Part shown: positions 1 through 64,000 of the stretch, in pieces
Layout: every line of letters begins with the position of its first letter
Position numbering within the stretch: the stretch's first letter is position 1
NCBI GenBank assembly: GCA_021199795.1
Contig: JAJQHJ010000013.1
Location: 62,001-126,000 of the forward strand
DNA length: 64,000 bases
Reading direction: 5' to 3'
Origin: Oscillospiraceae bacterium
Lineage (GTDB): Bacteria > Bacillota > Clostridia > Oscillospirales > Ruminococcaceae
Notes under the pieces: generated by a model
Databases searched by the model: none
What the model was told of the DNA's origin: nothing
Seen by the model: only the letters and a program-made list of their open reading frames with translations
Position numbers and translations under genes: made by a program

Positions 1-74
1 TGAGAAAGAGGATGAGGGTTAAGGAGAGGAAGGAATAACATCTTCCATAATAAATTCAGACAGGAGTATAAACC

Positions 75-1106
75 ATGGGACTAAGATATAGAAAAAGCAT
101 CAATTTGGGCATGGGCTTCCGTGTTAATATCAGCTCAAGTGGAATTGGATATAGCTGGGGCACAAAAGGATACCGAATCACAAAAAATGCAAGTGGCAAG
201 ACAAGACAAACTGTCTCTATTCCCGGAACTGGCATCAGCTATGTAGAAGAAAGTGGCGGTAAGAGAAATACAAGTAGTGCTCCTGCTCAGAAGGACAGAG
301 AAACTCTCATCGCAGAGAATTTTCACGACATTGAAGAAGTTACTTCTGCAAGTACTACAATGCTACAATCTGAAGCATATAAAGAACTATCTTCTCAAAC
401 CAAGAAAATTCAAATACTTGTGTATGGTATTATTATAGCAACACTAATTCTATCCATTCTATCAGGACTCCCGATGATTTTCGTGATAGGATTTATTGTT
501 GCACTCATTTTAGGTATAAAATTCAGACCATCTGTCGAATACAGCTTTGATAATGAACAGCAGGAAAGGTGGAATGAAATATCAGGGGCTTGGCGTGCCG
601 TTGCAAAGAGTTGCGATCTACAGGAAATAACGCTTCTTGCAAAAGCAAACGATCCACGTACTAATGCTGGCATTAAAGAATCTGTTGATACCTCAAAAAT
701 GAAAGCAGGAAAAACGTTGCCATGGTTTATGAAAACTAACGTTACTCCTGTCGTTTTCACCATGAAGAAGCATACCTTGGCTATCATGCCCGACCGTCTC
801 TTATTTTTCCAAGGAGGTCTTGGTGCCGTCGATTATAGCGAGGTTAAATTTGAACTCTTTATACAAGGCTTTCTTGTTGAAGGAAAGACGCCTAAAGACT
901 CCGAACTAATACAATATGTATGGAGATACGCCAATAAGGATGGTAGCAGAGACAAGCGATATTCTAATAATAGCCAATACCCTATTATGAAATATAGCAA
1001 AATTTTTATCTCTTCTAACAGTGGCTTAAACATCCAATTTCTTTGCTCAAACGGTAACGCCGTCGATAACTTAAACTCTGTGTTAGAAAAATATTCTTTG
1101 ATTTGA
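75..1106 (+). CDS. DUF4236 domain protein with two membrane helices
   Basis: The first 60 residues match the DUF4236 pattern seen in many bacterial proteins: a basic start (GLRYRKSINLG), then VNISSSGIGYSWG and a closing PGTGISY. A low-complexity linker follows. Two adjacent hydrophobic segments at about residues 113-150 form a membrane hairpin, and the remaining ~190 residues are soluble. The ATG at 75 is preceded by CAGGAG eight bases upstream. The gene is more AT-rich than the housekeeping genes to its right and stands just before a toxin-antitoxin pair, which suggests an accessory island. The molecular function of DUF4236 is unknown; a membrane-anchored role is inferred from the hairpin only. 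Confidence 0.75.
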   Translation: MGLRYRKSINLGMGFRVNISSSGIGYSWGTKGYRITKNASGKTRQTVSIPGTGISYVEESGGKRNTSSAPAQKDRETLIAENFHDIEEVTSASTTMLQSEAYKELSSQTKKIQILVYGIIIATLILSILSGLPMIFVIGFIVALILGIKFRPSVEYSFDNEQQERWNEISGAWRAVAKSCDLQEITLLAKANDPRTNAGIKESVDTSKMKAGKTLPWFMKTNVTPVVFTMKKHTLAIMPDRLLFFQGGLGAVDYSEVKFELFIQGFLVEGKTPKDSELIQYVWRYANKDGSRDKRYSNNSQYPIMKYSKIFISSNSGLNIQFLCSNGNAVDNLNSVLEKYSLI

Positions 1107-1140
1107 CTCTTATTGCTTTTTAATGTTTGGAGGTGCCAAG

Positions 1141-1473
1141 GTGAATAAAATACTCAGTTTGCATGAAATTGCAGAGATTGTGAAGCCGATTGCGGAGAAG
1201 TATGGGGTTCTGGCTGTGTACCTCTATGGTTCTTATGCTCGTGGCACAGCAGGTGCAGAGAGTGATATTGACCTTGTGGTGGACACCACAGGAACTACTC
1301 TCACAAGTCTTTTTGCCCTTGGGGCACTCTATTCTGAACTTTCTGAAGCCCTCGGCAAAGAAATCGACCTGATAACCCTTTCTTCTCTCACCCAAGAGCC
1401 GCAAATGCCGAGTGAAATCGGGTTCAGGGATAATGTGGAGAAAGAGAAGGTGAATTTGTATGCAGTCGCTTGA
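1141..1473 (+). CDS. mntA: MntA-type nucleotidyltransferase antitoxin
   Basis: Minimal nucleotidyltransferase of about 110 residues. The GS-X10-DxD active site is visible as GSYARGTAGAESDID in the N-terminal third. In characterised MntA-HepT systems this protein AMPylates a tyrosine of the HepT toxin and so neutralises it. The start chosen is GTG 1141, because GGAGGT at 1129-1134 sits six bases upstream; an in-frame ATG at 1123 lies before that ribosome binding site and is less likely. The 3' end overlaps hepT by 14 bases, so the two are translationally linked. Family call is firm; neutralisation by AMPylation is transferred from the family. Confidence 0.88.
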   Translation: MNKILSLHEIAEIVKPIAEKYGVLAVYLYGSYARGTAGAESDIDLVVDTTGTTLTSLFALGALYSELSEALGKEIDLITLSSLTQEPQMPSEIGFRDNVEKEKVNLYAVA

Positions 1474-1807
1474 CAGGCAAAGGCTGAACCACATGCTCGA
1501 CTATTGCACCGAAATTGAAAAGACAATGAATCGCTACGGAAAGTCGTTCGAGATTTTCGATGAAGATGCCGACTATCAGCGTTCTGTGTCTTTCTGTATC
1601 TTACAGATTGGAGAACTCAGTGGCGGCTTGTCGCCTGAATTCAGGAGCGAAACGGCAGACCTCATGCAATGGTCAGCAATGAAAGGAATGCGAAATATGG
1701 TCGCCCACAACTATGGTAGCATGAGCCGGGAAATCGTTTGGGAAACTGCTTTGAATGATATACCGATTCTGAAAGAATTCTGCAAAACGCAATTGAAAGA
1801 AGATTAA
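1460..1807 (+). CDS. hepT: HepT-type HEPN ribonuclease toxin
   Basis: A 115-residue, mostly helical protein of the HEPN/HepT family. The diagnostic R-X4-H-X-Y motif is present near the C-terminus as RNMVAHNY: the Arg and His form the RNase site, and the Tyr is the residue AMPylated by MntA in studied pairs. It overlaps mntA by 14 bases and is followed by a strong terminator at 1814, so the two genes form a closed bicistronic unit. All key residues are present, so the toxin is predicted to be active. The biological trigger (plasmid or island maintenance, or phage defence) cannot be read from the sequence. Confidence 0.88.
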   Translation: MQSLDRQRLNHMLDYCTEIEKTMNRYGKSFEIFDEDADYQRSVSFCILQIGELSGGLSPEFRSETADLMQWSAMKGMRNMVAHNYGSMSREIVWETALNDIPILKEFCKTQLKED

Positions 1808-1813
1808 TTCCAA

Positions 1814-1836
1814 ACCGCCCAACCGGGCGGTTTTCT
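1814..1836 (+). terminator. Rho-independent terminator of mntA-hepT
   Basis: CCGCCC and GGGCGG arms around a four-base loop, followed by TTTTCTT, eight bases after the hepT stop codon. Confidence 0.85.
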
Positions 1837-1848
1837 TATGCAAAAGCT

Positions 1849-1877
1849 CCCCTGCCCGAATGGACAGAGGAGTTTTG
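1849..1877 (-). terminator. Terminator of the TM2-domain gene (minus strand)
   Basis: Read on the minus strand, CTCCTCTG pairs with CAGGGGAG (one G-U pair) and is followed by CTTTTGC. It lies 16 bases beyond the stop of the minus-strand gene at 1893. Confidence 0.7.
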
Positions 1878-1892
1878 AAAGTGAGTGTGAAG

Positions 1893-2402
1893 TTATCCTA
1901 CTTTGACCTTAACATAGTAAGGATTTGGCTTAAGAAGAATTAAGATTAAATCAACAACAACGCCGAAACCGAAAAGACCCATTGTGCAAAGATAAAGAAT
2001 TCCTGTTCCGATTTTACCTTCATAAAATCTATGTGCACCAAGACAGCCCAAGAAGAAACATAGTGCAAGTGCAACCCACTTATTCTTTGGCTTAGCCTGT
2101 AATAACGCGACGCCGGAAACAGCTGCATTGACATTTGCGTTCACGTTGGTATTAGTGTTAGTGTTGGAATTGTCATTCGCGTTGTTGATAACTATCTGAG
2201 GCTGTGAGCCACCAGACTGCGCTATATTCTCAACTTGTCTGCCGCAATGGGTGCAGATTACAGCATCTTCGGGAATTTTAGCACCGCAGTGCTTGCAGAG
2301 CTTCATTTTAGTATCGCTTGCCGGTTGGGTTTCCTGTGTAGTTGTCTGAGAAGTAACAGTTTCGCCATTCACAGAGACGGTTTCATTGACATTATTGTCC
2401 AT
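1893..2402 (-). CDS. Zinc-ribbon and TM2-domain membrane protein
   Basis: A 169-residue protein in three parts. The N-terminal ~30 residues are polar. A zinc ribbon follows with two CxxC knuckles (CKHCG and CTHCG, about residues 36-55). After a long Asn/Thr-rich linker comes a C-terminal TM2 domain, about residues 105-169, with the typical KNKWVALALCFFLG start and the GAHRFYEGK turn between two membrane helices. Such zinc-ribbon plus TM2 proteins are common in Firmicutes; the function is not established. It is monocistronic, with its own terminator, and converges with hepT. Confidence 0.8.
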   Translation of the reverse strand: MDNNVNETVSVNGETVTSQTTTQETQPASDTKMKLCKHCGAKIPEDAVICTHCGRQVENIAQSGGSQPQIVINNANDNSNTNTNTNVNANVNAAVSGVALLQAKPKNKWVALALCFFLGCLGAHRFYEGKIGTGILYLCTMGLFGFGVVVDLILILLKPNPYYVKVKVG

Positions 2403-2591
2403 ATCTATCCCTCCATAGTAGTGTCGTTTCCGACTATTTCACCCACATTATAACACAAGTTCCCCCCCGCGCAAGATATTTGCGTTCCAAATTCTTGAGA
2501 ATTCTCGATAAGATTTTTGTGGAAAATGCACATATGACATAATATCTTGCGCTAAAAATCTTGACTCTACCAAATAGGATCAAAAAACCTC

Positions 2592-2620
2592 TTGACAAAT
2601 ACCCCCTGAGGGTATATAAT
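2592..2620 (+). promoter_or_regulatory. csoR-copA promoter
   Basis: TTGACA at 2592-2597 and TATAAT at 2615-2620 are separated by exactly 17 bases. Both boxes match the sigma-A consensus. The spacer contains the first CsoR operator, so bound repressor would block RNA polymerase. Confidence 0.9.
2599..2615. promoter_or_regulatory. CsoR operator 1 (in promoter spacer)
   Basis: Interrupted palindrome ATACCC-N5-GGGTAT of 17 bases. This is the GC-rich-core, AT-flanked form known for CsoR-family copper repressors. It fills the spacer between the -35 and -10 boxes. Confidence 0.85.
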
Positions 2621-2636
2621 GCTCATAGATAGAGCG

Positions 2637-2653
2637 ATACCCTCCGGGGGTAT
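2637..2653. promoter_or_regulatory. CsoR operator 2 (near transcript start)
   Basis: Second ATACCC-N5-GGGTAT palindrome, also 17 bases, centred 38 bases downstream of the first and just upstream of the csoR ribosome binding site. Confidence 0.8.
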
Positions 2654-2672
2654 TTTATACTGAGGTGATATT

Positions 2673-2972
2673 ATGAGTAAGAATTGCTGCTGCGGGAAGA
2701 CTACTGAACGGTCGGACAAGGAATACAAGAAGCTTATGAACCGGCTTAACCGGATTGAGGGGCAGATCAGGGGGCTCAAGCGTATGCTCGAGGAGTCGGC
2801 TTACTGCCCGGACATACTGACCCAGTCGGCGGCGGTGTCGTCCGCCATCAATTCGTTCAACCGTGAACTGCTTTCAAGCCATATCCGCCACTGCGTTGCA
2901 AGGGACATCCGAAACGGCGACGACGAGACGATTGAAGAGCTGGTTGTGACGATGCAGAAATTGATGAAATGA
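2673..2972 (+). CDS. csoR: CsoR-family copper-sensing repressor
   Basis: A 99-residue all-helical DUF156/CsoR protein. The copper-binding triad Cys-His-Cys of the family is present as C45 (AYCPDIL), H70 and C74 (HIRHC). The N-terminus adds a CCC run (residues 5-7). Apo-CsoR binds DNA and releases it when Cu(I) fills the triad. GAGGTGA lies five bases before the ATG. Two operators flank its own promoter and the copper ATPase gene follows after nine bases, so autoregulation together with copA is the expected circuit. The family also includes nickel and sulfur sensors, but triad and neighbour both point to copper. Confidence 0.92.
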   Translation: MSKNCCCGKTTERSDKEYKKLMNRLNRIEGQIRGLKRMLEESAYCPDILTQSAAVSSAINSFNRELLSSHIRHCVARDIRNGDDETIEELVVTMQKLMK

Positions 2973-2981
2973 GGGATTTAT

Positions 2982-5504
2982 GTGGAACAATATAACGTTA
3001 CCGGCATGAGTTGTGCGGCTTGCAGTGCCAGGGTTGAGAAAGCCGTTTCTAAGGTCGAGGGCGTCAGCTCCTGCTCGGTGAGCCTCTTAACCAACTCTAT
3101 GGGAGTTGAGGGGACGGCTTCGCCTGCCGACATAATCTCGGCTGTTGAGAATGCCGGATATGGAGCATCCCTCAAGGGTGCGGAAAAGGCGGCTTCGTCA
3201 GGTGCCGACGATGTCGACTCTCTCAAGGACACCGAAACGCCGAAATTAAAAAGAAGACTGATTGCGTCTCTCGGATTCTTAGTGGTGCTCTTGTACTTTT
3301 CGATGGGGCACATGATGTTCGGATTCCCGCTGCCGGGATTCTTCTCGGATAATCATGTCGCAATGGGGCTTGTTCAGCTGCTGCTGACTGTAGCCGTCAT
3401 GGTAATCAACCAGAAATTCTTCATAAGCGGATTCAAAGGGCTCATCCACCGTGCTCCGAATATGGACACTCTTGTGGCACTCGGTTCAAGTGCTGCGTTC
3501 GTCTACTCGACCTATGCCCTCTTCATGATGACCGACGCACAGCTAAAGGGCGACATGGAAGCGGTCATGAACTATATGAACGACTTCTATTTCGAGTCGG
3601 CGGCGATGATTCTCACGCTTATCACCGTTGGAAAGATGCTCGAGGCGAGGTCTAAGGGCAAGACGACCGACGCGCTCAAGGGGCTTATGAAGCTTGCGCC
3701 GAAAACGGCTACTATTCTGAAAGACGGTGTCGAAACCGAGGTTGCAATCTCTAAAGTGGGCGTTGGGGACATATTTGTTGTTCGCCCGGGAGAAAGTATC
3801 CCCGTGGACGGAGTCATCATCGAGGGAACAAGTGCCATAAACGAGTCGGCACTCACGGGTGAAAGCATCCCTGTGGACAAAGAGACAGGCGACGGAGTTT
3901 CAGCTGCAACCATCAACCAGTCCGGCTTCATAAAGTGCCGGGCAACAAGAGTTGGCGAGGACACAACCCTCTCCCAGATTATAAAGATGGTCAGCGATGC
4001 CGCCGCGACCAAGGCTCCTATCGCGAAAATTGCAGACAAAGTCTCGGGAATCTTCGTCCCGGCGGTCATAACTATCGCAGTCATCACTATTATAGTATGG
4101 CTACTTGTAGGGCAGACTTTCAGCTACGCCCTGGCAAGGGGAATCTCGGTCTTAGTCATCAGCTGCCCTTGCGCCTTGGGGCTGGCGACGCCGGTTGCAA
4201 TCATGGTTGGAAATGGTGTCGGCGCAAAGAACGGAATACTCTTCAAAACAGCTGAATCCCTTGAAGAGACCGGCAAGACCGAAACGGTCGTCCTCGACAA
4301 AACAGGAACCATCACAGCCGGTACTCCTGTGGTCACGGACATAATCCCGTGCGAGGGTGTTTCGGAAGACGAACTCATCAGGCTTGCTCTCTCGCTTGAA
4401 AAGGGCAGCGAACACCCGCTTGCAAAGGCTATCATGATCTATGGTGAGGAAAACAGTCTCTCTGGCTCCGATGTTCAGGACTTCCGGGCTCTTCCCGGAA
4501 ACGGGCTGACAGCTACTTTGGACGGCGAAACCCTCTATGGCGGAAGCTTCTCATTTATCGGAACGATTGCAAGTCTTCCCAAAGATGCCGAATCAACATT
4601 CACAAGGCTTGCAGGCGAGGGCAAGACTCCCCTGTTCTTCTCGAAATCCGACAAGCTTATTGGAATAATTGCGGTTGCAGACATCATCAAGCCGGACAGT
4701 GCAGAGGCTATAAATGAACTCAAGGGCATGGGAATCAGGGTTGTCATGCTCACAGGAGACAACGAGAGAACAGCCAACGCCATAGGCTCTCAGGCGGGAG
4801 TTGACGAGGTCATCGCGGGAGTTCTCCCCGACGGCAAGGAAAGCGTTATCAGACGTCTCAAGGAGTCAGGAAAAGTAGCCATGGTCGGCGACGGAATCAA
4901 CGACGCTCCGGCTCTGACACGAGCGGACATTGGAATTGCGATTGGAGCAGGTGCGGATGTTGCAGTGGATGCTGCCGACGTTGTCCTCATGAAGAGCAGT
5001 CTTATGGACGTTCCAGCGGCGATAAGGCTGAGCAGGTCGACACTACGAAACATCCACGAAAACCTCTTCTGGGCGTTCTTCTACAATGCAATCGGCATTC
5101 CCCTTGCGGCGGGAGCTTATATAAACCTCTTCGGCTGGGAATTAAACCCGATGTTTGCGGCGGCGGCGATGAGTCTTTCGAGCTTCTGCGTCGTTTCAAA
5201 TGCTTTAAGGCTCAATTTCGCCGACATAAGATCAAGTAAGCACGACAGAAAAGTCAGGCATAAAGACACTAGCAGAAAGAAGGTGAAAAGCATGAGCGTT
5301 ACAATGAATATTGAGGGCATGATGTGTGGTCACTGCGAGGCAAGAGTCAAGAAGACCCTTGAGGCAATCCCCGGAGTCGCCTCCGCAGAAGTAAGCCACA
5401 CCGCAGGAACTGCGGTTGTAACCCTGAATGCTCCCGTTGAGGACAGCGTTCTTAAGGAGGCTGTAGAGGCGCAGGATTACAAGGTTGTGGGAATATCAAG
5501 ATAA
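2982..5504 (+). CDS. copA: Copper-exporting P1B-type ATPase with C-terminal CopZ-like domain
   Basis: An 840-residue heavy-metal P-type ATPase that exports Cu(I) across the membrane. In order: an N-terminal HMA metal-binding domain (CAAC, residues 11-14), membrane helices, actuator TGES (292-295), the CPC metal site in the membrane (395-397), DKTGT with phospho-Asp D439, the GSEHPLA motif, TGDN, and GDGIND (636-641). After the last helices there is a Lys/Arg-rich linker and then a second HMA domain at the C-terminus (CGHC, 782-785), which is unusual. Translation starts at GTG 2982, with GAGGG just upstream overlapping the csoR stop. An internal ribosome binding site before ATG 5292 could release the last 70 residues as a free chaperone. 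Confidence 0.93.
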   Translation: MEQYNVTGMSCAACSARVEKAVSKVEGVSSCSVSLLTNSMGVEGTASPADIISAVENAGYGASLKGAEKAASSGADDVDSLKDTETPKLKRRLIASLGFLVVLLYFSMGHMMFGFPLPGFFSDNHVAMGLVQLLLTVAVMVINQKFFISGFKGLIHRAPNMDTLVALGSSAAFVYSTYALFMMTDAQLKGDMEAVMNYMNDFYFESAAMILTLITVGKMLEARSKGKTTDALKGLMKLAPKTATILKDGVETEVAISKVGVGDIFVVRPGESIPVDGVIIEGTSAINESALTGESIPVDKETGDGVSAATINQSGFIKCRATRVGEDTTLSQIIKMVSDAAATKAPIAKIADKVSGIFVPAVITIAVITIIVWLLVGQTFSYALARGISVLVISCPCALGLATPVAIMVGNGVGAKNGILFKTAESLEETGKTETVVLDKTGTITAGTPVVTDIIPCEGVSEDELIRLALSLEKGSEHPLAKAIMIYGEENSLSGSDVQDFRALPGNGLTATLDGETLYGGSFSFIGTIASLPKDAESTFTRLAGEGKTPLFFSKSDKLIGIIAVADIIKPDSAEAINELKGMGIRVVMLTGDNERTANAIGSQAGVDEVIAGVLPDGKESVIRRLKESGKVAMVGDGINDAPALTRADIGIAIGAGADVAVDAADVVLMKSSLMDVPAAIRLSRSTLRNIHENLFWAFFYNAIGIPLAAGAYINLFGWELNPMFAAAAMSLSSFCVVSNALRLNFADIRSSKHDRKVRHKDTSRKKVKSMSVTMNIEGMMCGHCEARVKKTLEAIPGVASAEVSHTAGTAVVTLNAPVEDSVLKEAVEAQDYKVVGISR
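5280..5294 (+). promoter_or_regulatory. Internal ribosome binding site and ATG for a CopZ-like product
   Basis: AAGGTG at 5280-5285 lies six bases before an in-frame ATG at 5292. The predicted product is 70 residues long, starts exactly at the HMA domain and has the length of ordinary CopZ copper chaperones. Confidence 0.5.
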
Positions 5505-5510
5505 GATGAG

Positions 5511-5545
5511 AGAATCCTCAGAAAGAAATTTCTGAGGATTCTTGA
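5511..5545 (+). terminator. Terminator of csoR-copA
   Basis: A 14-bp perfect stem (AGAATCCTCAGAAA and its complement) with a GAAA loop, seven bases after the copA stop. The U-tract is weak because the next promoter begins at once. Confidence 0.7.
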
Positions 5546-5570
5546 CATTTCACTCGAATAAAACTATACT
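5542..5570 (+). promoter_or_regulatory. Promoter of the hydrolase/ATP-grasp cluster
   Basis: TTGACA at 5542-5547 and TATACT at 5565-5570, spacer 17. The -35 box touches the copA terminator. Confidence 0.85.
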
Positions 5571-5605
5571 ATTATAAGCAACAAAATTTCAAAGGGGAAT
5601 TTGAT

Positions 5606-6358
5606 ATGGTAAAGGTTTGGAATGTTACGATTCCACAGTTGTCAGGGGATGCGACCAGGCGGGTCTATCTCTATCTTCCCGACTATTATGACGAGGACTC
5701 GCGAAGATACCCGGTTATGTACATGTTTGACGGGCACAATGTCTTCTTCGACAGCGACGCTACATACGGCAAATCCTGGGGCATGAACAGCTATATGAAC
5801 TGGACGAAAACGCCTCTTATTATAGTTGCAGTCGAGTGCAATCACGAGGGCGATTCGAGGCTGTCGGAGTACTCCCCTATCGACTTCGAGAATTCTACTC
5901 TCGGGAAAGTCCCGGGCAAGGGAAAAATCTATATGGACTGGCTCGTAGGAACGCTTAAGCCGGAGATTGACCGGGACTACCGGACACTTGCCGATAGGGA
6001 ACACACGCTTATCTGTGGCTCTTCCATGGGAGGGCTCATGTCGCTCTATGCGGCTGTGTGCTACAATAAGTACTTCCAGCGTGCTGCTTGCCTTTCACCG
6101 AGCCTCTGGATTGATCCGGGGAAAATACTCGAAATGATAGCGAAAGCAAATATCCGCAACGACACCTGCATCTACATGGACTATGGAAGCAAGGAGATTT
6201 TCAACCACTCGACGTCATCCGAGGCACTGATTTCCGTTTCGCATATGTTACTTACAAAGCGGGTCAATCTCACATTCAGAATAGTTCCGGGTGGAACGCA
6301 TAGTGAAGCAAGCTGGGAGCAGCAAATTCCGATATTTATGGAGTGTCTGGGACTATAG
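5606..6358 (+). CDS. Esterase-fold alpha/beta hydrolase
   Basis: A 250-residue protein of the putative esterase family (Pfam PF00756 type, related to esterase D and enterochelin esterase). The N-terminus has the RRVYLYLPDYY strand and the VMYMFDGHNVF segment. The nucleophile elbow is GSSMGG, with Ser140 as nucleophile, and a C-terminal GGTHSEASW supplies the expected catalytic His. No signal peptide, so cytoplasmic. AAAGGGGAA precedes the ATG. It is first in a cluster with another hydrolase and an ATP-grasp enzyme. The natural ester substrate is unknown. Confidence 0.82.
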   Translation: MVKVWNVTIPQLSGDATRRVYLYLPDYYDEDSRRYPVMYMFDGHNVFFDSDATYGKSWGMNSYMNWTKTPLIIVAVECNHEGDSRLSEYSPIDFENSTLGKVPGKGKIYMDWLVGTLKPEIDRDYRTLADREHTLICGSSMGGLMSLYAAVCYNKYFQRAACLSPSLWIDPGKILEMIAKANIRNDTCIYMDYGSKEIFNHSTSSEALISVSHMLLTKRVNLTFRIVPGGTHSEASWEQQIPIFMECLGL

Positions 6359-6364
6359 GAGGGA

Positions 6365-6418
6365 GAACCTCTCAGTCGCTTCGCGACAGCTCCCCTTATC
6401 AAGGGGAGCCATAACTGC
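6365..6418 (+). repeat. Dispersed two-hairpin repeat, copy 1
   Basis: Begins GAACCTCTCAGTC, then a hairpin with arms GTCGC/GCGAC, then the conserved hairpin AGCTCCCCTT / AAGGGGAGC and CCATAACTGC. Related copies lie at 30884, 35596 and 53983. This copy sits between two genes of a cluster, seven bases after the esterase stop. Confidence 0.8.
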
Positions 6419-6441
6419 AACATCAAAGGGAGTTGTTAACT

Positions 6442-7188
6442 ATGAATATTGAATACCATAAACATTATAGCAGTTACTTGCAGAGAGACATGGAGTTCAA
6501 AGTCTATGGTCACGCTGGGAAGCCGGTTATATTTATTCCTTGCCAGGGTGGACGGTTCTTTGATTTTGAGAACTTCGGGATGATTGATTACTGGGCTAAG
6601 TGGATCGATGAGGGACGGGTGACCGTCTACTCGGTCGATGTTGTCGACAATGAGACCTATGCCGCAAACGGCGACCCGAGAGACAGAATCGAGTGGCACG
6701 AGCACTGGTACAACTATATGATCGAGGAGCTTGTGCCGACAGTGAAGCACTTAAGCGGCTTGAAGAACGGCTATGACCAGCCCATCATGACTTTCGGCTG
6801 CTCTATGGGAGCGATGCACGCGGCAAACCTCTTCTTCAGGCGTCCTGACATATTCGACACAGTTTTCGCTATTTCGGGGCTCTATGACTCAAAGTTCTTC
6901 TTCGGCGACTATATGGACGACATTCTTTACCGCAACTCGCCGGTCAACTATCTTTCGGACATGCCCTCAGACCACCCCTACATTAAAATGTATAACGAGC
7001 GCAAGATTCTGATTGTAGTAGGACAAGGCGCATGGGAGGAGCCGCTACTTGCAAGCACACGTTGGCTTGACGACGTCATGAGGCGCAAAGGCATCAACGG
7101 AAGAGTTGAATACTGGGGCTATGATGTCGCCCATGACTGGTGCTGGTGGTATAAGATGGTGGAGACATACTTGCCTGAGTTGTTATAG
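6442..7188 (+). CDS. Second esterase-fold alpha/beta hydrolase
   Basis: About 248 residues. The nucleophile elbow is FGCSMGAMH, with Ser121; a His near the C-terminus (VAHDW) is the likely catalytic partner. The FIPCQGGRFFDFENF stretch after the first strands is typical of a sub-group of Firmicute esterase-like proteins. An upstream TTG (6433) exists, but AAAGGGAG at 6425-6432 fits ATG 6442, and the protein then starts MNIEYHKHYSS. No signal peptide. Distantly related to the preceding hydrolase and in the same cluster as an ATP-grasp enzyme. Substrate unknown. Confidence 0.8.
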   Translation: MNIEYHKHYSSYLQRDMEFKVYGHAGKPVIFIPCQGGRFFDFENFGMIDYWAKWIDEGRVTVYSVDVVDNETYAANGDPRDRIEWHEHWYNYMIEELVPTVKHLSGLKNGYDQPIMTFGCSMGAMHAANLFFRRPDIFDTVFAISGLYDSKFFFGDYMDDILYRNSPVNYLSDMPSDHPYIKMYNERKILIVVGQGAWEEPLLASTRWLDDVMRRKGINGRVEYWGYDVAHDWCWWYKMVETYLPELL

Positions 7189-7241
7189 AAAGGATATGAC
7201 TTAAAAAGCAAAACTTTATCTTTATTTCTCCTAACTTTCCG

Positions 7242-8402
7242 GTGACATACTGGAAATTCTGTGCGGAGCTTAAGAATAATGGGCTGAGAGTCTTAGGAAT
7301 CGGCGACTGCCCTTATGAGGAGCTTGACCAGCACTTAAGAGAGAGCCTCGATGAATACTACAAGGTCTCGACTCTTGAGAACTACGACGAGGTGTTCAAG
7401 GCGGTTGCTTTCTTCACCTATAAGTACGGCAAGATCGACTGGCTGGAATCGAATAACGAGTACTGGCTTGAAAGGGATGCTCACCTGAGAACCGAGTTCA
7501 ACATCACTTCCGGCTTCAAGGACGACGATATCGATCACGTCAAGTACAAGTCCCTCATGAAAGAGTACTACAAAAAAGCCGGCGTCCCGACTGCGAGGTA
7601 CCACGTTATCTCCGGTATCGACGACGCAAGGGAGTTCATCGACACTGTTGGATATCCCGTCATCGTCAAGCCGGACAACGGAGTCGGAGCAAGCCATACT
7701 TACAGACTTAGCAATGATAACGAGCTTGAGTTCTTCTTTGAGCATAAAGACGACGAAACCTACATCATGGAGGAGTTCGTCAACGGCTATGTAAGGACAT
7801 ACGACGCCATCATCGACCAGAACGGCGAGCCCATCTTCGAGTCGGGCAACGTCACTCCTGAATCGCTCATGGACGTGGTCAACGAGGCTAGAAACACTAT
7901 CTACTACATCGTCCCCCAGCTTCCGGATGAGCTTATAGACATTGGTAGACGCACCGTCAAGGCTTTCGGCGTCAAGGCAAGGTTCATCCACCTTGAATAC
8001 TTCGTTCTGAATGCCGACCAGGACGGCTTGGGAAAGAAAGGTGACATCGTCGGCTTGGAGGTCAACATGCGTCCATCCGGCGGCTACACCCCCGACATGT
8101 ATGACTATGCCTATGAAACCGACGTCTACAAGCTCTGGGCGGATATGATTGCTTTCAACAAGCCGTCCTCAGACCCTTATAAGGTTCGCAAGTTCTGTGC
8201 TTTCTGCGGCAGACGCGACGGCATGGAGTTCAACCTCAACCATGAAGCCATCATGGCAAAATACGGTCCCAACATGAGAATGTGGGGAAGAATCCCTGAC
8301 GCCCTGGCAGATGCAATGTCAAATCAGATGTACACCGCCGTTTTCGACACCGAGGAAGAAATGAACAGATTCTTCTCTGATTTACTCACGCTTAAAGATT
8401 AA
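7242..8402 (+). CDS. ATP-grasp superfamily enzyme (start codon apparently lost)
   Basis: An ATP-grasp ligase-like protein, 386 residues from the first usable start, GTG 7242. The pre-ATP-grasp Rossmann-like domain is followed by the ATP-binding core (VIVKPDNGVGASHTYRL, then EEFVNGY) and the metal-binding strand GLEVNMRPSGG. These enzymes join a carboxylate to an amine or thiol using ATP. Upstream of 7242 the frame stays open to a stop at 7197-7199 and encodes what looks like the missing first beta-strand (QNFIFISPNFP), but no ATG, GTG or TTG is present. GTG 7242 also lacks a good ribosome binding site. The gene may therefore carry a one-base frameshift at its start. Partner substrates are unknown. 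Confidence 0.8.
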   Translation: MTYWKFCAELKNNGLRVLGIGDCPYEELDQHLRESLDEYYKVSTLENYDEVFKAVAFFTYKYGKIDWLESNNEYWLERDAHLRTEFNITSGFKDDDIDHVKYKSLMKEYYKKAGVPTARYHVISGIDDAREFIDTVGYPVIVKPDNGVGASHTYRLSNDNELEFFFEHKDDETYIMEEFVNGYVRTYDAIIDQNGEPIFESGNVTPESLMDVVNEARNTIYYIVPQLPDELIDIGRRTVKAFGVKARFIHLEYFVLNADQDGLGKKGDIVGLEVNMRPSGGYTPDMYDYAYETDVYKLWADMIAFNKPSSDPYKVRKFCAFCGRRDGMEFNLNHEAIMAKYGPNMRMWGRIPDALADAMSNQMYTAVFDTEEEMNRFFSDLLTLKD

Positions 8403-8421
8403 CCCTGAACTCGAAATTCTG

Positions 8422-8449
8422 AAAAGTCCGATGAAAATCGGGCTTTTTT
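8422..8449 (+). terminator. Terminator after the ATP-grasp gene
   Basis: AGTCCGAT and ATCGGGCT arms with a GAAA loop, followed by six T, 20 bases after the stop. Confidence 0.85.
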
Positions 8450-8499
8450 GTTTTCAGTTCCACTCACCGAAAAAAATGAAAATTTCTGTCAAAACAGGG

Positions 8500-8528
8500 T
8501 TGACAAATTGGTAAAAAAGTGGTATAGT
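8500..8528 (+). promoter_or_regulatory. Promoter of the first large permease gene
   Basis: TTGACA at 8500-8505 and TATAGT at 8523-8528, spacer 17. Confidence 0.85.
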
Positions 8529-8573
8529 ATCATTATCTTTTAATTGATTGCTGGAAAAAGGAGAAACCCCAAC

Positions 8574-11168
8574 ATGCTGAAAACTATATTTCCCCTTGCC
8601 TTTGAGGGCATAAAACGAAGAAAGCGGCAATCGATTCTTATCTTCTTCGTCCTGCTCGTGTCGTTCACGTTTGCAATAATACTCCTGAGCTACACCTCCA
8701 GCATTGCCGAAACCAATTCTCAGCTCCGGCTTGATACATACGGCTCATGGTATGGTGCCATCAGCGACGGTATCGATGGCGATCTAGAATATCTCGAAAG
8801 CACAGATTTTGTTGACGATGTCGGGACAAGCGTCAACTATGGCAAGGCTTCGGTTATGGTCATGCAGTATGCGATGGATGATGTTGTAATCGGCACTGCT
8901 GATGACAGCCTTATCGACATGGGCATCAATCTTGAAAGCGGAAGTATGCCTGATGCTACTAACGAGATAGCTATAGAATCGGCGACCCTTTCTGAAATCG
9001 ACTATAACATCGGCGGCACAATCACACTGCAGTTTGTCTTCTACACTGATGAGTATCAGGAAGAAGCGGTCACTGTTGAGAGGACGTTCAAAGTTGTCGG
9101 TGCTATCAGCGAATACACAGGGCTCTGGAGCGTCGACTGCACGCTCAATTCCGCAATCATAACTAAAGAAGCTATGGCGGAAATAGTTGCCGAAGCGGAA
9201 GCTCAGCTCGGTGAAAACATGTATTATACTCACGACACCACCTATTTCTTCACCGTTAAATCAGGAATGGAAAGCAGTGTTGAGAGCGATGTGAACAAGT
9301 ATCTCTACAGCATTCGCGAGGGCTCTTCATTCAGAACTGTCACCATAAATCCCGTCACGGAAATGGAGTCCGAAGCGGCACAGACCAATATGGTCTATCT
9401 TGGGCTTATCCTGGCGATCACGATTCTTGCAGTCGTAATGATCTATATACTTCAGATGCAGGTGGAAGTCAAGAGAATCGTCAGATTCAGAAGCATCGGC
9501 GGCTCAAAGGGACAGCTGAGATTTCTTATTCTCACAGAAAACCTTATGCTCGCTGTTCCTGCGATGATACTTGGAATTCTCTTCGGACTCTTAGGCATCA
9601 GGATTGTCCTCGGCGTCAGCGTCTACAGTGGCTCGGTCGATATTGCGGTAAGTATGCCGTGGAGCTCTCTTATTGAAGCACTTGCTTTGTGGATTGTCGG
9701 AATCCTGGCTGTCAGGATGATTACATTTCAGGTCGCACTTGCAACTCCTCTTGTCGGAAGAATGGGATTGCAGAGGAGCAAGGCAAAGCTTGTCGGCGGG
9801 TTCAGAAGAGCTTTGATTATGCTTATGGCAACGCTCCTGTGCGTCTCGGCAGTCTTCACCACAGTCAACATCGCCGAACCCGCAAGCGAATATAACTACT
9901 GGTCCTCCCTCTGGTCCTACTACATATGTCAGCAGGATGGAATCCCTGTCAGCAAGCTGGAAAACGTGTCCGACTACGAAGACCTGATTCTTTCCGCCCC
10001 GGGTATTTCGGATTTTATCGGGTTCAACAGCTTTGATGCTATTGTAACCTCGACAGATGACGGAAGTGTAATTAATATTGACGGCAGAGTAATTGCTATG
10101 GAATGGGAGGATATCGAAAAGTATGTCGACACAAAGGGAGTCGACAGAGAAGCATTTGAGAGCGGCGAAAGTGTCATAGTTCAGGTTGTGTCCACAAGTT
10201 ATATTGCGAACAACTCAACATTTGACTACTCGGATATAACGCTGTCTGTTGCCTATGAGTACGAAAGCGTTGAACGCTCTATGCTTAGCATGTACGACCC
10301 CGACTCCCTTTTGAACTCTGAATTGGCAACTGTCACTGTAGACATAGACTCATTGCAGATTATTGACAGAGAGGATACCCTCGTTTCTCAGTTAGAAACC
10401 GACCGCTTGGGAGAATATAAGTTTACGCTCGAAACTCTCGTTTACTATGTAATCTGCTCAAATTCAGTGATTCAGAACCTTGTCAATCAGATTCCCGAAA
10501 ACACCAAATGGTGGACTGACAACTGGCGTTTCTTCAGAGGTCAGCAAGAAGTTGGCTATCAGGAGGCTTATATCTTTGTTGATATGAACGCCGGCGACCT
10601 TTCGGCAGACGCGGCAATGACAAATATTATAAATCAGATTTACTTTACAAGTGCAGCTGGAATCAACGAAAACTATTTCGAGCTGTCTAATCTCCGTGAA
10701 ATCAACTACTCAAATGCACAGGTCTATCAACAATCAATGATTATGACCATCATAAGTGGCGTGTGCATAGCGGTTGTAGTTCTCCTGATTCTGGTGAGCA
10801 CGCTTCGACTTGAGACCGAAAGCGAAAAGAAACGCTACGGCATCTTGCAGGCTATAGGTATGTCGAAGCGGCAACGGAATATTGAGCTTGCACGGCGGGC
10901 AGTTGTCAGAAGCATTGTGTCTATTGCTATAGCAATTGGGAGCTATCTATGCTATTATCTTGCTATGAATATCTCGGCTATTACTGCCGGCGAAAGTGCC
11001 GTAAGCGTCTTGGGAACGATGTTTGCGACGCTTGCTGGATATGGCTTGACAGCACCGGTATTAATTGGTATACTGATTATAGTGTTCCTCATTACATTCG
11101 CAATTTGCTTTGGATCGAAGATGGGGATTAATAAGTATTCTATTATGGAAATGTTACGCAATGACTAA
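8574..11168 (+). CDS. FtsX-type ABC transporter permease (large, duplicated)
   Basis: An 864-residue membrane protein of the MacB/FtsX permease family. One N-terminal helix follows the basic FEGIKRRKRQS start. A ~220-residue extracytoplasmic domain precedes three helices around residues 280-410. The pattern then repeats, ending with a helix bundle that contains the family's YGILQAIGMSKRQ coupling segment. ATG 8574 is preceded by AAGGAG ten bases upstream; a TTG at 8544 lies before that site. The following gene is a paralogue sharing the YGSWYG segment near residue 55. Such proteins work with a MacB/LolD-like ATPase, here probably 13711-14379. They export peptides or lipids or transmit mechanical force; which applies is not visible. 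Confidence 0.85.
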   Translation: MLKTIFPLAFEGIKRRKRQSILIFFVLLVSFTFAIILLSYTSSIAETNSQLRLDTYGSWYGAISDGIDGDLEYLESTDFVDDVGTSVNYGKASVMVMQYAMDDVVIGTADDSLIDMGINLESGSMPDATNEIAIESATLSEIDYNIGGTITLQFVFYTDEYQEEAVTVERTFKVVGAISEYTGLWSVDCTLNSAIITKEAMAEIVAEAEAQLGENMYYTHDTTYFFTVKSGMESSVESDVNKYLYSIREGSSFRTVTINPVTEMESEAAQTNMVYLGLILAITILAVVMIYILQMQVEVKRIVRFRSIGGSKGQLRFLILTENLMLAVPAMILGILFGLLGIRIVLGVSVYSGSVDIAVSMPWSSLIEALALWIVGILAVRMITFQVALATPLVGRMGLQRSKAKLVGGFRRALIMLMATLLCVSAVFTTVNIAEPASEYNYWSSLWSYYICQQDGIPVSKLENVSDYEDLILSAPGISDFIGFNSFDAIVTSTDDGSVINIDGRVIAMEWEDIEKYVDTKGVDREAFESGESVIVQVVSTSYIANNSTFDYSDITLSVAYEYESVERSMLSMYDPDSLLNSELATVTVDIDSLQIIDREDTLVSQLETDRLGEYKFTLETLVYYVICSNSVIQNLVNQIPENTKWWTDNWRFFRGQQEVGYQEAYIFVDMNAGDLSADAAMTNIINQIYFTSAAGINENYFELSNLREINYSNAQVYQQSMIMTIISGVCIAVVVLLILVSTLRLETESEKKRYGILQAIGMSKRQRNIELARRAVVRSIVSIAIAIGSYLCYYLAMNISAITAGESAVSVLGTMFATLAGYGLTAPVLIGILIIVFLITFAICFGSKMGINKYSIMEMLRND

Positions 11169-11195
11169 GCATTGCCGAGAAGAAAGGTGGTTTAA

Positions 11196-13583
11196 GTGAA
11201 AAACATATTCGAGCTTGCGGTGCAGGGCTTATGGCGGAAGAGGAAGAAGAATCTTCTCATAGTTCTTGTACTTATGGTGACGTTTGCCTTTTCCGTGATG
11301 CTCCTGAGCTACACAAACAGCATTGCGATGACCAATCGGGAGTATCGCTTCTCGATCTATGGCTCATGGTACGGCTCTATCGTTTATGGGCAGGATGGCG
11401 ACGTGGATTACCTCGAGTCGACTGAGTGGGCTGATGATGTCGGCGAGAGTGTCACTTACGGCACTGTAAGTGGGTTGGGAATTGGCACGGTCGATGATGC
11501 ATTCGTCGAAATGGGAGTCCATCTGGAGGAGGGAACTCTTCCAGAAAACAGCGGCGAGATTGCGGTCGAAGTGACTGTGCTCAATAAGCTCGGCTATGAC
11601 TACACCATCGGCGAGAGTATCACTCTTCCGATAACCATTTCGGATGATGAAACTATCTACCGGAGCTTCACCCTCGTCGGCGTAATTTCAACCTACACCA
11701 CTCTCTGGGACTACTCCGGCACTCTGAACAGTGCAATTATAACCGAAGAGGATGCAGAGGCTATTTTTGACGGCGTTACACCAACTGTCTCCTATTTCTT
11801 CACCGTCATTGACGGGATGGAGGACACCGTTTCGGATGAAGTCAACGCCTATCTTTCGGAATCGAGGGCTTCAAACGTAGCCTCAAGCAGAAAGCAGGTC
11901 AAGATCAATTCCTATGCCTATCAGGATCACAGCGAGACGGAGTTCAATTCTGTTTACATCTGGCTTATCTTCGCAGTTGCAATCCTGGCGATTGTGGTTG
12001 TCTATATCCTCCAGATGCAGCCGGAGATAAGAAGAACAGTCCGGATCCGCAGCCTTGGAGCATCGAAAGGGCAGCTGAGGCTTCTCGTGACGGTTGAAAC
12101 ATTGATACTCTGCATACCGTCTCTTCTAATAGGAATAGTTGTCGGTGCAATAGGCATCTGGGTTTTACTCAGGGTCAGCGTGTTCTCAGGCTCTATTGCA
12201 ATTATAGTCAGTATTCCGTGGAAGAATCTCCTGATGTTCCTGCTACTGTGGATTCTTGGGACGCTTATAGTCAAGATGGTGATGTTCCAGATTTCCATTG
12301 CAACGCCGCTTACTGGCAGGATGGAAATGCAGGTTGGAAAGCAGAGGTTCTCCCGCAGATTCCAGAAAGGCTTGATTATAGCGATGTGTGTTGTCTTCTG
12401 CTCGGCAGTTGTCTTCACAACCATCCTCTCGCTTGATCCATATTTTGACTATACATACTACACAACCACCTATTCCTACTATGCTATGAACACCCTGAGC
12501 TTTTCAGGTCAGCACCTTGGGGATGATGTCCTGAGCGAGCTTGCCTCTGTTCCGGGAGTTTCGGGAGTATGGGGATTCTCGGAACAATCAGCCAATCTTA
12601 CAACAGATGCTGTTGAGGCTCAGGAAATATCCGTCTATGTCGTCGATTCGCAAGACAGCTGGAAAGGGATGATTGATTTCACCTGCACAGACCTTGAGAG
12701 CTTCAACTCGGGCGAAAGCGTCATTCTCATGAAAGTATCTACTGATTCAGAATCAGTCATCCCGGCAGCCGGCGACAAAATCACTCTGACCATTTCGGGC
12801 ACCGAATTTACAACCACTGTCGGAGGCGTGAGCGACTACTACCGTTCATCGGGGCTTGGCTATAACTACAGCTTATACCCCGAAACCTACGACATAGTCT
12901 GTTCCGTGGCATTTGTGCAAAAGGTTCTGGATGCTCTTCCGGAGGGCACGATGTGGGGCTCGTCCTACACAGCCGGAGATACTGCCGGATTTACTCAGGT
13001 TCTCGTTTTCACCGACCTGAATGCCGAATATCTCTCAACCGATAAAGCTGTCACAAAGATAATGAATGCAAATTCGCTGATGATCACGATGAATATGAGA
13101 TCCGAAAACTCGTCGAAAGCCCGCGAATATCTCCAGACTCTCATCATGTTCTGGGTGAGCGGAGGGTGCATCATGTTCATAACGCTTCTGATTCTCGCCA
13201 GCACAATAAGGCTTGAGACGGAGCGTGAAAAGAAAAAGTACGGCATCCTGCAAGCTATCGGAATGTCACGGAGGCAGAGAAATACAAGGCTTCTTATTAC
13301 CTCTGTCATCCGCGGAGCTATTGCGAGTATTGCCGGATGGGTGATCTATTTCGGGTATCTCCTCTTAAAAATCGTTACTGGCAGCGAGACGGCACTGAGT
13401 CTAGACGAGATTGGAACAGCTTTCAGCAGTCAGCTTCAGGAGCTTGCAAGCTATCATATGGAAGCATGGACGATGATTCTTATCTCACTGGCACTGTTTG
13501 TAATAGTGTTTGTGGTCTGCTATATCTCGAAGCTTGGGCTCAATAAATACAAGCTCATGGAAATGTTGCAAGAAGACAGATAG
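11196..13583 (+). CDS. FtsX-type ABC transporter permease (paralogue)
   Basis: A 795-residue paralogue of the preceding permease with the same layout: N-terminal helix after a KRKKN-type basic stretch, extracytoplasmic domain with YGSWYGS, three-helix bundle, a second extracytoplasmic domain, and a C-terminal bundle with YGILQAIGMSRRQ. Translation begins at GTG 11196 behind AGAAAGGTGG. It follows the first permease by 27 bases, so they are cotranscribed and probably form a heterodimer. The ATPase gene is 127 bases further on under its own promoter. Confidence 0.85.
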   Translation: MKNIFELAVQGLWRKRKKNLLIVLVLMVTFAFSVMLLSYTNSIAMTNREYRFSIYGSWYGSIVYGQDGDVDYLESTEWADDVGESVTYGTVSGLGIGTVDDAFVEMGVHLEEGTLPENSGEIAVEVTVLNKLGYDYTIGESITLPITISDDETIYRSFTLVGVISTYTTLWDYSGTLNSAIITEEDAEAIFDGVTPTVSYFFTVIDGMEDTVSDEVNAYLSESRASNVASSRKQVKINSYAYQDHSETEFNSVYIWLIFAVAILAIVVVYILQMQPEIRRTVRIRSLGASKGQLRLLVTVETLILCIPSLLIGIVVGAIGIWVLLRVSVFSGSIAIIVSIPWKNLLMFLLLWILGTLIVKMVMFQISIATPLTGRMEMQVGKQRFSRRFQKGLIIAMCVVFCSAVVFTTILSLDPYFDYTYYTTTYSYYAMNTLSFSGQHLGDDVLSELASVPGVSGVWGFSEQSANLTTDAVEAQEISVYVVDSQDSWKGMIDFTCTDLESFNSGESVILMKVSTDSESVIPAAGDKITLTISGTEFTTTVGGVSDYYRSSGLGYNYSLYPETYDIVCSVAFVQKVLDALPEGTMWGSSYTAGDTAGFTQVLVFTDLNAEYLSTDKAVTKIMNANSLMITMNMRSENSSKAREYLQTLIMFWVSGGCIMFITLLILASTIRLETEREKKKYGILQAIGMSRRQRNTRLLITSVIRGAIASIAGWVIYFGYLLLKIVTGSETALSLDEIGTAFSSQLQELASYHMEAWTMILISLALFVIVFVVCYISKLGLNKYKLMEMLQEDR

Positions 13584-13637
13584 GCATCTACAGATAGTCA
13601 TCTGAGAAAAATATTTCTAATAATTTCGTAGGAGCTA

Positions 13638-13666
13638 TTGACAACGGCAGAAAAATATGGTACTAT
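13638..13666 (+). promoter_or_regulatory. Promoter of the ABC ATPase gene
   Basis: TTGACA at 13638-13643 and TACTAT at 13661-13666, spacer 17. Its position allows the ATPase to be expressed independently of the permeases. Confidence 0.7.
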
Positions 13667-13710
13667 AAAGTTCAGAAAAATAAGGTTTCTGAGGAAAAGG
13701 AGTAATCGAT

Positions 13711-14379
13711 ATGAGTACAGTATTAAGAGCAAAGGACATTTTCAAGACCTACAAGGCGGAATCGGGCGAAACCCACGCTCTGAACGGCGTGAGTGCCGAG
13801 TTTGAGGAGGGGCTTTTCTACACCATCATCGGGCGTAGCGGCTCCGGAAAGTCGACGCTTCTACATATTTTAGGCGGTCTTGATGAGCCAACTTCCGGCA
13901 ACATCTACCTTGGCGATGAGGATCTCTATTCCTACCCCGACGCCAAGATGGCGGAGTTCCGCAGACGCCACATGGGCTTTGTTTTCCAGCAGTTCAATCT
14001 CTTGGACGAATACACAGTCTTGAACAACATCTGTATGCCGATGAAGCTTGACAACAAGAAGCCCGACCCGGAGTTCCTCAAGAACGTCACCGAGCTTCTA
14101 GGCATCGACGACAAGCTCAAGAAATACCCGACCGAGCTTTCAGGTGGCGAGCAGCAGAGAGTTGCGATTGCGAGGTCTGTCCTTGCGAAGCCCCAGCTCA
14201 TCTTTGCGGACGAGCCTACAGGAAACCTCGACAAGAAGAACGGCGAGACCACTATTCAGCTCCTCCGGGACTGCGCCCAGCAGTTCGGTCAGACTTTAAT
14301 CATGGTCACCCACGACCCGGAAATTGCTGCAAAGGCAGACGTGGTTATAAAGATTGAAGACGGAAAAGTTATAGATTAG
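13711..14379 (+). CDS. ABC transporter ATP-binding protein, MacB/LolD type
   Basis: A complete 222-residue ABC ATPase. Walker A is GRSGSGKST (residues 41-49), followed by the Q-loop (FVFQQFNLLDEYT), signature LSGGEQQR, Walker B LIFADEPTGNLD and the H-loop MVTHD. The FNLLDEYTVLNNI and EPTGNLD segments are typical of the MacB/LolD/FtsE branch that drives FtsX-type permeases. It is the only such ATPase in the window, so it is the natural partner of the two permeases upstream. It could also serve the ATPase-less permease/adaptor pair at 31527-35433. Confidence 0.93.
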   Translation: MSTVLRAKDIFKTYKAESGETHALNGVSAEFEEGLFYTIIGRSGSGKSTLLHILGGLDEPTSGNIYLGDEDLYSYPDAKMAEFRRRHMGFVFQQFNLLDEYTVLNNICMPMKLDNKKPDPEFLKNVTELLGIDDKLKKYPTELSGGEQQRVAIARSVLAKPQLIFADEPTGNLDKKNGETTIQLLRDCAQQFGQTLIMVTHDPEIAAKADVVIKIEDGKVID

Positions 14380-14394
14380 TTCGGCATAAACGAA

Positions 14395-14430
14395 ACCGGC
14401 AGAGGAATTCCTCTGCCGGTGTTTTTTATT
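14395..14430 (+). terminator. Bidirectional terminator between ABC ATPase and nadE
   Basis: ACCGGCAGAG and CCTCTGCCGGT arms around GAATT, followed by GTTTTTTATT on the plus strand. The genes converge here. Confidence 0.85.
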
Positions 14431-15157
14431 CCTTATAAAGAAATGTGTCGAAACGCTTCAGCTTGAACTGATTGAGCCGGTTGAGACGGTCAATTCTCGC
14501 TTTCGTCTCAGGCTCCGGTTCGACTCCCTCACGAATATACTCATCGAGAGCCTTATAGGTGAAGCCGAGGTTATCCTCATCAGTCTTGCCGCAAAGACCG
14601 TCAAGCGGCGGCTTTTCGACGAACTTTTCCGGAAGCCCCAGATATCTGCCTATTGCCTTGACCTCTTGGACGGTGAAGTTGGAAATCGGTCCGAAATCCC
14701 CTGCCCCGTCGCCATAGAGCGTCGCATAGCCGACCCAGTCTTCAGACAGGTTGCAGGTGTTGGCAACTCTGCCGTTGTTCGACTGTGCAACAGCATAAAG
14801 AACGGTCATGCGGACTCTCGGAGGGATATTAGTGAGCGTCGCGACAGACGGCTCGAAGCCCAAGGACTTCTTCAAAGCCTCAACAGTCTCGCCGATGTTG
14901 ACTTCAATACTTCTGATACCTAAGATTTCGCAGAGCTCACGGGAATAGCCGATATCGAACTGCTCACCCTGAGGCATCAGAACTCCGATTACACGCTCTT
15001 TTCCAAGAGCTTTCACGAGAAGTGCCGCCGTTACCGAGCTGTCCTTTCCTCCGGAAATGCCAAGGACTGCATTGCAATCCTTACCATTACGGGAGAACCA
15101 GTCACGGATCCAGTCGATGCAAGCTTCTGCGGCTTTTGAAGCGGTGAATGTATACAT
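14426..15157 (-). CDS. nadE: Ammonia-dependent NAD synthetase
   Basis: A 243-residue NAD+ synthetase that adenylates and amidates deamido-NAD in the last step of NAD synthesis. The ATP-pyrophosphatase P-loop SGGKDSS is at residues 35-41, and the NLSEDWVGYATLYGDGAGDF segment carries substrate-binding residues. There is no glutaminase domain, so it is the short ammonia-using form. AAAGGGG precedes the ATG by nine bases. It is the last gene of the minus-strand run that starts with the DUF6062 gene, after a hairpin-rich 60-base gap. Confidence 0.92.
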   Translation of the reverse strand: MYTFTASKAAEACIDWIRDWFSRNGKDCNAVLGISGGKDSSVTAALLVKALGKERVIGVLMPQGEQFDIGYSRELCEILGIRSIEVNIGETVEALKKSLGFEPSVATLTNIPPRVRMTVLYAVAQSNNGRVANTCNLSEDWVGYATLYGDGAGDFGPISNFTVQEVKAIGRYLGLPEKFVEKPPLDGLCGKTDEDNLGFTYKALDEYIREGVEPEPETKARIDRLNRLNQFKLKRFDTFLYKE

Positions 15158-15179
15158 ATTGATAACCCCTTTGTCATTT

Positions 15180-15226
15180 AGCGGGCGGTCAGTTAGCGAA
15201 GCTAACTGTATATCCAGCCCCTACAC
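15180..15226 (-). repeat. Partial copy of the GTAGGGGCGGA-type element
   Basis: Read on the minus strand it begins GTAGGGGCTGGATAT, has a GTTAGC/GCTAAC hairpin and ends CCGCCCGC. It resembles the ends of the element at 48183-48297. Confidence 0.5.
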
Positions 15227-15475
15227 GAATACCACCAGCAACCCGAATTGCAGAATCAGTGCTATGATGTTTATCGCCCAGAAATACCAATGTCTCGTTT
15301 TGTGGCGGAAAAGGTGAATTCCTAAGAGGGCTCCGGCGGCTCCGCCGATAAAGCCCATTGTCAGGAGAGCTTTTTCGCTGATGCGCCACTGTCCCCTCTT
15401 TGCACGCCTCTTGTCGACGCCATACATGACGAAAGTGACGAAGCTCACGAGAAGCAGGTATGCGGCGTAAATCAT
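15221..15475 (-). CDS. DUF1294 small membrane protein
   Basis: About 84 residues. The DUF1294 signature is clear: YGVDKRRAKRGQWRISE after the first membrane helix, then GFIGGAAGALLG and the FRHKTRHWYF turn before a final helix. Function unknown for the family. ATG 15475 is chosen because it gives the usual short N-terminus; a GTG at 15487 overlapping the ackA stop is the alternative. Its position directly after ackA indicates cotranscription. Confidence 0.82.
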   Translation of the reverse strand: MIYAAYLLLVSFVTFVMYGVDKRRAKRGQWRISEKALLTMGFIGGAAGALLGIHLFRHKTRHWYFWAINIIALILQFGLLVVFV

Positions 15476-15477
15476 GA

Positions 15478-16689
15478 TTACTTGCACTTGGAAACTACTG
15501 CGAGAGTGTCACGTGCGATAAGAAGCTCCTCATTTGTGGGAACTATCCAGACCTCTACTTTTGAGTTCTCGGTGGAAATCTTCACGAGCTTGCCGCGGGT
15601 GTGGTTGTTGAGCTCTTCATCAATCTCGATGCCGAAGTAGCTCATGTCCTTGCAGACCCCACCTCTTACTTCGCTTGAATTCTCGCCGATACCGCCGGTG
15701 AAGAGAATAGCGTCAAGACCGTTCATTGCAGCTGCATATGAACCAATGTACTTCTTGATCTGGTATGTCAGAATATCAAGGGTGATCTGAGCTCTTTCGT
15801 TTCCCTCAGCTGCTGCAGCGCAGACTTCACGTTTGTCGGAGCCAACTCCGCTCATGCCGAGGAAGCCGGACTTCTTGTTCATATACTCGCTCATTTCGTG
15901 AGCTGAGAAGCCGTGCTTTTCCATGACATAGGTTACAGCCGACGGGTCAACGCTTCCGCATCTTGTGCCCATGAGAAGACCATCAAGAGGAGTGAAGCCC
16001 ATCGTGGTGTCAACCGACTTTCCGCCGTCAACAGCGGTGATTGAAGAGCCGTTTCCTAAGTGGCAGGAAACTATCTTGAGCTCTGAGAGAGGCTTGCCCA
16101 TGGCGTCAGAAAGAGCCTTTGTTACGAATCTGTGAGAGGTGCCGTGGAAGCCGTATTTTCTCACCTGATAGTCCTTATAGTCTTCATACGGCAGACCGAA
16201 CATATAAGCCTTCGGAGGCATTGTCTGGTGGAAAGCAGTGTCGAAGACTGCTACCTGAGGAGTGCCGGGTGCCAGAACCTTCTTGCAGGCACGAAGAGCA
16301 AGTGCATTCGGGTGATTGTGGACAGGTGCTAATTCGGACAGAGCGTCGATGTCCTCGATGACCTTGTCGGTGACGAGAGTTGTCTCCTTATAGAGCTCGC
16401 CGCCGTGAACAACTCTGTGTCCGACAGCAGAAATCTCGCTCATCGAGTCGATAACCTTGCCCTCGCCAGAGGTGAGAACCTCAACAAGCTTCTCAAAAGC
16501 CTCGGTGTGAGTGGGGAATGATACATCCTCGCTGATTTCAACGCCCTTTGAGGGAACCTTGTGGGAGAGGTGACCGTCAATACCGATTCTGTCGCAGTTG
16601 CCCTTTGCCAAGACCGACTCGTCATCCATATTGAGAAGCTGATACTTGAGTGAAGAGCTTCCCGCATTTACTACTAGTACTAAATTCAT
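15478..16689 (-). CDS. ackA: Acetate kinase
   Basis: A 403-residue acetate kinase that makes ATP from acetyl phosphate, the usual fermentative ATP-yielding step. Family signatures are visible: NAGSSSLKYQL at the N-terminus, GHRVVHGGE, HLGNGSS, and the DTTMGFTPLDGLLMGTR segment. ATG 16689 is chosen over longer in-frame starts because GAAAGGAAG is correctly placed and the protein then begins MNLVLVVNAG. No phosphotransacetylase gene is adjacent. It has its own promoter inside the end of tmcAL. Confidence 0.96.
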   Translation of the reverse strand: MNLVLVVNAGSSSLKYQLLNMDDESVLAKGNCDRIGIDGHLSHKVPSKGVEISEDVSFPTHTEAFEKLVEVLTSGEGKVIDSMSEISAVGHRVVHGGELYKETTLVTDKVIEDIDALSELAPVHNHPNALALRACKKVLAPGTPQVAVFDTAFHQTMPPKAYMFGLPYEDYKDYQVRKYGFHGTSHRFVTKALSDAMGKPLSELKIVSCHLGNGSSITAVDGGKSVDTTMGFTPLDGLLMGTRCGSVDPSAVTYVMEKHGFSAHEMSEYMNKKSGFLGMSGVGSDKREVCAAAAEGNERAQITLDILTYQIKKYIGSYAAAMNGLDAILFTGGIGENSSEVRGGVCKDMSYFGIEIDEELNNHTRGKLVKISTENSKVEVWIVPTNEELLIARDTLAVVSKCK

Positions 16690-16729
16690 AAATAACTTCC
16701 TTTCGGTTTGAGGTATTATTTCCATAAAA

Positions 16730-16758
16730 ATTATACAATATGAGGCGGGAAAAATCAA
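16730..16758 (-). promoter_or_regulatory. ackA promoter
   Basis: On the minus strand TTGATT and TATAAT are separated by 17 bases. The -35 box overlaps the tmcAL stop codon. Confidence 0.75.
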
Positions 16759-17834
16759 GTAGAGACGCAAAATTCACGTGAAAATTCGGAGCGATAGCTC
16801 CCCTGCTCCGCTCTTGCGAAATGCCATAGCTTTGAAGCCCGCTCGGTCAGCTCGGCATTTCGTTCCGAAATTTTAGAAAGCTCCGCAAGGGAAGTAGAAA
16901 CAGGAATAGTGCCCGACTTCTTGATTTCGCCTAAGATTTCGATGCCGGTCGCATTGGCGGCTAAGATTCTCGCATATGGCGGCTCGGTTGCCGTTTCGCC
17001 GGCTTTTATGCCTAAAGCCGCTTGCAGGACTTCACGGCGTACCCTCGCATGGGTGACGTTTCGGGTTTTTACGAGAGAATAGAGCTCATTTAAATCAGCC
17101 GCCTGAATGGCGTACTTTCTGATTCTCGGGTTGTCTGAGTCCTGAAACGCCGCAAGACTAAGAATTAGCTTATCGATGTTCTCTATAAAGGCTAAATCTG
17201 TGGGCACTTCGGGGACGAAATCTGAGATATCCTCGCCTGCTCTGAGCATTTCACGGATTTTCATAGCCGAAACGGTGTCTGATATCTCAGAACTGTCATG
17301 AGCGACGTTTCTCTGAACGGTGAACGGCGATATGCCGGTATTTTTAAGCTTGCGGATATATTCTATTGCCAGCACATTATTTGCGCCACTGAGGATATCA
17401 TTGCTGAGAAGCCTTGCGGTCACCTGCGGATAGGTGAGCCCGTCTGACATAAGAGCCTTAATCTCGGCGGGATTTATATTATCAATGGCGTCGGCACAGG
17501 CTTGGAGCTTCTGAACGTCTCCGCATTCCGAGCCAAAAGAAAGAGCATCCACACAGCCGAGCCTTGAAAGTATGCTCACGCCTGCCCGGGCGAAGTCCTC
17601 GGCACTTGAAAGTGAATAGGGCATCGGGAGCTCCAATACCAGATCAACGCCGTTTGCGACTGCTGTCCTTGCCCGAAAGCCCATATCACAGATGGCGAGA
17701 TCACCCCGTTGAACGATATTGCCGCTCATTACAACAATTATGCGGTCATATCCCGCCTCACGGGTCGCCTGGATATGGCGCATGTGCCCGTTGTGAAAAG
17801 GATTATATTCTGCGATGATGCCGGCAGTTTTCAC
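16755..17834 (-). CDS. tmcAL: tRNA(Met) cytidine acetate ligase
   Basis: A 359-residue member of the YlbM/TmcAL family, which uses acetate and ATP to acetylate the wobble cytidine of elongator tRNA-Met. The nucleotidyltransferase HxGH-like site is FHNGH near residue 15, preceded by GIIAEYNP. The VVMSGNIVQRGDLA and LVLELPMPYS segments are typical. Translation starts at GTG 17834, which overlaps the ogg stop by four bases. Acetate-dependent TmcAL next to acetate kinase is a plausible metabolic pairing, but this is inference. Confidence 0.9.
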   Translation of the reverse strand: MKTAGIIAEYNPFHNGHMRHIQATREAGYDRIIVVMSGNIVQRGDLAICDMGFRARTAVANGVDLVLELPMPYSLSSAEDFARAGVSILSRLGCVDALSFGSECGDVQKLQACADAIDNINPAEIKALMSDGLTYPQVTARLLSNDILSGANNVLAIEYIRKLKNTGISPFTVQRNVAHDSSEISDTVSAMKIREMLRAGEDISDFVPEVPTDLAFIENIDKLILSLAAFQDSDNPRIRKYAIQAADLNELYSLVKTRNVTHARVRREVLQAALGIKAGETATEPPYARILAANATGIEILGEIKKSGTIPVSTSLAELSKISERNAELTERASKLWHFARAEQGSYRSEFSREFCVST

Positions 17835-18628
17835 GCTTCCTCACTCCTGATGTAATCAAATAGGAATAACTGCGCTATTCCCTCAATGCCTTTGGTGCAC
17901 TCGGGGAGCCCGTCGGGATAGTATTTTGCAACGGCTCTTTTGATCCACACGTCCACCGGGAAAGCTTCCATGAAGCCTAAGCCATAGAGGAGGGTGCAGT
18001 CAGCAACCTTGCTTCCGACTCCGCAGATGCGCATGAGCTCCTTTTTGGCGTCTGGATAGCTCATTTTCCGGCAGGCTTCAAGCGAAATCTCACCGGTCGA
18101 GACCATTTTTCCGGCATCTACCAAGTATCTTGCCCGATATCCGGAATGAAGAAACTGTAGGCTCTCGGGCGTCTCCACAGCCAGCTGTTCAGCAGTCGGG
18201 AAGCCGCCGAAATTGTCTGTGAGTTTTGCAAGTATGCTTTTGATTCTTGGGATATTGTTATTCTGCGAGATTATGAACGCGATAAGCCCCTCCCACGGAT
18301 CCTGCCGGAGGATTCGGAGCCCCTCGCACTTTTCGCAGGCAAGCTTCAGAGTGGGATCCTGGCTCAATCGTGCCCGGATTTCTCCCCAATCGGTGCCCAA
18401 ATCGAAATAGTCGTACCAAACACCTAAGAAATCTTCTTCCGAGGTGTTCTCAAACAGAATCCCGTCGTCACTCTCGGATATGTACAGCTCACGGTTGACA
18501 TAATAGCCGTGATATCTTCCCTCGCCCACCGCTTCCCATCTGAAAGCCTGCCCGCAATCGAGGGTTTTTCCAAGGTCAAGGTGGTCGACCTTGAGGAGGA
18601 TGCCGCCATCGGTAATTTTATATTCCAT
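17831..18628 (-). CDS. ogg: 8-oxoguanine DNA glycosylase (OGG1-like)
   Basis: About 265 residues, with an N-terminal OGG domain (LDCGQAFRWE) followed by a helix-hairpin-helix GPD domain. The hairpin is ICGVGSKVADC, whose Lys is the Schiff-base nucleophile, and the catalytic Asp is in FPVDVWIKR. It excises oxidised guanine. ATG 18628 lies one base after the upstream stop; a GTG 12 bases earlier overlaps the upstream gene. No frameshift. It sits in the tight DUF6062-ogg-tmcAL group. Confidence 0.9.
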   Translation of the reverse strand: MEYKITDGGILLKVDHLDLGKTLDCGQAFRWEAVGEGRYHGYYVNRELYISESDDGILFENTSEEDFLGVWYDYFDLGTDWGEIRARLSQDPTLKLACEKCEGLRILRQDPWEGLIAFIISQNNNIPRIKSILAKLTDNFGGFPTAEQLAVETPESLQFLHSGYRARYLVDAGKMVSTGEISLEACRKMSYPDAKKELMRICGVGSKVADCTLLYGLGFMEAFPVDVWIKRAVAKYYPDGLPECTKGIEGIAQLFLFDYIRSEEA

Positions 18629-18629
18629 A

Positions 18630-19319
18630 TTATGCGTCACGCCCTGTCAGGAATTTGATTGCACGTTCAATTGAATCTTTCGAGTTGCCCCAGTCGGCGT
18701 CAGGTCCTGAGTTGCGATAATCATACATCGAGCAGTAGTGGGAGACGTCGTCATAGAGCTCTTTTGAGTATTTCCCAGCAAGGTCGATACAGGTTGAGAT
18801 AAAGGCGGACTGATATTTCTTGTTGAGGTCGCTCTGGGCTTTTTCGATAAGCAGGTCGCAGTCTCTCATGCATATATAGGGCTGCTCCGAGAAGAGCTTT
18901 CGGAAGTCCTCCGAGTTCTCATACATGTCAAAAACGGTCACCAGCAAGCGTTCCATTCCCCAATCAACTTTGGAGCAGACGAAACAGGAGTTATCATACT
19001 CACTGATAGCTTTACTCTTCTTGGAGTTCGTGCCAAAGAGACCTTTCTTCTCGAAAACCTCGTGATTGATGGTCTCAAGGTGGGTCTGAAGCATGAGAGC
19101 AAGGGAAAGGCGGTTCTTCTGCTTGAGCATCATGTTATAGTGCTCACGGCAGAAGCCGAGGCGGTTGGTCTCGATTCTCACATCCGGCTCCATCATGGCG
19201 GCACCCATTATGTATTCAATAGTCCTTTTTTCGAGCATTTCCCTCATGGTGCAGATAGGGCACCCGCACTTCGGCTCAAATATTTCACTTATCGGTATGG
19301 TCAATATACTTTCTCGCAT
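18630..19319 (-). CDS. DUF6062 family protein
   Basis: About 229 residues. The N-terminus has CGCPICTM and a later GFCREHYNMML, a Cys/His pattern that suggests a metal site; another CxxC-like pair is in SCFVCSK. This matches the DUF6062 family found widely in Clostridia, with no known function. ATG 19319 is preceded by AAAGAGGAA; an in-frame TTG at 19337 lies before the site. No signal peptide or membrane segment. It heads the minus-strand run through ogg and tmcAL. Confidence 0.7.
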   Translation of the reverse strand: MRESILTIPISEIFEPKCGCPICTMREMLEKRTIEYIMGAAMMEPDVRIETNRLGFCREHYNMMLKQKNRLSLALMLQTHLETINHEVFEKKGLFGTNSKKSKAISEYDNSCFVCSKVDWGMERLLVTVFDMYENSEDFRKLFSEQPYICMRDCDLLIEKAQSDLNKKYQSAFISTCIDLAGKYSKELYDDVSHYCSMYDYRNSGPDADWGNSKDSIERAIKFLTGRDA

Positions 19320-19423
19320 GGCGATTCCTCTTTTCAAGGGTTATTTGATTATATTATAAGGGATTTTGGGGAAGTTTGCAAGAGCCTCCTCTTGCCTTCC
19401 CTCAAAAATCATAGTAAAATAAA

Positions 19424-19450
19424 TGTAACGCTTGGCATAAAAAACGTGTC
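19424..19450 (+). promoter_or_regulatory. ECF-type autoregulatory promoter of the sigma factor gene
   Basis: TGTAAC at 19424-19429, 15 bases, then CGTGTC at 19445-19450. This is the AAC/CGT pattern of ECF sigma factor promoters and differs from the TTGACA/TATAAT promoters elsewhere in the window. It implies positive autoregulation. Confidence 0.6.
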
Positions 19451-19475
19451 TATATAGGTGAAAGGGTGTGATCGC

Positions 19476-20042
19476 TTGGATGACAACATGATTATTGATT
19501 TATACTGGTCTCGTTCTGAATCAGCTATCGACGAGACGGACAAAAAGTATGGTGGGTATCTCAAGACTGTCGCCTACAACATTCTCTGTAATCGTGAAGA
19601 CGCCGGTGAGGCGGTCAACGATACATACTTGAAAGCCTGGGACAGTATGCCTCCGCAGAGACCGAATATCTTATCTGCATTCCTGGCGAAAATCACCCGT
19701 CACGTTTCTCTCAACATGAGAAGAGCCAATGTGGCTGAGAAGCGCGGCGGAGGAGAGATTGACCTTGTCCTGGACGAGCTCTCCGAAAGTCTCCCGTCCG
19801 GAAGCTCAGTTGAGCAGGAGATAGATGCGAAGTCCCTTACCGAGACCTTAAACAAGTTCTTAGGTTCGCTGAAGCAGTCGGAAAGGGACATGTTCCTAAG
19901 GCGTTACTGGTATATGGATTCAATAAAGGACATCGCCACGATGTTCGGGTGCGGGGAAAGTAAAGTAAAGACGACTCTTTATCGGCTCAGGAAGAAGCTT
20001 ATAGATGAATTGGGGGTGGACTATAATGACTACCGCCATTAG
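19476..20042 (+). CDS. ECF-type RNA polymerase sigma factor
   Basis: About 188 residues. Region 2 contains LKTVAYNILCNREDAGEAVNDTYL and the -10 recognition stretch; region 4 is a helix-turn-helix (SIKDIATMFGCGESKVKTTLYRLRKKL) that would read the -35 element. TTG 19476 is favoured because AAAGGGTG precedes it at normal distance; ATG 19488 and GTG 19458 are alternatives. Its 3' end overlaps the next gene by 17 bases, so sigma factor and membrane protein are translationally coupled, as is usual for ECF sigma/anti-sigma pairs. The stimulus is unknown. Confidence 0.88.
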   Translation: MDDNMIIDLYWSRSESAIDETDKKYGGYLKTVAYNILCNREDAGEAVNDTYLKAWDSMPPQRPNILSAFLAKITRHVSLNMRRANVAEKRGGGEIDLVLDELSESLPSGSSVEQEIDAKSLTETLNKFLGSLKQSERDMFLRRYWYMDSIKDIATMFGCGESKVKTTLYRLRKKLIDELGVDYNDYRH

Positions 20043-21273
20043 TATCATAAATGCCCTCGGCGACATCAAGGACGAATACATAGTCCACGCCATGAACCCG
20101 AACCACAAGAGAGTTGTGAACGTAAGAAGAGTGCTGATTGCGGCGGTGATTATAGTGCTGGCGACAGTATGCGCCCTTACCGTAACCTCCGACAGCTTTC
20201 ACGATCTTTTCTATCAGTCTCCGACAAACGACGCCGTTGAATCAGCTTTGAATATTATTGAAAATCAGATTGACAAGGATTACGCAATAACAGTTGAAGT
20301 TTACGGCGGTATGGTTGACGAAGAGGAAACTGAGAGGATTCTTTCTCTCGAAAGCTGGGGAGAAATAATCGAGGAGCGTGGATGGACTACCGACACTTTT
20401 GCCATTGTGTATATGGAGTACTATGTCGAATATAATCACGATTTATCGCCTTACGACGATGGTTATACGGCAGCATGGTTCTGGATGGAAAAGGTCGAAT
20501 CGTCAGGCGAATGGCTCTACTATGACAGCATGAACGGTATCGCATTCCGTGGCATCTTTGAACCGAATGGTCACAGTCACTGGACAAAGGACGACGTTGC
20601 CGCCTACAATGCCGCAACTGAATATCTCGAAGAAAACTTCGCCGAGGTTGAGATTTTCGGGTACAAGTTTGACTATTCCAAGGCTCTCGAGGTTATCAGA
20701 AATTATCCCGAGCTTGCTGAAGAGCGTGACTGGCATTTGACGCAGATTCCGACTTACGACTACACTTTCTATGTTGTCTATGCCGAATACTGCGCCGATG
20801 ACGAATACTCGGCATTATGGCTCTGGTTGGAGAAGGATGAGGACACCGGCGAGTGGTCTTGCTATAAGGCTGATACCGGCATGGAGTTTGAGTATGTGTA
20901 TGTAGATAGAGGAGCTCAGCCGGAGCAGGACGAAAGAGCTTTGGAGGCAGCACTTGAAGCTATTGAAGCGTTAGCTGAAGACGAAAACATTGAAAGCGTC
21001 GAGATATACGGCTCAAAGGTCGACAGCGACCAGACGCGGCTTACTCTCATTGACGATTCCAATCCCATTGCCGAAGAGCGTGGCTGGAGCCAGTCTGGCA
21101 AGACCTTCTATATCATCTATGCTGAGTACAACATCACATACTCCGACGGCTCAGGCGAGGACATAATAGCCTCCGTCTGGATGGAAAGAGACACAGAAAC
21201 CAACGAGTGGTCGTGCTACTCCATGACCGACATCACGGCAACCAAATCGAGGTTTTTGTATAAACCGGTATAA
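20026..21273 (+). CDS. Membrane-anchored triple-repeat protein, probable anti-sigma factor
   Basis: A 415-residue single-pass protein. A short cytoplasmic tail contains INALGDIKDEYIVHA, a motif type common in proteins encoded next to ECF sigma factors in Clostridia. A membrane helix follows at about 35-54, and then ~360 extracytoplasmic residues made of three copies of one ~100-residue repeat (about 72-178, 192-293, 303-412). Each copy has an IxxYG strand, a (E)ERGW turn, a VVYAEY strand and a WxWMEKDxxTGEW end. ATG 20026 has GGGGGTGG six bases upstream. No family name is recognised for the repeat. The anti-sigma role is inferred from coupling and topology. Confidence 0.7.
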   Translation: MTTAISIINALGDIKDEYIVHAMNPNHKRVVNVRRVLIAAVIIVLATVCALTVTSDSFHDLFYQSPTNDAVESALNIIENQIDKDYAITVEVYGGMVDEEETERILSLESWGEIIEERGWTTDTFAIVYMEYYVEYNHDLSPYDDGYTAAWFWMEKVESSGEWLYYDSMNGIAFRGIFEPNGHSHWTKDDVAAYNAATEYLEENFAEVEIFGYKFDYSKALEVIRNYPELAEERDWHLTQIPTYDYTFYVVYAEYCADDEYSALWLWLEKDEDTGEWSCYKADTGMEFEYVYVDRGAQPEQDERALEAALEAIEALAEDENIESVEIYGSKVDSDQTRLTLIDDSNPIAEERGWSQSGKTFYIIYAEYNITYSDGSGEDIIASVWMERDTETNEWSCYSMTDITATKSRFLYKPV

Positions 21274-21289
21274 GTAACCAGGAGTAAAC

Positions 21290-22570
21290 ATGGATTCAAG
21301 AGAACTGTCTATAAGCATCTTGGATGCTCTTAACGACATTGATGACAAGTATATAGCCCATGCCGGGCAGGTGAAGCCAAGGCGGATGGTGAGTCTGAGA
21401 TCTGTACTCATCGCCGCTGTGGTTGCCATGCTCGCGGTTGTCTCTGCTATAGCGGTTTATTCAAGTAAATCCTACTCATATGACAGATATCAGGATCCGA
21501 CTGACGACCCGGTTGAATCGGTTCTGAACCTGATTGAGAGAAAGAACTTTAACAACCCTGTGATACAGTTCGAGATTTATGGTGCCGCAATTGACGAGGA
21601 GGAGACGGCGAGGGTTCTCTCGGAAGAAACTGAGCTTGTCAAAGAACAGGAATGGAATGAAGACAACTTTGTCGTCGTCTATGCGGAGTATTACCAGATC
21701 TTCTACAAGGTGTCTTCAGCGGATGATGACGGCTATCAGGCTGACCGGTTCTGGATGGAGTATGACCCTGTGAATGACATCTGGGTGCTCTATGACAACA
21801 GTGAGATCGGCGACTACAGCCCCGGATATCTCGGGATCTTTGACGAGACAGGCGTCGGGCATGAGGGCTGGTGCAAGGATGATGTCGACTCATATAACGT
21901 GGCAATGGCTTATCTTGAGGGGCTCGCCTCGAAGGACTACGTAAACAGCATAGAAATTCTCGGCTGCGAAAGCGACGATGAAAAGATTGATTCGGTGATG
22001 AGCTCAAACTACACGCTGGAGAATGTGCGCGGCTGGTACAACTACTATGCCATCAGAGTCTATAACTTCACCGTTTATTATACGGAATATTATGTTGACT
22101 ACGATGAGAGTTTAACCGACCTTGAAGACGGCTACTATGCCATGTGGCTCTGGATGGAAAAGGATGAAAACACTGGGGTATGGAGCTGCTACTACGCCGA
22201 CACCGACCAGCCGTTTGAGTATATATTCATCAGCTATTCAGAGATAGAAAGCGATGGCACACAGCCGGACGAGAATGCAATAAACGCGGCGACAAGCTGG
22301 CTTGAGGAAACCTACGGCTCCGAAATTACAATCTACGGCGCAGAAGTAGACTATGACCAGACAAGAACTGTCCTCCGCTTCAACAGCTTCACCGTCTATC
22401 TCCGCGGCTGGAACCTTGGAGCAGACAAGAACTTCCTGGTTGTCTATGCCGAATATAGTCTTGACGGCGTGGACAAGGCTATGTATATCTGGGTTGAGAA
22501 GAACGAAGAGACTGAGGAGTGGAGCTATTACTTCTCGGTGGAGACGCATCCGGGAGGTTTATACGCTTAG
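21290..22570 (+). CDS. Paralogous membrane-anchored triple-repeat protein
   Basis: A 426-residue paralogue of the preceding gene, 16 bases downstream. The cytoplasmic tail contains LDALNDIDDKYIAHA and the membrane helix is at about 38-56. The outer part again holds three copies of the IxxYG / RGW / VVYAEY / WMEKDxxTGxW repeat (about 75-185, 200-300, 310-420). The repeats are rich in Tyr, Trp, Asp and Glu. Two anchored receptors behind one sigma factor suggest two sensors or a hetero-oligomeric anti-sigma complex. Function inferred; no homologous named domain recognised. Confidence 0.68.
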   Translation: MDSRELSISILDALNDIDDKYIAHAGQVKPRRMVSLRSVLIAAVVAMLAVVSAIAVYSSKSYSYDRYQDPTDDPVESVLNLIERKNFNNPVIQFEIYGAAIDEEETARVLSEETELVKEQEWNEDNFVVVYAEYYQIFYKVSSADDDGYQADRFWMEYDPVNDIWVLYDNSEIGDYSPGYLGIFDETGVGHEGWCKDDVDSYNVAMAYLEGLASKDYVNSIEILGCESDDEKIDSVMSSNYTLENVRGWYNYYAIRVYNFTVYYTEYYVDYDESLTDLEDGYYAMWLWMEKDENTGVWSCYYADTDQPFEYIFISYSEIESDGTQPDENAINAATSWLEETYGSEITIYGAEVDYDQTRTVLRFNSFTVYLRGWNLGADKNFLVVYAEYSLDGVDKAMYIWVEKNEETEEWSYYFSVETHPGGLYA

Positions 22571-22862
22571 TATACCCTGTTTTCAACTTTCCTGTTGAAA
22601 AGTCCGTTGAAAGTGTTGAAAGTTAGAGGCTAAATTAAGCTTTCCTGTTGAAAACTCCGTTTAAAAGTTGAGAAACCGGCGATTCTGCGCCATTTGGTTT
22701 TAAACCGAACATAAAAACCGGGGTTTACTTAACGTATATTTAAGATATACATGCCATTTTCGGGGAGTTTTCAATCCAGAATTTTCAAGATGTCGAATCA
22801 GCGCGATTTTCGCCGCTCGACCAGGGGCTGATAAAAAGTCCGTTTTAAAAGAATATCCAAGG
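22571..22862. other. Gene-free region with three related short motifs
   Basis: No open frame of note. The motif AAAAGTCCGTTTTAAA occurs three times in variant form (22598-22612, 22650-22666, 22833-22850). The first two copies are each preceded by TTTCCTGTTG, and the first forms a TTTTCAAC/GTTGAAAA hairpin. A weak -35/-10 pair (TTTACT, TATACA) near 22725-22755 could make a ~140-nt RNA ending at the terminator at 22864. Confidence 0.35.
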
Positions 22863-22863
22863 C

Positions 22864-22893
22864 ACAAACCCGCAATTTTGCGGGTTTTGTTTT
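22864..22893 (+). terminator. Rho-independent terminator upstream of rlmB
   Basis: AAACCCGCA and TGCGGGTTT arms around a short loop, then TGTTTTATT. It is almost 300 bases after the last gene, so it may end a small RNA or a long 3' UTR. Confidence 0.75.
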
Positions 22894-23016
22894 ATTTGAG
22901 GGGCGAATTTGGGACTATTATGCACCAATGGCGTATATACTTTTTTAAGTGTTTTTACTTCCCGAAAAACGCAAAAAATATTTGAAAAAGTGCTTTTATT
23001 TGCGATGTGTATGTGA

Positions 23017-23022
23017 TATAAT
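23017..23022 (+). promoter_or_regulatory. Probable -10 box of rlmB
   Basis: TATAAT, 45 bases before the rlmB start; the -35 region is weak. A GTATA/TATAC dyad follows at 23029-23040. Confidence 0.45.
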
Positions 23023-23066
23023 AGATTCGTATAAGTATACGCATAAACACGCCTAGGGGACGGAAT

Positions 23067-23930
23067 ATGGATAAAAACAACAATTACCGAAAGAACAACA
23101 GCCATAATGGCGATAAAAGATATAATAACAGAAAATTTGAAAGCAAGAAGCCTGACAGACGCGACAAGCGCGAAGAGATAAATGAAAGTGACGACTACCC
23201 GGTCGAAATGATTGTTGGGCGTAATCCCGTTATCGAGGCTCTCAAGGCTGAGAAGCCCATCGACACAATCTACATCGACAAAGAGGCTACCGGCTCTATC
23301 TCGGTTATAGTCCAGCTTGCCAAGGAGCGAGGGGCAGTCATCAAGCAGGTGAGCCATGAAAAGCTGACGGCTATGTCGAGGATGACCAATCATCAGGGAG
23401 TTGTCGCGATGGGTGCCTGCGCCAAGTATGTCGAAATTTCTGACATACTGGAGCTTGCGAAATCGAGAGGCGAAGACCCGTTCATCATCATCTGCGACGA
23501 AATTAACGACCCGCACAACCTGGGTGCGATTATAAGGACTGCCGAGTGCTCTGGTGCTCACGGAATCATCATCCCTAAAAGGCGGTCGGCTTCCCTGAGC
23601 GGAACAGTATATAAAACCTCGGCAGGAGCTGCAAGCTGGCTTCCTGTGGCAAGGGTTCCCAATATTGCTGCTGCCATTGATGAACTTAAAGAGAATGGCG
23701 TATGGATATACGGGACGGACGCCAAGGGCGAGGAGTATGACAAGGCGAATTTAACCGGTCCCATAGGGCTTGTAATCGGCTCTGAGGGCGAGGGCATGGG
23801 CAGACTCGTCAGTGAGAAGTGTGATTTCATGTTGAGCCTGCCGCTCAAGGGCAAGGTCAACTCCCTCAACGCCTCTGTTGCCGCCGGAATCTTCATGTAT
23901 GAGGTTCTCAGGCAACGCTCTCAAAAATAG
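23067..23930 (+). CDS. rlmB: 23S rRNA (guanosine-2'-O-)-methyltransferase, TrmH/SpoU family
   Basis: A 287-residue SPOUT methyltransferase. The first ~50 residues are Asn/Lys/Arg-rich and probably bind RNA. The substrate-binding domain (VGRNPVIEALKA) follows, then the SpoU knot motifs: DEINDPHNLGAIIRTAECSG (motif 1), GLVIGSEGEGM (motif 2) and LPLKGKVNSLNASVAAGI (motif 3). RlmB methylates G2251 of 23S rRNA in E. coli; for this protein the exact target is inferred. The degenerate P-type-ATPase-like gene follows after 42 bases. Confidence 0.9.
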   Translation: MDKNNNYRKNNSHNGDKRYNNRKFESKKPDRRDKREEINESDDYPVEMIVGRNPVIEALKAEKPIDTIYIDKEATGSISVIVQLAKERGAVIKQVSHEKLTAMSRMTNHQGVVAMGACAKYVEISDILELAKSRGEDPFIIICDEINDPHNLGAIIRTAECSGAHGIIIPKRRSASLSGTVYKTSAGAASWLPVARVPNIAAAIDELKENGVWIYGTDAKGEEYDKANLTGPIGLVIGSEGEGMGRLVSEKCDFMLSLPLKGKVNSLNASVAAGIFMYEVLRQRSQK

Positions 23931-23972
23931 TACTCACTGATTTTAGATACAATAAATTTTCCGGAGGTCAAA

Positions 23973-26516
23973 ATGTCTGATAAAAATTACTCTGTCGATG
24001 ATATACTCGAAGAATACTCGCATAAAACAGTCGGAAAGACAACCGAAAGCAAAGCTTCAGAGGATAGCTTTGACCTCGATGCTATCCTGAACGGCGTATC
24101 TAAGCCGGCTGCAACGCAGAAAACCGAGGTTATCGAGGACGTACTGGAGGTCGGCGACAACAGCTTTGTTTTCGACCCGGCAACTCTCGATGAGGTTGTA
24201 GCTTCCACCGAGGCTCCCAAGCCGCGATATTCAGCTCCTGTGCTTTCAGAATCGACAGCCGAGATTATCGCCAGGAATTCGGGTGAGGATCTCTCTGACG
24301 ACCTGGATATCCGCCATGGAAGCGAAACCGTCAAGGGCACAGTCGAAATGGAAAGGATTCTTGAGCATGAGGAGCCTGCTCCCCAGCCGGAACCGGAACC
24401 TGCACCGGAGCCTGAGCCTGAGCCTATGCCAAAGCAGACAGCTAAGAAGTCCTCATCAAGCGAGCCGGAGATTCATCCGGTAACCGGTCAGAATGCCGAC
24501 GAAATGATAATGCAGGATCTCCTGAAGCTCAAGAAAGAGCGCGGTGCTCCGAAGCCAAAGAGGCAGAATGTCGACCCTGTCAACCGTGCATCTATTGAAG
24601 ATATAGACCTCGGGATGGACAAGAAGATTATCCCTAACACAGAGGTCGGTCTTGACGAGAACGCCACCGAGGAGGAGCGTCTTGCATATCTCAACGCCAA
24701 GCGTCGCGAAAGAGTCAAGCAGTTTATAGCCGAATCGGAGGAAGAGGAAAAGCCCGATAAGAAGTCGGTTGAGGACTTCGAGAGCTTCGACCAGGCAGGA
24801 GCTATGGCAAAGAGCATATCTTCACTCAAGTCAAGCCTTGTTGTGAGAATGTGTGCACTTGTAATCACCTCCCTGCTTTCAGTATACATAACGATTGCAA
24901 CCGACATGGGGCTTTCACTTATATCGATCCTCACCCAGGCTACTTCATATGTGTTTGCAAACGTTATTCTGGGGCTTATCGCCTGCTTCGTTTCCTACAC
25001 TGTAATATCCGTCGGGCTCAAGAAGCTCTTCACCATGAAAGCGGACAGCGACAGCCTCGCGGCAATTTCGATGATATTCAGCCTGATTTCAGGCGTGGCA
25101 CTCTTAGCAGATGCACAGGTTGTCGAAATGAAGCTTGCAAACGTGTATATCAGCGTTTCAATCGTCGGGCTTCTTATCAACACCATAGGAAAACTTCTTA
25201 TAGTCACGAGAACCGAGCGCAATTTCCGTTACATTTCCGGCGGATATTCAAAATACGCCGCCATGCATATTGACGACGAGGATGTCGCAAGCAAGTTCAC
25301 TAAGGGTGCTTTAACCGACTTCCCGTCCCTTTCCACATCACGCAAGACTGAATTTGTCACAGACTTCATCAAGAATAGCTACTCTGCCGACCTGACCGAC
25401 TCGTTCTGCAAGATTTACGTCCCGATTGTGACTGTGATTTCAGTCATAGTTGGAGTCATCACAGCGTTCCTTTATCCGGTTTCCATCACCGACACAGCGG
25501 GTAGAATCTATTATGCACTCTCCTGCGCCGCAGGGTCGATGGCACTTTGCTCTGCGATGGGAATGATGCTCGTTACGAATATTCCCCTTGCCAAGGGCTC
25601 AAAGAAATATCTCCAGTCGTCGGCTGTGATGCTGGGCTACTCTGCTGTCGACAAGTTCGCCGACACCAACTCTGTTCTTATCGACGCTGTTGACCTCTTC
25701 CCCGACGGAATGGTCGAGATTGTGAACATAAAGCCGGTTCGTAAGACTCCTATTGAGGACGGCATTCTCTATGCCGCTTCCCTCTGCTGCCAGACTGAAA
25801 GCATTCTTCGCCCTGCATTCTACAAGACCATCAAGGGCAAGACAGAAATGCTCTATCCGGTTGAGAGCTACATCTATGAGGACGGCTTGGGGCTTTCCGG
25901 CTGGATTGAAAATCAGCGCGTCCTCTTTGGAAACAGAACGCTTATGGAAAGCCACTCTATAGAGGGTCTCCCGACTCCTGAGAAAGAGGCTTCCTACGCC
26001 AAGGGCGACAACATTGTCTATCTCTCAATAGGCGGAGCTCTTGCGATGATATATGTTGTGAAGCTAAAGGCTTCCCTTTCAGTCTCAAAGGCTTTAAAAG
26101 ACCTCGACAAGCAGGGCATAACGGTTATTCTCCGCTCAGTGGATTCGCTCTTAAGCATCACCAGGCTTTCGGAGCTCTTCGGAGTGAAGCCGACGATATT
26201 CAAGCTTCTGCCATTCAGGTATCATTCAGACTACGATGCACAGACCTCTTACGTGGCGTCGATGTCATCACCGATGATCTATTCGGGAAGATTCTCATCG
26301 CTGGCAATGCTCCTCTGTGGCACCAAGCGGCTCCAACGCTCAGCGGCAGTAGGCGTCACAATCCAGGCTCTTGCATCAATCTTAGGCATAATCCTGGCAG
26401 TCATATTTGCAATAGTAGGCTCGTTCGGAGGCACCTTGACGGCGACTGTAGTCTTAGTCTACAATCTAATATGGACTCTGGTCACCGCAATTGTACAATC
26501 AATATCGAGAACATAA
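23973..26516 (+). CDS. P-type-ATPase-like membrane protein lacking catalytic motifs
   Basis: An 847-residue protein with two halves. Residues 1-290 are cytoplasmic, acidic and low in complexity, with a Pro-Glu tract near 130-150. The rest resembles a P1B ATPase: about four helices from residue 291, a much reduced actuator region, two more helices, a soluble P/N-domain-like region, and terminal helices. Around residue 571, NSVLIDAVDLFPDG aligns without gaps with ETVVLDKTGTITAG of CopA at 2982. The Asp is kept but KTGT is lost. TGDN is SVDS (722-725), and GDGxND and CPC are absent. CCGGAGGT precedes the ATG. Catalytically dead by prediction; a regulatory or scaffold role is possible. Confidence 0.75.
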   Translation: MSDKNYSVDDILEEYSHKTVGKTTESKASEDSFDLDAILNGVSKPAATQKTEVIEDVLEVGDNSFVFDPATLDEVVASTEAPKPRYSAPVLSESTAEIIARNSGEDLSDDLDIRHGSETVKGTVEMERILEHEEPAPQPEPEPAPEPEPEPMPKQTAKKSSSSEPEIHPVTGQNADEMIMQDLLKLKKERGAPKPKRQNVDPVNRASIEDIDLGMDKKIIPNTEVGLDENATEEERLAYLNAKRRERVKQFIAESEEEEKPDKKSVEDFESFDQAGAMAKSISSLKSSLVVRMCALVITSLLSVYITIATDMGLSLISILTQATSYVFANVILGLIACFVSYTVISVGLKKLFTMKADSDSLAAISMIFSLISGVALLADAQVVEMKLANVYISVSIVGLLINTIGKLLIVTRTERNFRYISGGYSKYAAMHIDDEDVASKFTKGALTDFPSLSTSRKTEFVTDFIKNSYSADLTDSFCKIYVPIVTVISVIVGVITAFLYPVSITDTAGRIYYALSCAAGSMALCSAMGMMLVTNIPLAKGSKKYLQSSAVMLGYSAVDKFADTNSVLIDAVDLFPDGMVEIVNIKPVRKTPIEDGILYAASLCCQTESILRPAFYKTIKGKTEMLYPVESYIYEDGLGLSGWIENQRVLFGNRTLMESHSIEGLPTPEKEASYAKGDNIVYLSIGGALAMIYVVKLKASLSVSKALKDLDKQGITVILRSVDSLLSITRLSELFGVKPTIFKLLPFRYHSDYDAQTSYVASMSSPMIYSGRFSSLAMLLCGTKRLQRSAAVGVTIQALASILGIILAVIFAIVGSFGGTLTATVVLVYNLIWTLVTAIVQSISRT

Positions 26517-26521
26517 ACCTC

Positions 26522-26556
26522 ATCTGTCTCACACATTTGTGGGACAGATTTTTTTC
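26522..26556 (+). terminator. Terminator of the P-type-ATPase-like gene
   Basis: A 12-bp stem (ATCTGTCTCACA with TGTGGGACAGAT, one T-G pair) followed by seven T, five bases after the stop. Confidence 0.88.
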
Positions 26557-26629
26557 AGAACTATGCAATAATTCGGATTGGAAATTTGTATTATAAGTAG
26601 AAGTTAAAATTGAAAGGAGAACAATTACA

Positions 26630-27994
26630 ATGAAGAAACTTTTATCAATAGCTTTAGCTTTAACAATGCTTTTATCCCTCACCGCGTGCGGTTCTCGGGA
26701 GGATGAGCCGGAGGTAACTACTGAATCCACAGTTGCCAGCCAGGATTCGGAAGTCACTACCTCCGCAACTGAAGAGGAAATTGAAACTGAGAATATCATC
26801 GTCGAAAAGGTAGACATTGTTGCGGTGTTTGAGGGAGTTTACTCCTACACCGAGAGAAATTTCGATACCAAGAGCTACGAATCGAACGGCGGAACCGGAT
26901 ATACCCTCGAAAACGACCAGTATGTCGACATCTATGAGTACGATTCCGAGGAAGCCGCCGCACAAGCCGCTTCTCAGTTTGACGCCGGAGGAACCACATT
27001 TTATGGCAGTGACGACAGTATTACGGAATATGAATATGTCTACCCCGTCCATTTCTGGCTGAATGGCTCTAACATCATCTTCTACTGCTCCGAAACGGGA
27101 GAGTTCCTGCAGGACTTCAACGCTCTTTTGGGCACTGAATTTGCAGGTTCCGGGAGCGACTACTTCCGACCGACCTATGTAAACGAGCTGGTTTACGCGC
27201 TCTGGGACGCAGGCTATAACGTCGACTATAAGTATTCCTCCGGAACCGGTCAGGACTATCTCAAGGAAACCGTCAGCACATGTATGCTTCTGGTCTCAAA
27301 CGACGAGGTTATCTATCTCTGGGAGTATGCCAACGAATATGAGGCTATTGACGAGGCTTCAAGATATTCCGCGAATGCCAGCTTCTATTCAGGCGAAAGT
27401 TCCACCATCGCTATCGACTACGCCAGCCCGGTTCACTTCTTCATACTTGACAACATTATTGTCCAGTACTGCTCAAGCTCAGGCGAGCTTCTTGACGCCA
27501 TTTCCTCGGTCTATGGTTACCAGTTCGCCGGCGTTGATTACGACTATGACGGCGAGAAGCCCTGGTATGTCACCGGCACGGTGGATTATGATTACTACAC
27601 CGTTCCCGCCGCAGACGACGGTGGATTGTCAGTCTTCCCGCAATATGTCGTGATCCGTTCTCAGAGCCAGCTTGAGGATGTCCGCGAAAGCCTGAACCTG
27701 ACAATTGCCGACAACGTCGACACCACATGGGGTCTTCTGACGGCGAAATATACCGACGATTGGTTCAACGAGAATGACCTGATTCTCCTGCTTTTAGAAG
27801 AGCCGAGCGGCAGCATCAACCCCTACGTCACCGACGTCACGAGGGACGAGGACAGGAACTATACTATCAGTATCAATGACGACTACCCCGAGGTTGCCAC
27901 CGCTGATATGGCATATTGGTATGTCCTGGTCGAGATTGACGGGATAAAAGTCAACCCGAACGCGAGGGTGGAGGTTGTGTCGAGTAGGGAGTAA
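26630..27994 (+). CDS. Lipoprotein with two tandem repeat domains
   Basis: A 454-residue secreted lipoprotein. The signal peptide ends in the lipobox LTAC (Cys20), followed by a Thr/Glu-rich linker. Two related domains of ~110 residues follow (about 65-165 and 175-300). Each has a Y(D/L)xxEY stretch, a PVHFxxxxxxIxxYCSxxGE segment and a closing FAG. The last ~120 residues form a different domain ending at RVEVVSS. The ATG has AAAGGAG upstream. It stands alone, with a terminator before it. No specific function recognised. Confidence 0.75.
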   Translation: MKKLLSIALALTMLLSLTACGSREDEPEVTTESTVASQDSEVTTSATEEEIETENIIVEKVDIVAVFEGVYSYTERNFDTKSYESNGGTGYTLENDQYVDIYEYDSEEAAAQAASQFDAGGTTFYGSDDSITEYEYVYPVHFWLNGSNIIFYCSETGEFLQDFNALLGTEFAGSGSDYFRPTYVNELVYALWDAGYNVDYKYSSGTGQDYLKETVSTCMLLVSNDEVIYLWEYANEYEAIDEASRYSANASFYSGESSTIAIDYASPVHFFILDNIIVQYCSSSGELLDAISSVYGYQFAGVDYDYDGEKPWYVTGTVDYDYYTVPAADDGGLSVFPQYVVIRSQSQLEDVRESLNLTIADNVDTTWGLLTAKYTDDWFNENDLILLLLEEPSGSINPYVTDVTRDEDRNYTISINDDYPEVATADMAYWYVLVEIDGIKVNPNARVEVVSSRE

Positions 27995-28011
27995 ATTTTG
28001 CAATTCATCCA

Positions 28012-28040
28012 TTGCTTATTGGTAAGTCGTCTGCTATAAT
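28012..28040 (+). promoter_or_regulatory. Promoter of the restriction-modification operon
   Basis: TTGCTT at 28012-28017 and TATAAT at 28035-28040, spacer 17. Confidence 0.75.
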
Positions 28041-28080
28041 ATAATAAGATATATAAGCTATACGAAAGAAGAGACTGCCA

Positions 28081-28926
28081 ATGAATATCATAGACGCGAT
28101 AATAAACCTAGCCAACCACCCCATTATACATCTTGTTCATGACTATCAAGGTAGAAACAGAGCAAATAACGCAGGTGACGCGCTAGAGGAATATACAAAA
28201 GATTTATTTGCGGGAATCTTTGACTTGCCGGAAGCAGAAAGACTTGAAAAAATTAATCAGGTATTTTCTTATCTAGGAAACAATTCAAATCCTCCTGATG
28301 CGATGCTCCGTGGCGGCGATGCAATTGAGGTAAAGAAAATCGAGTCAGAGGGCGCGGCACTCGCTCTGAATAGCAGTTATCCAAAACATACTATTCTTTC
28401 TTCAAGCCCTATGATTTCAAGTGCATGTAAGGCAGCGGAGGCATGGGCAGAAAAAGACATCATATACACCGTTGGCGTTGTGGACAAGCATACAAACGAC
28501 TTAAAACGCCTTTGTATGGTGTACGGTCTCGATTATTGTGCGTCTGATGAATGCTATAGCAGAATTAAGACAACAATAAAGAATGGTGTTGAGGCAATTC
28601 CGGGAATTGAGTTTGCGGAAAGTCGTGAACTAGGTCATATTAACAAAGTTGACCCACTCGGAATTACATATATGCGGGTTCGCGGTATGTGGGGAATTGA
28701 TAACCCCTGGAATGTATTCAGCTATATTTACACCAGAAACTCATCTTATACTTTTGATTTCATGTGTATTATAAATAGCTCCAAATGGGGATCTCTCGAT
28801 AATACCGATGAATTGATTGCGCTTGCAAACAATAATGCGTCGTTGAAAATAACTGATGTCAGGATTAAAAATCCGGATAATCCTGCACAGCTTCGGGACG
28901 CTAAGCTTATTACTTTCGGATTGTAA
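28081..28926 (+). CDS. NgoPII-family type II restriction endonuclease (predicted GGCC)
   Basis: A 281-residue protein matching the NgoPII restriction endonuclease family, which cuts GGCC. The PD-(D/E)xK site is visible as PPD (D73), then D80 and E83-V-K85 in the segment [12 protein letters not shown]. The gene is more AT-rich than its neighbours and is followed after 13 bases by a cytosine methyltransferase gene, so it is a compact type II system, probably acquired horizontally. All catalytic residues are present, so it is predicted active. Specificity is inferred from family, partner and near-absence of GGCC in the window. Confidence 0.85.
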
Positions 28927-28939
28927 GAGGTATTTCAGC

Positions 28940-29950
28940 ATGAATGTGATTAGCTTATTCAGTGGTTGCGGTGGTTTGGACTTGGGCTTTGAAAAAGCCG
29001 GGTTTTCCATTCCTGTTGCCAATGAATATGACCCTACAATATATGAAACCTTTAAAGTCAATCATGTAAATACTCATCTTATCGAGAGTGATATAAGACA
29101 AATTACAAAAAAGGATATTGAGCCGTATATACTTGGCGACGTTGACGGTATAATAGGCGGTCCTCCCTGTCAATCCTGGTCAGAAGCAGGTGCTTTGAGA
29201 GGAATTGAAGATGCCAGAGGGCAACTGTTCTTTGATTATATCAGGATACTGAAAGAGTTCATGCCTAAATTCTTTTTGGCAGAAAATGTGAGCGGAATGC
29301 TTGCTGACAGGCACAATGAAGCGGTTCATAACATATTGAGGCTCTTCGATGAAGCCGGCTATAACGTTTCCCTTACTCTGGTCAACGCCAAAGATTATGG
29401 AGTCGCGCAAGAACGAAAAAGAGTTTTCTATATCGGATTCAGAAAGGATTTGGACATAAAGTTCACGTTTCCAAAGGGGTCTACCGAAAAAGAATGTGAT
29501 AAAATCACACTTCGGGATACCATCTGGGACTTACAGGAAACAGCTGTCCCTGCGCTTAAAAATAATCGGCATAATCCCATGGCAATCAACAGTAATGAAT
29601 ATTTTGTCGGTGCTTACTCCCCTATCTTTATGAGCAGAAACAGGGTGAAATCCTGGGATGAACAGGCGTTTACTGTCCAGGCTTCCGGCAGGCAGTGTCA
29701 ACTCCACCCACAGGCTCCGAAAATGGTGAAATACGGAAAAGACGATTGTCGCTTCGTACCAGGCAAAGAAAATCTTTACAGACGAATGACTATCAGAGAG
29801 ATCGCCCGCGTGCAAGGTTTTCCAGATTCGTTTCAATTCATCTACAGCGAAACAAACAACGCATATAAAATGATTGGCAATGCTGTTCCTGTAAATCTGG
29901 CGTTTGAAGTTGCTACAGCAATAGGACAAGCATTGTCACAGGGTGCATAA
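28940..29950 (+). CDS. DNA (cytosine-5-)-methyltransferase, partner of the NgoPII-type enzyme
   Basis: A 336-residue C5 cytosine methyltransferase. Motif I is [11 protein letters not shown] (residues 7-17), motif IV is GGPPCQSW with catalytic Cys77, motif VI is ENV (115-117), motif VIII is [11 protein letters not shown], and motifs IX-X are [14 protein letters not shown] and [11 protein letters not shown]. The target recognition region lies between VIII and IX. ATG 28940 is chosen (AAGAGGT upstream); longer in-frame extensions overlap the nuclease gene and lack the conserved start. It protects host DNA against the endonuclease encoded just upstream. GGCC is the expected target. Confidence 0.92.
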
Positions 29951-29954
29951 TCAG

Positions 29955-29983
29955 TTGACATTTCACCCAAACTAGTATATAAT
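29955..29983 (+). promoter_or_regulatory. smpB-ssrA promoter
   Basis: TTGACA at 29955-29960 and TATAAT at 29978-29983, spacer 17; consensus at all twelve positions. Confidence 0.9.
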
Positions 29984-30016
29984 ATAGTAACGTTCTTTAG
30001 GTGAGGAGGCGGGAGG

Positions 30017-30484
30017 ATGGCTAAATCTAGTGGCGAGAGAGTTATTGCCGAGAATCGGCAGGCGAGGCACGAATATTTTGTGTTGGAGGCTTTGGAGGCT
30101 GGCATTGAACTGGTCGGCACCGAGGTCAAATCGATTCGCATGGGCGGCGTCAACTTGAAAGACAGCTGGTGCGAGATTCGCGACGGGCAGATTTATGCCA
30201 TCGGCGTGCACATCAGTCCCTACGAAAAGGGCAACATCTTCAACCGCGACCCGCGGCGCGACCGCCGGCTTCTCATCCACAAATCGGAAATAAGGCGGCT
30301 TTTCGACAAAGTCCGGCAGGAGGGTCTGACAATTGTCCCCTTGAAGCTCTACTACAAGGGCTCACGGGTCAAGATGGAAATAGGGCTCTGCAAGGGCAAA
30401 AAGCTCTACGACAAGCGCGACGACATGGCGAAAAGGCAGACAGAGAGGGATATAGAACGTATCCTCAAAGAACGCAACCAATAA
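30017..30484 (+). CDS. smpB: SsrA-binding protein
   Basis: A 155-residue SmpB, the tmRNA-binding partner for trans-translation. Typical segments are NRQARHEYFVLEALEAGI, GTEVKSIR, the central NLKDSWCEIRDGQIY and the C-terminal basic tail that inserts into the mRNA channel. GGAGGCGGGAGG precedes the ATG. The tmRNA gene begins three bases after the stop codon, so protein and RNA share a promoter and are probably made from one transcript. Confidence 0.97.
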   Translation: MAKSSGERVIAENRQARHEYFVLEALEAGIELVGTEVKSIRMGGVNLKDSWCEIRDGQIYAIGVHISPYEKGNIFNRDPRRDRRLLIHKSEIRRLFDKVRQEGLTIVPLKLYYKGSRVKMEIGLCKGKKLYDKRDDMAKRQTERDIERILKERNQ

Positions 30485-30487
30485 TCC

Positions 30488-30839
30488 GGGGGCGTAAAGG
30501 TTTCGACGGGGATTCAGACGGCGAATAAGCGAGTAGAGAATGCACTGATCTCTTTAACCTGTGCAAATTTTCAATTTTAAACGACAATAATAGTTTAGAA
30601 TTGGCTGCTGCCTGACAGTGGTCCGTCCTGCCGATGAGTACTGCGGCATCGGTCTGGGCGTCGATTAGCAGTGAACGTTCTGCGGTAACTCCGGTAGCCG
30701 TGGGATGAATTACCGGATACTGAAGACTCAAGCCTGCTTACCGGCGTGAGATTTCGGGAAGCTAAAAGATAAGCTACACTCGTAGAAAGTTTTCCCGAAG
30801 AGTTTTCGGACATGGGTTCGATTCCCATCGCCTCCACCA
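30488..30839 (+). ncRNA. ssrA: tmRNA (ssrA)
   Basis: One-piece tmRNA of about 352 nt. The 5' end GGGGGCG pairs with CGCCTCC (30829-30835; one G-U), and ACCA is encoded at 30836-30839. The 5' GTAAAGGTTTCGACGGGGAT block is the conserved tRNA-like start, and the 3' GGGTTCGATTCCCATC block is the T arm. The tag frame ends at TGA 30613-30615 and reads ...NDNNSLELAAA, with the hydrophobic, Ala-rich end expected of a degradation tag. The resume codon is probably near 30577-30580 by distance from the 5' end, but the first tag residues are uncertain. Confidence 0.95.
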
Positions 30840-30840
30840 A

Positions 30841-30878
30841 AATTTGAAAAAGTCCCCTTTTGGGGATTTTTTTCAAAT
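30841..30878 (+). terminator. Terminator of smpB-ssrA
   Basis: GTCCCC and GGGGAT arms around TTTT extended by flanking AATTTGAAAAA/TTTTTTTCAAAT pairing, with a seven-T tract directly after the CCA end. Confidence 0.88.
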
Positions 30879-30883
30879 AGGAG

Positions 30884-30942
30884 GAACCTCTCAGTCACGC
30901 TTCGCGTGCCAGCTCCCCTTAGTAAGGGGAGCCATAACTGCG
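30884..30942 (+). repeat. Dispersed two-hairpin repeat, copy 2
   Basis: GAACCTCTCAGTC, a hairpin with arms CACGC/GCGTG, then AGCTCCCCTT / AAGGGGAGC and CCATAACTGC. It follows the tmRNA terminator. Confidence 0.8.
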
Positions 30943-30970
30943 TCAATAAAACTCCAATAGGAGGCTACAA

Positions 30971-31480
30971 ATGCCATTCCCAAACATAGACCAACCCGAA
31001 ATAATCGAAATCGAGCCGGAACTAAGGCTCAAGAAATTTGACGGGAATATCGACAAAATGACCCTAGGCTATCACGACCCGGTTGTATATCAGAACTCGG
31101 AGGGGATTTTCGATGAGGACAAGATTCCCGACACGGGTTACATAAAGAATATGTGCCGCTTTCTTGACAGTGCCGGCGAGCTTTACTTTATTCAGGTGCT
31201 TGAAAACGGCGAATATACTTCTGTCGGAGACGTTACCGTGAAGCCGGAAAACCCTCCGATTGCTATCTGGGAGAAGAAATATCGCGGTGTCGGAATAGGC
31301 TCTAAAGTGATGAAAGTAGTTATAAGCCGCCTGTCAGCCTTAGGCTACAAGAAAATCACCGGCAGTACTGTCTACAAGTGGAACCTGGCTTCGCAGAAAA
31401 TGCACGAACGCTTGGGCTTCACCCGCACGGGAGAAACGGACAGGGATTATATTTATGAGTATGTAATTGCGGACGAATAA
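30971..31480 (+). CDS. GNAT-family N-acetyltransferase
   Basis: A 169-residue GNAT acetyltransferase. The acetyl-CoA binding loop is KKYRGVGIGSKVMK at about residues 103-116, and the C-terminal motif is NLASQKMHERLGFTRTGE. No signal or membrane segments. The ATG is preceded by AATAGGAGG. It is a single-gene unit between the repeat copy and a bidirectional terminator. Substrate unknown: RimI-type, small-molecule and antibiotic acetylases cannot be told apart here. Confidence 0.85.
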   Translation: MPFPNIDQPEIIEIEPELRLKKFDGNIDKMTLGYHDPVVYQNSEGIFDEDKIPDTGYIKNMCRFLDSAGELYFIQVLENGEYTSVGDVTVKPENPPIAIWEKKYRGVGIGSKVMKVVISRLSALGYKKITGSTVYKWNLASQKMHERLGFTRTGETDRDYIYEYVIADE

Positions 31481-31481
31481 T

Positions 31482-31512
31482 AAAAGCAGGTCTCACCAGA
31501 AACCTGCTTTTT
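31482..31512 (+). terminator. Bidirectional terminator after the GNAT gene
   Basis: AAAAGCAGGT and AACCTGCTTTTT arms around nine bases. The flanking A and T runs make it work for both converging genes. Confidence 0.85.
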
Positions 31513-31526
31513 CTTATGCTTTTTTA

Positions 31527-34331
31527 TTAATCTTCGCCAAGCTTGAGTGCCTTGTTGATATTTATAGACTTGACAAGCCGTGCGATTATTATGAATCCGA
31601 CCACGAGCATTACTCCGATTATGCAGTAGAGCTTGATGTAGTCGCTTCGGGATGCCGCTACAACGAACGGCGGAACTTCGTCGGTGACGTTGTAGAGAAC
31701 CTGGAAGAGCGGGACGAAGAGGTCACTGGCTATTCCTCCTATGATAATCGCCAGGAATATCGAGACTCCCGAAACGAGAACCTGCTCGTAGATGAGCATC
31801 GAGACTATTTCTCTGAACGACATACCCATGGCTCTCAGGATACCAAACTGGAGCGTTCGCTCCTTGATTGAGAGAATCCAATAGATAAGGAATCCAATGA
31901 AGCACATCGCCATAATCGTGATGAAGCCGAGTGTAAGAGCACCGTTTACGCCCTGGAGAATTGCATCCGTCTTGGATGAAGTGATGAGCTGGGAAGCTAC
32001 ATCAAGCCTTGTAAGGGTGATTCCTGCATCCTCAACCGACTGATAGAGGTCGGCGATGACTGCGTCGTCAGAAAGCTTCATCCAGACTTCATACGGCTCA
32101 AGACTCGTCTGAATCGAGACGTAGTTGTAGTTCATGATGATGAAGTCCTGATACTCGCCGCTCGAATTCTTGTCGAGAGGATTGAACGTTGGCCAATAGT
32201 CGACAACTGCGACTACAACCGCTTCAAACCAGTCGTTCGAGCCCCACTTGACTTCGACAACGTCGCCGAGGCTTACTCCCGTCTTGTCCTGATAGGACTG
32301 GGAGACTATGATGCCGTTGGTGCACTCACTGAGCGCGTTTATGTAGTAGTTGATGTGAACCGGGAGCAAATCATCACGGAACCAGCAGACCTCTGCAAAC
32401 TGTTCCGGAACTATAGCCATGATGTCGATTCCCGTCTTGGTGGAATCGTTATACCTCACCTGTGCGTTCTCACGGTTCAAAACCGGTGTTGCGACCTCTA
32501 CGCCGTCAAGGTCTTCATAGATGAAGTCTGGTTCGGTGTACTGAGCCTGGGTCTCCTCCTCGCCATCGTCATTCGTGACTGTGACACGGGAATATTTCCA
32601 CGATTCTTCGAGAACAGCATCTGCGCCGAGGTTATAATTGATTCTGTCCTCAGTGTTCTTGTTGATAGCCCGGGCTGTATTCGCAGAAAAGATTCCGAGA
32701 GCAACCGTCAGCATCAGGAATATCATGATGAACGACTCGCGACCGGTTGATGAGCGACTCAAGTTATTCATCGAGATATAAGCCGCCGGCGACCAGTGCT
32801 TTCTGCCTATACGATAGATAAGCCTTATGAAATATGGATAAAGTCTGACGCAGAAGAGTGCGCAGCCAAGGATGAACACAGTTGAAGCCGCAAACATAAG
32901 CGGATTCATGGTTGCAGATGCGTTTGTGAAGCCCGCTTCAATGAGAACATCCTGCTGGTAGTTGTACCACATGAGCCATGCAACGGTCAGAACTATCATT
33001 ATGATGTCGAAATAGCCGCGCTTCCAGAGAGGCTTCTTCTGACCGTGAGCCTTTGACTGCTTGTGTTCTACTATCGTGGTGTTTGAAGCCTTGATAGCAG
33101 GTCCTAAGGTCGTCAGGAAGAACACAGCAACAGCTATGAACGAGTATGCAAATGCAGCTACCGAGAGCTTGGTCGAAAGTGCCGTTCTGTTGACGAATTC
33201 GAGGAAGCCGTTCGATACGCCTATAATACGGCATAGAAGCAGTCCGACAAACGGTCCCACTATTCCGGCTATGCCACCAAGGATAAGCGTTTCAAGCGCG
33301 TAAATCTTGACAATCTGCCAGCGCGACGCACCACGTGACTTATACATTGCGATCTCGTTTCTCTCCGACTCGATATGGAGCTGGGAGACCATGTAGAGGT
33401 AGAATACCAGCATCAGGACAACCGGAATATCAAGCATCAGCATGATGTAACGTAGCTGGGAAGCTTCGTCGGCATAATCCTGCAAGACTTCTAGTGCGGG
33501 AACTGAGAATGTGCAGTTCTCGCTCTTATAGAGCTCCTGCTGGTTTTCAAGAGTTGCAACAATGAGCTCGATTGAGTTCATGTCCATATTCTGATAGTCG
33601 ATTATGAACGTGCACTGAACCTGCCCTAAGGTTACGACACCGGTCATGATGACCTCATCGGTAAGGGTGGTGAAATCGCAGAAGAATGTGTTGTCGTATT
33701 CGGTCAAGCCCTCTGACCAATATGTATCGGTGTCGCTTGCCGATTCAAAGGTTCCGACAACGATTATCTTGACTGTATCGCCAGGGTTTAAGATGTTTGT
33801 TACTTCATACTCCTGATTTAAGACCAGCTGAGCCGTCTGCAAAGCTGCTTCGGTGCAGATTACCTCGTAGCAGCCGTCCTCATTTATGCCGGCTTCAAAC
33901 ATTCGACCATTGGTAATTGTGATATGGTCTCCAATGTCGGTCATACCGCCGAGTTTAAGAAGCGACAGGTCATCAGATTCGATGCTCGAAACATAGAGGT
34001 AGGAATCGGACGTGAAGCACTTATATGTGAGATACGGAACCATCAGGTTATTGAACCTGTCTGCCGCGGTCTGATAGACGTTATAAACGGTTGAACGCTG
34101 CTTTGAAATGCTCGTACCGCTTACAATGGTTTTTGATACGGAATAGATGCCGGGGTATTCGTCGTTATCCTCCTGGTACTCCTGCATGTCCTTTATTAAC
34201 ATTCTCTGCAGTGAGCCCTGCATATATATCGGGATGGCACTCGTCATGGCAGTTGCCATAATGAAGCCGACTAAGAGGCAGATGACCATCCACTTGGTGT
34301 TTTTCATTTTCCTTATCAGTAATGTCAGCAC
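31527..34331 (-). CDS. FtsX-type ABC transporter permease
   Basis: A 934-residue permease. An N-terminal helix (KWMVICLLVGFIMATAMTS) precedes a large extracytoplasmic domain. Three helices around residues 290-430 form one FtsX unit, then a helix pair, a second extracytoplasmic domain, and a C-terminal FtsX unit containing FGILRAMGMSFRE. Translation starts at GTG 34331 behind AAGGAGGG. The membrane-fusion-type lipoprotein gene lies 37 bases upstream. No ATPase gene is in this unit. Family firm, cargo unknown. Confidence 0.85.
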   Translation of the reverse strand: MLTLLIRKMKNTKWMVICLLVGFIMATAMTSAIPIYMQGSLQRMLIKDMQEYQEDNDEYPGIYSVSKTIVSGTSISKQRSTVYNVYQTAADRFNNLMVPYLTYKCFTSDSYLYVSSIESDDLSLLKLGGMTDIGDHITITNGRMFEAGINEDGCYEVICTEAALQTAQLVLNQEYEVTNILNPGDTVKIIVVGTFESASDTDTYWSEGLTEYDNTFFCDFTTLTDEVIMTGVVTLGQVQCTFIIDYQNMDMNSIELIVATLENQQELYKSENCTFSVPALEVLQDYADEASQLRYIMLMLDIPVVLMLVFYLYMVSQLHIESERNEIAMYKSRGASRWQIVKIYALETLILGGIAGIVGPFVGLLLCRIIGVSNGFLEFVNRTALSTKLSVAAFAYSFIAVAVFFLTTLGPAIKASNTTIVEHKQSKAHGQKKPLWKRGYFDIIMIVLTVAWLMWYNYQQDVLIEAGFTNASATMNPLMFAASTVFILGCALFCVRLYPYFIRLIYRIGRKHWSPAAYISMNNLSRSSTGRESFIMIFLMLTVALGIFSANTARAINKNTEDRINYNLGADAVLEESWKYSRVTVTNDDGEEETQAQYTEPDFIYEDLDGVEVATPVLNRENAQVRYNDSTKTGIDIMAIVPEQFAEVCWFRDDLLPVHINYYINALSECTNGIIVSQSYQDKTGVSLGDVVEVKWGSNDWFEAVVVAVVDYWPTFNPLDKNSSGEYQDFIIMNYNYVSIQTSLEPYEVWMKLSDDAVIADLYQSVEDAGITLTRLDVASQLITSSKTDAILQGVNGALTLGFITIMAMCFIGFLIYWILSIKERTLQFGILRAMGMSFREIVSMLIYEQVLVSGVSIFLAIIIGGIASDLFVPLFQVLYNVTDEVPPFVVAASRSDYIKLYCIIGVMLVVGFIIIARLVKSININKALKLGED

Positions 34332-34368
34332 TTAAGCTTCCCTCCTTGGAATTAAGATGGTCTTCTTT

Positions 34369-35433
34369 TTAGCGGATGATTACCTCGTCGCCCTCTTCGA
34401 GACCCGAGGTTATCTCAACCAAGGAGCCGCTCTGGAGTCCTGTCTCAACTGAAACCTGAACTCTCTCGTTATCCTTGAAAACATAGACAACCTGCTGACC
34501 ATTTACTGTTTTGATGAGGTTTGCGGAGATTACTATGACGTCCTCCCTGCTGTCAAGAACCAGGACAGTGTCGGCTGAATTTCCCACCGCCGAGGATTCG
34601 GGGATATCGTCGACAAACGCGACTATTACGTCATCTGATGTCTCGCCAAGGATTTCGTCGCCGTTTTCGTCATAGAGGACGCCCTCGGTTTCCTCGTCCC
34701 ACTGCTTACCGCTTGAATTTGAGACGATAACTCCGTCGTAATATTCGCCGTCATATCTTATTGTGATTGACCTGCCGATTAAGAATTCAGAAGTCTCGCT
34801 CGAGGGAGAAATCTTTATATACAAGTCGCTCAGGTCGATGATTGTGGCGATTGTGCTGCCTGCTGAAACCGTCTGACCGGGAGAAACGGTCTTGACATAG
34901 GAAATAGTGCCGCTGACTGAGGCGTAAATCTTTGAAGCCTCTTTTTCGGCATAGAGCTTATCTAAATCAATCTGCAAAAGGTCAACATCCAGCTGCTCTT
35001 TTGCTTTCACTGTTTCCGATTCACCGTTCTCGATTGCAATCTGGACTTCGAGCTCCTCGCGCTGCATTTCGAGCTCCATTATGTAGATTTCTTCGTCGAG
35101 TTCAGTTGTTTCGAGCTCAGCAATAAGGTCGCCCTCCTGCACTTCGTCGCCGGCAGAAACATAGACCGCCTTTATCGTTCCGCCATAGGAGGCAAAGTAG
35201 ACGTTCTCCTCAGTTCCAGAGGCAATTGTGCCGGCAGTTGTGACCTGCTTCGTAATGTCTTTTTTGGTAGCAGTGGTAGTGGTGTAGGAAACCTCGCTTG
35301 CCTTTACTACAGGTGGGTCGAGATATTCCTCTTCCTCCGGCAGGAAATAGCAGCCACTCAAAGACATGCACATCGCTGCCGCAGTAGCAAGTCCGAAAAC
35401 TGTTCTCTTTGTATTCGTCCAGAATATATTCAT
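34369..35433 (-). CDS. HlyD/MFP-type efflux adaptor lipoprotein
   Basis: A 354-residue lipoprotein. The signal peptide ends in LSGC, so it is anchored to the outer face of the membrane. It has the adaptor layout: a biotinyl-lipoyl-like hairpin (GGTIKAVYVSAGDEVQEGDLIAELET), a coiled-coil region of about 60 residues, the returning lipoyl half (VSPGQTVSAGSTIATIIDLSD), a beta-barrel domain, and a membrane-proximal domain ending GLEEGDEVIIR. In Firmicutes such proteins pair with MacB-like transporters. ATG 35433 is chosen because AGGAGG lies eight bases upstream. It is cotranscribed with the FtsX permease that follows. Confidence 0.88.
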   Translation of the reverse strand: MNIFWTNTKRTVFGLATAAAMCMSLSGCYFLPEEEEYLDPPVVKASEVSYTTTTATKKDITKQVTTAGTIASGTEENVYFASYGGTIKAVYVSAGDEVQEGDLIAELETTELDEEIYIMELEMQREELEVQIAIENGESETVKAKEQLDVDLLQIDLDKLYAEKEASKIYASVSGTISYVKTVSPGQTVSAGSTIATIIDLSDLYIKISPSSETSEFLIGRSITIRYDGEYYDGVIVSNSSGKQWDEETEGVLYDENGDEILGETSDDVIVAFVDDIPESSAVGNSADTVLVLDSREDVIVISANLIKTVNGQQVVYVFKDNERVQVSVETGLQSGSLVEITSGLEEGDEVIIR

Positions 35434-35515
35434 GGTAAATCCTCCTATATGGAATTTATGCGTAAATATCATCACTATAGATTATATCAGATTTTCACCC
35501 GAGTTACAATAGAAA

Positions 35516-35550
35516 ACGTCCCCAAGAACCAGTCTTAGGGACGTAATATT
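35516..35550 (-). terminator. Terminator of bioY-GH26 operon
   Basis: ACGTCCC and GGGACGT arms with an inner AGA/TCT pairing, followed on the minus strand by TTTTC. It can also act on the plus strand (TAATATTTTTT). Confidence 0.65.
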
Positions 35551-35595
35551 TTTTGAGATATTTTGTGGACAGATTGTGAATTACTTCGTGAGGAA

Positions 35596-35650
35596 GAACC
35601 TCTCAGTCAGCCCTGCGGGCTGCCAGCTCCCCTTATGAAGGGGAGCCATT
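35596..35650 (+). repeat. Dispersed two-hairpin repeat, copy 3
   Basis: GAACCTCTCAGTC, hairpin arms CAGCCC/GGGCTG, then AGCTCCCCTT / AAGGGGAGC. It abuts the stop codon of the minus-strand GH26 gene. Confidence 0.8.
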
Positions 35651-35651
35651 T

Positions 35652-37253
35652 CTAGTTCTTTACAACTGTTTCGGAACAATTATAGAACAGTATCCACTCC
35701 TGCTCGGACATGTAATCTATGCAGAGTTCGTAGTCATCCGTCAGAGTGTAGCTGCCGCTCCATACAGAGGCGAAGAGCCAGTAGGCATTGTCCTTTTTCA
35801 GGTTTGCCGGGCTCGGGAGGACGTTGCATTCGCTTATTGCTATAGGCTTGTCGGTCGAAAGCTCCATCATGCGGATAAGAGCTGTCACATGGCTCTGATT
35901 GTCCCATGCTCCAAGGCTGAAATCGTAGATGTCGAGCGAGATTATATCGCAGTATTCGTCCCCGACGTACCAACTTAGATCCTGTGCATTCCAGATCCAG
36001 ATGATGTTGTCGAGCATGAAGTAGTCGGTAAGGCGGGTGTAGATAAGCTGATACAGCCATATGTATGAATCAAGGTCTTCTCCCCACCAGAACTCGCCGT
36101 TGCCGGCTTCGGGAAGAGGTCTGAACAGGACTGGTATATCGAGATCACTTAGCCTTGTCAGCTGTTCAGCAATAAGATCAATTCCCTCAATAATCGCATA
36201 GCACTCTTCGCTGACTCCGCCTGTTCCCAGGAGCTCCGTGACCTTTTCAAGACTCATGTGAGCAACATCATGGGTGGTCACGGCATTTGAGAGGGTGAAG
36301 CCGGACTCTTCAAGATAGCAGGAGCCGTTCATAGCCCAGTACCAGGAGTAGCCGATGATGCCGCCATCGTTGTAATAGTCGATTGCGAGCTCGATATCCC
36401 CTGTGTCATATCCGGATGAGTAGCCGGAAAGTTCACCTAATCTGATTAATGGATATTTTCCCGTGACTGCCGCCACGGCGTATATTTCGGCATTTGAGCC
36501 TTGCGAACACTGTTGAGCCGTCAGGACGCTTTCGCCATACATTTCGCAGAGATACTTATATAGCTCCACGGTTGCGTCAGTTGCACCGGAATTTGAGAGG
36601 ATTCCACTCACGCTGTAGTCGAGCGCGCTCAGGTCGGCAGCATTTTCAAGCAGGAAGAAATCTAAGTCAACTTCTCCTGACAAATCTGAAATAGTTACAG
36701 ACGAGGTGTCGGGAGAGAGGTAGATATTCTCAAACTTGATAGACTCAAATTCACCTGAGCCGGAGGTGGTGAAAGTGCCCCTTGCAAGACCGTCAACATA
36801 CAGGACTCCCTCAACCGGTTCATCGGAAGAAAGGCAGACGGTGACGTTATAGTGTTGGGCTGACGGGATGCTCAAGACAACTGTGAGAGTGCTGTCCGGG
36901 AGGGAAAGCCCGGTGACATAGCCTGTGCCGGAATAGCCCTCATGGGAGGACATGATGGCGCAATAGCCGTCCATAGTTTCGTCCTCAGCTTCGTAGATGA
37001 CACAGCATTCGGTCGGATTATAGGCGACCTCGCTTATCTCTGCGATGGCATGATTAGGAAGCTCCTCGGGCGCAGTAAGCTCCGTCACCGCTTCCTCTGT
37101 CAGAAGAATTTCGGTTGTATCTTCCGTCGCGACAGTCAATTCTGTGGTGACATCTGAGGAGACTATTTCTTCAGTTTTCCCTGTGTCAGTGCAGGCGGTC
37201 ATCGTCAGAAGAAGCATTGATGCCGTCAGCACTGAAAGTGTTCGCTTGAGCAT
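35652..37253 (-). CDS. GH26-type glycoside hydrolase lipoprotein with carbohydrate-binding module
   Basis: A 533-residue secreted lipoprotein (lipobox MTAC). A Thr/Glu-rich linker leads to a CBM35/CBM6-like domain (IYEAEDETMDGYC through DFFLLENA, about residues 85-210). A GH26 beta-mannanase-type barrel follows. The acid/base region reads FRPLPEAGNGEFWWG (Glu382), and the nucleophile is predicted as Glu475 in IAISECN. The classical RPLHE motif has Pro in place of His, so activity may be altered. It lies 14 bases after bioY and is cotranscribed with it. Expected substrate is beta-mannan, by inference. Confidence 0.8.
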   Translation of the reverse strand: MLKRTLSVLTASMLLLTMTACTDTGKTEEIVSSDVTTELTVATEDTTEILLTEEAVTELTAPEELPNHAIAEISEVAYNPTECCVIYEAEDETMDGYCAIMSSHEGYSGTGYVTGLSLPDSTLTVVLSIPSAQHYNVTVCLSSDEPVEGVLYVDGLARGTFTTSGSGEFESIKFENIYLSPDTSSVTISDLSGEVDLDFFLLENAADLSALDYSVSGILSNSGATDATVELYKYLCEMYGESVLTAQQCSQGSNAEIYAVAAVTGKYPLIRLGELSGYSSGYDTGDIELAIDYYNDGGIIGYSWYWAMNGSCYLEESGFTLSNAVTTHDVAHMSLEKVTELLGTGGVSEECYAIIEGIDLIAEQLTRLSDLDIPVLFRPLPEAGNGEFWWGEDLDSYIWLYQLIYTRLTDYFMLDNIIWIWNAQDLSWYVGDEYCDIISLDIYDFSLGAWDNQSHVTALIRMMELSTDKPIAISECNVLPSPANLKKDNAYWLFASVWSGSYTLTDDYELCIDYMSEQEWILFYNCSETVVKN

Positions 37254-37267
37254 TTTAAAACCTTATT

Positions 37268-37852
37268 TCAAGAATTTCGGGAGTAGCCCGGGATTCTCCT
37301 GAGAGCCGGGACAATTGCCGTCACCAGCGCGGAGGCTGCGACTATTTTTATGAGGTCAACTCCCAAAAACGGGATGACGCAGTAGGTGAGTGCAACTGCA
37401 AGAGTGTTTCCGGAAACGAAGCAATACCATGCAGTTCCGAAAACGTAGAGAACAGCGGTGCCTAAGATCATTCCAACAGGATACTTTGCAACTGCAAGAA
37501 TTGACTTCGGGTTCCACTTGCCGTCCTTTTTATATGCAACCTGAATCTTATCGGCAAAAAGACCGATGATGAGTGCAAGAGGAATATAGCCGATTATATA
37601 GCCGCCGGTTGCACCTGCAATCTTCTGAAGACCGCCCGAGTAGTTAGAAAATACCGGAAGACCAATTGCACCCAAAAGAATATAGATTGAAACTGCAATG
37701 GTTCCTCTGTATGCTCCTAGGGTTGCCGCTGTGAAATAGATTGCGAATGTTGCCAGGGTTATCGGAATGGGTCCTATCTGCACGCTCATCGGAGCGAATA
37801 TGCAGATAATCGCCGCCGCAACCCCTATAAATGTGATGTCTCTTACTTTCAT
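37268..37852 (-). CDS. bioY: BioY biotin transporter, substrate-binding component
   Basis: A 194-residue membrane protein with six hydrophobic segments. It matches BioY, the S component of ECF-type biotin importers, including PIPITLATFAIYFTAATLG and GATGGYIIGYIPLALIIG. The energising EcfA/A'/T genes are not in the window, so it would use the shared module. AGAAAGGA precedes the ATG. Transcription starts from a consensus promoter that overlaps an inverted repeat. The GH26 lipoprotein gene follows directly, an odd companion. Confidence 0.93.
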   Translation of the reverse strand: MKVRDITFIGVAAAIICIFAPMSVQIGPIPITLATFAIYFTAATLGAYRGTIAVSIYILLGAIGLPVFSNYSGGLQKIAGATGGYIIGYIPLALIIGLFADKIQVAYKKDGKWNPKSILAVAKYPVGMILGTAVLYVFGTAWYCFVSGNTLAVALTYCVIPFLGVDLIKIVAASALVTAIVPALRRIPGYSRNS

Positions 37853-37887
37853 GTCAAAATCCTTTCTTATATTCGTTTTGTCGAGCG

Positions 37888-37904
37888 AGGCTTATGTAAA
37901 GCCT
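37888..37904. promoter_or_regulatory. Inverted repeat in the bioY leader (possible operator)
   Basis: AGGCTT-N5-AAGCCT, centred about 17 bases downstream of the bioY -10 box, where a repressor would block transcription. It does not look like the usual BirA operator, so the regulator is unknown. Confidence 0.4.
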
Positions 37905-37912
37905 ATGCAATG

Positions 37913-37941
37913 ATAATATCATTTTTTGTCGGTATTGTCAA
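37913..37941 (-). promoter_or_regulatory. bioY promoter
   Basis: On the minus strand TTGACA (37941-37936) and TATTAT (37918-37913), spacer 17. Confidence 0.85.
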
Positions 37942-37961
37942 GGCGGACGGTTTCCGGTGTA

Positions 37962-37990
37962 TTGCATTCGGATGTGAAATGGGCTATAAT
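37962..37990 (+). promoter_or_regulatory. Promoter of the HD-domain gene
   Basis: TTGCAT at 37962-37967 and TATAAT at 37985-37990, spacer 17; divergent from the bioY promoter, with the two -35 boxes 20 bases apart. Confidence 0.8.
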
Positions 37991-38061
37991 ATAAACAAGA
38001 ATAGAATTCTTGAAGAATATGACTACTAATAGGATTGCGAATATAATTCGGGAGGTGCCAT

Positions 38062-38493
38062 ATGAGCGAAGTTGAATATTACTTAAGAGAGCTTGAGCGT
38101 GACGGCAGATTCGGGATGGAAAGAGCCTATCCCCACCATGGGGACACATCTGTCTACACCCACAGTGTGCATGTTGCAAAAATGAGCCTCAAGCTTTCGA
38201 GGATTCTTCCCGGGGAATTTCACAGCAAAGAGCTTATCCGGGGAGCTTTGCTTCACGACTACTATCTCTACAACTGGCACAACAGCAACGAGGGTCACCG
38301 CCTCCACGGCTTCCACCATGCGAAAACCGCCCTCAGAAACGCGAAAGCCGACTACAAGCTCACTCCGATTGAAGAGAACATCATCGAGCATCACATGTTC
38401 CCACTTAACCCCGCTCCCCCGACCTGCCGTGAAGCATGGATTGTCTGCGTGGCGGATAAGGTTTGTGCGGTGAGAGAATTGATAGGGAAATAA
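38062..38493 (+). CDS. HD-domain protein (predicted phosphohydrolase)
   Basis: A 143-residue protein of the HD superfamily. The metal-binding residues are seen as H in YTHSVHVAK, the HD pair in GALLHDYYLY, then HGFHHAK and IIEHHMFP with further His residues. Such small single-domain HD proteins hydrolyse nucleotides or other phosphoesters. It sits alone between divergent bioY and a bidirectional terminator. AATTCGGGAGGTG precedes the ATG. Substrate unknown. Confidence 0.85.
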   Translation: MSEVEYYLRELERDGRFGMERAYPHHGDTSVYTHSVHVAKMSLKLSRILPGEFHSKELIRGALLHDYYLYNWHNSNEGHRLHGFHHAKTALRNAKADYKLTPIEENIIEHHMFPLNPAPPTCREAWIVCVADKVCAVRELIGK

Positions 38494-38494
38494 T

Positions 38495-38526
38495 AAAATC
38501 CCCGCTCGCATGAACGGGGATTTTAT
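38495..38526. terminator. Bidirectional terminator between HD gene and DUF6171 gene
   Basis: AAAATCCCCG and CGGGGATTTT arms around ten bases, in a convergent gap. Confidence 0.85.
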
Positions 38527-38814
38527 TTATTCTTCAGACCAGTATTTATAAACGCTCGGGCACCTGTTTGCTTTGATTGCAGCCCGGAGCTCTACAAAGC
38601 ACCCGCATTCACGGCAGAGACCGTTCTCAAGGCTCGGGCAACGCCGGCAGAGGTCGAGACGGTCGGCGTAGGTCTTCTCGCTTGCTTTCTCTTCCTCCGG
38701 GATGGCGGCGATTAGGTCTTCGACTTTCTTATAGAGACCGTCCTTGTCTATCTCAGCAAGGAGACAACGCTTGCAGACGGGTCTGCCATTTAAGTCCGGC
38801 ACAGCTGTCAGCAA
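38527..38814 (-). CDS. Cys-rich small protein (DUF6171-like)
   Basis: A 95-residue soluble protein with a regular set of cysteines: CKRC near residue 14, CRRC, CRECGC in the C-terminal third, and a late CP. It resembles the DUF6171 family and probably binds zinc. The only in-frame start is TTG 38814, which overlaps the end of the arabinofuranosidase gene by seven bases, consistent with translational coupling. Function unknown. Confidence 0.6.
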   Translation of the reverse strand: MLTAVPDLNGRPVCKRCLLAEIDKDGLYKKVEDLIAAIPEEEKASEKTYADRLDLCRRCPSLENGLCRECGCFVELRAAIKANRCPSVYKYWSEE

Positions 38815-40274
38815 AGTTCAATTGCGAGGACAGAGCACTTCGGGAGAGTGAACTTAAGGCTCTCGCCGTCGAGCTTGACGTCGGTGAACTCTTCCGGCTT
38901 GACAGCGTCAGGATTGTCAAACGTGTTGCAGGTGTCATATTTGGCTGTGAGGATCTTTGCAGTGGCGGTCTTATATTCTGTTCTCGGGAGGACGCAGTCG
39001 ATGTCAAAGTCCTCATCCAAGGATGCATTCGAGATTGTGATGTGGAGCTTGCCGGAAGCGTCGACAGAGACAGACTGAGAAACTGCCGGGAGATATCTTC
39101 CCTCAAGAATCTGCTTGTTCTCGATGTGTGAGTAGACAAGATTTGCCTCCATGTGATCCTTATACATGTCAAATACATGATATGTCGGGGTCTTGACCAT
39201 TCTTTCGCCCTCGGTGAGGATGACAGACTGGAGGACGTTGACCATCTGGGCGATGTTCGCCATCATGACTCTGTCGGAGTGCTCGTTGAAGAGGTTCAGG
39301 TTGACAGAAGCTAAGATAGCGTCTCTCATCGAGTTCTGCTGATAGAGGAAGCCGGGGTTGGTGCCATCGATAACGTCAGTCCAGATTCCCCATTCATCGA
39401 CGACGAGACCGATTTTCTTCTCGAGGTCATATCTGTCCATGACAGCGTCGTGTTTTTTGAGAAGCGTCTCCATCTCCCATGTATTTGCGATGGTGGAGTA
39501 GTATTCGTTCTCGGGAAAGTCAACCGAAGAACCCTTCTTGCTCCAGTCGCCGGTCGGGATTGTATAGAAGTGGAGGGAAAGACCTCTCATGCCCGAGTGC
39601 TGGCAGTTGCGCATAATTGCTTCCGTCCAGTTGTAGTCAGCGGCATTCGGTCCGCAGGCAATCTTTCCGCTTGACGGAATGTACTGCTGGAACTGCTTGT
39701 AGAGGTTGGAGTAGTGCTCTGCGGTCATGCTTCCGCCACAGCCCCAAGATTCGTTCCCGATGCCGATATACTTGACATTCCAGGGCTTTTCCCTGCCGTT
39801 TTTCTTTCTTAAATCCGTCATCGGGGAGACGTTGGAGGAGGTCATATACTCGACCCACTCTGCCGCTTCCTGAACGGTTCCGGAACCCAGGTTTACTGCA
39901 ACATAGGCGTCGCAGCCGATGAGCTCGCAGAAGTCGAGGAATTCGTGAGTGCCGAAGCTGTTGTCCTCAGTGACTCCGCCCCAGTGGATATTGACGATCT
40001 TGCGTCTGTCCTCAGGACTACCGATGCCGTCTTTCCAGTGATATGTGTCGGCGAAGCATCCGCCCGGCCAGCGAAGAACTGGAGCTTTGAGAGCCTTAAG
40101 AGCCTCAACAACATCCCTGCGGTAGCCATTGATGTTCGGAATCGGGCTATCCTTGCCGACGTAGATTCCGCCATATATGCATCTTCCAAGATGCTCGGCA
40201 AAGTGACCGTAGATTTCCTTGTTGATCTTGCTCAATTCGTTTGAGCGGTCGATTGTCATTTTAAGCTGTGACAT
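38808..40274 (-). CDS. abfA: GH51 alpha-L-arabinofuranosidase
   Basis: A 488-residue intracellular GH51 enzyme that removes arabinofuranosyl side chains from arabinan or arabinoxylan oligosaccharides. The N-terminus has the family's EIYGHFAEHLGRCIYGGI and LRWPGGCFADTYHW. The acid/base is Glu175 in GIGNESWG, and the nucleophile is Glu294 in LVVDEWGIW. A C-terminal beta-sandwich domain completes it. No signal peptide. AAGGAGG lies eight bases before the ATG. The promoter is consensus and the leader has an inverted repeat that could be a sugar-responsive operator. Confidence 0.95.
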   Translation of the reverse strand: MSQLKMTIDRSNELSKINKEIYGHFAEHLGRCIYGGIYVGKDSPIPNINGYRRDVVEALKALKAPVLRWPGGCFADTYHWKDGIGSPEDRRKIVNIHWGGVTEDNSFGTHEFLDFCELIGCDAYVAVNLGSGTVQEAAEWVEYMTSSNVSPMTDLRKKNGREKPWNVKYIGIGNESWGCGGSMTAEHYSNLYKQFQQYIPSSGKIACGPNAADYNWTEAIMRNCQHSGMRGLSLHFYTIPTGDWSKKGSSVDFPENEYYSTIANTWEMETLLKKHDAVMDRYDLEKKIGLVVDEWGIWTDVIDGTNPGFLYQQNSMRDAILASVNLNLFNEHSDRVMMANIAQMVNVLQSVILTEGERMVKTPTYHVFDMYKDHMEANLVYSHIENKQILEGRYLPAVSQSVSVDASGKLHITISNASLDEDFDIDCVLPRTEYKTATAKILTAKYDTCNTFDNPDAVKPEEFTDVKLDGESLKFTLPKCSVLAIELC

Positions 40275-40314
40275 TGAGTTATCCTCCTTGAATTTAGTAG
40301 GTCATATTTTTCCG

Positions 40315-40333
40315 TAGGGTTATTCTCAACCCT
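40315..40333. promoter_or_regulatory. Inverted repeat in the abfA leader (possible operator)
   Basis: AGGGTT-N7-AACCCT just downstream of the abfA promoter on the minus strand. The position fits a repressor site, but no regulator gene is nearby. Confidence 0.4.
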
Positions 40334-40342
40334 GATAAGCTC

Positions 40343-40372
40343 ATTTTACACTCAAACCAGGTCGCTTGTCAA
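40343..40372 (-). promoter_or_regulatory. abfA promoter
   Basis: On the minus strand TTGACA (40372-40367) and TAAAAT (40348-40343), spacer 18. Confidence 0.8.
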
Positions 40373-40451
40373 TAGAAATTCATTGATGAATACTGACGAG
40401 TTTTTTGATGGATGGTGAGACGAGGGAGCGCAAACTAATCTTTCAAAACTC

Positions 40452-40480
40452 TTGCAATCTTAAGCCCGATGTGATATCAT
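40452..40480 (+). promoter_or_regulatory. prfC promoter
   Basis: TTGCAA at 40452-40457 and TATCAT at 40475-40480, spacer 17. Confidence 0.7.
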
Positions 40481-40525
40481 AATCACTGGACAAAAATCAT
40501 GCAATCATGAATGGAGGATTCGGCT

Positions 40526-42121
40526 TTGGCTGAACTTGAGAAAGAAATAAACAGGCGGAGGACGTTCGCCATTATATCTCACCCGGATGCGGGTAAAACC
40601 ACTTTGACTGAAAAGCTTCTTCTTTACGGCGGAGCTATAGCACTTGCCGGCTCTGTAAAAGGCAAGAAAACCGACCGCCACGCGGTTTCCGACTGGATGG
40701 AAGTCGAGAAGCAGCGTGGAATCTCGGTCACAAGCTCGGTAATGCAGTTTGAATACGAGGGCTTTTGCATAAACATCTTGGACACTCCCGGACACCAGGA
40801 CTTCTCGGAGGACACATATCGCACTCTGATGGCGGTCGATTCGGCAGTCATGGTCATCGACGCGGCAAAGGGCGTTGAGAACCAGACGAGAAAGCTCTTC
40901 AAGGTCTGTGTCATGCGGCACATCCCGATTTTTACGTTTATAAACAAGCTTGACAGAGACGCCAAGAATTCTTTTGATCTTCTTTCCCAGATTGAGGACG
41001 AACTCGGAATCTCAACATGCCCGATGAACTGGGCGATTGGAAGCGGCGTCGACTTCAAGGGAATATATGACCGTGCAAGGAAGAAAGTCATCACCTACTC
41101 CGCAAACGGCGGTCAGCACGAGGTCGATTCAACCGAAATAGACATCGACGATCCGAATCTCAAGTCGGTCATCGGCGAAATAAACTACAACCAGCTCATG
41201 GAGGACATCGAGCTTCTGGACGGCGCAAGCGATGAGTATGATGCAGATAGAGTGGCAAGAGGCGAACTGTCGCCAGTCTTCTTCGGCTCGGCTCTCAATA
41301 ACTTCGGCGTTGAGCCTTTCCTAGAGGGATTCTTAAAGATGACGAGCCCTCCGCTTCCCCGAAACAGTGACAAGGGAACGGTCAATCCGACCGACGACTA
41401 CTTCTCTGCATTCGTCTTCAAGATTCAGGCGAACATGAACAAGGCGCACAGAGACAGGCTGACATTCATGAGAATCTGCTCCGGAAAGTTTTCGAGGGAT
41501 ATGGAGGTCTGCCACGTCCAGGGCGGGATGAAGAAGATGCGTCTTTCTCAGCCTCAGCAGATGATGGCTCAGGAGCGAGAGATAATTGATGAGGCATATG
41601 CCGGCGATATCATAGGAGTATTCGACCCAGGAATCTTCTCGATCGGTGACACAGTCTGTTCGCCCGGGCATGAGCTTCAGTTCGACGGAATCCCGACTTT
41701 TGCGCCGGAGCACTTTGCCCGAATCCGTCACAAGGACACCATGAAGCGAAAACAGTTTGTCAAGGGTGCAACGCAGATAGCCCAGGAGGGTGCAGTCCAG
41801 ATTTTCCGCGAACCGGACACCGGAATGGAAGAGGTCATCGTCGGCGTTGTCGGAATGCTCCAGTTCGACGTTTTCGAGCACAGAATGAGAACCGAATATG
41901 GCGTCGAGCTCATCAGCGAATCGCTCCCCTATCAGTATATCCGTTGGATCGACATGGACGACGGAAATATCGACCCGAAGAAGCTGAATCTTAGCTCCGA
42001 CACCAGAATCGTCGAGGACTTCCACGGCAACCCTCTTCTCCTGTTCACAAGCGAATGGAACATCCGCTGGGCACTCGAAAAGAACGAGGGGCTAAAGCTC
42101 AGAGAGTTCAGCAGAAACTGA
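40526..42121 (+). CDS. prfC: Peptide chain release factor 3
   Basis: A 531-residue translational GTPase that recycles RF1/RF2 after termination. The G domain shows ISHPDAGKTTLTEKLL (G1), the ISVTSS switch (G2), DTPGHQDFSEDTYRTL (G3) and NKLDRDA (G4). Domains II and III follow, with the QFDVFEHRMRTEYGVEL segment typical of RF3. TTG 40526 is favoured because GGAGG at 40513-40517 sits eight bases upstream. ATG 40511 would add five residues but has no ribosome binding site. Single-gene unit with its own terminator. Confidence 0.93.
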   Translation: MAELEKEINRRRTFAIISHPDAGKTTLTEKLLLYGGAIALAGSVKGKKTDRHAVSDWMEVEKQRGISVTSSVMQFEYEGFCINILDTPGHQDFSEDTYRTLMAVDSAVMVIDAAKGVENQTRKLFKVCVMRHIPIFTFINKLDRDAKNSFDLLSQIEDELGISTCPMNWAIGSGVDFKGIYDRARKKVITYSANGGQHEVDSTEIDIDDPNLKSVIGEINYNQLMEDIELLDGASDEYDADRVARGELSPVFFGSALNNFGVEPFLEGFLKMTSPPLPRNSDKGTVNPTDDYFSAFVFKIQANMNKAHRDRLTFMRICSGKFSRDMEVCHVQGGMKKMRLSQPQQMMAQEREIIDEAYAGDIIGVFDPGIFSIGDTVCSPGHELQFDGIPTFAPEHFARIRHKDTMKRKQFVKGATQIAQEGAVQIFREPDTGMEEVIVGVVGMLQFDVFEHRMRTEYGVELISESLPYQYIRWIDMDDGNIDPKKLNLSSDTRIVEDFHGNPLLLFTSEWNIRWALEKNEGLKLREFSRN

Positions 42122-42137
42122 ATATAGGCATAAGAAA

Positions 42138-42173
42138 ACCGGCAGACTTTTTTAGGTCTGCCGGTGTTATTTT
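42138..42173 (+). terminator. prfC terminator
   Basis: ACCGGCAGAC and GTCTGCCGGT arms with a T-rich loop, then GTTATTTTC, 17 bases after the stop. Confidence 0.82.
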
Positions 42174-42261
42174 CTCCATAAAACAGCGACGCCGACAACT
42201 GTGGGAGATTGTCGACGCGCTGAAAAATGTGGAAGGGCTGAAAAGCCGCGAAACAAGCTGT

Positions 42262-42466
42262 TTAAAATGAGGCAGGCAACAAAAAATTCCTCTCCGGGAT
42301 CCGATTCAGGAACCGAAAGGAATTATAAAACCCATTCCCTCGGAGAATCGCCTACCACCGATGTCCTAAGAGTGAGAGCTCGTTTTTGCGAAGCAAAAAC
42401 GACTACCCCCCCCACACGAAGGAATTATTACCACGAATAAGGTGCCAAAAAGCAAAGCCTCATCTG
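42262..42466 (-). ncRNA. Candidate structured non-coding RNA
   Basis: A strong minus-strand promoter at 42473-42501 would start an RNA near 42466. No reading frame explains the region. The 5' segment ATGAGGC pairs with GCCTCAT near 42262-42270, giving a closing helix. Inside are a perfect CGTTTTTGC/GCAAAAACG hairpin (about 42381-42401) and an AATTCCT/AGGAATT stem ending in six T, on the minus strand, near 42286. About 200 nt with a closing helix recalls 6S RNA, but no primary-sequence signature was recognised. The run of eight C at 42406-42413 lies in this RNA as G8. The stretch 42174-42261 holds nothing else that was recognised. Confidence 0.45.
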
Positions 42467-42472
42467 GAAATT

Positions 42473-42501
42473 ATAATACCACATTTCGGCTTGAAATGCA
42501 A
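42473..42501 (-). promoter_or_regulatory. Minus-strand promoter of the candidate ncRNA
   Basis: TTGCAT (42501-42496) and TATTAT (42478-42473), spacer 17, facing away from ktrB and into the gene-free region. Confidence 0.65.
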
Positions 42502-42613
42502 GTCTTTTTTCTTGTTTTTCGTCATTTTTCATCAGTAAATTTTTATCCCAAAAAGTCGGTTTTGTGTGATTTCGTGCAAAAGTTCAACTTCGCCCGCAAA
42601 TCAGCAATTTTTC

Positions 42614-42642
42614 TTGCATTTTCAGCCTGAATGTGATAACAT
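42614..42642 (+). promoter_or_regulatory. ktrB-ktrA promoter
   Basis: TTGCAT at 42614-42619 and TAACAT at 42637-42642, spacer 17. Only ~30 bases of leader remain, so no riboswitch fits between it and ktrB. Confidence 0.6.
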
Positions 42643-42677
42643 ATTTTTATACAAAATGAAAGGAGCTGCGCCCGTCC

Positions 42678-44072
42678 ATGCTTCACGAGAGCTCTAATTC
42701 CCATAGATACGAATCGCCGTCGGAGAGAGTCAGAGTCCGCCCGGCAAGGCCGTTCTCAAGAACCAAGCAGATTATGCTCGGGTTCTTAGCTATTATTCTG
42801 ATAGGCTCGCTTCTTCTCATGCTCCCAATTTCCACTAAGGACGGTCAGACGACAGAATATTCCGGTGCACTCTTCACCTCCGTTTCGGCTACCTGCGTAA
42901 CCGGGCTCGTCGTTTATGACACCTACACACACTGGACTATTTTCGGGCAGCTCGTGATACTTCTGATGATTCAGATTGGCGGCTTGGGGCTTATCACCAT
43001 AACCAGCTTCGCCATGATTATCTTGAGGCGCAGAATAGGTCTTAATTCAAGGGAACTGATCCGGGAGAGCCTCAACACTCCTCAGCTTCACGGCAGTGTC
43101 CGGCTTGTGAGAACTATCATAAGGGGCACATTGCTTGTTGAGGGCGTCGGTGCTCTGCTTCTTTCTATAAGATTTGTCCCGGAGCTCGGATTCGGGAGAG
43201 GCGTTTACTATGGAATCTTCCACTCGATATCGGCATTCTGCAATGCAGGATTTGATCTGATGGGCTATCAGGGGGAATTCTCCTCGCTGACAGCTTATGC
43301 GACCGACCCCCTTGTCTCGATTGTCATCATGCTTCTCATACTGATTGGAGGAATCGGTTTCTTAGTCTGGGACGACATACTTGTGAACAAGTGCCACTTC
43401 AGAAAATACCGGCTCCAGACAAAAGTTGTTCTCGTTATGAGCGGGATCCTCGTGTTCGGCGGTGCACTTTTATTTTTCATATTTGAGTATAGTAATCTCA
43501 TGTTGGAAATGAATTTCGGGGAGAAAGTTTTAGCATCGTTCTTCGCCTCTGTCACCCCGAGAACTGCCGGATTCAACACTATAAGCCTTTCTGAAATGAC
43601 CAACGCAAGCAAGCTCTTAACGGTCTTATTCATGTTCATAGGAGGCTGCCCCGGTTCCACTGCCGGCGGCGTTAAGGTCACAACTGTGGCGGTCATATTC
43701 CTCTACATAAAGTCGTATTTACTCCACACCGAGGACTGCACCATCTTCAAGCGCAGGCTCGACAAGGACGCCATCAAGCGCGCCAGCGTCATCATCTTCA
43801 TAAACCTGTCACTCGCACTTGTGATGCTGTTCGTGATAATGGCGACGCAGGACTTTGAACCGCTCGACGTCATGCTTGAAGTATTCTCGGCGACAGGAAC
43901 GGTAGGGCTCTCGGCAGGACTCACGCCTCAGCTCAACACCCTTTCGAGAACTGGAATCATGATACTCATGTACCTAGGAAGAGTCGGAAGCCTGACATTC
44001 GCGATGTCGTTCACGGAAAGCCGGACATCAGGCGTTGTCCGCTACCCTGAGGAAAGAATAATTATCGGATAA
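42678..44072 (+). CDS. ktrB: Potassium uptake channel subunit, TrkH/KtrB family
   Basis: A 464-residue K+ translocating subunit of the Trk/Ktr family. It has a basic cytoplasmic N-terminus, then four M1-P-M2 repeats. The filter-like segments are visible: FTSVSATCVTGL, HSISAFCNAGFD, ASVTPRTAGFNT and EVFSATGTVGLSAG. Length and C-terminal REEK-like tail fit KtrB. It is followed after 12 bases by the regulatory subunit. AAAGGAGC precedes the ATG. Confidence 0.93.
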   Translation: MLHESSNSHRYESPSERVRVRPARPFSRTKQIMLGFLAIILIGSLLLMLPISTKDGQTTEYSGALFTSVSATCVTGLVVYDTYTHWTIFGQLVILLMIQIGGLGLITITSFAMIILRRRIGLNSRELIRESLNTPQLHGSVRLVRTIIRGTLLVEGVGALLLSIRFVPELGFGRGVYYGIFHSISAFCNAGFDLMGYQGEFSSLTAYATDPLVSIVIMLLILIGGIGFLVWDDILVNKCHFRKYRLQTKVVLVMSGILVFGGALLFFIFEYSNLMLEMNFGEKVLASFFASVTPRTAGFNTISLSEMTNASKLLTVLFMFIGGCPGSTAGGVKVTTVAVIFLYIKSYLLHTEDCTIFKRRLDKDAIKRASVIIFINLSLALVMLFVIMATQDFEPLDVMLEVFSATGTVGLSAGLTPQLNTLSRTGIMILMYLGRVGSLTFAMSFTESRTSGVVRYPEERIIIG

Positions 44073-44084
44073 AGGAGAATTTCT

Positions 44085-44747
44085 ATGAAATCAATGCTTA
44101 TAATCGGTCTCGGAGACTTCGGGCACTACCTCTGCCGCGAGCTTATGCAGTTCAAAAACGAGATTATGATAATAGACAAGGACGAAACCGCCCTTGAAGA
44201 CCTCACCGGGCTTGTGACGAGCAGCCTTATAGGCGACTGCACCAGAGAAAGCGTTTTAAGAAGCATAGGTGTCCAGAATTTCGACATCTGCTTTGTCTGC
44301 CTCAGCGGCAACTTCCAGGCGAATCTTGAGATTACGAGCTTGCTTAAAGATCTGGGTGCAAAATACGTTGTAAGCCAGGTGAGAAGCGAGATTCACGGCA
44401 AGTTCCTCTTAAGAAACGGTGCGGATGAGGTCATCCATCCGAACAAGGTCTCCGCCAAGCGCGCCGCAGTCAAGTATTCAAGCGACAGGGTTTTAGACTA
44501 TATCGACCTGGGCGACGGCTACTCAATCTATGAGATTACGCCTCTTAAGGAATGGGTCGGAAAGAGCATCCTCGACTCCAATATCCGTGCAAGATACGAC
44601 ATGTACATAATCGGCATTGTCTCCTCTGATGAGACATCAAACTACATGCCCTCGCCCCAGACGGTTATCGAGAGTGACGACCATCTGATGGTCTTGGCGC
44701 ATGAATCGACTATGGCGAAAGTTATAGCGAAAAGAGATAAAGACTGA
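44085..44747 (+). CDS. ktrA: Potassium channel regulatory subunit, TrkA/KtrA family
   Basis: A 220-residue RCK protein. The N-terminal Rossmann domain (IIGLGDFGHYLCRELM, then MIIDKDE and GDCTRESVL) binds nucleotide, and the RCK_C domain occupies about residues 135-215. It gates the KtrB pore in response to ATP/ADP, and often to c-di-AMP in Firmicutes. AAAGGAG precedes the ATG. Its stop overlaps the next gene's ATG by one base. Confidence 0.94.
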   Translation: MKSMLIIGLGDFGHYLCRELMQFKNEIMIIDKDETALEDLTGLVTSSLIGDCTRESVLRSIGVQNFDICFVCLSGNFQANLEITSLLKDLGAKYVVSQVRSEIHGKFLLRNGADEVIHPNKVSAKRAAVKYSSDRVLDYIDLGDGYSIYEITPLKEWVGKSILDSNIRARYDMYIIGIVSSDETSNYMPSPQTVIESDDHLMVLAHESTMAKVIAKRDKD

Positions 44748-46189
44748 TGCCACAACAAGACTCAAAGAAAGTAGAACTATTTGAGCGCACGCCTATACCC
44801 AGGGCTGTAATGACCATGGCTGTGCCGACGGTTTTGTCGAGCCTCGTCATGGTTCTATATAACCTTGCAGATACATATTTCGTCGGGTACCTGAACGACC
44901 CGGTTCAGAATGCCGCCGTCACCCTGGCGGCTCCAGTGCTGCTGGCTTTTAATGCCGTCAACAACCTGTTCGGAGTCGGTGCCGGGTCGGCTATGAGCAG
45001 AGGCTTGGGCAGGAGAGATTATGACGACGTCCGGCGAGCAAGCTCTTTTGGGTTCTATTGTGCACTTTTCTGCGCTGCGATGTTTTCCCTCTTCTGCACC
45101 CTCCTCAAAACTCCTCTTCTAGGCATACTTGGAGCTGAATCCACGACCATTGACGCCACCAGCAGCTATCTCTTCTATACGACTACCTGTGGTGCGATTC
45201 CGGCAATCTTAAACGTCGTCATGGCGAACTTTGTCCGGGCTGAGGGCTCCACTCTTCATGCAAGCATCGGAACGATGAGCGGATGCATCCTCAATATGAT
45301 TCTCGACCCCATCTTCATCCTGCCTTTTGGCTTGAATATGGGAGCCGCAGGTGCAGGACTGGCGACATTTATCTCAAACTGCGTCGCCTGCCTCTATTTC
45401 TTCGTTCTGCTGTTCATAAGACGGGGCAAAACCTATGTCTGCCTGAGCCCTAAGATGGCTAAGCCGACCAAGGCTATTGCAAGAGAGGTATTCACCGTCG
45501 GAATTCCCGCAGGAATCCAGAATCTCTTAAACGTCACCGGCATGACAGTTTTGAACAACTTCACCGCCGCATTCGGCACCGAGCCGGTCGCGGCTATGGG
45601 AATCGCCTACAAGATAAATATGATCCCCATGTACATCGGCATGGGAATCTCGCAAGGCATCATGCCGCTTGTCGGGTACACATTTGTGAGCAAGAACATC
45701 AAGCGCATGAAAGAGTGCATCTACTTCACGGCAAAAGTTACAATCTGCATACTCTTCACCATGGCTGTACTCTGCTTTGCGTTTGCACCTGGGCTCATCA
45801 GGCTGTTTATCGACAACGAATCGGTCATCGACTACGGCACCAGATTCTTAAGAGGCATGTGCTTAGGAATCCCGTTCTTAGGCTTTGACTTCCTCGGCGT
45901 CGGAGTGTATCAGGCATGTGGAAAGGGGCACCTCAGCCTCGGATTTGCACTGGCAAGAAAGGTTGTCCTTGAAATACCCGCCCTGTTCATCCTGAATGCA
46001 GTCTATCCCTTATATGGGCTTGCATATGCCCAACCGATTACGGAATTTATACTCGCGATTGCGGCGGCGATAGTTCTACGGAGACTCATTTCTCAGGCTG
46101 AAAAAAGCACAAATCGAATAAAAGAAATTCCCCGCCAGATTATGTGGCGGGGAATTTCTGCTTCTGTGCTATGTGGGAGCGCAGAATGA
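44747..46189 (+). CDS. MATE-family multidrug/cation efflux transporter
   Basis: A 480-residue, twelve-helix MATE transporter. Both halves show the family pattern: PRAVMTMAVPTVLSSLVMVLYN with ADTYFVG at the start, and GIPAGIQNLLNVTGMTVLNN at the start of the second half. It is translationally coupled to ktrA by an ATGA-type overlap, an unusual partner for a K+ transporter. The last ~20 residues are encoded across a long GC-rich hairpin (46124-46158) that also serves as terminator for the minus-strand gene. This tail is hydrophilic and may be a late extension. Substrate unknown. Confidence 0.9.
   Translation: MPQQDSKKVELFERTPIPRAVMTMAVPTVLSSLVMVLYNLADTYFVGYLNDPVQNAAVTLAAPVLLAFNAVNNLFGVGAGSAMSRGLGRRDYDDVRRASSFGFYCALFCAAMFSLFCTLLKTPLLGILGAESTTIDATSSYLFYTTTCGAIPAILNVVMANFVRAEGSTLHASIGTMSGCILNMILDPIFILPFGLNMGAAGAGLATFISNCVACLYFFVLLFIRRGKTYVCLSPKMAKPTKAIAREVFTVGIPAGIQNLLNVTGMTVLNNFTAAFGTEPVAAMGIAYKINMIPMYIGMGISQGIMPLVGYTFVSKNIKRMKECIYFTAKVTICILFTMAVLCFAFAPGLIRLFIDNESVIDYGTRFLRGMCLGIPFLGFDFLGVGVYQACGKGHLSLGFALARKVVLEIPALFILNAVYPLYGLAYAQPITEFILAIAAAIVLRRLISQAEKSTNRIKEIPRQIMWRGISASVLCGSAE
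46124..46158 (-). terminator. Terminator for the secreted beta-helix gene, inside the MATE coding end
   Basis: A 13-bp perfect stem GAAATTCCCCGCC / GGCGGGGAATTTC with a nine-base loop. On the minus strand it is followed by TTTTATT. Confidence 0.75.
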
Positions 46190-46219
46190 CATTTGAAGAA
46201 AAAAAGGAATTATCAGTAA

Positions 46220-47902
46220 TTAGTCTACAGGTACTAATACCTGGATGCTGACGATGTTATAGGAAGCAGAAGTGTTTGAAATGAACACAATTGCATTTCC
46301 TCCATCAGCATATCCGCCGTCGACCCATGCCTGGTAGACAGTTGCGCCGTCATAGATAATGGTGATTCCGTCATCGGATGTGCAGTTGATTACGTCGCTC
46401 TCGTCAGCAGATGTGTGACCAGCTGTTCCGAGTGCCATAGGTGTGCTGTTATTTGACCACCATGAATCGATGAAGAGAAGCTTCTCATATCCGCCGTCGG
46501 CATAGGAAACCAGGGTTTCTGTGTCTCTTGTTACAACCAATATTGCGCCGTCCTCAGCCAGAGCATCCATCATTGAGGTATCAGTATCGAAATTGACCTG
46601 TTCCCAGTTGCCAGCCTTAAGGGTTGTAGTGTTGGAATAAAGAACATTATACTCGGTATCACCAAGAGTTACAGTTCCGGGCTCTTCCTCACCGCCGATG
46701 TACATACCACACAATGTGCAATATCCATCAGAATCGACATCATGAGGAATAGCAATAAAGTTCCTGCGACCATTTCTGGTCATGATAATTGCATGATAGT
46801 CCTCATTGACATAGATAAAACGAATGCCAGAAGTGCCACTCTCACTCTCTTCTTCCGAAGTCGGCGTAGGACCACCATTACCAGTACCGGTGACTATCTT
46901 GATGTAAGGGTATTTCGAGTAGCCATAGGTAGTAGCCACGGTAGAGCCGGTGTAGCTTCTTGCGGAAGTACTTGTGCCCAATGTGCTCAGGTTTGAAGCG
47001 TCTGAACCATAATAGAAGTAAGCCGGCTCAGTACTCATAATGACATGCGCATACTTATTATAGTTCGTTGAACTTCCAAGCGCAAGATTGATTCCGCCGT
47101 CCGCAATCACTGTCGAATTTCCGGTAACAGTGAAACCGCAGGCATAAATTGCAGGAGTGCCTGATGCTGAAGTGCATGTAAGCTGAGAATTATCGACTGT
47201 AAATGCCGAAGTGGTTGCACTCAGTGTCTGCTTTGTGTTATATATACATTGATACGTACCCGTAGTAGTAATATCAATGGCAGAATCAGTAAAAGTGCAA
47301 GTTGCAGCACCATATATACCATATCTACTGCCAGTTATCGTGACTGTAGAATTGTCAATATCAAGAGTGTAGTTTGTAGAGGTTTGAAGACCAGCGTATG
47401 TCGTGTTGGTGAAAGTAAGTGTGCAGTCGGAGATGCTCATACTATCGCCGGTTATATATAAACCTCTGTATAAGCCATCGCCTGTCAATGTTCCGTTATT
47501 CGTGCTCATGACTTTCATCTGACAATAGTTAGCACAAATGCCATAGCTATAGGTAGCAGCAGCATTTGGAACGATAGTATTGTCGCCAACAAGCTTGATT
47601 GTTATTCCATTCGCAGGTCTATTGTTATTGCTACAATTGATAGTGATACCATAGTAACTTTTTGAAGTTGAAGAAGTCGGATAACACTCAATTGTCGCAT
47701 TGGTTAGGGTCAAAGTGTCGGTGCTCGGGTCGAAAACCGCTGTTCCGTCGCCGCACTGAACTGTGTAGTCGCTTACTGTAAGAAGGTCTACACCGTTGAC
47801 CCAGATTTTAGAATAATTGCTTGCGTCCGCCGATACACCCATTGGCAGGAGCGACACAATCATCAGCACGCTCATCAGAACGCACAAGAGTTTTTTTGCC
47901 AT
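46220..47902 (-). CDS. Secreted Thr/Ser-rich protein, probable right-handed beta-helix
   Basis: A 560-residue exported protein. A clear signal peptide ends near MGVSADA. Residues ~30-320 contain repeated short strands with Asn/Thr/Ser ladders (for example LTLTNATIECYP, NNGTLTGDGLYRGLYITG, NSTVTITGSRYGIYG) and resemble parallel beta-helix proteins such as pectate-lyase-fold adhesins or hydrolases. A Glu/Ser linker follows, then two C-terminal domains, one with a CTLCG knuckle. No sortase motif or lipobox, so probably secreted. GAGGAGG precedes the ATG. The 170-nt leader carries a terminator-like hairpin, and a dyad motif shared with the solute-binding genes lies upstream. Enzyme class not identifiable. 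Confidence 0.7.
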   Translation of the reverse strand: MAKKLLCVLMSVLMIVSLLPMGVSADASNYSKIWVNGVDLLTVSDYTVQCGDGTAVFDPSTDTLTLTNATIECYPTSSTSKSYYGITINCSNNNRPANGITIKLVGDNTIVPNAAATYSYGICANYCQMKVMSTNNGTLTGDGLYRGLYITGDSMSISDCTLTFTNTTYAGLQTSTNYTLDIDNSTVTITGSRYGIYGAATCTFTDSAIDITTTGTYQCIYNTKQTLSATTSAFTVDNSQLTCTSASGTPAIYACGFTVTGNSTVIADGGINLALGSSTNYNKYAHVIMSTEPAYFYYGSDASNLSTLGTSTSARSYTGSTVATTYGYSKYPYIKIVTGTGNGGPTPTSEEESESGTSGIRFIYVNEDYHAIIMTRNGRRNFIAIPHDVDSDGYCTLCGMYIGGEEEPGTVTLGDTEYNVLYSNTTTLKAGNWEQVNFDTDTSMMDALAEDGAILVVTRDTETLVSYADGGYEKLLFIDSWWSNNSTPMALGTAGHTSADESDVINCTSDDGITIIYDGATVYQAWVDGGYADGGNAIVFISNTSASYNIVSIQVLVPVD

Positions 47903-47954
47903 AAAATTTTCCTCCTCAAAATATCAATAAGACGTCTAAGGAGGAAGGATATAA

Positions 47955-47991
47955 AAACGACCTCCAAAGCACGTGTCGTGTCCGGAGGTTT
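47955..47991 (-). terminator. Terminator-like hairpin in the leader of the beta-helix gene
   Basis: On the minus strand ACCTCC pairs with GGAGGT, followed by CGTTTTTATAT. It lies between the promoter at 48079 and the start codon, so it could act as an attenuator. Confidence 0.5.
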
Positions 47992-48078
47992 AAAATTGGG
48001 TGCTCGGGAACGAGTACCCCCCGCAAGGCAAAGCCCTGTCAGAAGTGCAGTAACATTTGCACCTCTAAATACGTCTAT

Positions 48079-48107
48079 ATCATAACATATTTTTGTCCGA
48101 GACGCAA
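48079..48107 (-). promoter_or_regulatory. Promoter of the beta-helix gene
   Basis: On the minus strand TTGCGT (48107-48102) and TATGAT (48084-48079), spacer 17. Confidence 0.6.
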
Positions 48108-48143
48108 GGGAAAATATTAAACTTGCATGAGATTTGGTGATAA

Positions 48144-48172
48144 TGCACAAATTTTGAACAGGTTTTTGTGCA
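48144..48172. promoter_or_regulatory. Dyad motif, copy 1
   Basis: TGCACAA-N15-TTGTGCA, 36 bases upstream of the -35 box of the beta-helix gene. Copies with N16 are at 55736 and 57453. Confidence 0.55.
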
Positions 48173-48182
48173 AGATATACAA

Positions 48183-48297
48183 GTAGGGGCGGATATTATC
48201 CGCCCGTTACTTTCGCATCTGCACTTTTTTGGGCTGGATGCAGAAGTTCGCTCGCGAACTTCAGAAGTTTGGCAAAGCCAAACTTCTCCGCCCCTAC
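48183..48297 (+). mobile_element. MITE-like element with terminal inverted repeats
   Basis: A 115-base unit bounded by GTAGGGGCGGA (48183-48193) and its exact inverse TCCGCCCCTAC (48287-48297). Inside are two perfect hairpins, GAAGTTCGC/GCGAACTTC and AGAAGTTTGGC/GCCAAACTTCT. No coding capacity. It lies just downstream of aspS and may end its transcript. Confidence 0.65.
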
Positions 48298-48307
48298 ATT
48301 TGTTTAA

Positions 48308-50077
48308 TTATTCCGTAATTGCAAGGTGCAATTCTTTCAGCTGTTCCTCATCAACCTCTGTCGGGCAGTTGCTCATGAGTTCGCTGGCGTTCTGGACTTT
48401 CGGGAACGCTACAACGTCTCGGAGGCTGTCTGCGTCGCAGAGGAGCATCGCAAGCCTGTCAAGACCCATGCCTAAGCCTCCGTGCGGGGGTGCGCCGTAC
48501 TTGTAGGCATCTACTAAGAAGCCAAACTTGGCGGCGATTTCTTCGTCGGTCATGCCGAGGGCTCTGAACATGTGCTCCTGGAGCTCACGGTCGGTGATTC
48601 TCATAGAACCTGAGCAGAGCTCAACGCCGTTAAGAACCAAGTCATAGCACTTCGCACTGACATTGGCGGGGTCTGAGTCGAGATACTCGAGGCACTCGTC
48701 AAGAGGCATAGTGAACGGATGGTGCATGGCATCCCAGTGCCCTGTTTCGTCGTTATACTCAAAGAACGGCATTTCAACAATCCAGAGGAGGTTGTACTTG
48801 TCTTTCGGAATTATATCCATCCTCTTGGCACAGATAAGTCTTAAAGCTCCTAAGGTTGGAAGAACAACCTTGTCCTTGTCGGCGACTATCAGGACAACAT
48901 CGCCCTTTTCTGCACCCAAGGTGGTGAGGATCGAATCGAGCTCGCCATCTTTCAGGAATTTAGCAAACGAGCAGTTCGGGGCGTCCTCAACCCATCTTAT
49001 ATAGGCAAGACCCTTGGCACCTATGCCTTTTGCGTGCTCAACTAGCTTGTCGATTTCTTTTCTTGTGTAGACAGATGCACCGTTCTTGACTACTATCGCC
49101 CTGACTGAGCCGCCCATTTCAAGAGCAGACTTGAAGACAGGGAATTCGCAGTCCTTGACGGTCTCAGAAAGATCCTGAATCTCCATGCCGAATCTTGTAT
49201 CAGGCTTGTCAGAACCATAGCGATTCATGGCGTCCTTATACGAAAGTCTCGGAAGCGGAGTCTCGATGTCTACGCCCTTTATCTCCTTGAAAAGACGCTT
49301 CATGAAGCCCTCTGTGATTTCAAGGATATCGTCAACGTCTACAAAGGACATTTCAAGGTCGATCTGCGTGAATTCCGGCTGTCTGTCGGCACGGAGGTCT
49401 TCGTCTCTGAAGCACCTTGCGAGCTGGATATAGCGGTCTAAGCCTGCAATCATCAGAAGCTGCTTATAAATCTGCGGCGACTGCGGCAGAGCATAGAAAC
49501 TGCCCTTATGGACTCTTGATGGAACCAGATAGTCTCTTGCACCCTCAGGAGTGGAACGGATCATCATAGGAGTCTCAATCTCAACGAAGCCGTTTTCATA
49601 GAAGTATTCCCTTGCGATCTTCGCAATTTCGTGACGGGTAATCAGGTTTTTGGTGAGCTTCTCGCTTCTTAAATCGAGATAACGGTACTTGAGCTTGAGC
49701 TCGTCGTTTACTTTGTCCGAATTCGAGACCTCAAAAGGCGGTGTCTGAGCCTTTGAGAGGAGCTTGAGCTCACTGACTCTTATCTCATATTCACCGGTTT
49801 TGATCTCTTTATTGACGCTTTCTCTCGGGGTTACAACACCCTTTGCCATGACGACATACTCATTTCTGAGTGTCTCAGCCTTTTCAAAAACATCCCTCGG
49901 TGTGTCGTCTCCGAAAGCGAGCTGAACAAGACCAGTGCGGTCTCTAAGGTCAATAAAGATAAGATTTCCAAGGTTTCTAACCCTCTGAACAAATCCCCCG
50001 ACTATAACCTCCACGCCGCCCTCAAGCGGAATTTCAGCACAATAGTGGGTTCTGCGCATATTTCCCATGGTGTCCAT
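48308..50077 (-). CDS. aspS: Aspartyl-tRNA synthetase
   Basis: A 589-residue bacterial-type class II AspRS. It has an N-terminal OB-fold anticodon-binding domain (GFVQRVRNLGNLIFIDLRDRTG, residues 25-50), class II motif 2 with CFRDEDLRADRQPEFTQID, the bacterial GAD insertion domain, and motif 3 GGLGMGLDRLAML near the C-terminus. It charges tRNA-Asp. The start lies three bases after the hisS stop, with GAGGGA as ribosome binding site, so hisS and aspS are cotranscribed, a common Firmicute pairing. Confidence 0.97.
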   Translation of the reverse strand: MDTMGNMRRTHYCAEIPLEGGVEVIVGGFVQRVRNLGNLIFIDLRDRTGLVQLAFGDDTPRDVFEKAETLRNEYVVMAKGVVTPRESVNKEIKTGEYEIRVSELKLLSKAQTPPFEVSNSDKVNDELKLKYRYLDLRSEKLTKNLITRHEIAKIAREYFYENGFVEIETPMMIRSTPEGARDYLVPSRVHKGSFYALPQSPQIYKQLLMIAGLDRYIQLARCFRDEDLRADRQPEFTQIDLEMSFVDVDDILEITEGFMKRLFKEIKGVDIETPLPRLSYKDAMNRYGSDKPDTRFGMEIQDLSETVKDCEFPVFKSALEMGGSVRAIVVKNGASVYTRKEIDKLVEHAKGIGAKGLAYIRWVEDAPNCSFAKFLKDGELDSILTTLGAEKGDVVLIVADKDKVVLPTLGALRLICAKRMDIIPKDKYNLLWIVEMPFFEYNDETGHWDAMHHPFTMPLDECLEYLDSDPANVSAKCYDLVLNGVELCSGSMRITDRELQEHMFRALGMTDEEIAAKFGFLVDAYKYGAPPHGGLGMGLDRLAMLLCDADSLRDVVAFPKVQNASELMSNCPTEVDEEQLKELHLAITE

Positions 50078-50080
50078 AAA

Positions 50081-51382
50081 TTATCCCTCAATTCCTTCTA
50101 ATTCAAACATATCGTTGAGTAAAGTCGGCACGAAAGTGGTCTTGAAATCGTTAAGATTTACCGGTGTTTCGTCGCCTGTACGCATATTCTTGAGCTTCGC
50201 CTGACCCGATTCGATTTCGTTGTCGCCCAAAACGCAGACAAACTTCGCACCAACTTTGTTGGCGTATCTCATCTGAGGCTTAAGTCCTCTGCCTACTATA
50301 TCGAACTCAGCTGAATAGCCCTCCGCTCTTAATTCCTGGCAGAGCTTTGACGCAACTTCGTATGCATTCCCGCCCATCGGTGCAAAATAGATGTCAGGAG
50401 TGTTTGGATCAAGAAACTCAACTCCCTCGCCCTCCATCGTCATTATAAGACGTTCAAGACCCATTCCGAAACCGAGAGCCGGCGTTGGCTGTCCGCCAAG
50501 GGAAGACACAAGCCCGTCATATCTGCCTCCGCCGCAGACAGTTCCCTGAGCTCCGATTCCGTCATAGATGAACTCGAAAACGGTTTTCGTGTAGTAGTCG
50601 AGTCCACGGACTATCTTCGGGTTGACGGTGTATTCTATCTTATATGAATCTAAAATCGACTTGAGCTTTTCAAAGTGCTCCCGGCAGTCGTCGCAGAGAT
50701 AATCGAGTATTACCGGTGCGTCCTTGGCAATCTCCGAACACTTTGGAACTTTGCAGTCAAGAAGCCTCATAGGGTTCTTAACAAGCCGCTCCTGGCAGGT
50801 CTCGCAGAGGTCGTCTTTCCTCTGGGAGAAGTACTCAACCAACGCTTCCTGGTACTTCTTGCGGCATTCTGGGCAGCCGATTGAGTTTATATTGAGCCTG
50901 ACGCTGTCGATTCCGCAGGTTGAAAGGACTTCACGGGCAAGCATAATGACATCTGCATCAGCATATGGTGAAGAAGTGCCGAACATTTCGACGCCAAACT
51001 GGTGGAATTCCCTGAGTCTTCCCGCCTGGGGCTTCTCGTGGCGGAAGCAGGGAGTGATATAGTAAACCTTTTGCGGGAAGCCCTCGTTCATGAGCCCGTT
51101 TTCAAGCATGGCTCTGACAACTCCGGCTGTTCCCTCAGGCTTAAGTGTAAATGTGTGCTCGCCCTTTGAGGAGACGGTGTACATTTCCTTTGTGACGACA
51201 TCTGATGTGTCGCCGACTGAGCGGACGAAAAGCCCTGTTTCCTCGAATGCGGGAGTCCTTATCTCCCGGAAGCCGAAACGCTCGGCGCAGTCCTTAGCTG
51301 CCTGCTCGACCGTTCGCCACTTGTTTGACTCTGCGGGAATCATATCCTGGGTTCCCTTTGGTCTTTGCACTGTAAGTGCCAT
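50081..51382 (-). CDS. hisS: Histidyl-tRNA synthetase
   Basis: A 433-residue class II HisRS. Motif 1 (RPKGTQDMIP start), motif 2 (CFRHEKPQAGRLREFHQFGVE) and the histidine-specific RGLDYYTKTVFEF motif are all visible. Motif 3 is GFGMGLERL, and a C-terminal anticodon-binding domain ends the protein. An insertion with paired cysteines (CDDCREH and CETCQERL) lies in the middle. GAGGAGG precedes the ATG. A T-box-like antiterminator/terminator sits directly upstream. Confidence 0.97.
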   Translation of the reverse strand: MALTVQRPKGTQDMIPAESNKWRTVEQAAKDCAERFGFREIRTPAFEETGLFVRSVGDTSDVVTKEMYTVSSKGEHTFTLKPEGTAGVVRAMLENGLMNEGFPQKVYYITPCFRHEKPQAGRLREFHQFGVEMFGTSSPYADADVIMLAREVLSTCGIDSVRLNINSIGCPECRKKYQEALVEYFSQRKDDLCETCQERLVKNPMRLLDCKVPKCSEIAKDAPVILDYLCDDCREHFEKLKSILDSYKIEYTVNPKIVRGLDYYTKTVFEFIYDGIGAQGTVCGGGRYDGLVSSLGGQPTPALGFGMGLERLIMTMEGEGVEFLDPNTPDIYFAPMGGNAYEVASKLCQELRAEGYSAEFDIVGRGLKPQMRYANKVGAKFVCVLGDNEIESGQAKLKNMRTGDETPVNLNDFKTTFVPTLLNDMFELEGIEG

Positions 51383-51435
51383 AATTTTTCCTCCTCAGCT
51401 TGTGAATAAAATCCGCAAACTACTTTTCATAAAAA

Positions 51436-51486
51436 AGGCGGCAATGCCCAGGTTCGGGACGACTGCCGTCGTGGTATCACCCTTTA
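51436..51486 (-). promoter_or_regulatory. T-box-like antiterminator/terminator upstream of hisS
   Basis: On the minus strand AGGGTGATACCACG matches the T-box core AGGGTGGTACCGCG at 12 of 14 positions. CGTCCC and a GGCA...TGCC terminator stem ending in six T follow. Only ~30 bases separate it from the mgsA stop, so there is no room in the gap for a normal stem I. Confidence 0.6.
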
Positions 51487-51497
51487 TCCGAGCTCCA

Positions 51498-51887
51498 TCA
51501 AGGAATTCTGTAGTCAAGGTCTCCCCTATCGAGAGCCATGATCAAAGCATCGGCTGTGGCAATATTCGTTGCCACTGGAATGTTATATACATCGCAAAGC
51601 CTTAAGATATCTCTTTCATCCGGCTCGCTTGTTTTCCGGTTGATGGGGTCTCTGAAGAACAGAAGCAGGTCAATCTCGTTGCAGGAGATTTTCGCGCTTA
51701 TCTGTTGGCAACCGCCCTGAGAACCGGCAAGGTATTTTTCGATCTTGAGTCCTGTTGCTTCGGCGACTTGTTTTCCGGTAGTACCCGTAGCACAGAGGTT
51801 GTGTTTTCCCAAAATTCCGCTGTATGCAGTACAGAACTGAATCATGAGTTCTTTTTTGGCGTCGTGAGCTATGAGAGCGATATTCAT
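51498..51887 (-). CDS. mgsA: Methylglyoxal synthase
   Basis: A 129-residue MgsA that converts dihydroxyacetone phosphate to methylglyoxal. Typical segments are NIALIAHDAKKELM at the start, ATGTTGKQVAEATG, the GSQGGCQQISAKI phosphate-binding region and FFRDPINRKTSEPDE with catalytic Asp. AAAGGGGGT precedes the ATG. It is the first gene transcribed from the promoter at 51931, ahead of hisS-aspS. Confidence 0.95.
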   Translation of the reverse strand: MNIALIAHDAKKELMIQFCTAYSGILGKHNLCATGTTGKQVAEATGLKIEKYLAGSQGGCQQISAKISCNEIDLLLFFRDPINRKTSEPDERDILRLCDVYNIPVATNIATADALIMALDRGDLDYRIP

Positions 51888-51930
51888 AGGCTACCCCCTT
51901 TAAAATATTGCGGCAAAATCCGCTTCTTAT

Positions 51931-51959
51931 AGCATATCACATTATGACCAAAAAGTCAA
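51931..51959 (-). promoter_or_regulatory. mgsA(-hisS-aspS) promoter
   Basis: On the minus strand TTGACT (51959-51954) and TATGCT (51936-51931), spacer 17. Confidence 0.75.
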
Positions 51960-52065
51960 TCACTTTTGACGTAATATTTTGGTTAAATATTATACTGCAT
52001 TTCAGGGTAAAAGCCAAAATTCATGTGTAGAGCTGTTTTCAACAGCTCTTTTCAGCCAGGTTATT

Positions 52066-52536
52066 TTAGCCGAGAACGTCTATCTCCTCGTCGCTGTCGA
52101 TTCCCAGCATGGCTTCAAGTTCAGCGCGGTCAACGCCCTCTTCAAAGAGAAGATCCACTTCCTCCTCATCCTCGCTGGCGGTTGTAGTTGTAGCCGTAGT
52201 GGTAGTGGCGGCGGTGGTTGTAGTAGCGGCAGTTGTGGTTGATTCGGTGGTGGTAGTCGCCTCTGTTGTTGCTTCTGTAGCGGTAGTGGTGGTAGCTTCA
52301 GTCTCAGAAGACTCGGGAGCAGATGTAACCTCAGGCTCATCGGTAGTGGCTTCGGTGGTCTCCGTCTCATCAAGCCACAGGTCGTCTGCATCCTCAGATG
52401 CAACCGTTACTGGAAGCTCCGACGGGGTTATATCTTCGGAAACGTCGCCACTTGTGACAGAATCGCCATTTCCTCCGCAAGCGGTAAGCATAATAGCTGT
52501 CATAAGAGCCAGAATAATAAGCAGTGTCTTTCTCAT
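52066..52536 (-). CDS. Thr/Ala-rich lipoprotein of unknown function
   Basis: A 156-residue lipoprotein (lipobox LTAC, Cys20). Residues ~80-120 are almost only Thr and Ala from degenerate ACN/GCN triplet repeats, a likely O-glycosylated or extended wall-spanning stalk. The C-terminal ~35 residues are very acidic, with LLFEEGVDRAELEAMLGID forming a possible helix. GAGGTGAA precedes the ATG. The low-complexity DNA creates a long open frame on the plus strand that is not real. Confidence 0.72.
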   Translation of the reverse strand: MRKTLLIILALMTAIMLTACGGNGDSVTSGDVSEDITPSELPVTVASEDADDLWLDETETTEATTDEPEVTSAPESSETEATTTTATEATTEATTTTESTTTAATTTTAATTTTATTTTASEDEEEVDLLFEEGVDRAELEAMLGIDSDEEIDVLG

Positions 52537-52645
52537 AAATTCACCTCATATTTTCGCATTTTTCTTTCCAATTCAGAAATACTATTTTATAAACACAATG
52601 CGCCCCGCTTTGGGTTTTAAGCGGAGCGCGATCAAAGCGTTGTTA

Positions 52646-52891
52646 TCAGCCGTTAAGCTTCTTGGCGAGCTGGGACTTTTTCCTTGCTGCCTTGTTCTTG
52701 TGGATGATTCCCTTTGCAGCTGCCTGGTCGACCTTCTTGGTTGCGAGCTTCGCTGCTGCAGCTTTCTCCTCACCCTCTGCTGCATCAACTTTCTTGATAG
52801 CAGTCTTGAGCGCGCTCTTTGTTGCCTTGTTCTGAGCCGCCTTCTTCTCGTTGACGATAACTCTCTTCTTGGCAGACTTAATATTTGCCAT
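52646..52891 (-). CDS. rpsT: 30S ribosomal protein S20
   Basis: An 81-residue S20: [18 protein letters not shown] start, Ala/Lys-rich helices, ending [10 protein letters not shown]. It is a primary 16S rRNA-binding protein. AAGGAGG precedes the ATG. It is transcribed from 53092-53120 with a long (~195 nt) structured leader, and is divergent from gpr, an arrangement conserved in spore-forming Firmicutes. Confidence 0.96.
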
Positions 52892-53090
52892 AAGACACCT
52901 CCTTAGTTAATATTCCGCGGGAGCTTCCGCAAGCGGGTTAACCCCGCAGAGTAAACTTAGTTGGATATTGGTGCACGACTGAGAGAAAGTGCAGACCCTG
53001 GGGTTAATGACTCCCCGACTATTCAACAAGTATCATATATGACCTGTGGTCTTTGAACACATTGTCATATGACCACATAGTCACAAGCTA
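52892..53090 (-). promoter_or_regulatory. Long structured leader of rpsT
   Basis: About 195 nt of untranslated leader. On the minus strand TGTGGTC pairs with GACCACA, GGGG(AG) with CCCC near 53000, and a GC-rich hairpin GCGGGGTTAACCCGC lies 30-40 bases before the start. S20 is known to autoregulate in some bacteria; leader control here is inferred. Confidence 0.4.
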
Positions 53091-53091
53091 T

Positions 53092-53120
53092 AATATACCA
53101 CTACTTGCTTGAAAATGCAA
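53092..53120 (-). promoter_or_regulatory. rpsT promoter
   Basis: On the minus strand TTGCAT (53120-53115) and TATATT (53097-53092), spacer 17. Confidence 0.7.
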
Positions 53121-53159
53121 GTGTTTTTTTCGATTTTTCTTTGGAAAAGAGGATTTTTT

Positions 53160-53984
53160 ATGATTTTTGAGACTAAGTCTCCGAGAACCGACCTTGCAAT
53201 GGAGCTATCAAGTAACCTGCCGGAGGGAGTTAAGGTTAAGAGCGGCAGTTCAGGCGACTTTTCTGTCACTGATATCTACCTTAAGAGCGAATCCGCCGCC
53301 CGCTCGGTCGGAAAAGCAGTCGGGAGATATCTGACGCTTGAGCCCAAGGACAGCTTTGAAATGATTCCGTCAAATGCTGATGAATACTCGATAGGGCTGG
53401 CATCGAAGCTAAGTGAGCTTCTCAGAGACGTGAAATCAGTGTTTGTAGCGGGGCTCGGAAACGAGTGCATAACTCCGGACAGCCTGGGTCCGAGGGTGGT
53501 TTCGCACATATTTGCAACAAGGCATCTTCCGACCGACGCGCCAGAGCTGGATATCAGTGGGCTCAGGAATGTTTCCTGTGCCGCACCGGGAGTCATGGGT
53601 CAGACAGGAATCGAGACTGCTGAGTTCCTGAGTTCGCTTATAGAAAAGGTCTCGCCGGATGCTGTCATAGTCATCGACGCCCTCGCCTGCCAGGATCCAA
53701 GGCACCTGGGGCGAACAATCCAGCTCACCGACGCCGGAATCTCTCCCGGAAGCGGAGTAATGAATTCCCGCAGCGAGGTTTCAGAAAGAACCTTAGGTGT
53801 TCCCTGCATTGCAATAGGCGTCCCGACGGTTGCCGATGCAGGAACAAAGGATGAACCGCTAATGGTGACCCCAAAAAACATCGACAAGCTGATTTCGACC
53901 TGTGCGATGATTATCTCGGGAGGGATCAACGCCTGCTTGCAACCAGAACTGACACTTGGGGAACTGAGGCTGCTGACGGCATAA
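53160..53984 (+). CDS. gpr: Spore germination protease GPR
   Basis: A 274-residue germination protease that degrades small acid-soluble spore proteins when spores germinate. The family pattern is clear: RTDLAMEL at the N-terminus (site of zymogen processing), GLGNECITPDSLGP, APGVMGQTGIET, DALACQDP, TIQLTDAGISPGSG and GVPTVADA. ATG 53160 is chosen (AAAAGAGG upstream); the longer frame starts in an AT-rich leader. spoIIP, often next, is absent; a dispersed repeat begins at the stop codon. This gene is the best evidence that the organism sporulates. Confidence 0.93.
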   Translation: MIFETKSPRTDLAMELSSNLPEGVKVKSGSSGDFSVTDIYLKSESAARSVGKAVGRYLTLEPKDSFEMIPSNADEYSIGLASKLSELLRDVKSVFVAGLGNECITPDSLGPRVVSHIFATRHLPTDAPELDISGLRNVSCAAPGVMGQTGIETAEFLSSLIEKVSPDAVIVIDALACQDPRHLGRTIQLTDAGISPGSGVMNSRSEVSERTLGVPCIAIGVPTVADAGTKDEPLMVTPKNIDKLISTCAMIISGGINACLQPELTLGELRLLTA

Positions 53985-54030
53985 CCTCTCAGTCAGCTGC
54001 GCTGACAGCTCCCCTTAAAAAGGGGAGCCA
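53983..54030 (+). repeat. Dispersed two-hairpin repeat, copy 4
   Basis: AACCTCTCAGTC starting in the gpr stop codon, hairpin arms GTCAGC/GCTGAC, then AGCTCCCCTT / AAGGGGAGC. A partial second start (AACCTCTCA) follows at 54036. Confidence 0.8.
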
Positions 54031-54074
54031 ATAGCAACCTCTCATAGAATGCAAAAAGGCTCCCCGGTGAGCGC

Positions 54075-54120
54075 AGAAGTGCGCAAAGCGAACTTCTGAA
54101 GTTTGGCTATGCCAAACTTC
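54075..54120 (+). repeat. Double hairpin related to the 48183-48297 element
   Basis: AGAAGTGCGC/GCGAACTTCT (one mismatch) followed by a perfect GAAGTTTGGC/GCCAAACTTC hairpin. The second is nearly identical to the hairpin at 48263-48287, without the GTAGGGGCGGA ends. Confidence 0.6.
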
Positions 54121-54138
54121 TTTGCACAGAAGTGCGGC

Positions 54139-54172
54139 AAAAAAAACAACCGCCCCATCTGGGACGGTTGTC
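54139..54172 (-). terminator. Terminator of the first solute-binding gene
   Basis: On the minus strand ACAACCG and CGGTTGT arms with an inner CCC/GGG pairing, followed by eight T, 14 bases beyond the stop. Confidence 0.88.
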
Positions 54173-54185
54173 TGATTATAGGCTA

Positions 54186-55634
54186 TTAGGTTGTTTCTGC
54201 ATCCGGATCATATTCCGCGATTGACTCGTTCAGAGCGTTGATGTAGTACTCAAGCTGCTCGTTATAGGTCTCCTTGAGCTGTGCCCAGGTGGTCGGATCC
54301 TCAGCGTAAGCAATGCCCTCATAGTTGTAGATTACAGCGTAGAGCTTGGTGCCATAGCCCTCATAGTAGGTGATGACAACCTTGTCGATGTTGGTGGTGA
54401 GGTCGTAGCACTCATCCCACATATCGAGCATTTCCTGAGTCCACATATAGGTTTCCTCAAGCTGAATTCTGTCGATATCAACAACAGTCGGGTCGAGAAC
54501 CTTGAATCTCATGCAGGACGCCAGGAGCGCGACTCCCTCAGGGTTCGATGCACCCTGAACTATGCAGTAGCCGTCAGCTGTGGATTCCATGTAGTAGATG
54601 CCGTCGCCGTCATCGTCACGAGGAAGCGGAACGAACATGACTTCGCCCTCTTCGATATCGCCCCAGACGGAGTTGACGGTTTCAACAGTGTCGGTGAATT
54701 CGGAAGTTTCTGCGATGCAGAAGAGCTGGAGACCCTCCTTGATACCGCCGCCGGAAACGCCGTTGCGGATAGACCAATCCTTGTTCCAGAGAGGATATAC
54801 GCACTCGTTCTTGCCGAGGTTATAGAGGAGGTTTGCTGCGCGCTCGATAGCCGCAGAATCTATATTAGATTCAAATTGCTGCGTTTCTGTGTTGTACTGG
54901 ACAATCGTCTCGCCTGCTGAGTGCATCAGAGCTGCACTGTAGTACCAGCCATCAAGAGCATATCTGTCCTCATCAGGATCTGAGAAGTCTACGCACATTT
55001 CATAGAATGCATCCCATGTCCACTCGTCGTTCCAGTAGAGCTCGGCGGGGTCGTCATAGCCGAATTCCTCGATAACTCTTCTGTTGTAAACGACAACATG
55101 TCCGAAAGCGTTATCATAAACGATGACATAAGGTCTGTTCTTGATTGAATAGTAATCGTAGGCGAATTCCTTTTCGCCCTCCCAAAGAGCATCGTCATAG
55201 TCTATGTAGGTGTCAACCGGCTGGAACATGCCCTTTATGCAGCTGGTCGGGAAAATCTCGTTGCCGCCAGGGTAGAAGTCGGGCGAATTTGAAGCCAAGA
55301 TAAGATTGGCAAGGTCGTCAAAACGTGTTTCCCAGGTGCACTCTTTCCACTCGATAGAGCAGCCGTACTTTTCCTGGAATGTCCAATATCCTGAATTGAT
55401 GATTTCGTCGTCAGAATAGTTCTGCATGTCGTCATACCAGCAGAACCAGACGATAGTTGAATTTGCTGCTTCGGCTTCCTCAACAGTGGGAAGATAAATT
55501 CCTGCCGCATTAAGGATAGCTTCAGCGTCCTGTGTAGCAAAAGTAAGCTGAACTACGTCCCTACTTGAACTGCCGCAACCGACCAAAGCCATGATCATGA
55601 TTCCGGCGAGAAGAAGTGCAATCATCTTCTTCAT
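54186..55634 (-). CDS. Extracellular solute-binding lipoprotein
   Basis: A 482-residue lipoprotein (lipobox LVGC) with the fold pattern of family 1 solute-binding proteins for sugars or oligosaccharides: an N-terminal domain with WTFQEKYGCSIEWKE, a WNDEWTWDAFYEMC hinge region and later MESTADGYCIVQGASNPEG. It is about 70% identical by eye to the next gene (55813). No permease or ATPase is nearby, so it would need a transporter encoded elsewhere or act as a sensor. Promoter TTGAAA/TATAAT and an upstream dyad are shared in layout with its paralogue. Confidence 0.82.
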   Translation of the reverse strand: MKKMIALLLAGIMIMALVGCGSSSRDVVQLTFATQDAEAILNAAGIYLPTVEEAEAANSTIVWFCWYDDMQNYSDDEIINSGYWTFQEKYGCSIEWKECTWETRFDDLANLILASNSPDFYPGGNEIFPTSCIKGMFQPVDTYIDYDDALWEGEKEFAYDYYSIKNRPYVIVYDNAFGHVVVYNRRVIEEFGYDDPAELYWNDEWTWDAFYEMCVDFSDPDEDRYALDGWYYSAALMHSAGETIVQYNTETQQFESNIDSAAIERAANLLYNLGKNECVYPLWNKDWSIRNGVSGGGIKEGLQLFCIAETSEFTDTVETVNSVWGDIEEGEVMFVPLPRDDDGDGIYYMESTADGYCIVQGASNPEGVALLASCMRFKVLDPTVVDIDRIQLEETYMWTQEMLDMWDECYDLTTNIDKVVITYYEGYGTKLYAVIYNYEGIAYAEDPTTWAQLKETYNEQLEYYINALNESIAEYDPDAETT

Positions 55635-55696
55635 TACAGTACCTCCTGAAATAATTTTTGCTAAAAAGCTTGCCTTTTATTAAAGTCTGTCTTTTT

Positions 55697-55725
55697 ATTA
55701 TACACCTCTTCGCCGTAAATTTCAA
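55697..55725 (-). promoter_or_regulatory. Promoter of the first solute-binding gene
   Basis: On the minus strand TTGAAA (55725-55720) and TATAAT (55702-55697), spacer 17, ending GAGGTG before the -10 as in the paralogue. Confidence 0.8.
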
Positions 55726-55735
55726 TTGAACATTA

Positions 55736-55765
55736 TGCACAATAAACAGGGGTGGAATTTGTGCA
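55736..55765. promoter_or_regulatory. Dyad motif, copy 2
   Basis: TGCACAA-N16-TTGTGCA, beginning ten bases upstream of the -35 box, where an activator would bind. Confidence 0.6.
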
Positions 55766-55774
55766 GAATATACA

Positions 55775-55800
55775 AAGAGCCACCCTTTCGGGTGGCTCTT
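55775..55800 (-). terminator. Terminator of the second solute-binding gene
   Basis: AAGAGCCACCC and GGGTGGCTCTT arms with a four-base loop; the T tract is short (CTTTGTATATT). Thirteen bases beyond the stop at 55813. Confidence 0.75.
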
Positions 55801-55812
55801 GTGTCGAGGCTT

Positions 55813-57270
55813 TTATCCCTCGTAATCATTCATCTGATACGGGTCGTAGGCTTCGATCTGAGCGTTCAGCTCTGCTACATAGTATTCGAGCTGTTCGTTA
55901 TAGGCTTCCTTGACCTGTGCCCATGTGGAGGCATCAGCGGAGTCTGCAATTGACTCATACTTCTCGGTTACAGCCTGGAGCTTGTCGCCTAAACCTGAAT
56001 CATAAACAACGATGAGGTTCTCAGCGGAGGAAGCAAGTCTGTAGCACTCGTCGTACATGTCGAGCATTTCCTGAGTCCAGAGATATGTGTTCTCAAGCTG
56101 AAGTCTGTCGATTGAGACTACTGTCGGGTCGAGAACCTTGAATCTCATGCAAGCTGCCAGAAGCACAACTCCCTCAGGGTTCGATGCGCCCTGAACTATG
56201 CAGTAGCCGGATGCAGCCGACTCGGTGTAGTAGTAGCCGTCGCCATCGTCGTCACGAGGAAGCGGAACGAACATGAGCTCGCCCTCGGTTACATCGCCGA
56301 ATACAGCACTGATTTCAGAAACTGTGCCTGTGAATACCCAAGAACCACGGATGTAGAAGAGAAGAAGTCCCTCTTTCATGCCGCCGCCCTCGGTGCTGTT
56401 ACGGAGGCTCCAGCCGTTATTCCATCTGGGGTAGATGCAGTCGTTCTTGTTAAGATCGTAAAGAAGTGAAGCTGCACGCTCGATAGCAGCGGAATCTACG
56501 TTGATTTCATACTGCTGCGTCTCGGTGTTATAAACGATTATCGTCTCACCAGAGGAGTGCATGATGCCGTGGTTATAGCCCCATCCGTCGAGAGCATATC
56601 TGTCCTCGTCAGGATCGGAGAAGTCTACGCACATTTCATAGAACGCATCCCATGTCCACTCATCATTCCAATAAAGTTCAGCGGGATCGTCATAGCCCCA
56701 TTCCTCGATAACTCTTCTGTTATAAGCAACAACGTTGCCGAATGTGTTATCAAAGATGATTATGTAAGGTCTGTCCTTGATCGAGAAGTAGTTATAAGCA
56801 TAATCCTTCTCGTCTGCCCAAAGCGGGTCATCATAGTCCATGTAGTCGTCAACGGGGACGAACATGCCCTTGATGCATCTTGTCGGGAATACTTCGTTAT
56901 CTCCGGGATAGAAGTCGGGAGAGTTGGAAGCGAGGATGAGGGTTGCAAGCTCGTCATATCTTGTATCCCAAGTGCACTCGTCCCACTTGATTGCACAGCC
57001 GTACTTCTCCTGGAATGTCCAGTAACCTGAGTTGATGATTTCGTCCTCAGAATAGTTCTGCATTCCATCATACCAGGCGAACCATCTGACTGTGGAGCCT
57101 GTCGCCGCTGTTTCCTCAGCATCGGGAAGATAGATACCCGCTGCATTAAGGATATCCTCAGCATCCTGAGTATTGAATGTCAGCTGAACAACCTCACGTG
57201 ACGAGCTTCCACATCCGACCAGAGCCATTATCATAATTCCTGCCAGAAGCATCGCGATGGTTTTCTTCAT
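55813..57270 (-). CDS. Extracellular solute-binding lipoprotein (paralogue)
   Basis: A 485-residue lipoprotein (lipobox LVGC), a close tandem paralogue of 54186-55634. The same landmarks appear: WTFQEKYGCAIKWDE, WNDEWTWDAFYEMC, PLPRDDDGDG and GYCIVQGASNPEG. It differs mainly in the ~260-320 region, where binding specificity is often set. It has its own promoter and upstream dyad, so the two copies are separately transcribed but probably co-regulated. No transport partner is in the window. Confidence 0.82.
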   Translation of the reverse strand: MKKTIAMLLAGIMIMALVGCGSSSREVVQLTFNTQDAEDILNAAGIYLPDAEETAATGSTVRWFAWYDGMQNYSEDEIINSGYWTFQEKYGCAIKWDECTWDTRYDELATLILASNSPDFYPGDNEVFPTRCIKGMFVPVDDYMDYDDPLWADEKDYAYNYFSIKDRPYIIIFDNTFGNVVAYNRRVIEEWGYDDPAELYWNDEWTWDAFYEMCVDFSDPDEDRYALDGWGYNHGIMHSSGETIIVYNTETQQYEINVDSAAIERAASLLYDLNKNDCIYPRWNNGWSLRNSTEGGGMKEGLLLFYIRGSWVFTGTVSEISAVFGDVTEGELMFVPLPRDDDGDGYYYTESAASGYCIVQGASNPEGVVLLAACMRFKVLDPTVVSIDRLQLENTYLWTQEMLDMYDECYRLASSAENLIVVYDSGLGDKLQAVTEKYESIADSADASTWAQVKEAYNEQLEYYVAELNAQIEAYDPYQMNDYEG

Positions 57271-57413
57271 TACATTACCTCCTGTTTACCTGTGCCCAAG
57301 TAAATTTTTCGCTCTAAAAATTCAAAAACCGCGCTATCCGCACGGCTGTTTTCAACCCCGATTGTCCAAAAGAGAAAGGCGGAGGTACGAAAGTGAAATT
57401 TCAGTGCAAATTC

Positions 57414-57442
57414 ATTATACACCTTTTCACAAAACTTTGCAA
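57414..57442 (-). promoter_or_regulatory. Promoter of the second solute-binding gene
   Basis: On the minus strand TTGCAA (57442-57437) and TATAAT (57419-57414), spacer 17, giving a leader of about 140 nt. Confidence 0.8.
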
Positions 57443-57452
57443 CATGACATTA

Positions 57453-57482
57453 TGCACAAGATATGACGGCTGATTTTGTGCA
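57453..57482. promoter_or_regulatory. Dyad motif, copy 3
   Basis: TGCACAA-N16-TTGTGCA, again exactly ten bases upstream of the -35 box. A further GTGCAC follows at 57485. Confidence 0.6.
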
Positions 57483-57525
57483 TTGTGCACAGGTGGGCAT
57501 TGGAAATCTGTAACCCCATCGTAAC

Positions 57526-57554
57526 TTGACAATTTCACCATCTTAGAGTAATAT
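57526..57554 (+). promoter_or_regulatory. glmM-glmS promoter
   Basis: TTGACA at 57526-57531 and TAATAT at 57549-57554, spacer 17. The ~30-base leader excludes a glmS-type ribozyme ahead of glmM. Confidence 0.65.
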
Positions 57555-57589
57555 ATTATAATAGCATTTCTTGATAAGGGGTATTAGAT

Positions 57590-58963
57590 ATGTCTAAGTA
57601 TTTCGGAACTGATGGGTTTCGGGGCGAGGCTAACGTCGGGCTGACGGCTGAGCACGCATTTAAAGTAGGAAGATTCTTGGGGTGGTATTACACTGAGCTC
57701 AGAAGAAGAGCTGGCGACAATTCCCCTGCTAAAATAGTTATAGGAAAAGACACAAGGCGTTCAAGCTATATGTTTGAATATTCTCTCGGAGGAGGCTTGA
57801 CTGCTTCCGGAGCGGATGCATATCTTCTCCACGTAACGACCACTCCGTCTGTAGCGCACGTCGTTGCAACTGAAGATTTCGACTGCGGAATCATGATTTC
57901 TGCAAGCCATAATCCCTATTACGACAACGGCATCAAGCTTATAGGCACAAGCGGCGAAAAGATGGACGAGGAGGTCATAAGCCTGGTTGAAGACTACCTC
58001 GACGGCAAGCTCCATGTTTTTGGAGAGGACTATCCGGAGATTCCTTTTGCACATAAGACCGAGATCGGAAGAACCGTCGACTACATCGAGGGCAGGAACC
58101 GTTACATAGGCTATCTTATTTCGCTTGGAATGTTCTCGTTCAGAGGGGTTAAAGTCGGTCTCGACTGCGCAAATGGCGCAAGCTGGCATATTGCAAAGGC
58201 TGTTTTCGACGCCCTTGGTGCCAAGACCTATGCCATCAACACCGAGCCGAACGGGTTCAACATAAACGACAATGCAGGTTCAACCCATATCGAGGCACTG
58301 CAGAAGCATGTTTTTGAAAACCATCTGGACGTCGGTTTTGCCTATGACGGCGACGCGGACAGATGCATAGCTGTTGACGAAAATGGAAATGTCGTCACCG
58401 GCGACCACATCCTCTATATCTGCGGAAAGTATATGTGCTCCCGTGGTGAGCTTGAAAACAACACCGTTGTCACAACGGTTATGTCTAACCTCGGGCTCTA
58501 CAAGGCTTTTGACCGCGAGGAAATCGACTATGCAAAGACCGCTGTCGGAGACAAATATGTCTATGAATACATGAGCAGTAACGGTTGCCGCCTCGGTGGT
58601 GAGCAGTCAGGGCACATCATCTTCTCGAAATATGCGGGGACAGGTGACGGAATTCTGACGAGCTTGAAGCTGATGGAAGTGATGCTTTCCGAAAAGAAGA
58701 CGCTTTCCCAGCTTTGTGAGGGACTTCTCATCTATCCGCAGGTGCTGGTTAATGTAAAAGTAGCTGATAAAGAGGCAACTCTAAGCGATCCCAAAGTAAA
58801 AGAGGCAATTGAAAAGGCAACAGAATCACTCGGAGATAGTGGAAGAATATTAGTCAGAGCTTCCGGAACCGAACCGTTAGTTCGAGTGATGGCTGAGGCG
58901 GAGACGGAAGAGTTATGCAGAAAGTATACTGATGATATCGTATCAGTAATAGAGGGAGGTTAA
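57590..58963 (+). CDS. glmM: Phosphoglucosamine mutase
   Basis: A 457-residue alpha-D-phosphohexomutase that converts glucosamine-6-phosphate to glucosamine-1-phosphate for peptidoglycan precursors. The N-terminal FGTDGFRGEANVGLT is typical of GlmM. The phosphoserine loop is MISASHNP (Ser106), metal binding is DGDADRC, sugar binding is GGEQSGHI, and RASGTEPLVRVM is the phosphate loop. It is followed after three bases by glmS, so the two consecutive amino-sugar steps are in one operon. Confidence 0.95.
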   Translation: MSKYFGTDGFRGEANVGLTAEHAFKVGRFLGWYYTELRRRAGDNSPAKIVIGKDTRRSSYMFEYSLGGGLTASGADAYLLHVTTTPSVAHVVATEDFDCGIMISASHNPYYDNGIKLIGTSGEKMDEEVISLVEDYLDGKLHVFGEDYPEIPFAHKTEIGRTVDYIEGRNRYIGYLISLGMFSFRGVKVGLDCANGASWHIAKAVFDALGAKTYAINTEPNGFNINDNAGSTHIEALQKHVFENHLDVGFAYDGDADRCIAVDENGNVVTGDHILYICGKYMCSRGELENNTVVTTVMSNLGLYKAFDREEIDYAKTAVGDKYVYEYMSSNGCRLGGEQSGHIIFSKYAGTGDGILTSLKLMEVMLSEKKTLSQLCEGLLIYPQVLVNVKVADKEATLSDPKVKEAIEKATESLGDSGRILVRASGTEPLVRVMAEAETEELCRKYTDDIVSVIEGG

Positions 58964-58966
58964 GCT

Positions 58967-60805
58967 ATGTGTGGAATAGTCGGATATTCGGGGCTTAAGC
59001 AGGCGGCACCGATACTTCTGGATGGGCTTTCGAGGTTGGAGTATAGGGGCTACGACTCTGCCGGAATTGCTGTTCGGGATGGCGACGGGGATATCAACGT
59101 CGTCAAGGCTAAGGGCAGGCTGAGTGTCCTCATAGAGAAGACAGATTCGGGAAAAAGTCTTTCCGGCACGTGCGGAGTCGGTCACACAAGATGGGCGACT
59201 CACGGGGCACCGTCCGAAATAAACGCTCACCCTCACCGCTCGGATGACGGAAACGTCGTCGGAATCCACAACGGAATCATCGAGAACTACAAGGAGCTTA
59301 AAGAGCTTCTCGAAAAGAACGGCTACAGCTTCTACTCCTCGACCGACACCGAGGTCGCCATCAAGCTTATAGATTACTATTATAAAAAAGGCTCGGGAAA
59401 CCCTATTGATGCTTTGACCCGTGCCATGACCAGAATTTCCGGCTCCTATTCGTTTGCGATTCTCTTTAAAGACTGCCCGAACGAGATTTTCGCCGCACGT
59501 AAAGACAGCCCGATTATTGTTGGAGTCAATGGTGATGAATCGTTCCTGGCTTCCGATGTCCCGGCTATCTTAAAGTACACCCGAAGCGTCTATTACATCG
59601 GAAACTATGAGATTGCGCACCTCCACGGCGGAGCAGTCGACTTCTACAACATCGACGGCGAGAAGATTGAGAAAGAGCCAAGCGAGATCAAGTGGGATGC
59701 CGCAACTGCCGAGAAAGCCGGCTACGAACACTTCATGATCAAAGAGATCCACGAACAGCCGGAAGCAGTCAAAAACACTCTTTCGTCTGTCATTCATGGA
59801 GGGAAAATCGACCTCAGCTCTGTTGGCATTTCGGACGAGGAGCTCAAGTCGATCAGTCAGATTTACATAGTCGCATGTGGTTCCGCTTATCATGTCGGGG
59901 CTGTTATGCAGTATGTCATAGAAGACCTGGCGGGAATCCCCGTCAGGGTTGAGCTTGCTTCCGAGTTCAGGTATCGCAAACCGGTGCTCGACAAGAACGG
60001 GCTCTGCATCATTATCAGCCAGTCGGGAGAGACTGCGGACAGCCTGGCGGCTTTGAGGGAAGCCAAGAGCCGTGGGCTCAGAACCCTTGCCATAGTAAAT
60101 GTTGTCGGAAGCTCAATTGCAAGAGAGGCGGACAACGTCTTCTACACCCTTGCAGGTCCCGAGATAGCAGTTGCAACCACCAAGGCTTATTCGTCACAGC
60201 TGGTTGCAGGATATACCTTTGCAGTGCAATTAGCCTTGGTTTTGGGCAGGATTGACGAGACCAGGTATTCAGATCTGATTGCCGAGCTCCTCACTCTTCC
60301 CGAGAAAATCGAGAAAATCTTAGAAGATAAGGAGAGACTCCAGTGGTTTGCCGCGAAGCAGTCTTCATCTACGGATATATTCTTCATCGGACGTGGCATC
60401 GACTATGCTATAAGTCTTGAGGGCAGCCTCAAGATGAAAGAGATTTCCTACATCCACTCTGAATCCTATGCCGCCGGCGAGCTCAAGCACGGTGCTATAA
60501 GCCTTATCGAGGACGGAACCCTGGTTGTCGGGTGTCTGACGCAGAGCGAGCTCTATGAGAAGACAGTCAGCAATATGGTTGAGTGCCAAAGTAGGGGTGC
60601 CTACCTCATGGCGGTCACCACCGAGGGCAACTACAACACCGAGGACATAGCCGATTTCACCGTCTATATTCCCGAAACCGATTCGCACTTTGCGGCATCG
60701 TTGGCAGTGGTTCCACTTCAGCTGATGAGCTACTACGTCTCATTGGCTAAGGGATTAGATGTCGATAAGCCGAGGAATCTGGCGAAGAGCGTGACTGTTG
60801 AGTAA
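58967..60805 (+). CDS. glmS: Glutamine-fructose-6-phosphate aminotransferase (isomerizing)
   Basis: A 612-residue GlmS that makes glucosamine-6-phosphate, the entry step of amino-sugar synthesis. The N-terminal glutaminase starts MCGIVGYSG with nucleophile Cys2 after Met removal, and has RWATHGAPSEINAHPH. Two SIS isomerase domains follow (SQSGETADSLAALREAK and ESYAAGELKHGAISLIE). The C-terminal PRNLAKSVTVE is the family end. AGGGAGG precedes the ATG. No glmS ribozyme can fit in the three-base gap after glmM. Confidence 0.97.
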   Translation: MCGIVGYSGLKQAAPILLDGLSRLEYRGYDSAGIAVRDGDGDINVVKAKGRLSVLIEKTDSGKSLSGTCGVGHTRWATHGAPSEINAHPHRSDDGNVVGIHNGIIENYKELKELLEKNGYSFYSSTDTEVAIKLIDYYYKKGSGNPIDALTRAMTRISGSYSFAILFKDCPNEIFAARKDSPIIVGVNGDESFLASDVPAILKYTRSVYYIGNYEIAHLHGGAVDFYNIDGEKIEKEPSEIKWDAATAEKAGYEHFMIKEIHEQPEAVKNTLSSVIHGGKIDLSSVGISDEELKSISQIYIVACGSAYHVGAVMQYVIEDLAGIPVRVELASEFRYRKPVLDKNGLCIIISQSGETADSLAALREAKSRGLRTLAIVNVVGSSIAREADNVFYTLAGPEIAVATTKAYSSQLVAGYTFAVQLALVLGRIDETRYSDLIAELLTLPEKIEKILEDKERLQWFAAKQSSSTDIFFIGRGIDYAISLEGSLKMKEISYIHSESYAAGELKHGAISLIEDGTLVVGCLTQSELYEKTVSNMVECQSRGAYLMAVTTEGNYNTEDIADFTVYIPETDSHFAASLAVVPLQLMSYYVSLAKGLDVDKPRNLAKSVTVE

Positions 60806-60810
60806 AATAT

Positions 60811-60842
60811 AAGAGCGACCGGAATGGGTCGCTCTTTTTTTA
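60811..60842 (+). terminator. Terminator of glmM-glmS
   Basis: AAGAGCGACC and GGTCGCTCTT arms with a short loop, then a seven-T tract; convergent with the methyltransferase gene. Confidence 0.88.
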
Positions 60843-60845
60843 TTC

Positions 60846-61961
60846 TCAAGTATAATACTGATACAGCCAGCACCTTATCATGCCGTTATACAGCTTACGT
60901 CTCTTATCGGCTTTTTTGCCGAAGAGGCGTTCAAATTCTTCGTGAGGGGAGATTATATAGCAGGGGCGGTCTTTCGACGGTGCGAGAACCTGTCCCATCA
61001 CTTTATAAAGCTCCTCGGCTTCCTTGAGTTCAAGGAGGCGTTCGCCATAGGGTGGGTTGCAGACGGTTATTGTGCCGTCCTTGGGCTTAAAGTTCTTTAT
61101 ATCCGCTTTCGTGGCTCTGATATAGTCACCCACTCCTGCAAGCTTTGAGTTCTGGATGGTCAGGGCTATTGCCCTCTCGTCGATATCTGAACCGGTTCCG
61201 GTGAAGCCACCTGAAAGGTTTGCCTGCTCACGGGCTGAATCTCTTTCAGTCTTCCAGATGCCTTTCGGGACGCTTTCCCAGCTTTCGGCGGAGAAGTGGC
61301 GCATGAGTCCAGGGGCTATTCTCATGGATTTGTATGCCGACTCGATAAGGAGCGTTCCGCTTCCGCACATCGGGTCTACAACCTGGCTTCCGGTTTTGAC
61401 GTGGGCAAAATCTGCGATTGCAGCGGCTAGGGTTTCTTTTATAGGAGCCTCGTTAGCGTCCTTTCTGTAGCCGCGCTTGTGGAGACCAATTCCGGAGGTG
61501 TCGAGATAGATTGTGCACCTGTCCTTATAGATATTGAACTGGATCTGATGGAGTGCGCCTGTTTCCTCGAAACGCTCGATCCCATATTTACGCGACAGCC
61601 TTGTGACTGCTGCCTTTTTTATTATCGACTGGCAATCGGGGATGCTGTGGAGCTGGGAATTGAGGGAGCTTCCCTTGACCGGAAAGCGGTCGTATTTTCC
61701 GATGAAATTCTCAAACGGCAGGGCTTTCACGCCCTGGAAAAGCTGCTCAAACGTCTTAGCCTCAAAGCTTCCAAGCTCGATCATCACTCTTTCGGCGGTT
61801 GAAAGCCGGATATTTGCCCGGGCTAACATGTTTATATCGCCATCAAACGAGATTCTGCCGTCGGAAACAGTCAGGTTCTCGCCACCTATTCTCTTAATCT
61901 CAAAGGACAACACGCTTTCCACGCCGAAAAGGCAGGGGCAGCAGTATCTTATCCCATCCAT
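60846..61961 (-). CDS. RlmL-like class I rRNA methyltransferase with THUMP domain
   Basis: About 371 residues. An N-terminal ferredoxin-like/THUMP RNA-binding domain (GVESVLSFEIKRIG, residues 13-150) precedes a Rossmann methyltransferase with VDPMCGSGTLLIE (SAM binding) and the NPPYGERL amino-methylation motif. It matches the YpsC/RlmL family, which methylates N2 of a 23S rRNA guanine. ATG 61961 is chosen (GAGGTG upstream). The penicillin-binding protein gene ends 18 bases upstream, so they are probably cotranscribed. Confidence 0.9.
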   Translation of the reverse strand: MDGIRYCCPCLFGVESVLSFEIKRIGGENLTVSDGRISFDGDINMLARANIRLSTAERVMIELGSFEAKTFEQLFQGVKALPFENFIGKYDRFPVKGSSLNSQLHSIPDCQSIIKKAAVTRLSRKYGIERFEETGALHQIQFNIYKDRCTIYLDTSGIGLHKRGYRKDANEAPIKETLAAAIADFAHVKTGSQVVDPMCGSGTLLIESAYKSMRIAPGLMRHFSAESWESVPKGIWKTERDSAREQANLSGGFTGTGSDIDERAIALTIQNSKLAGVGDYIRATKADIKNFKPKDGTITVCNPPYGERLLELKEAEELYKVMGQVLAPSKDRPCYIISPHEEFERLFGKKADKRRKLYNGMIRCWLYQYYT

Positions 61962-61979
61962 CAAAACACCTCAAATGCT

Positions 61980-64000
61980 TTAGTAAAATTCTCTTAATAT
62001 CTCTGTTATATACGTGTAGTTGTTTCCGGTCAGTTCGATATAATCGTTCAGGTCGACGCCGTCGGTTACAATGCAGGCGGTGGAGCTGGAAGAGAGAGCT
62101 GAAAGCGTCTCGTCAAGCTCGGTGACCTCATGGACGCCTGAGCAGGTTGCCGGGATATTTGTCTTCTTGTAATATCCTATGGCTGTGCTTGTGCAGTTGC
62201 TTCCGGCAATGAGACCGGTTTCTGTGCAGTATTCACGGGTTACAACCGATGAGCATGTGTCAAACGTCGTGACTTCGCCTGCGTCGGCAATGTCTCCGAA
62301 AATGTTCTTCCACATGACTGCCGAACCGTAGCAGTTGTCTGTATCAATCTCCTCGGGAGTATCATAGCCAATCCAGAGACCGGTTACATATTCAGGGGTG
62401 CAGCCGATGAACCAGAGGTCGCACCAGTCCTGGGTGGTACCGGTTTTTGCGATGAGTTCAACGTTGTCAAGCTTGGCGTTGCGGGCAGTTCCTCTTGAAG
62501 AGGAGACAACCGATTCAAGCATTCTGTTCATGACATATGCAGTAGATTCCTCGATGACCTGCTCGCCGGCATAAGAGTATGAATAGATAGCGTCGCCTGA
62601 GCTGTCGAGGATTCTTGTAATGAATGTAGACTCATAATACTTTCCGCCGTTGCCGAAAATCTGGTATGCGGCAACCATGTCCTGGAGAGTTACGCCATCT
62701 GTAAGTGCACCTACCGACATAGGCGAACGTGCGACGTCTGTCAGACCGTCATCATAGAGTACAAGTGTGCTCAGATGGAGCCTGTAGTAAAGGAACTCAA
62801 AGCAGGTGCTTGGGCTCAATAGCTCGACAAGCTGGGCAGCACCGGTGTTGAGGGAGCGTTGCAGATTGTTTGCCACTGTGTTGTATTCCTTTGACCAGGA
62901 GGAGGTGTAGGCACCGCTCGTGGAGTAGTTTCTCGGCCATACAAGATAGCCGTTTTCCGAGCTGGAATCTTCAATAAGAAGCGGGACATCCAGAAGCAGC
63001 GACGACCATGTTACAAGGTCATTTTCAATTGCCAGTGAATAGGATGCAAGAGGCTTGATTGAAGAACCGGGCTGCCTCGTAGACATCGTGGCACGGTTGA
63101 GTCCCAAGGGGCTCTCTTTCTCGCCTACTCCTCCGACTACTGCTAAGACCTGTCCCGAATAGTTCATGCAGATGAATGCACTCTGCGGGATGTCCTCATT
63201 TCCGTCCTCGGAGAATGTGTAGAGGTCGAGATATTTCTCCTCAAGCTCAATCTGGGCATCAAGGTCGACACAGCAGTAAATCTTGTAGCCGCCTGAGCAG
63301 AGCTCAGTGTATGCTTCGTTCCAGGTCTCATAGCCATAGTAGCTCATGAAGTAGTCGACCGCCTGATAGATTACGGCATCGACATAATATGACGAAACGT
63401 CGTCGAAATTGTCGTAAGCCGAAAGGGTGGATGTATCTACTTCTTCACTTGATGACGAGTTATAATCCATACTTCCAACGAGGTTCAGCTCTTCATTTAT
63501 AGCCTCTTCATACTCCTCTGTCGAGATAGCTCCATTTTCGAGCATCTGATCGAGGATATATACACGTCTTTCATAGTTTTTCTCAGGGAAGTTTATCGGG
63601 TCGTTATTGTACGGGCTCTTGGTGATAGCAGCTATACATGCCGACTCGGCAAGCGTCAGCTGGCTTACATCCTTATTGAAGTAGTAGTTAGCCGCCGCCT
63701 GGACGCCGTAGATATTATTGTTAAGAGGAACAAGGTTTAAGTATGCCTCAAGGATGTCGTCTTTTGAGTAGTTCTTCTCAAGCTGGACTGCACGGTAAAT
63801 CTCACGGAGCTTTCTTTGAACGCCCTCGATTCCGGAGGCTTCATCATCGCCGGTTATCTGCTTGACCGTCTGCTGAGTGATGGACGAAGCACCTCTTACG
63901 TCTCCTTTGACGAAGATTTCAACAACTGCCGAAGCGATTCCATAGAAATCAACGCCGTCGTGGCTATAGAATCTCTCGTCCTCTGAATAGACGAATGCGT
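61980..64000 (-). CDS. Class A penicillin-binding protein, N-terminus beyond the window
   Basis: The frame stays open from the stop at 61980 to the right edge, so 673 codons are visible and the start lies outside. At the edge is the GT51 glycosyltransferase (EDERFYSHDGVD with catalytic Glu, GASSITQQ, then the KSPYNNDPINFPEK linker motif). The transpeptidase has SSIK (nucleophile Ser), SLN and KTG (AKTGTTQDW), all intact. A C-terminal tail with TGLIAGSNC ends the protein. It polymerises and cross-links peptidoglycan outside the membrane, PBP1A type. A DNA start is not visible, so length and signal anchor cannot be given. Confidence 0.92.
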   Translation of the reverse strand, partial: AFVYSEDERFYSHDGVDFYGIASAVVEIFVKGDVRGASSITQQTVKQITGDDEASGIEGVQRKLREIYRAVQLEKNYSKDDILEAYLNLVPLNNNIYGVQAAANYYFNKDVSQLTLAESACIAAITKSPYNNDPINFPEKNYERRVYILDQMLENGAISTEEYEEAINEELNLVGSMDYNSSSSEEVDTSTLSAYDNFDDVSSYYVDAVIYQAVDYFMSYYGYETWNEAYTELCSGGYKIYCCVDLDAQIELEEKYLDLYTFSEDGNEDIPQSAFICMNYSGQVLAVVGGVGEKESPLGLNRATMSTRQPGSSIKPLASYSLAIENDLVTWSSLLLDVPLLIEDSSSENGYLVWPRNYSTSGAYTSSWSKEYNTVANNLQRSLNTGAAQLVELLSPSTCFEFLYYRLHLSTLVLYDDGLTDVARSPMSVGALTDGVTLQDMVAAYQIFGNGGKYYESTFITRILDSSGDAIYSYSYAGEQVIEESTAYVMNRMLESVVSSSRGTARNAKLDNVELIAKTGTTQDWCDLWFIGCTPEYVTGLWIGYDTPEEIDTDNCYGSAVMWKNIFGDIADAGEVTTFDTCSSVVTREYCTETGLIAGSNCTSTAIGYYKKTNIPATCSGVHEVTELDETLSALSSSSTACIVTDGVDLNDYIELTGNNYTYITEILREFY

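Follow-up and report, generated by a model that had tools for sequence, protein, structure and literature searches.

The stretch of DNA analysed here, hereafter the window, comprises 64,000 nucleotides of the forward strand of contig JAJQHJ010000013.1 (positions 62,001 to 126,000; assembly GCA_021199795.1) from an Oscillospiraceae bacterium. It contains, at the place given in the initial annotation, an intact gene free of internal stop codons for a membrane protein related to P1B-type ATPases and referred to below as the pseudo-ATPase (Table 1). The rlmB gene, whose product has a charged N-terminal stretch of disordered look as judged by eye, ends 42 bp upstream of the start codon, in agreement with the earlier remark that the two genes adjoin. 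Because terminator-like hairpins bracket the pair, rlmB and the pseudo-ATPase gene look like a two-gene operon in the window; the scan found 5 terminator-like sites as compared to 4.1 expected by chance, and hence the two bracketing hairpins are backed by position and stem quality alone.

Table 1. Features of the rlmB/pseudo-ATPase locus (coordinates in the window, residue numbers of the pseudo-ATPase).
Feature	Position	Strand	Remarks
Terminator-like hairpin, 5' of rlmB	22866..22887	+	9-pair stem, then T-rich tail; consensus match only
rlmB, SpoU-family rRNA 2'-O-methyltransferase, 287 aa	23067..23930	+	SpoU_methylase 6e-43, SpoU_sub_bind 2.2e-17
GGAGG ribosome-binding site (sequence)	23963..23967	+	5 bp 5' of pseudo-ATPase ATG
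Pseudo-P1B-ATPase gene	23973..26516	+	ATG 23973, stop 26516, 847 aa, internal stops 0
Acidic Pro/Glu-rich cytoplasmic tail, residues 1-284	23973..24824	+	Mostly disordered (model): pLDDT <50 at 14-176, 187-225
Short motif YSVDDILEE, residues 6-14	23988..24014	+	Predicted helix 8-17, low pLDDT; I11 in 26/37, E14 in 27/37
First membrane block (MA, MB, M1, M2 equivalents)	24825..25247	+	Conserved G-xxx-L-F-T-x-K-xxx-DS loop
About 48 residues replacing actuator (A) domain, between M2 and M3	25245..25388	+	Without TGES loop
M3-M4 block	25392..25616	+	Metal-site CPC replaced by S-A-M
Former phosphorylation site, DAVDLFPDG, residues 571-579	25683..25709	+	Family consensus near [DE][LIVF]FPxG
N domain, residues 580-698	25710..26066	+	Fold retained, as are G653 and the second Gly of GxG; no SEHP His
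TGDN replaced by SVDS	26136..26147	+	Asp 724 kept
Last membrane pair (M5-M6 equivalents)	26292..26510	+	Preceding GDGxND segment deleted
Terminator-like hairpin, directly 3' of pseudo-ATPase stop	26522..26549	+	12-bp stem, T6; consensus match only

On the 3' side of the second hairpin, 26630-27994 (+) encodes a 454-aa protein, a lipoprotein by eye and without Pfam or NCBIfam match, whose cluster is present in 18 of the 49 loci compared, all close relatives of the window. At 28081-29950 (+), ahead of a gene that by eye is smpB, stand a 281-aa protein without assignment and a DNA cytosine methyltransferase, and since the methyltransferase and the 281-aa protein occur in 3/49 loci each, a restriction-modification insertion is likely at this position. 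On the 5' side of rlmB, 19458-22570 (+) holds a gene for an ECF-type sigma factor and, after it, a tandem pair of genes for related proteins, one of 422 aa without Pfam match and one of 426 aa without NCBIfam match, which are possibly its sensor or anti-sigma partners.

The likeness to P-type ATPases claimed at the outset was recovered by several searches. CopA of PDB entry 3rfu was matched by phmmer (E 2.2e-16) over residues 472-747, the NCBIfam CopA model matched at 9.9e-15 with 53.8 bits, where the cut-off is 1316, the profile of the family matched 3rfu at 1.8e-36, and profile comparison with the CopA encoded in the window itself (2982-5504) gave 99.3% and 4.5e-20. BLASTP between these two window proteins gives no significant match (best E 0.52; relevant segment 8.6), hence the claim of similarity needs profiles. 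In the fold search the structure model of the pseudo-ATPase, with a mean pLDDT of 63, matched P1B-ATPases, the rmsd between model and pumps being high (8.5-9.3 Å). No match above the curated Pfam and NCBIfam cut-offs was obtained for the window protein, and a Pfam scan of 35 family members returned two weak matches, in one member each, the best (E 0.0031) to a HAD hydrolase. With significant profile similarity and the overall fold both present, the pseudo-ATPase is a P1B-ATPase by ancestry and fold, while its membership of the enzyme family fails on five motifs. Profile and fold searches thus find P1B-ATPases, which supports its reading as a pseudo-ATPase and refutes an absence of P-type similarity.

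Losses were counted in an alignment of 35 family members with three working pumps, reduced from a first alignment of 39 members by removal of the near copies L019, L023 and L024 and of the broken L073. D571 of the window protein aligns without gaps with the phosphorylated Asp of CopA, and KTGT is replaced by AVDL, exactly as first noticed. An Asp at this aligned position is present in only 13 of the 35 members (seven rows of the genus of the window and six others) and an Asp lies one position later in 17 of the 35, so that retention of the phosphorylation Asp, as initially described, is correct for the window protein and does not extend to the whole family. The Lys of DKTGT is found in none of the 35 members, nor is the DKTGT string, and its Gly has become Asp or Glu in 30/35, giving the new conserved pattern listed in Table 1. 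Where GDGxND would stand, 35/35 members have a gap, and the string is found in none; the Ser of TGES occurs in 0/35 (33 have a gap there) and the TGES string in none; the first Cys of CPC is kept in 1/35, the second in 0/35 and the string in no member, its Pro being kept in 21/35 but absent from the window protein; and the SEHP His is missing from all 35, the window protein reading T-E-S-I. The conversion of TGDN to SVDS and the disappearance of GDGxND (deleted stretch), CPC (now S-A-M) and TGES, all previously pointed out, are therefore borne out. The accompanying statement that every catalytic signature has been lost is slightly too strong, given the 13 members with the aligned Asp and the TGD Asp (D724 in the window protein), which is kept in 34/35 members. 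D724 and the N domain, where the equivalent of G640 is present in 34/35 members and G653 is invariant (39/39), are the best-kept parts of the family, and most of the columns with order-wide conservation belong to the cytoplasmic P/N part, fewer to the membrane part. Since these pocket Gly residues and Asp 724 are kept, nucleotide binding by the N domain may remain conceivable.

The cytoplasmic extension, initially put at about 290 residues, measures 284 aa in the window protein and is indeed acidic and rich in Pro and Glu, with 65 D/E, 35 K/R and 22 P. A tail of 112 to 611 residues is found in 38/39 members (L068 appears to lack it); D/E exceed K/R in 35 of these 38 tails and three are not acidic. 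A Pfam scan of eight long-tailed members detected no fused domain above cut-off, nor was one found in the window protein. At the very N-terminus, a helix motif near [FY]S[VLI][DE][DE]IL.E can be made out in many distant members, while others have it in degenerate form. A search of 59 genomes of the order with a strict DNA pattern for this motif gave 19 matches, as compared to 2 with a reversed-pattern control; 13 fall in the N-terminus of the pseudo-ATPase (13/59 genomes) and six elsewhere, in what by eye resemble EF-Ts, a UbiB-like kinase, a MazG-like protein, a FapA-like protein, a small antitoxin-like protein and a short ORF. When residues 1-46 were searched against the genome of the window, the pseudo-ATPase gene was the only match, and there was no sign of the motif as a tag common to other proteins, in a test that is weak because the motif is so short.

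Gene neighbourhoods were compared at 49 loci, 19 of which, the window included, come from one genus, and 31 of which are spread through the order. On the same strand, rlmB lies upstream of the pseudo-ATPase gene in 47/49 loci (44 by clustering, and L063, L071 and L078 by tblastn) and in 29 of the 31 spread loci; it was not found upstream in L051 and L074, and in L054 the adjoining copy is a fragment beside undetermined bases. Orthologues carry the same losses and, in these 47 loci, the same neighbour, which speaks against a single decayed copy. No gene call separates the two genes except in L052 (an overlapping opposite-strand ORF) and L037 (the gene's own split first part), and the gap between them has a median of 29 bp with naive start calls, and 34 of the 41 gaps measured do not exceed 60 bp. 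Next in frequency comes an EF-G-like gene, which matches elongation factor G at 3e-268 and whose cluster is found in the flanks of 9/31 loci; the neighbours annotated beyond rlmB, a part of all neighbours, form a mixed set (Lon, Era, EF-G-like, DapB, UPRTase, SpoIID, FtsW, chemoreceptor and others), and no pathway can be read from them. rlmB has been retained while most other neighbours were reshuffled. The EF-G-like gene lies downstream of the pseudo-ATPase gene in L049, L050, L054, L057, L062, L066, L069 and L071, with a small ORF between the two in L054, while in the ninth locus, L055, it is situated further off. In L051, from the family of the window, a gene of the FtsW/RodA/SpoVE type (4037-5587) occupies the place of rlmB, 32 bp upstream of the pseudo-ATPase gene (5620-7764). 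A mirror-tree comparison of RlmB and the pseudo-ATPase over 23 loci gave r 0.55, with 0/2000 permutations as high, a value in keeping with common vertical descent that is no demonstration of an interaction. The rlmB linkage suggests a connection with the ribosome; common transcription of the two genes, itself a proposal, would not prove a common pathway.

Among the genomes sampled, the family is confined to, and nearly universal in, a single order, which is probably the Oscillospirales of GTDB. At 1e-50 its profile finds one match each in 184 of 197 genomes of the order and in 150 of the 155 good ones. Within a draw from the class, in which four candidates were scored per genome, a match at 1e-98 or better that spans nearly the whole protein was found in 12/12 genomes, namely the own genome and those of the same family or order, and the best match among 279 genomes of other orders is 1.2e-38, over the common P/N region; in a draw from the phylum, matches at 1e-50 were obtained in 3/3 genomes of the order and in 0/296 others, the latter overlapping partly with the class-draw genomes. 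BLAST with the pseudo-ATPase matched 58/60 relatives, some of these matches being working pumps: among the matches retrieved, DKTGT occurs in no family member, and L077 and L080 are canonical. Named relatives include Oscillospiraceae, Ruminococcus, uncultured Clostridia and Candidatus Faeciplasma. Five of the 13 order genomes without a match at 1e-50 are good genomes. One of these, G348, carries the motif-bearing N-terminus of a family member near a contig end; G380, G405, G418 and G447 yielded at 1e-3, in a search of eight of the 13 apparent absences, only matches resembling working P1B pumps, and their absences are either losses or assembly gaps.

In a phylogenetic tree, 35 members and 20 canonical rows are split on one branch with 100/100 support, seven family members standing on long branches; the canonical rows are all from genomes of the same order and include two identical pairs, three loci without the DKTGT/GDGxND frame having been dropped. 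This separation on one branch fits a single origin, most simply in the ancestor of the one order. Whole-protein dN/dS is 0.054-0.079 in the six nearest of 11 comparisons, indicating purifying selection, with 0.015-0.043 for the P/N part and 0.066-0.129 for residues 20-260, ratios which are rough because dS in these six pairs is 1.0 to 1.5; residues 1-18 give noisy values of 0.05 to 0.60, the stretch being too short to judge. Of the remaining five pairs, four have saturated whole-gene dS and one gives 0.115. Ratios of 0.05-0.08, together with presence across the order, indicate that the pseudo-ATPase is kept for some function, and since the catalytic parts are lost this function is unlikely to be P-type catalysis. 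The reading frame is broken in three relatives, L011/L037 (split in the tail), L057 (one in-frame TGA) and L073 (split in the N/P region), breaks that may be real or sequence errors.

Among characterized proteins, CopA (PDB 3rfu, 4bbj) is the best match in sequence and fold, sharing the order of membrane helices and the P and N domains. The pseudo-ATPase differs from it in lacking the DKTGT Lys, GDGxND, TGES, CPC and the SEHP His, in having the actuator domain cut to about 48 residues, and in bearing a long disordered tail instead. Human TMEM94/ERMA, an ER protein, likewise combines a P-type fold with altered catalytic motifs, but it is eukaryotic, with ten membrane helices, and its catalytic sites read DKQGI and GSSANL (PMC13322241). 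Compared by published descriptions, the bacterial family has lost more than TMEM94, and its best match is the P1B branch. Two reports on the human protein disagree: one describes an A-like domain without TGES and no detected ATPase activity (PMC12134183), and the other an uptake of Mg2+ driven by ATP for which the Asp is required, although DKQGI stands at the place of DKTGT and GSSANL at that of GDGVND (PMC13322241). PfGC-beta, of the apicomplexan guanylate cyclase/P4-ATPase fusions, carries an ATPase domain that lacks most signatures (PMC6592433), but it is fused to a cyclase (the P4 type is that of its relative), whereas no fused domain was detected in the pseudo-ATPase. Among the titles and abstract openings of the open-licence PMC literature, no description of a bacterial pseudo-P-type ATPase was found, and the family is described here as a bacterial pseudo-P1B-ATPase family. 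As for its neighbour, the gene next to rlmB in the corresponding cluster of Bacilli is orf1, not a membrane pseudo-ATPase, and we take its product to be a YacP/Rae1-type protein. That cluster, cysS-rnc-rlmB-orf1-sigH (PMC8046335), resembles the window in having a conserved gene after rlmB.

On balance we favour, with somewhat better than even confidence, a true pseudoenzyme of the P1B-ATPase fold that now acts as a membrane-embedded scaffold or sensor with a partner-docking tail and is made together with RlmB. The body of a copper pump, with its membrane helices and P and N domains, has been retained, while the parts serving phosphorylation, dephosphorylation and metal binding are gone, and we infer that the protein lacks ATPase and transport activity. 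The regulatory or scaffolding role initially suggested is likewise a proposal. The folded P/N head and the long flexible, usually acidic tail would reach into the cytoplasm, where the N-terminal helix would dock a cytosolic partner, and the protein would probably be produced with RlmB from a two-gene transcript.

Several other explanations were weighed against this scaffold or sensor. It is unlikely, if less so than most, that the protein is a passive membrane protein (a channel, lipid scramblase or lipid-binding protein) using the membrane path of the old pump without ATP; both the model and the profile alignment show its membrane segments kept as helices, and cryo-EM work on human TMEM94 describes a lipid within the P-type membrane domain, ATPase activity being absent (PMC12134183), but conservation lies mostly in the cytoplasmic P/N part and less in the membrane. 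A regulatory subunit pairing with working CopA or another P1B-ATPase, as a pseudoenzyme-enzyme pair, is improbable: canonical CopA is present in the window and further P-type-like matches occur in 12/12 of the own, same-family and same-order genomes (2-4 each at 1e-5, not checked singly), but rlmB is the sole neighbour recurring through most of the order and no metal gene is found among the annotated part of the neighbours. To our knowledge, no such regulatory pseudoenzyme partner exists for P-type pumps. Slightly more improbable still is a pump of unconventional chemistry, which is what one group holds human ERMA/TMEM94 to be (PMC13322241); the Asp of the window protein, those shifted by one position in 17/35 members, the TGD Asp, the fold and the N-domain Gly residues would all suit such a pump, but the aligned Asp is missing in 22/35 and the Lys in 35/35 members, GDGxND is deleted in 35/35, and TGES and CPC are found in no member.

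An anchor of the division ring, in which the N-terminal peptide and long linker would do the work of FtsA in holding FtsZ at the membrane, has very little probability. FtsA exceeds the curated cut-off in 0/25 genomes of the order, the own genome included, and the FtsW/RodA/SpoVE-family gene directly upstream in L051 could be taken in the same sense, but FtsA above cut-off is also missing in 111/148 class-draw genomes (some with weaker FtsA-like matches), and the FtsZ anchor SepF occurs in the genome of the window and in 58/60 of those drawn; because of this the lack of FtsA is not specific and the anchor idea is weakened. A decaying gene, which the lost catalytic motifs and the three broken frames might suggest, can scarcely be entertained and is refuted as a general explanation by the low dN/dS, the single-copy distribution in 184/197 genomes, the single branch and the conserved rlmB linkage.

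Going beyond the favoured scaffold or sensor, one may speculate, at long odds, that the pseudo-ATPase is an order-wide core membrane protein and a bacterial counterpart of TMEM94, in which a dead copper pump has become a platform that links the membrane, by way of RlmB or the 50S subunit, with the ribosome or with ribosome maturation; the N-terminal helix would be its docking peptide, and the N domain may still sense a nucleotide. The linkage to rlmB provides a starting point in the search for the partner of the pseudo-ATPase, and the gene, whose product in the window is covered by no Pfam or NCBIfam model, is a possible marker of the order. For the dispute over TMEM94/ERMA, the family provides a clean bacterial test case, since with its catalytic parts deleted any activity found could not be classical. 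P-type ATPases are usually presented as a family whose function is the catalytic cycle; a fold kept in 184/197 genomes of an order under selection, with the parts of this cycle removed, shows that in bacteria the P-type fold can be retained for another purpose.
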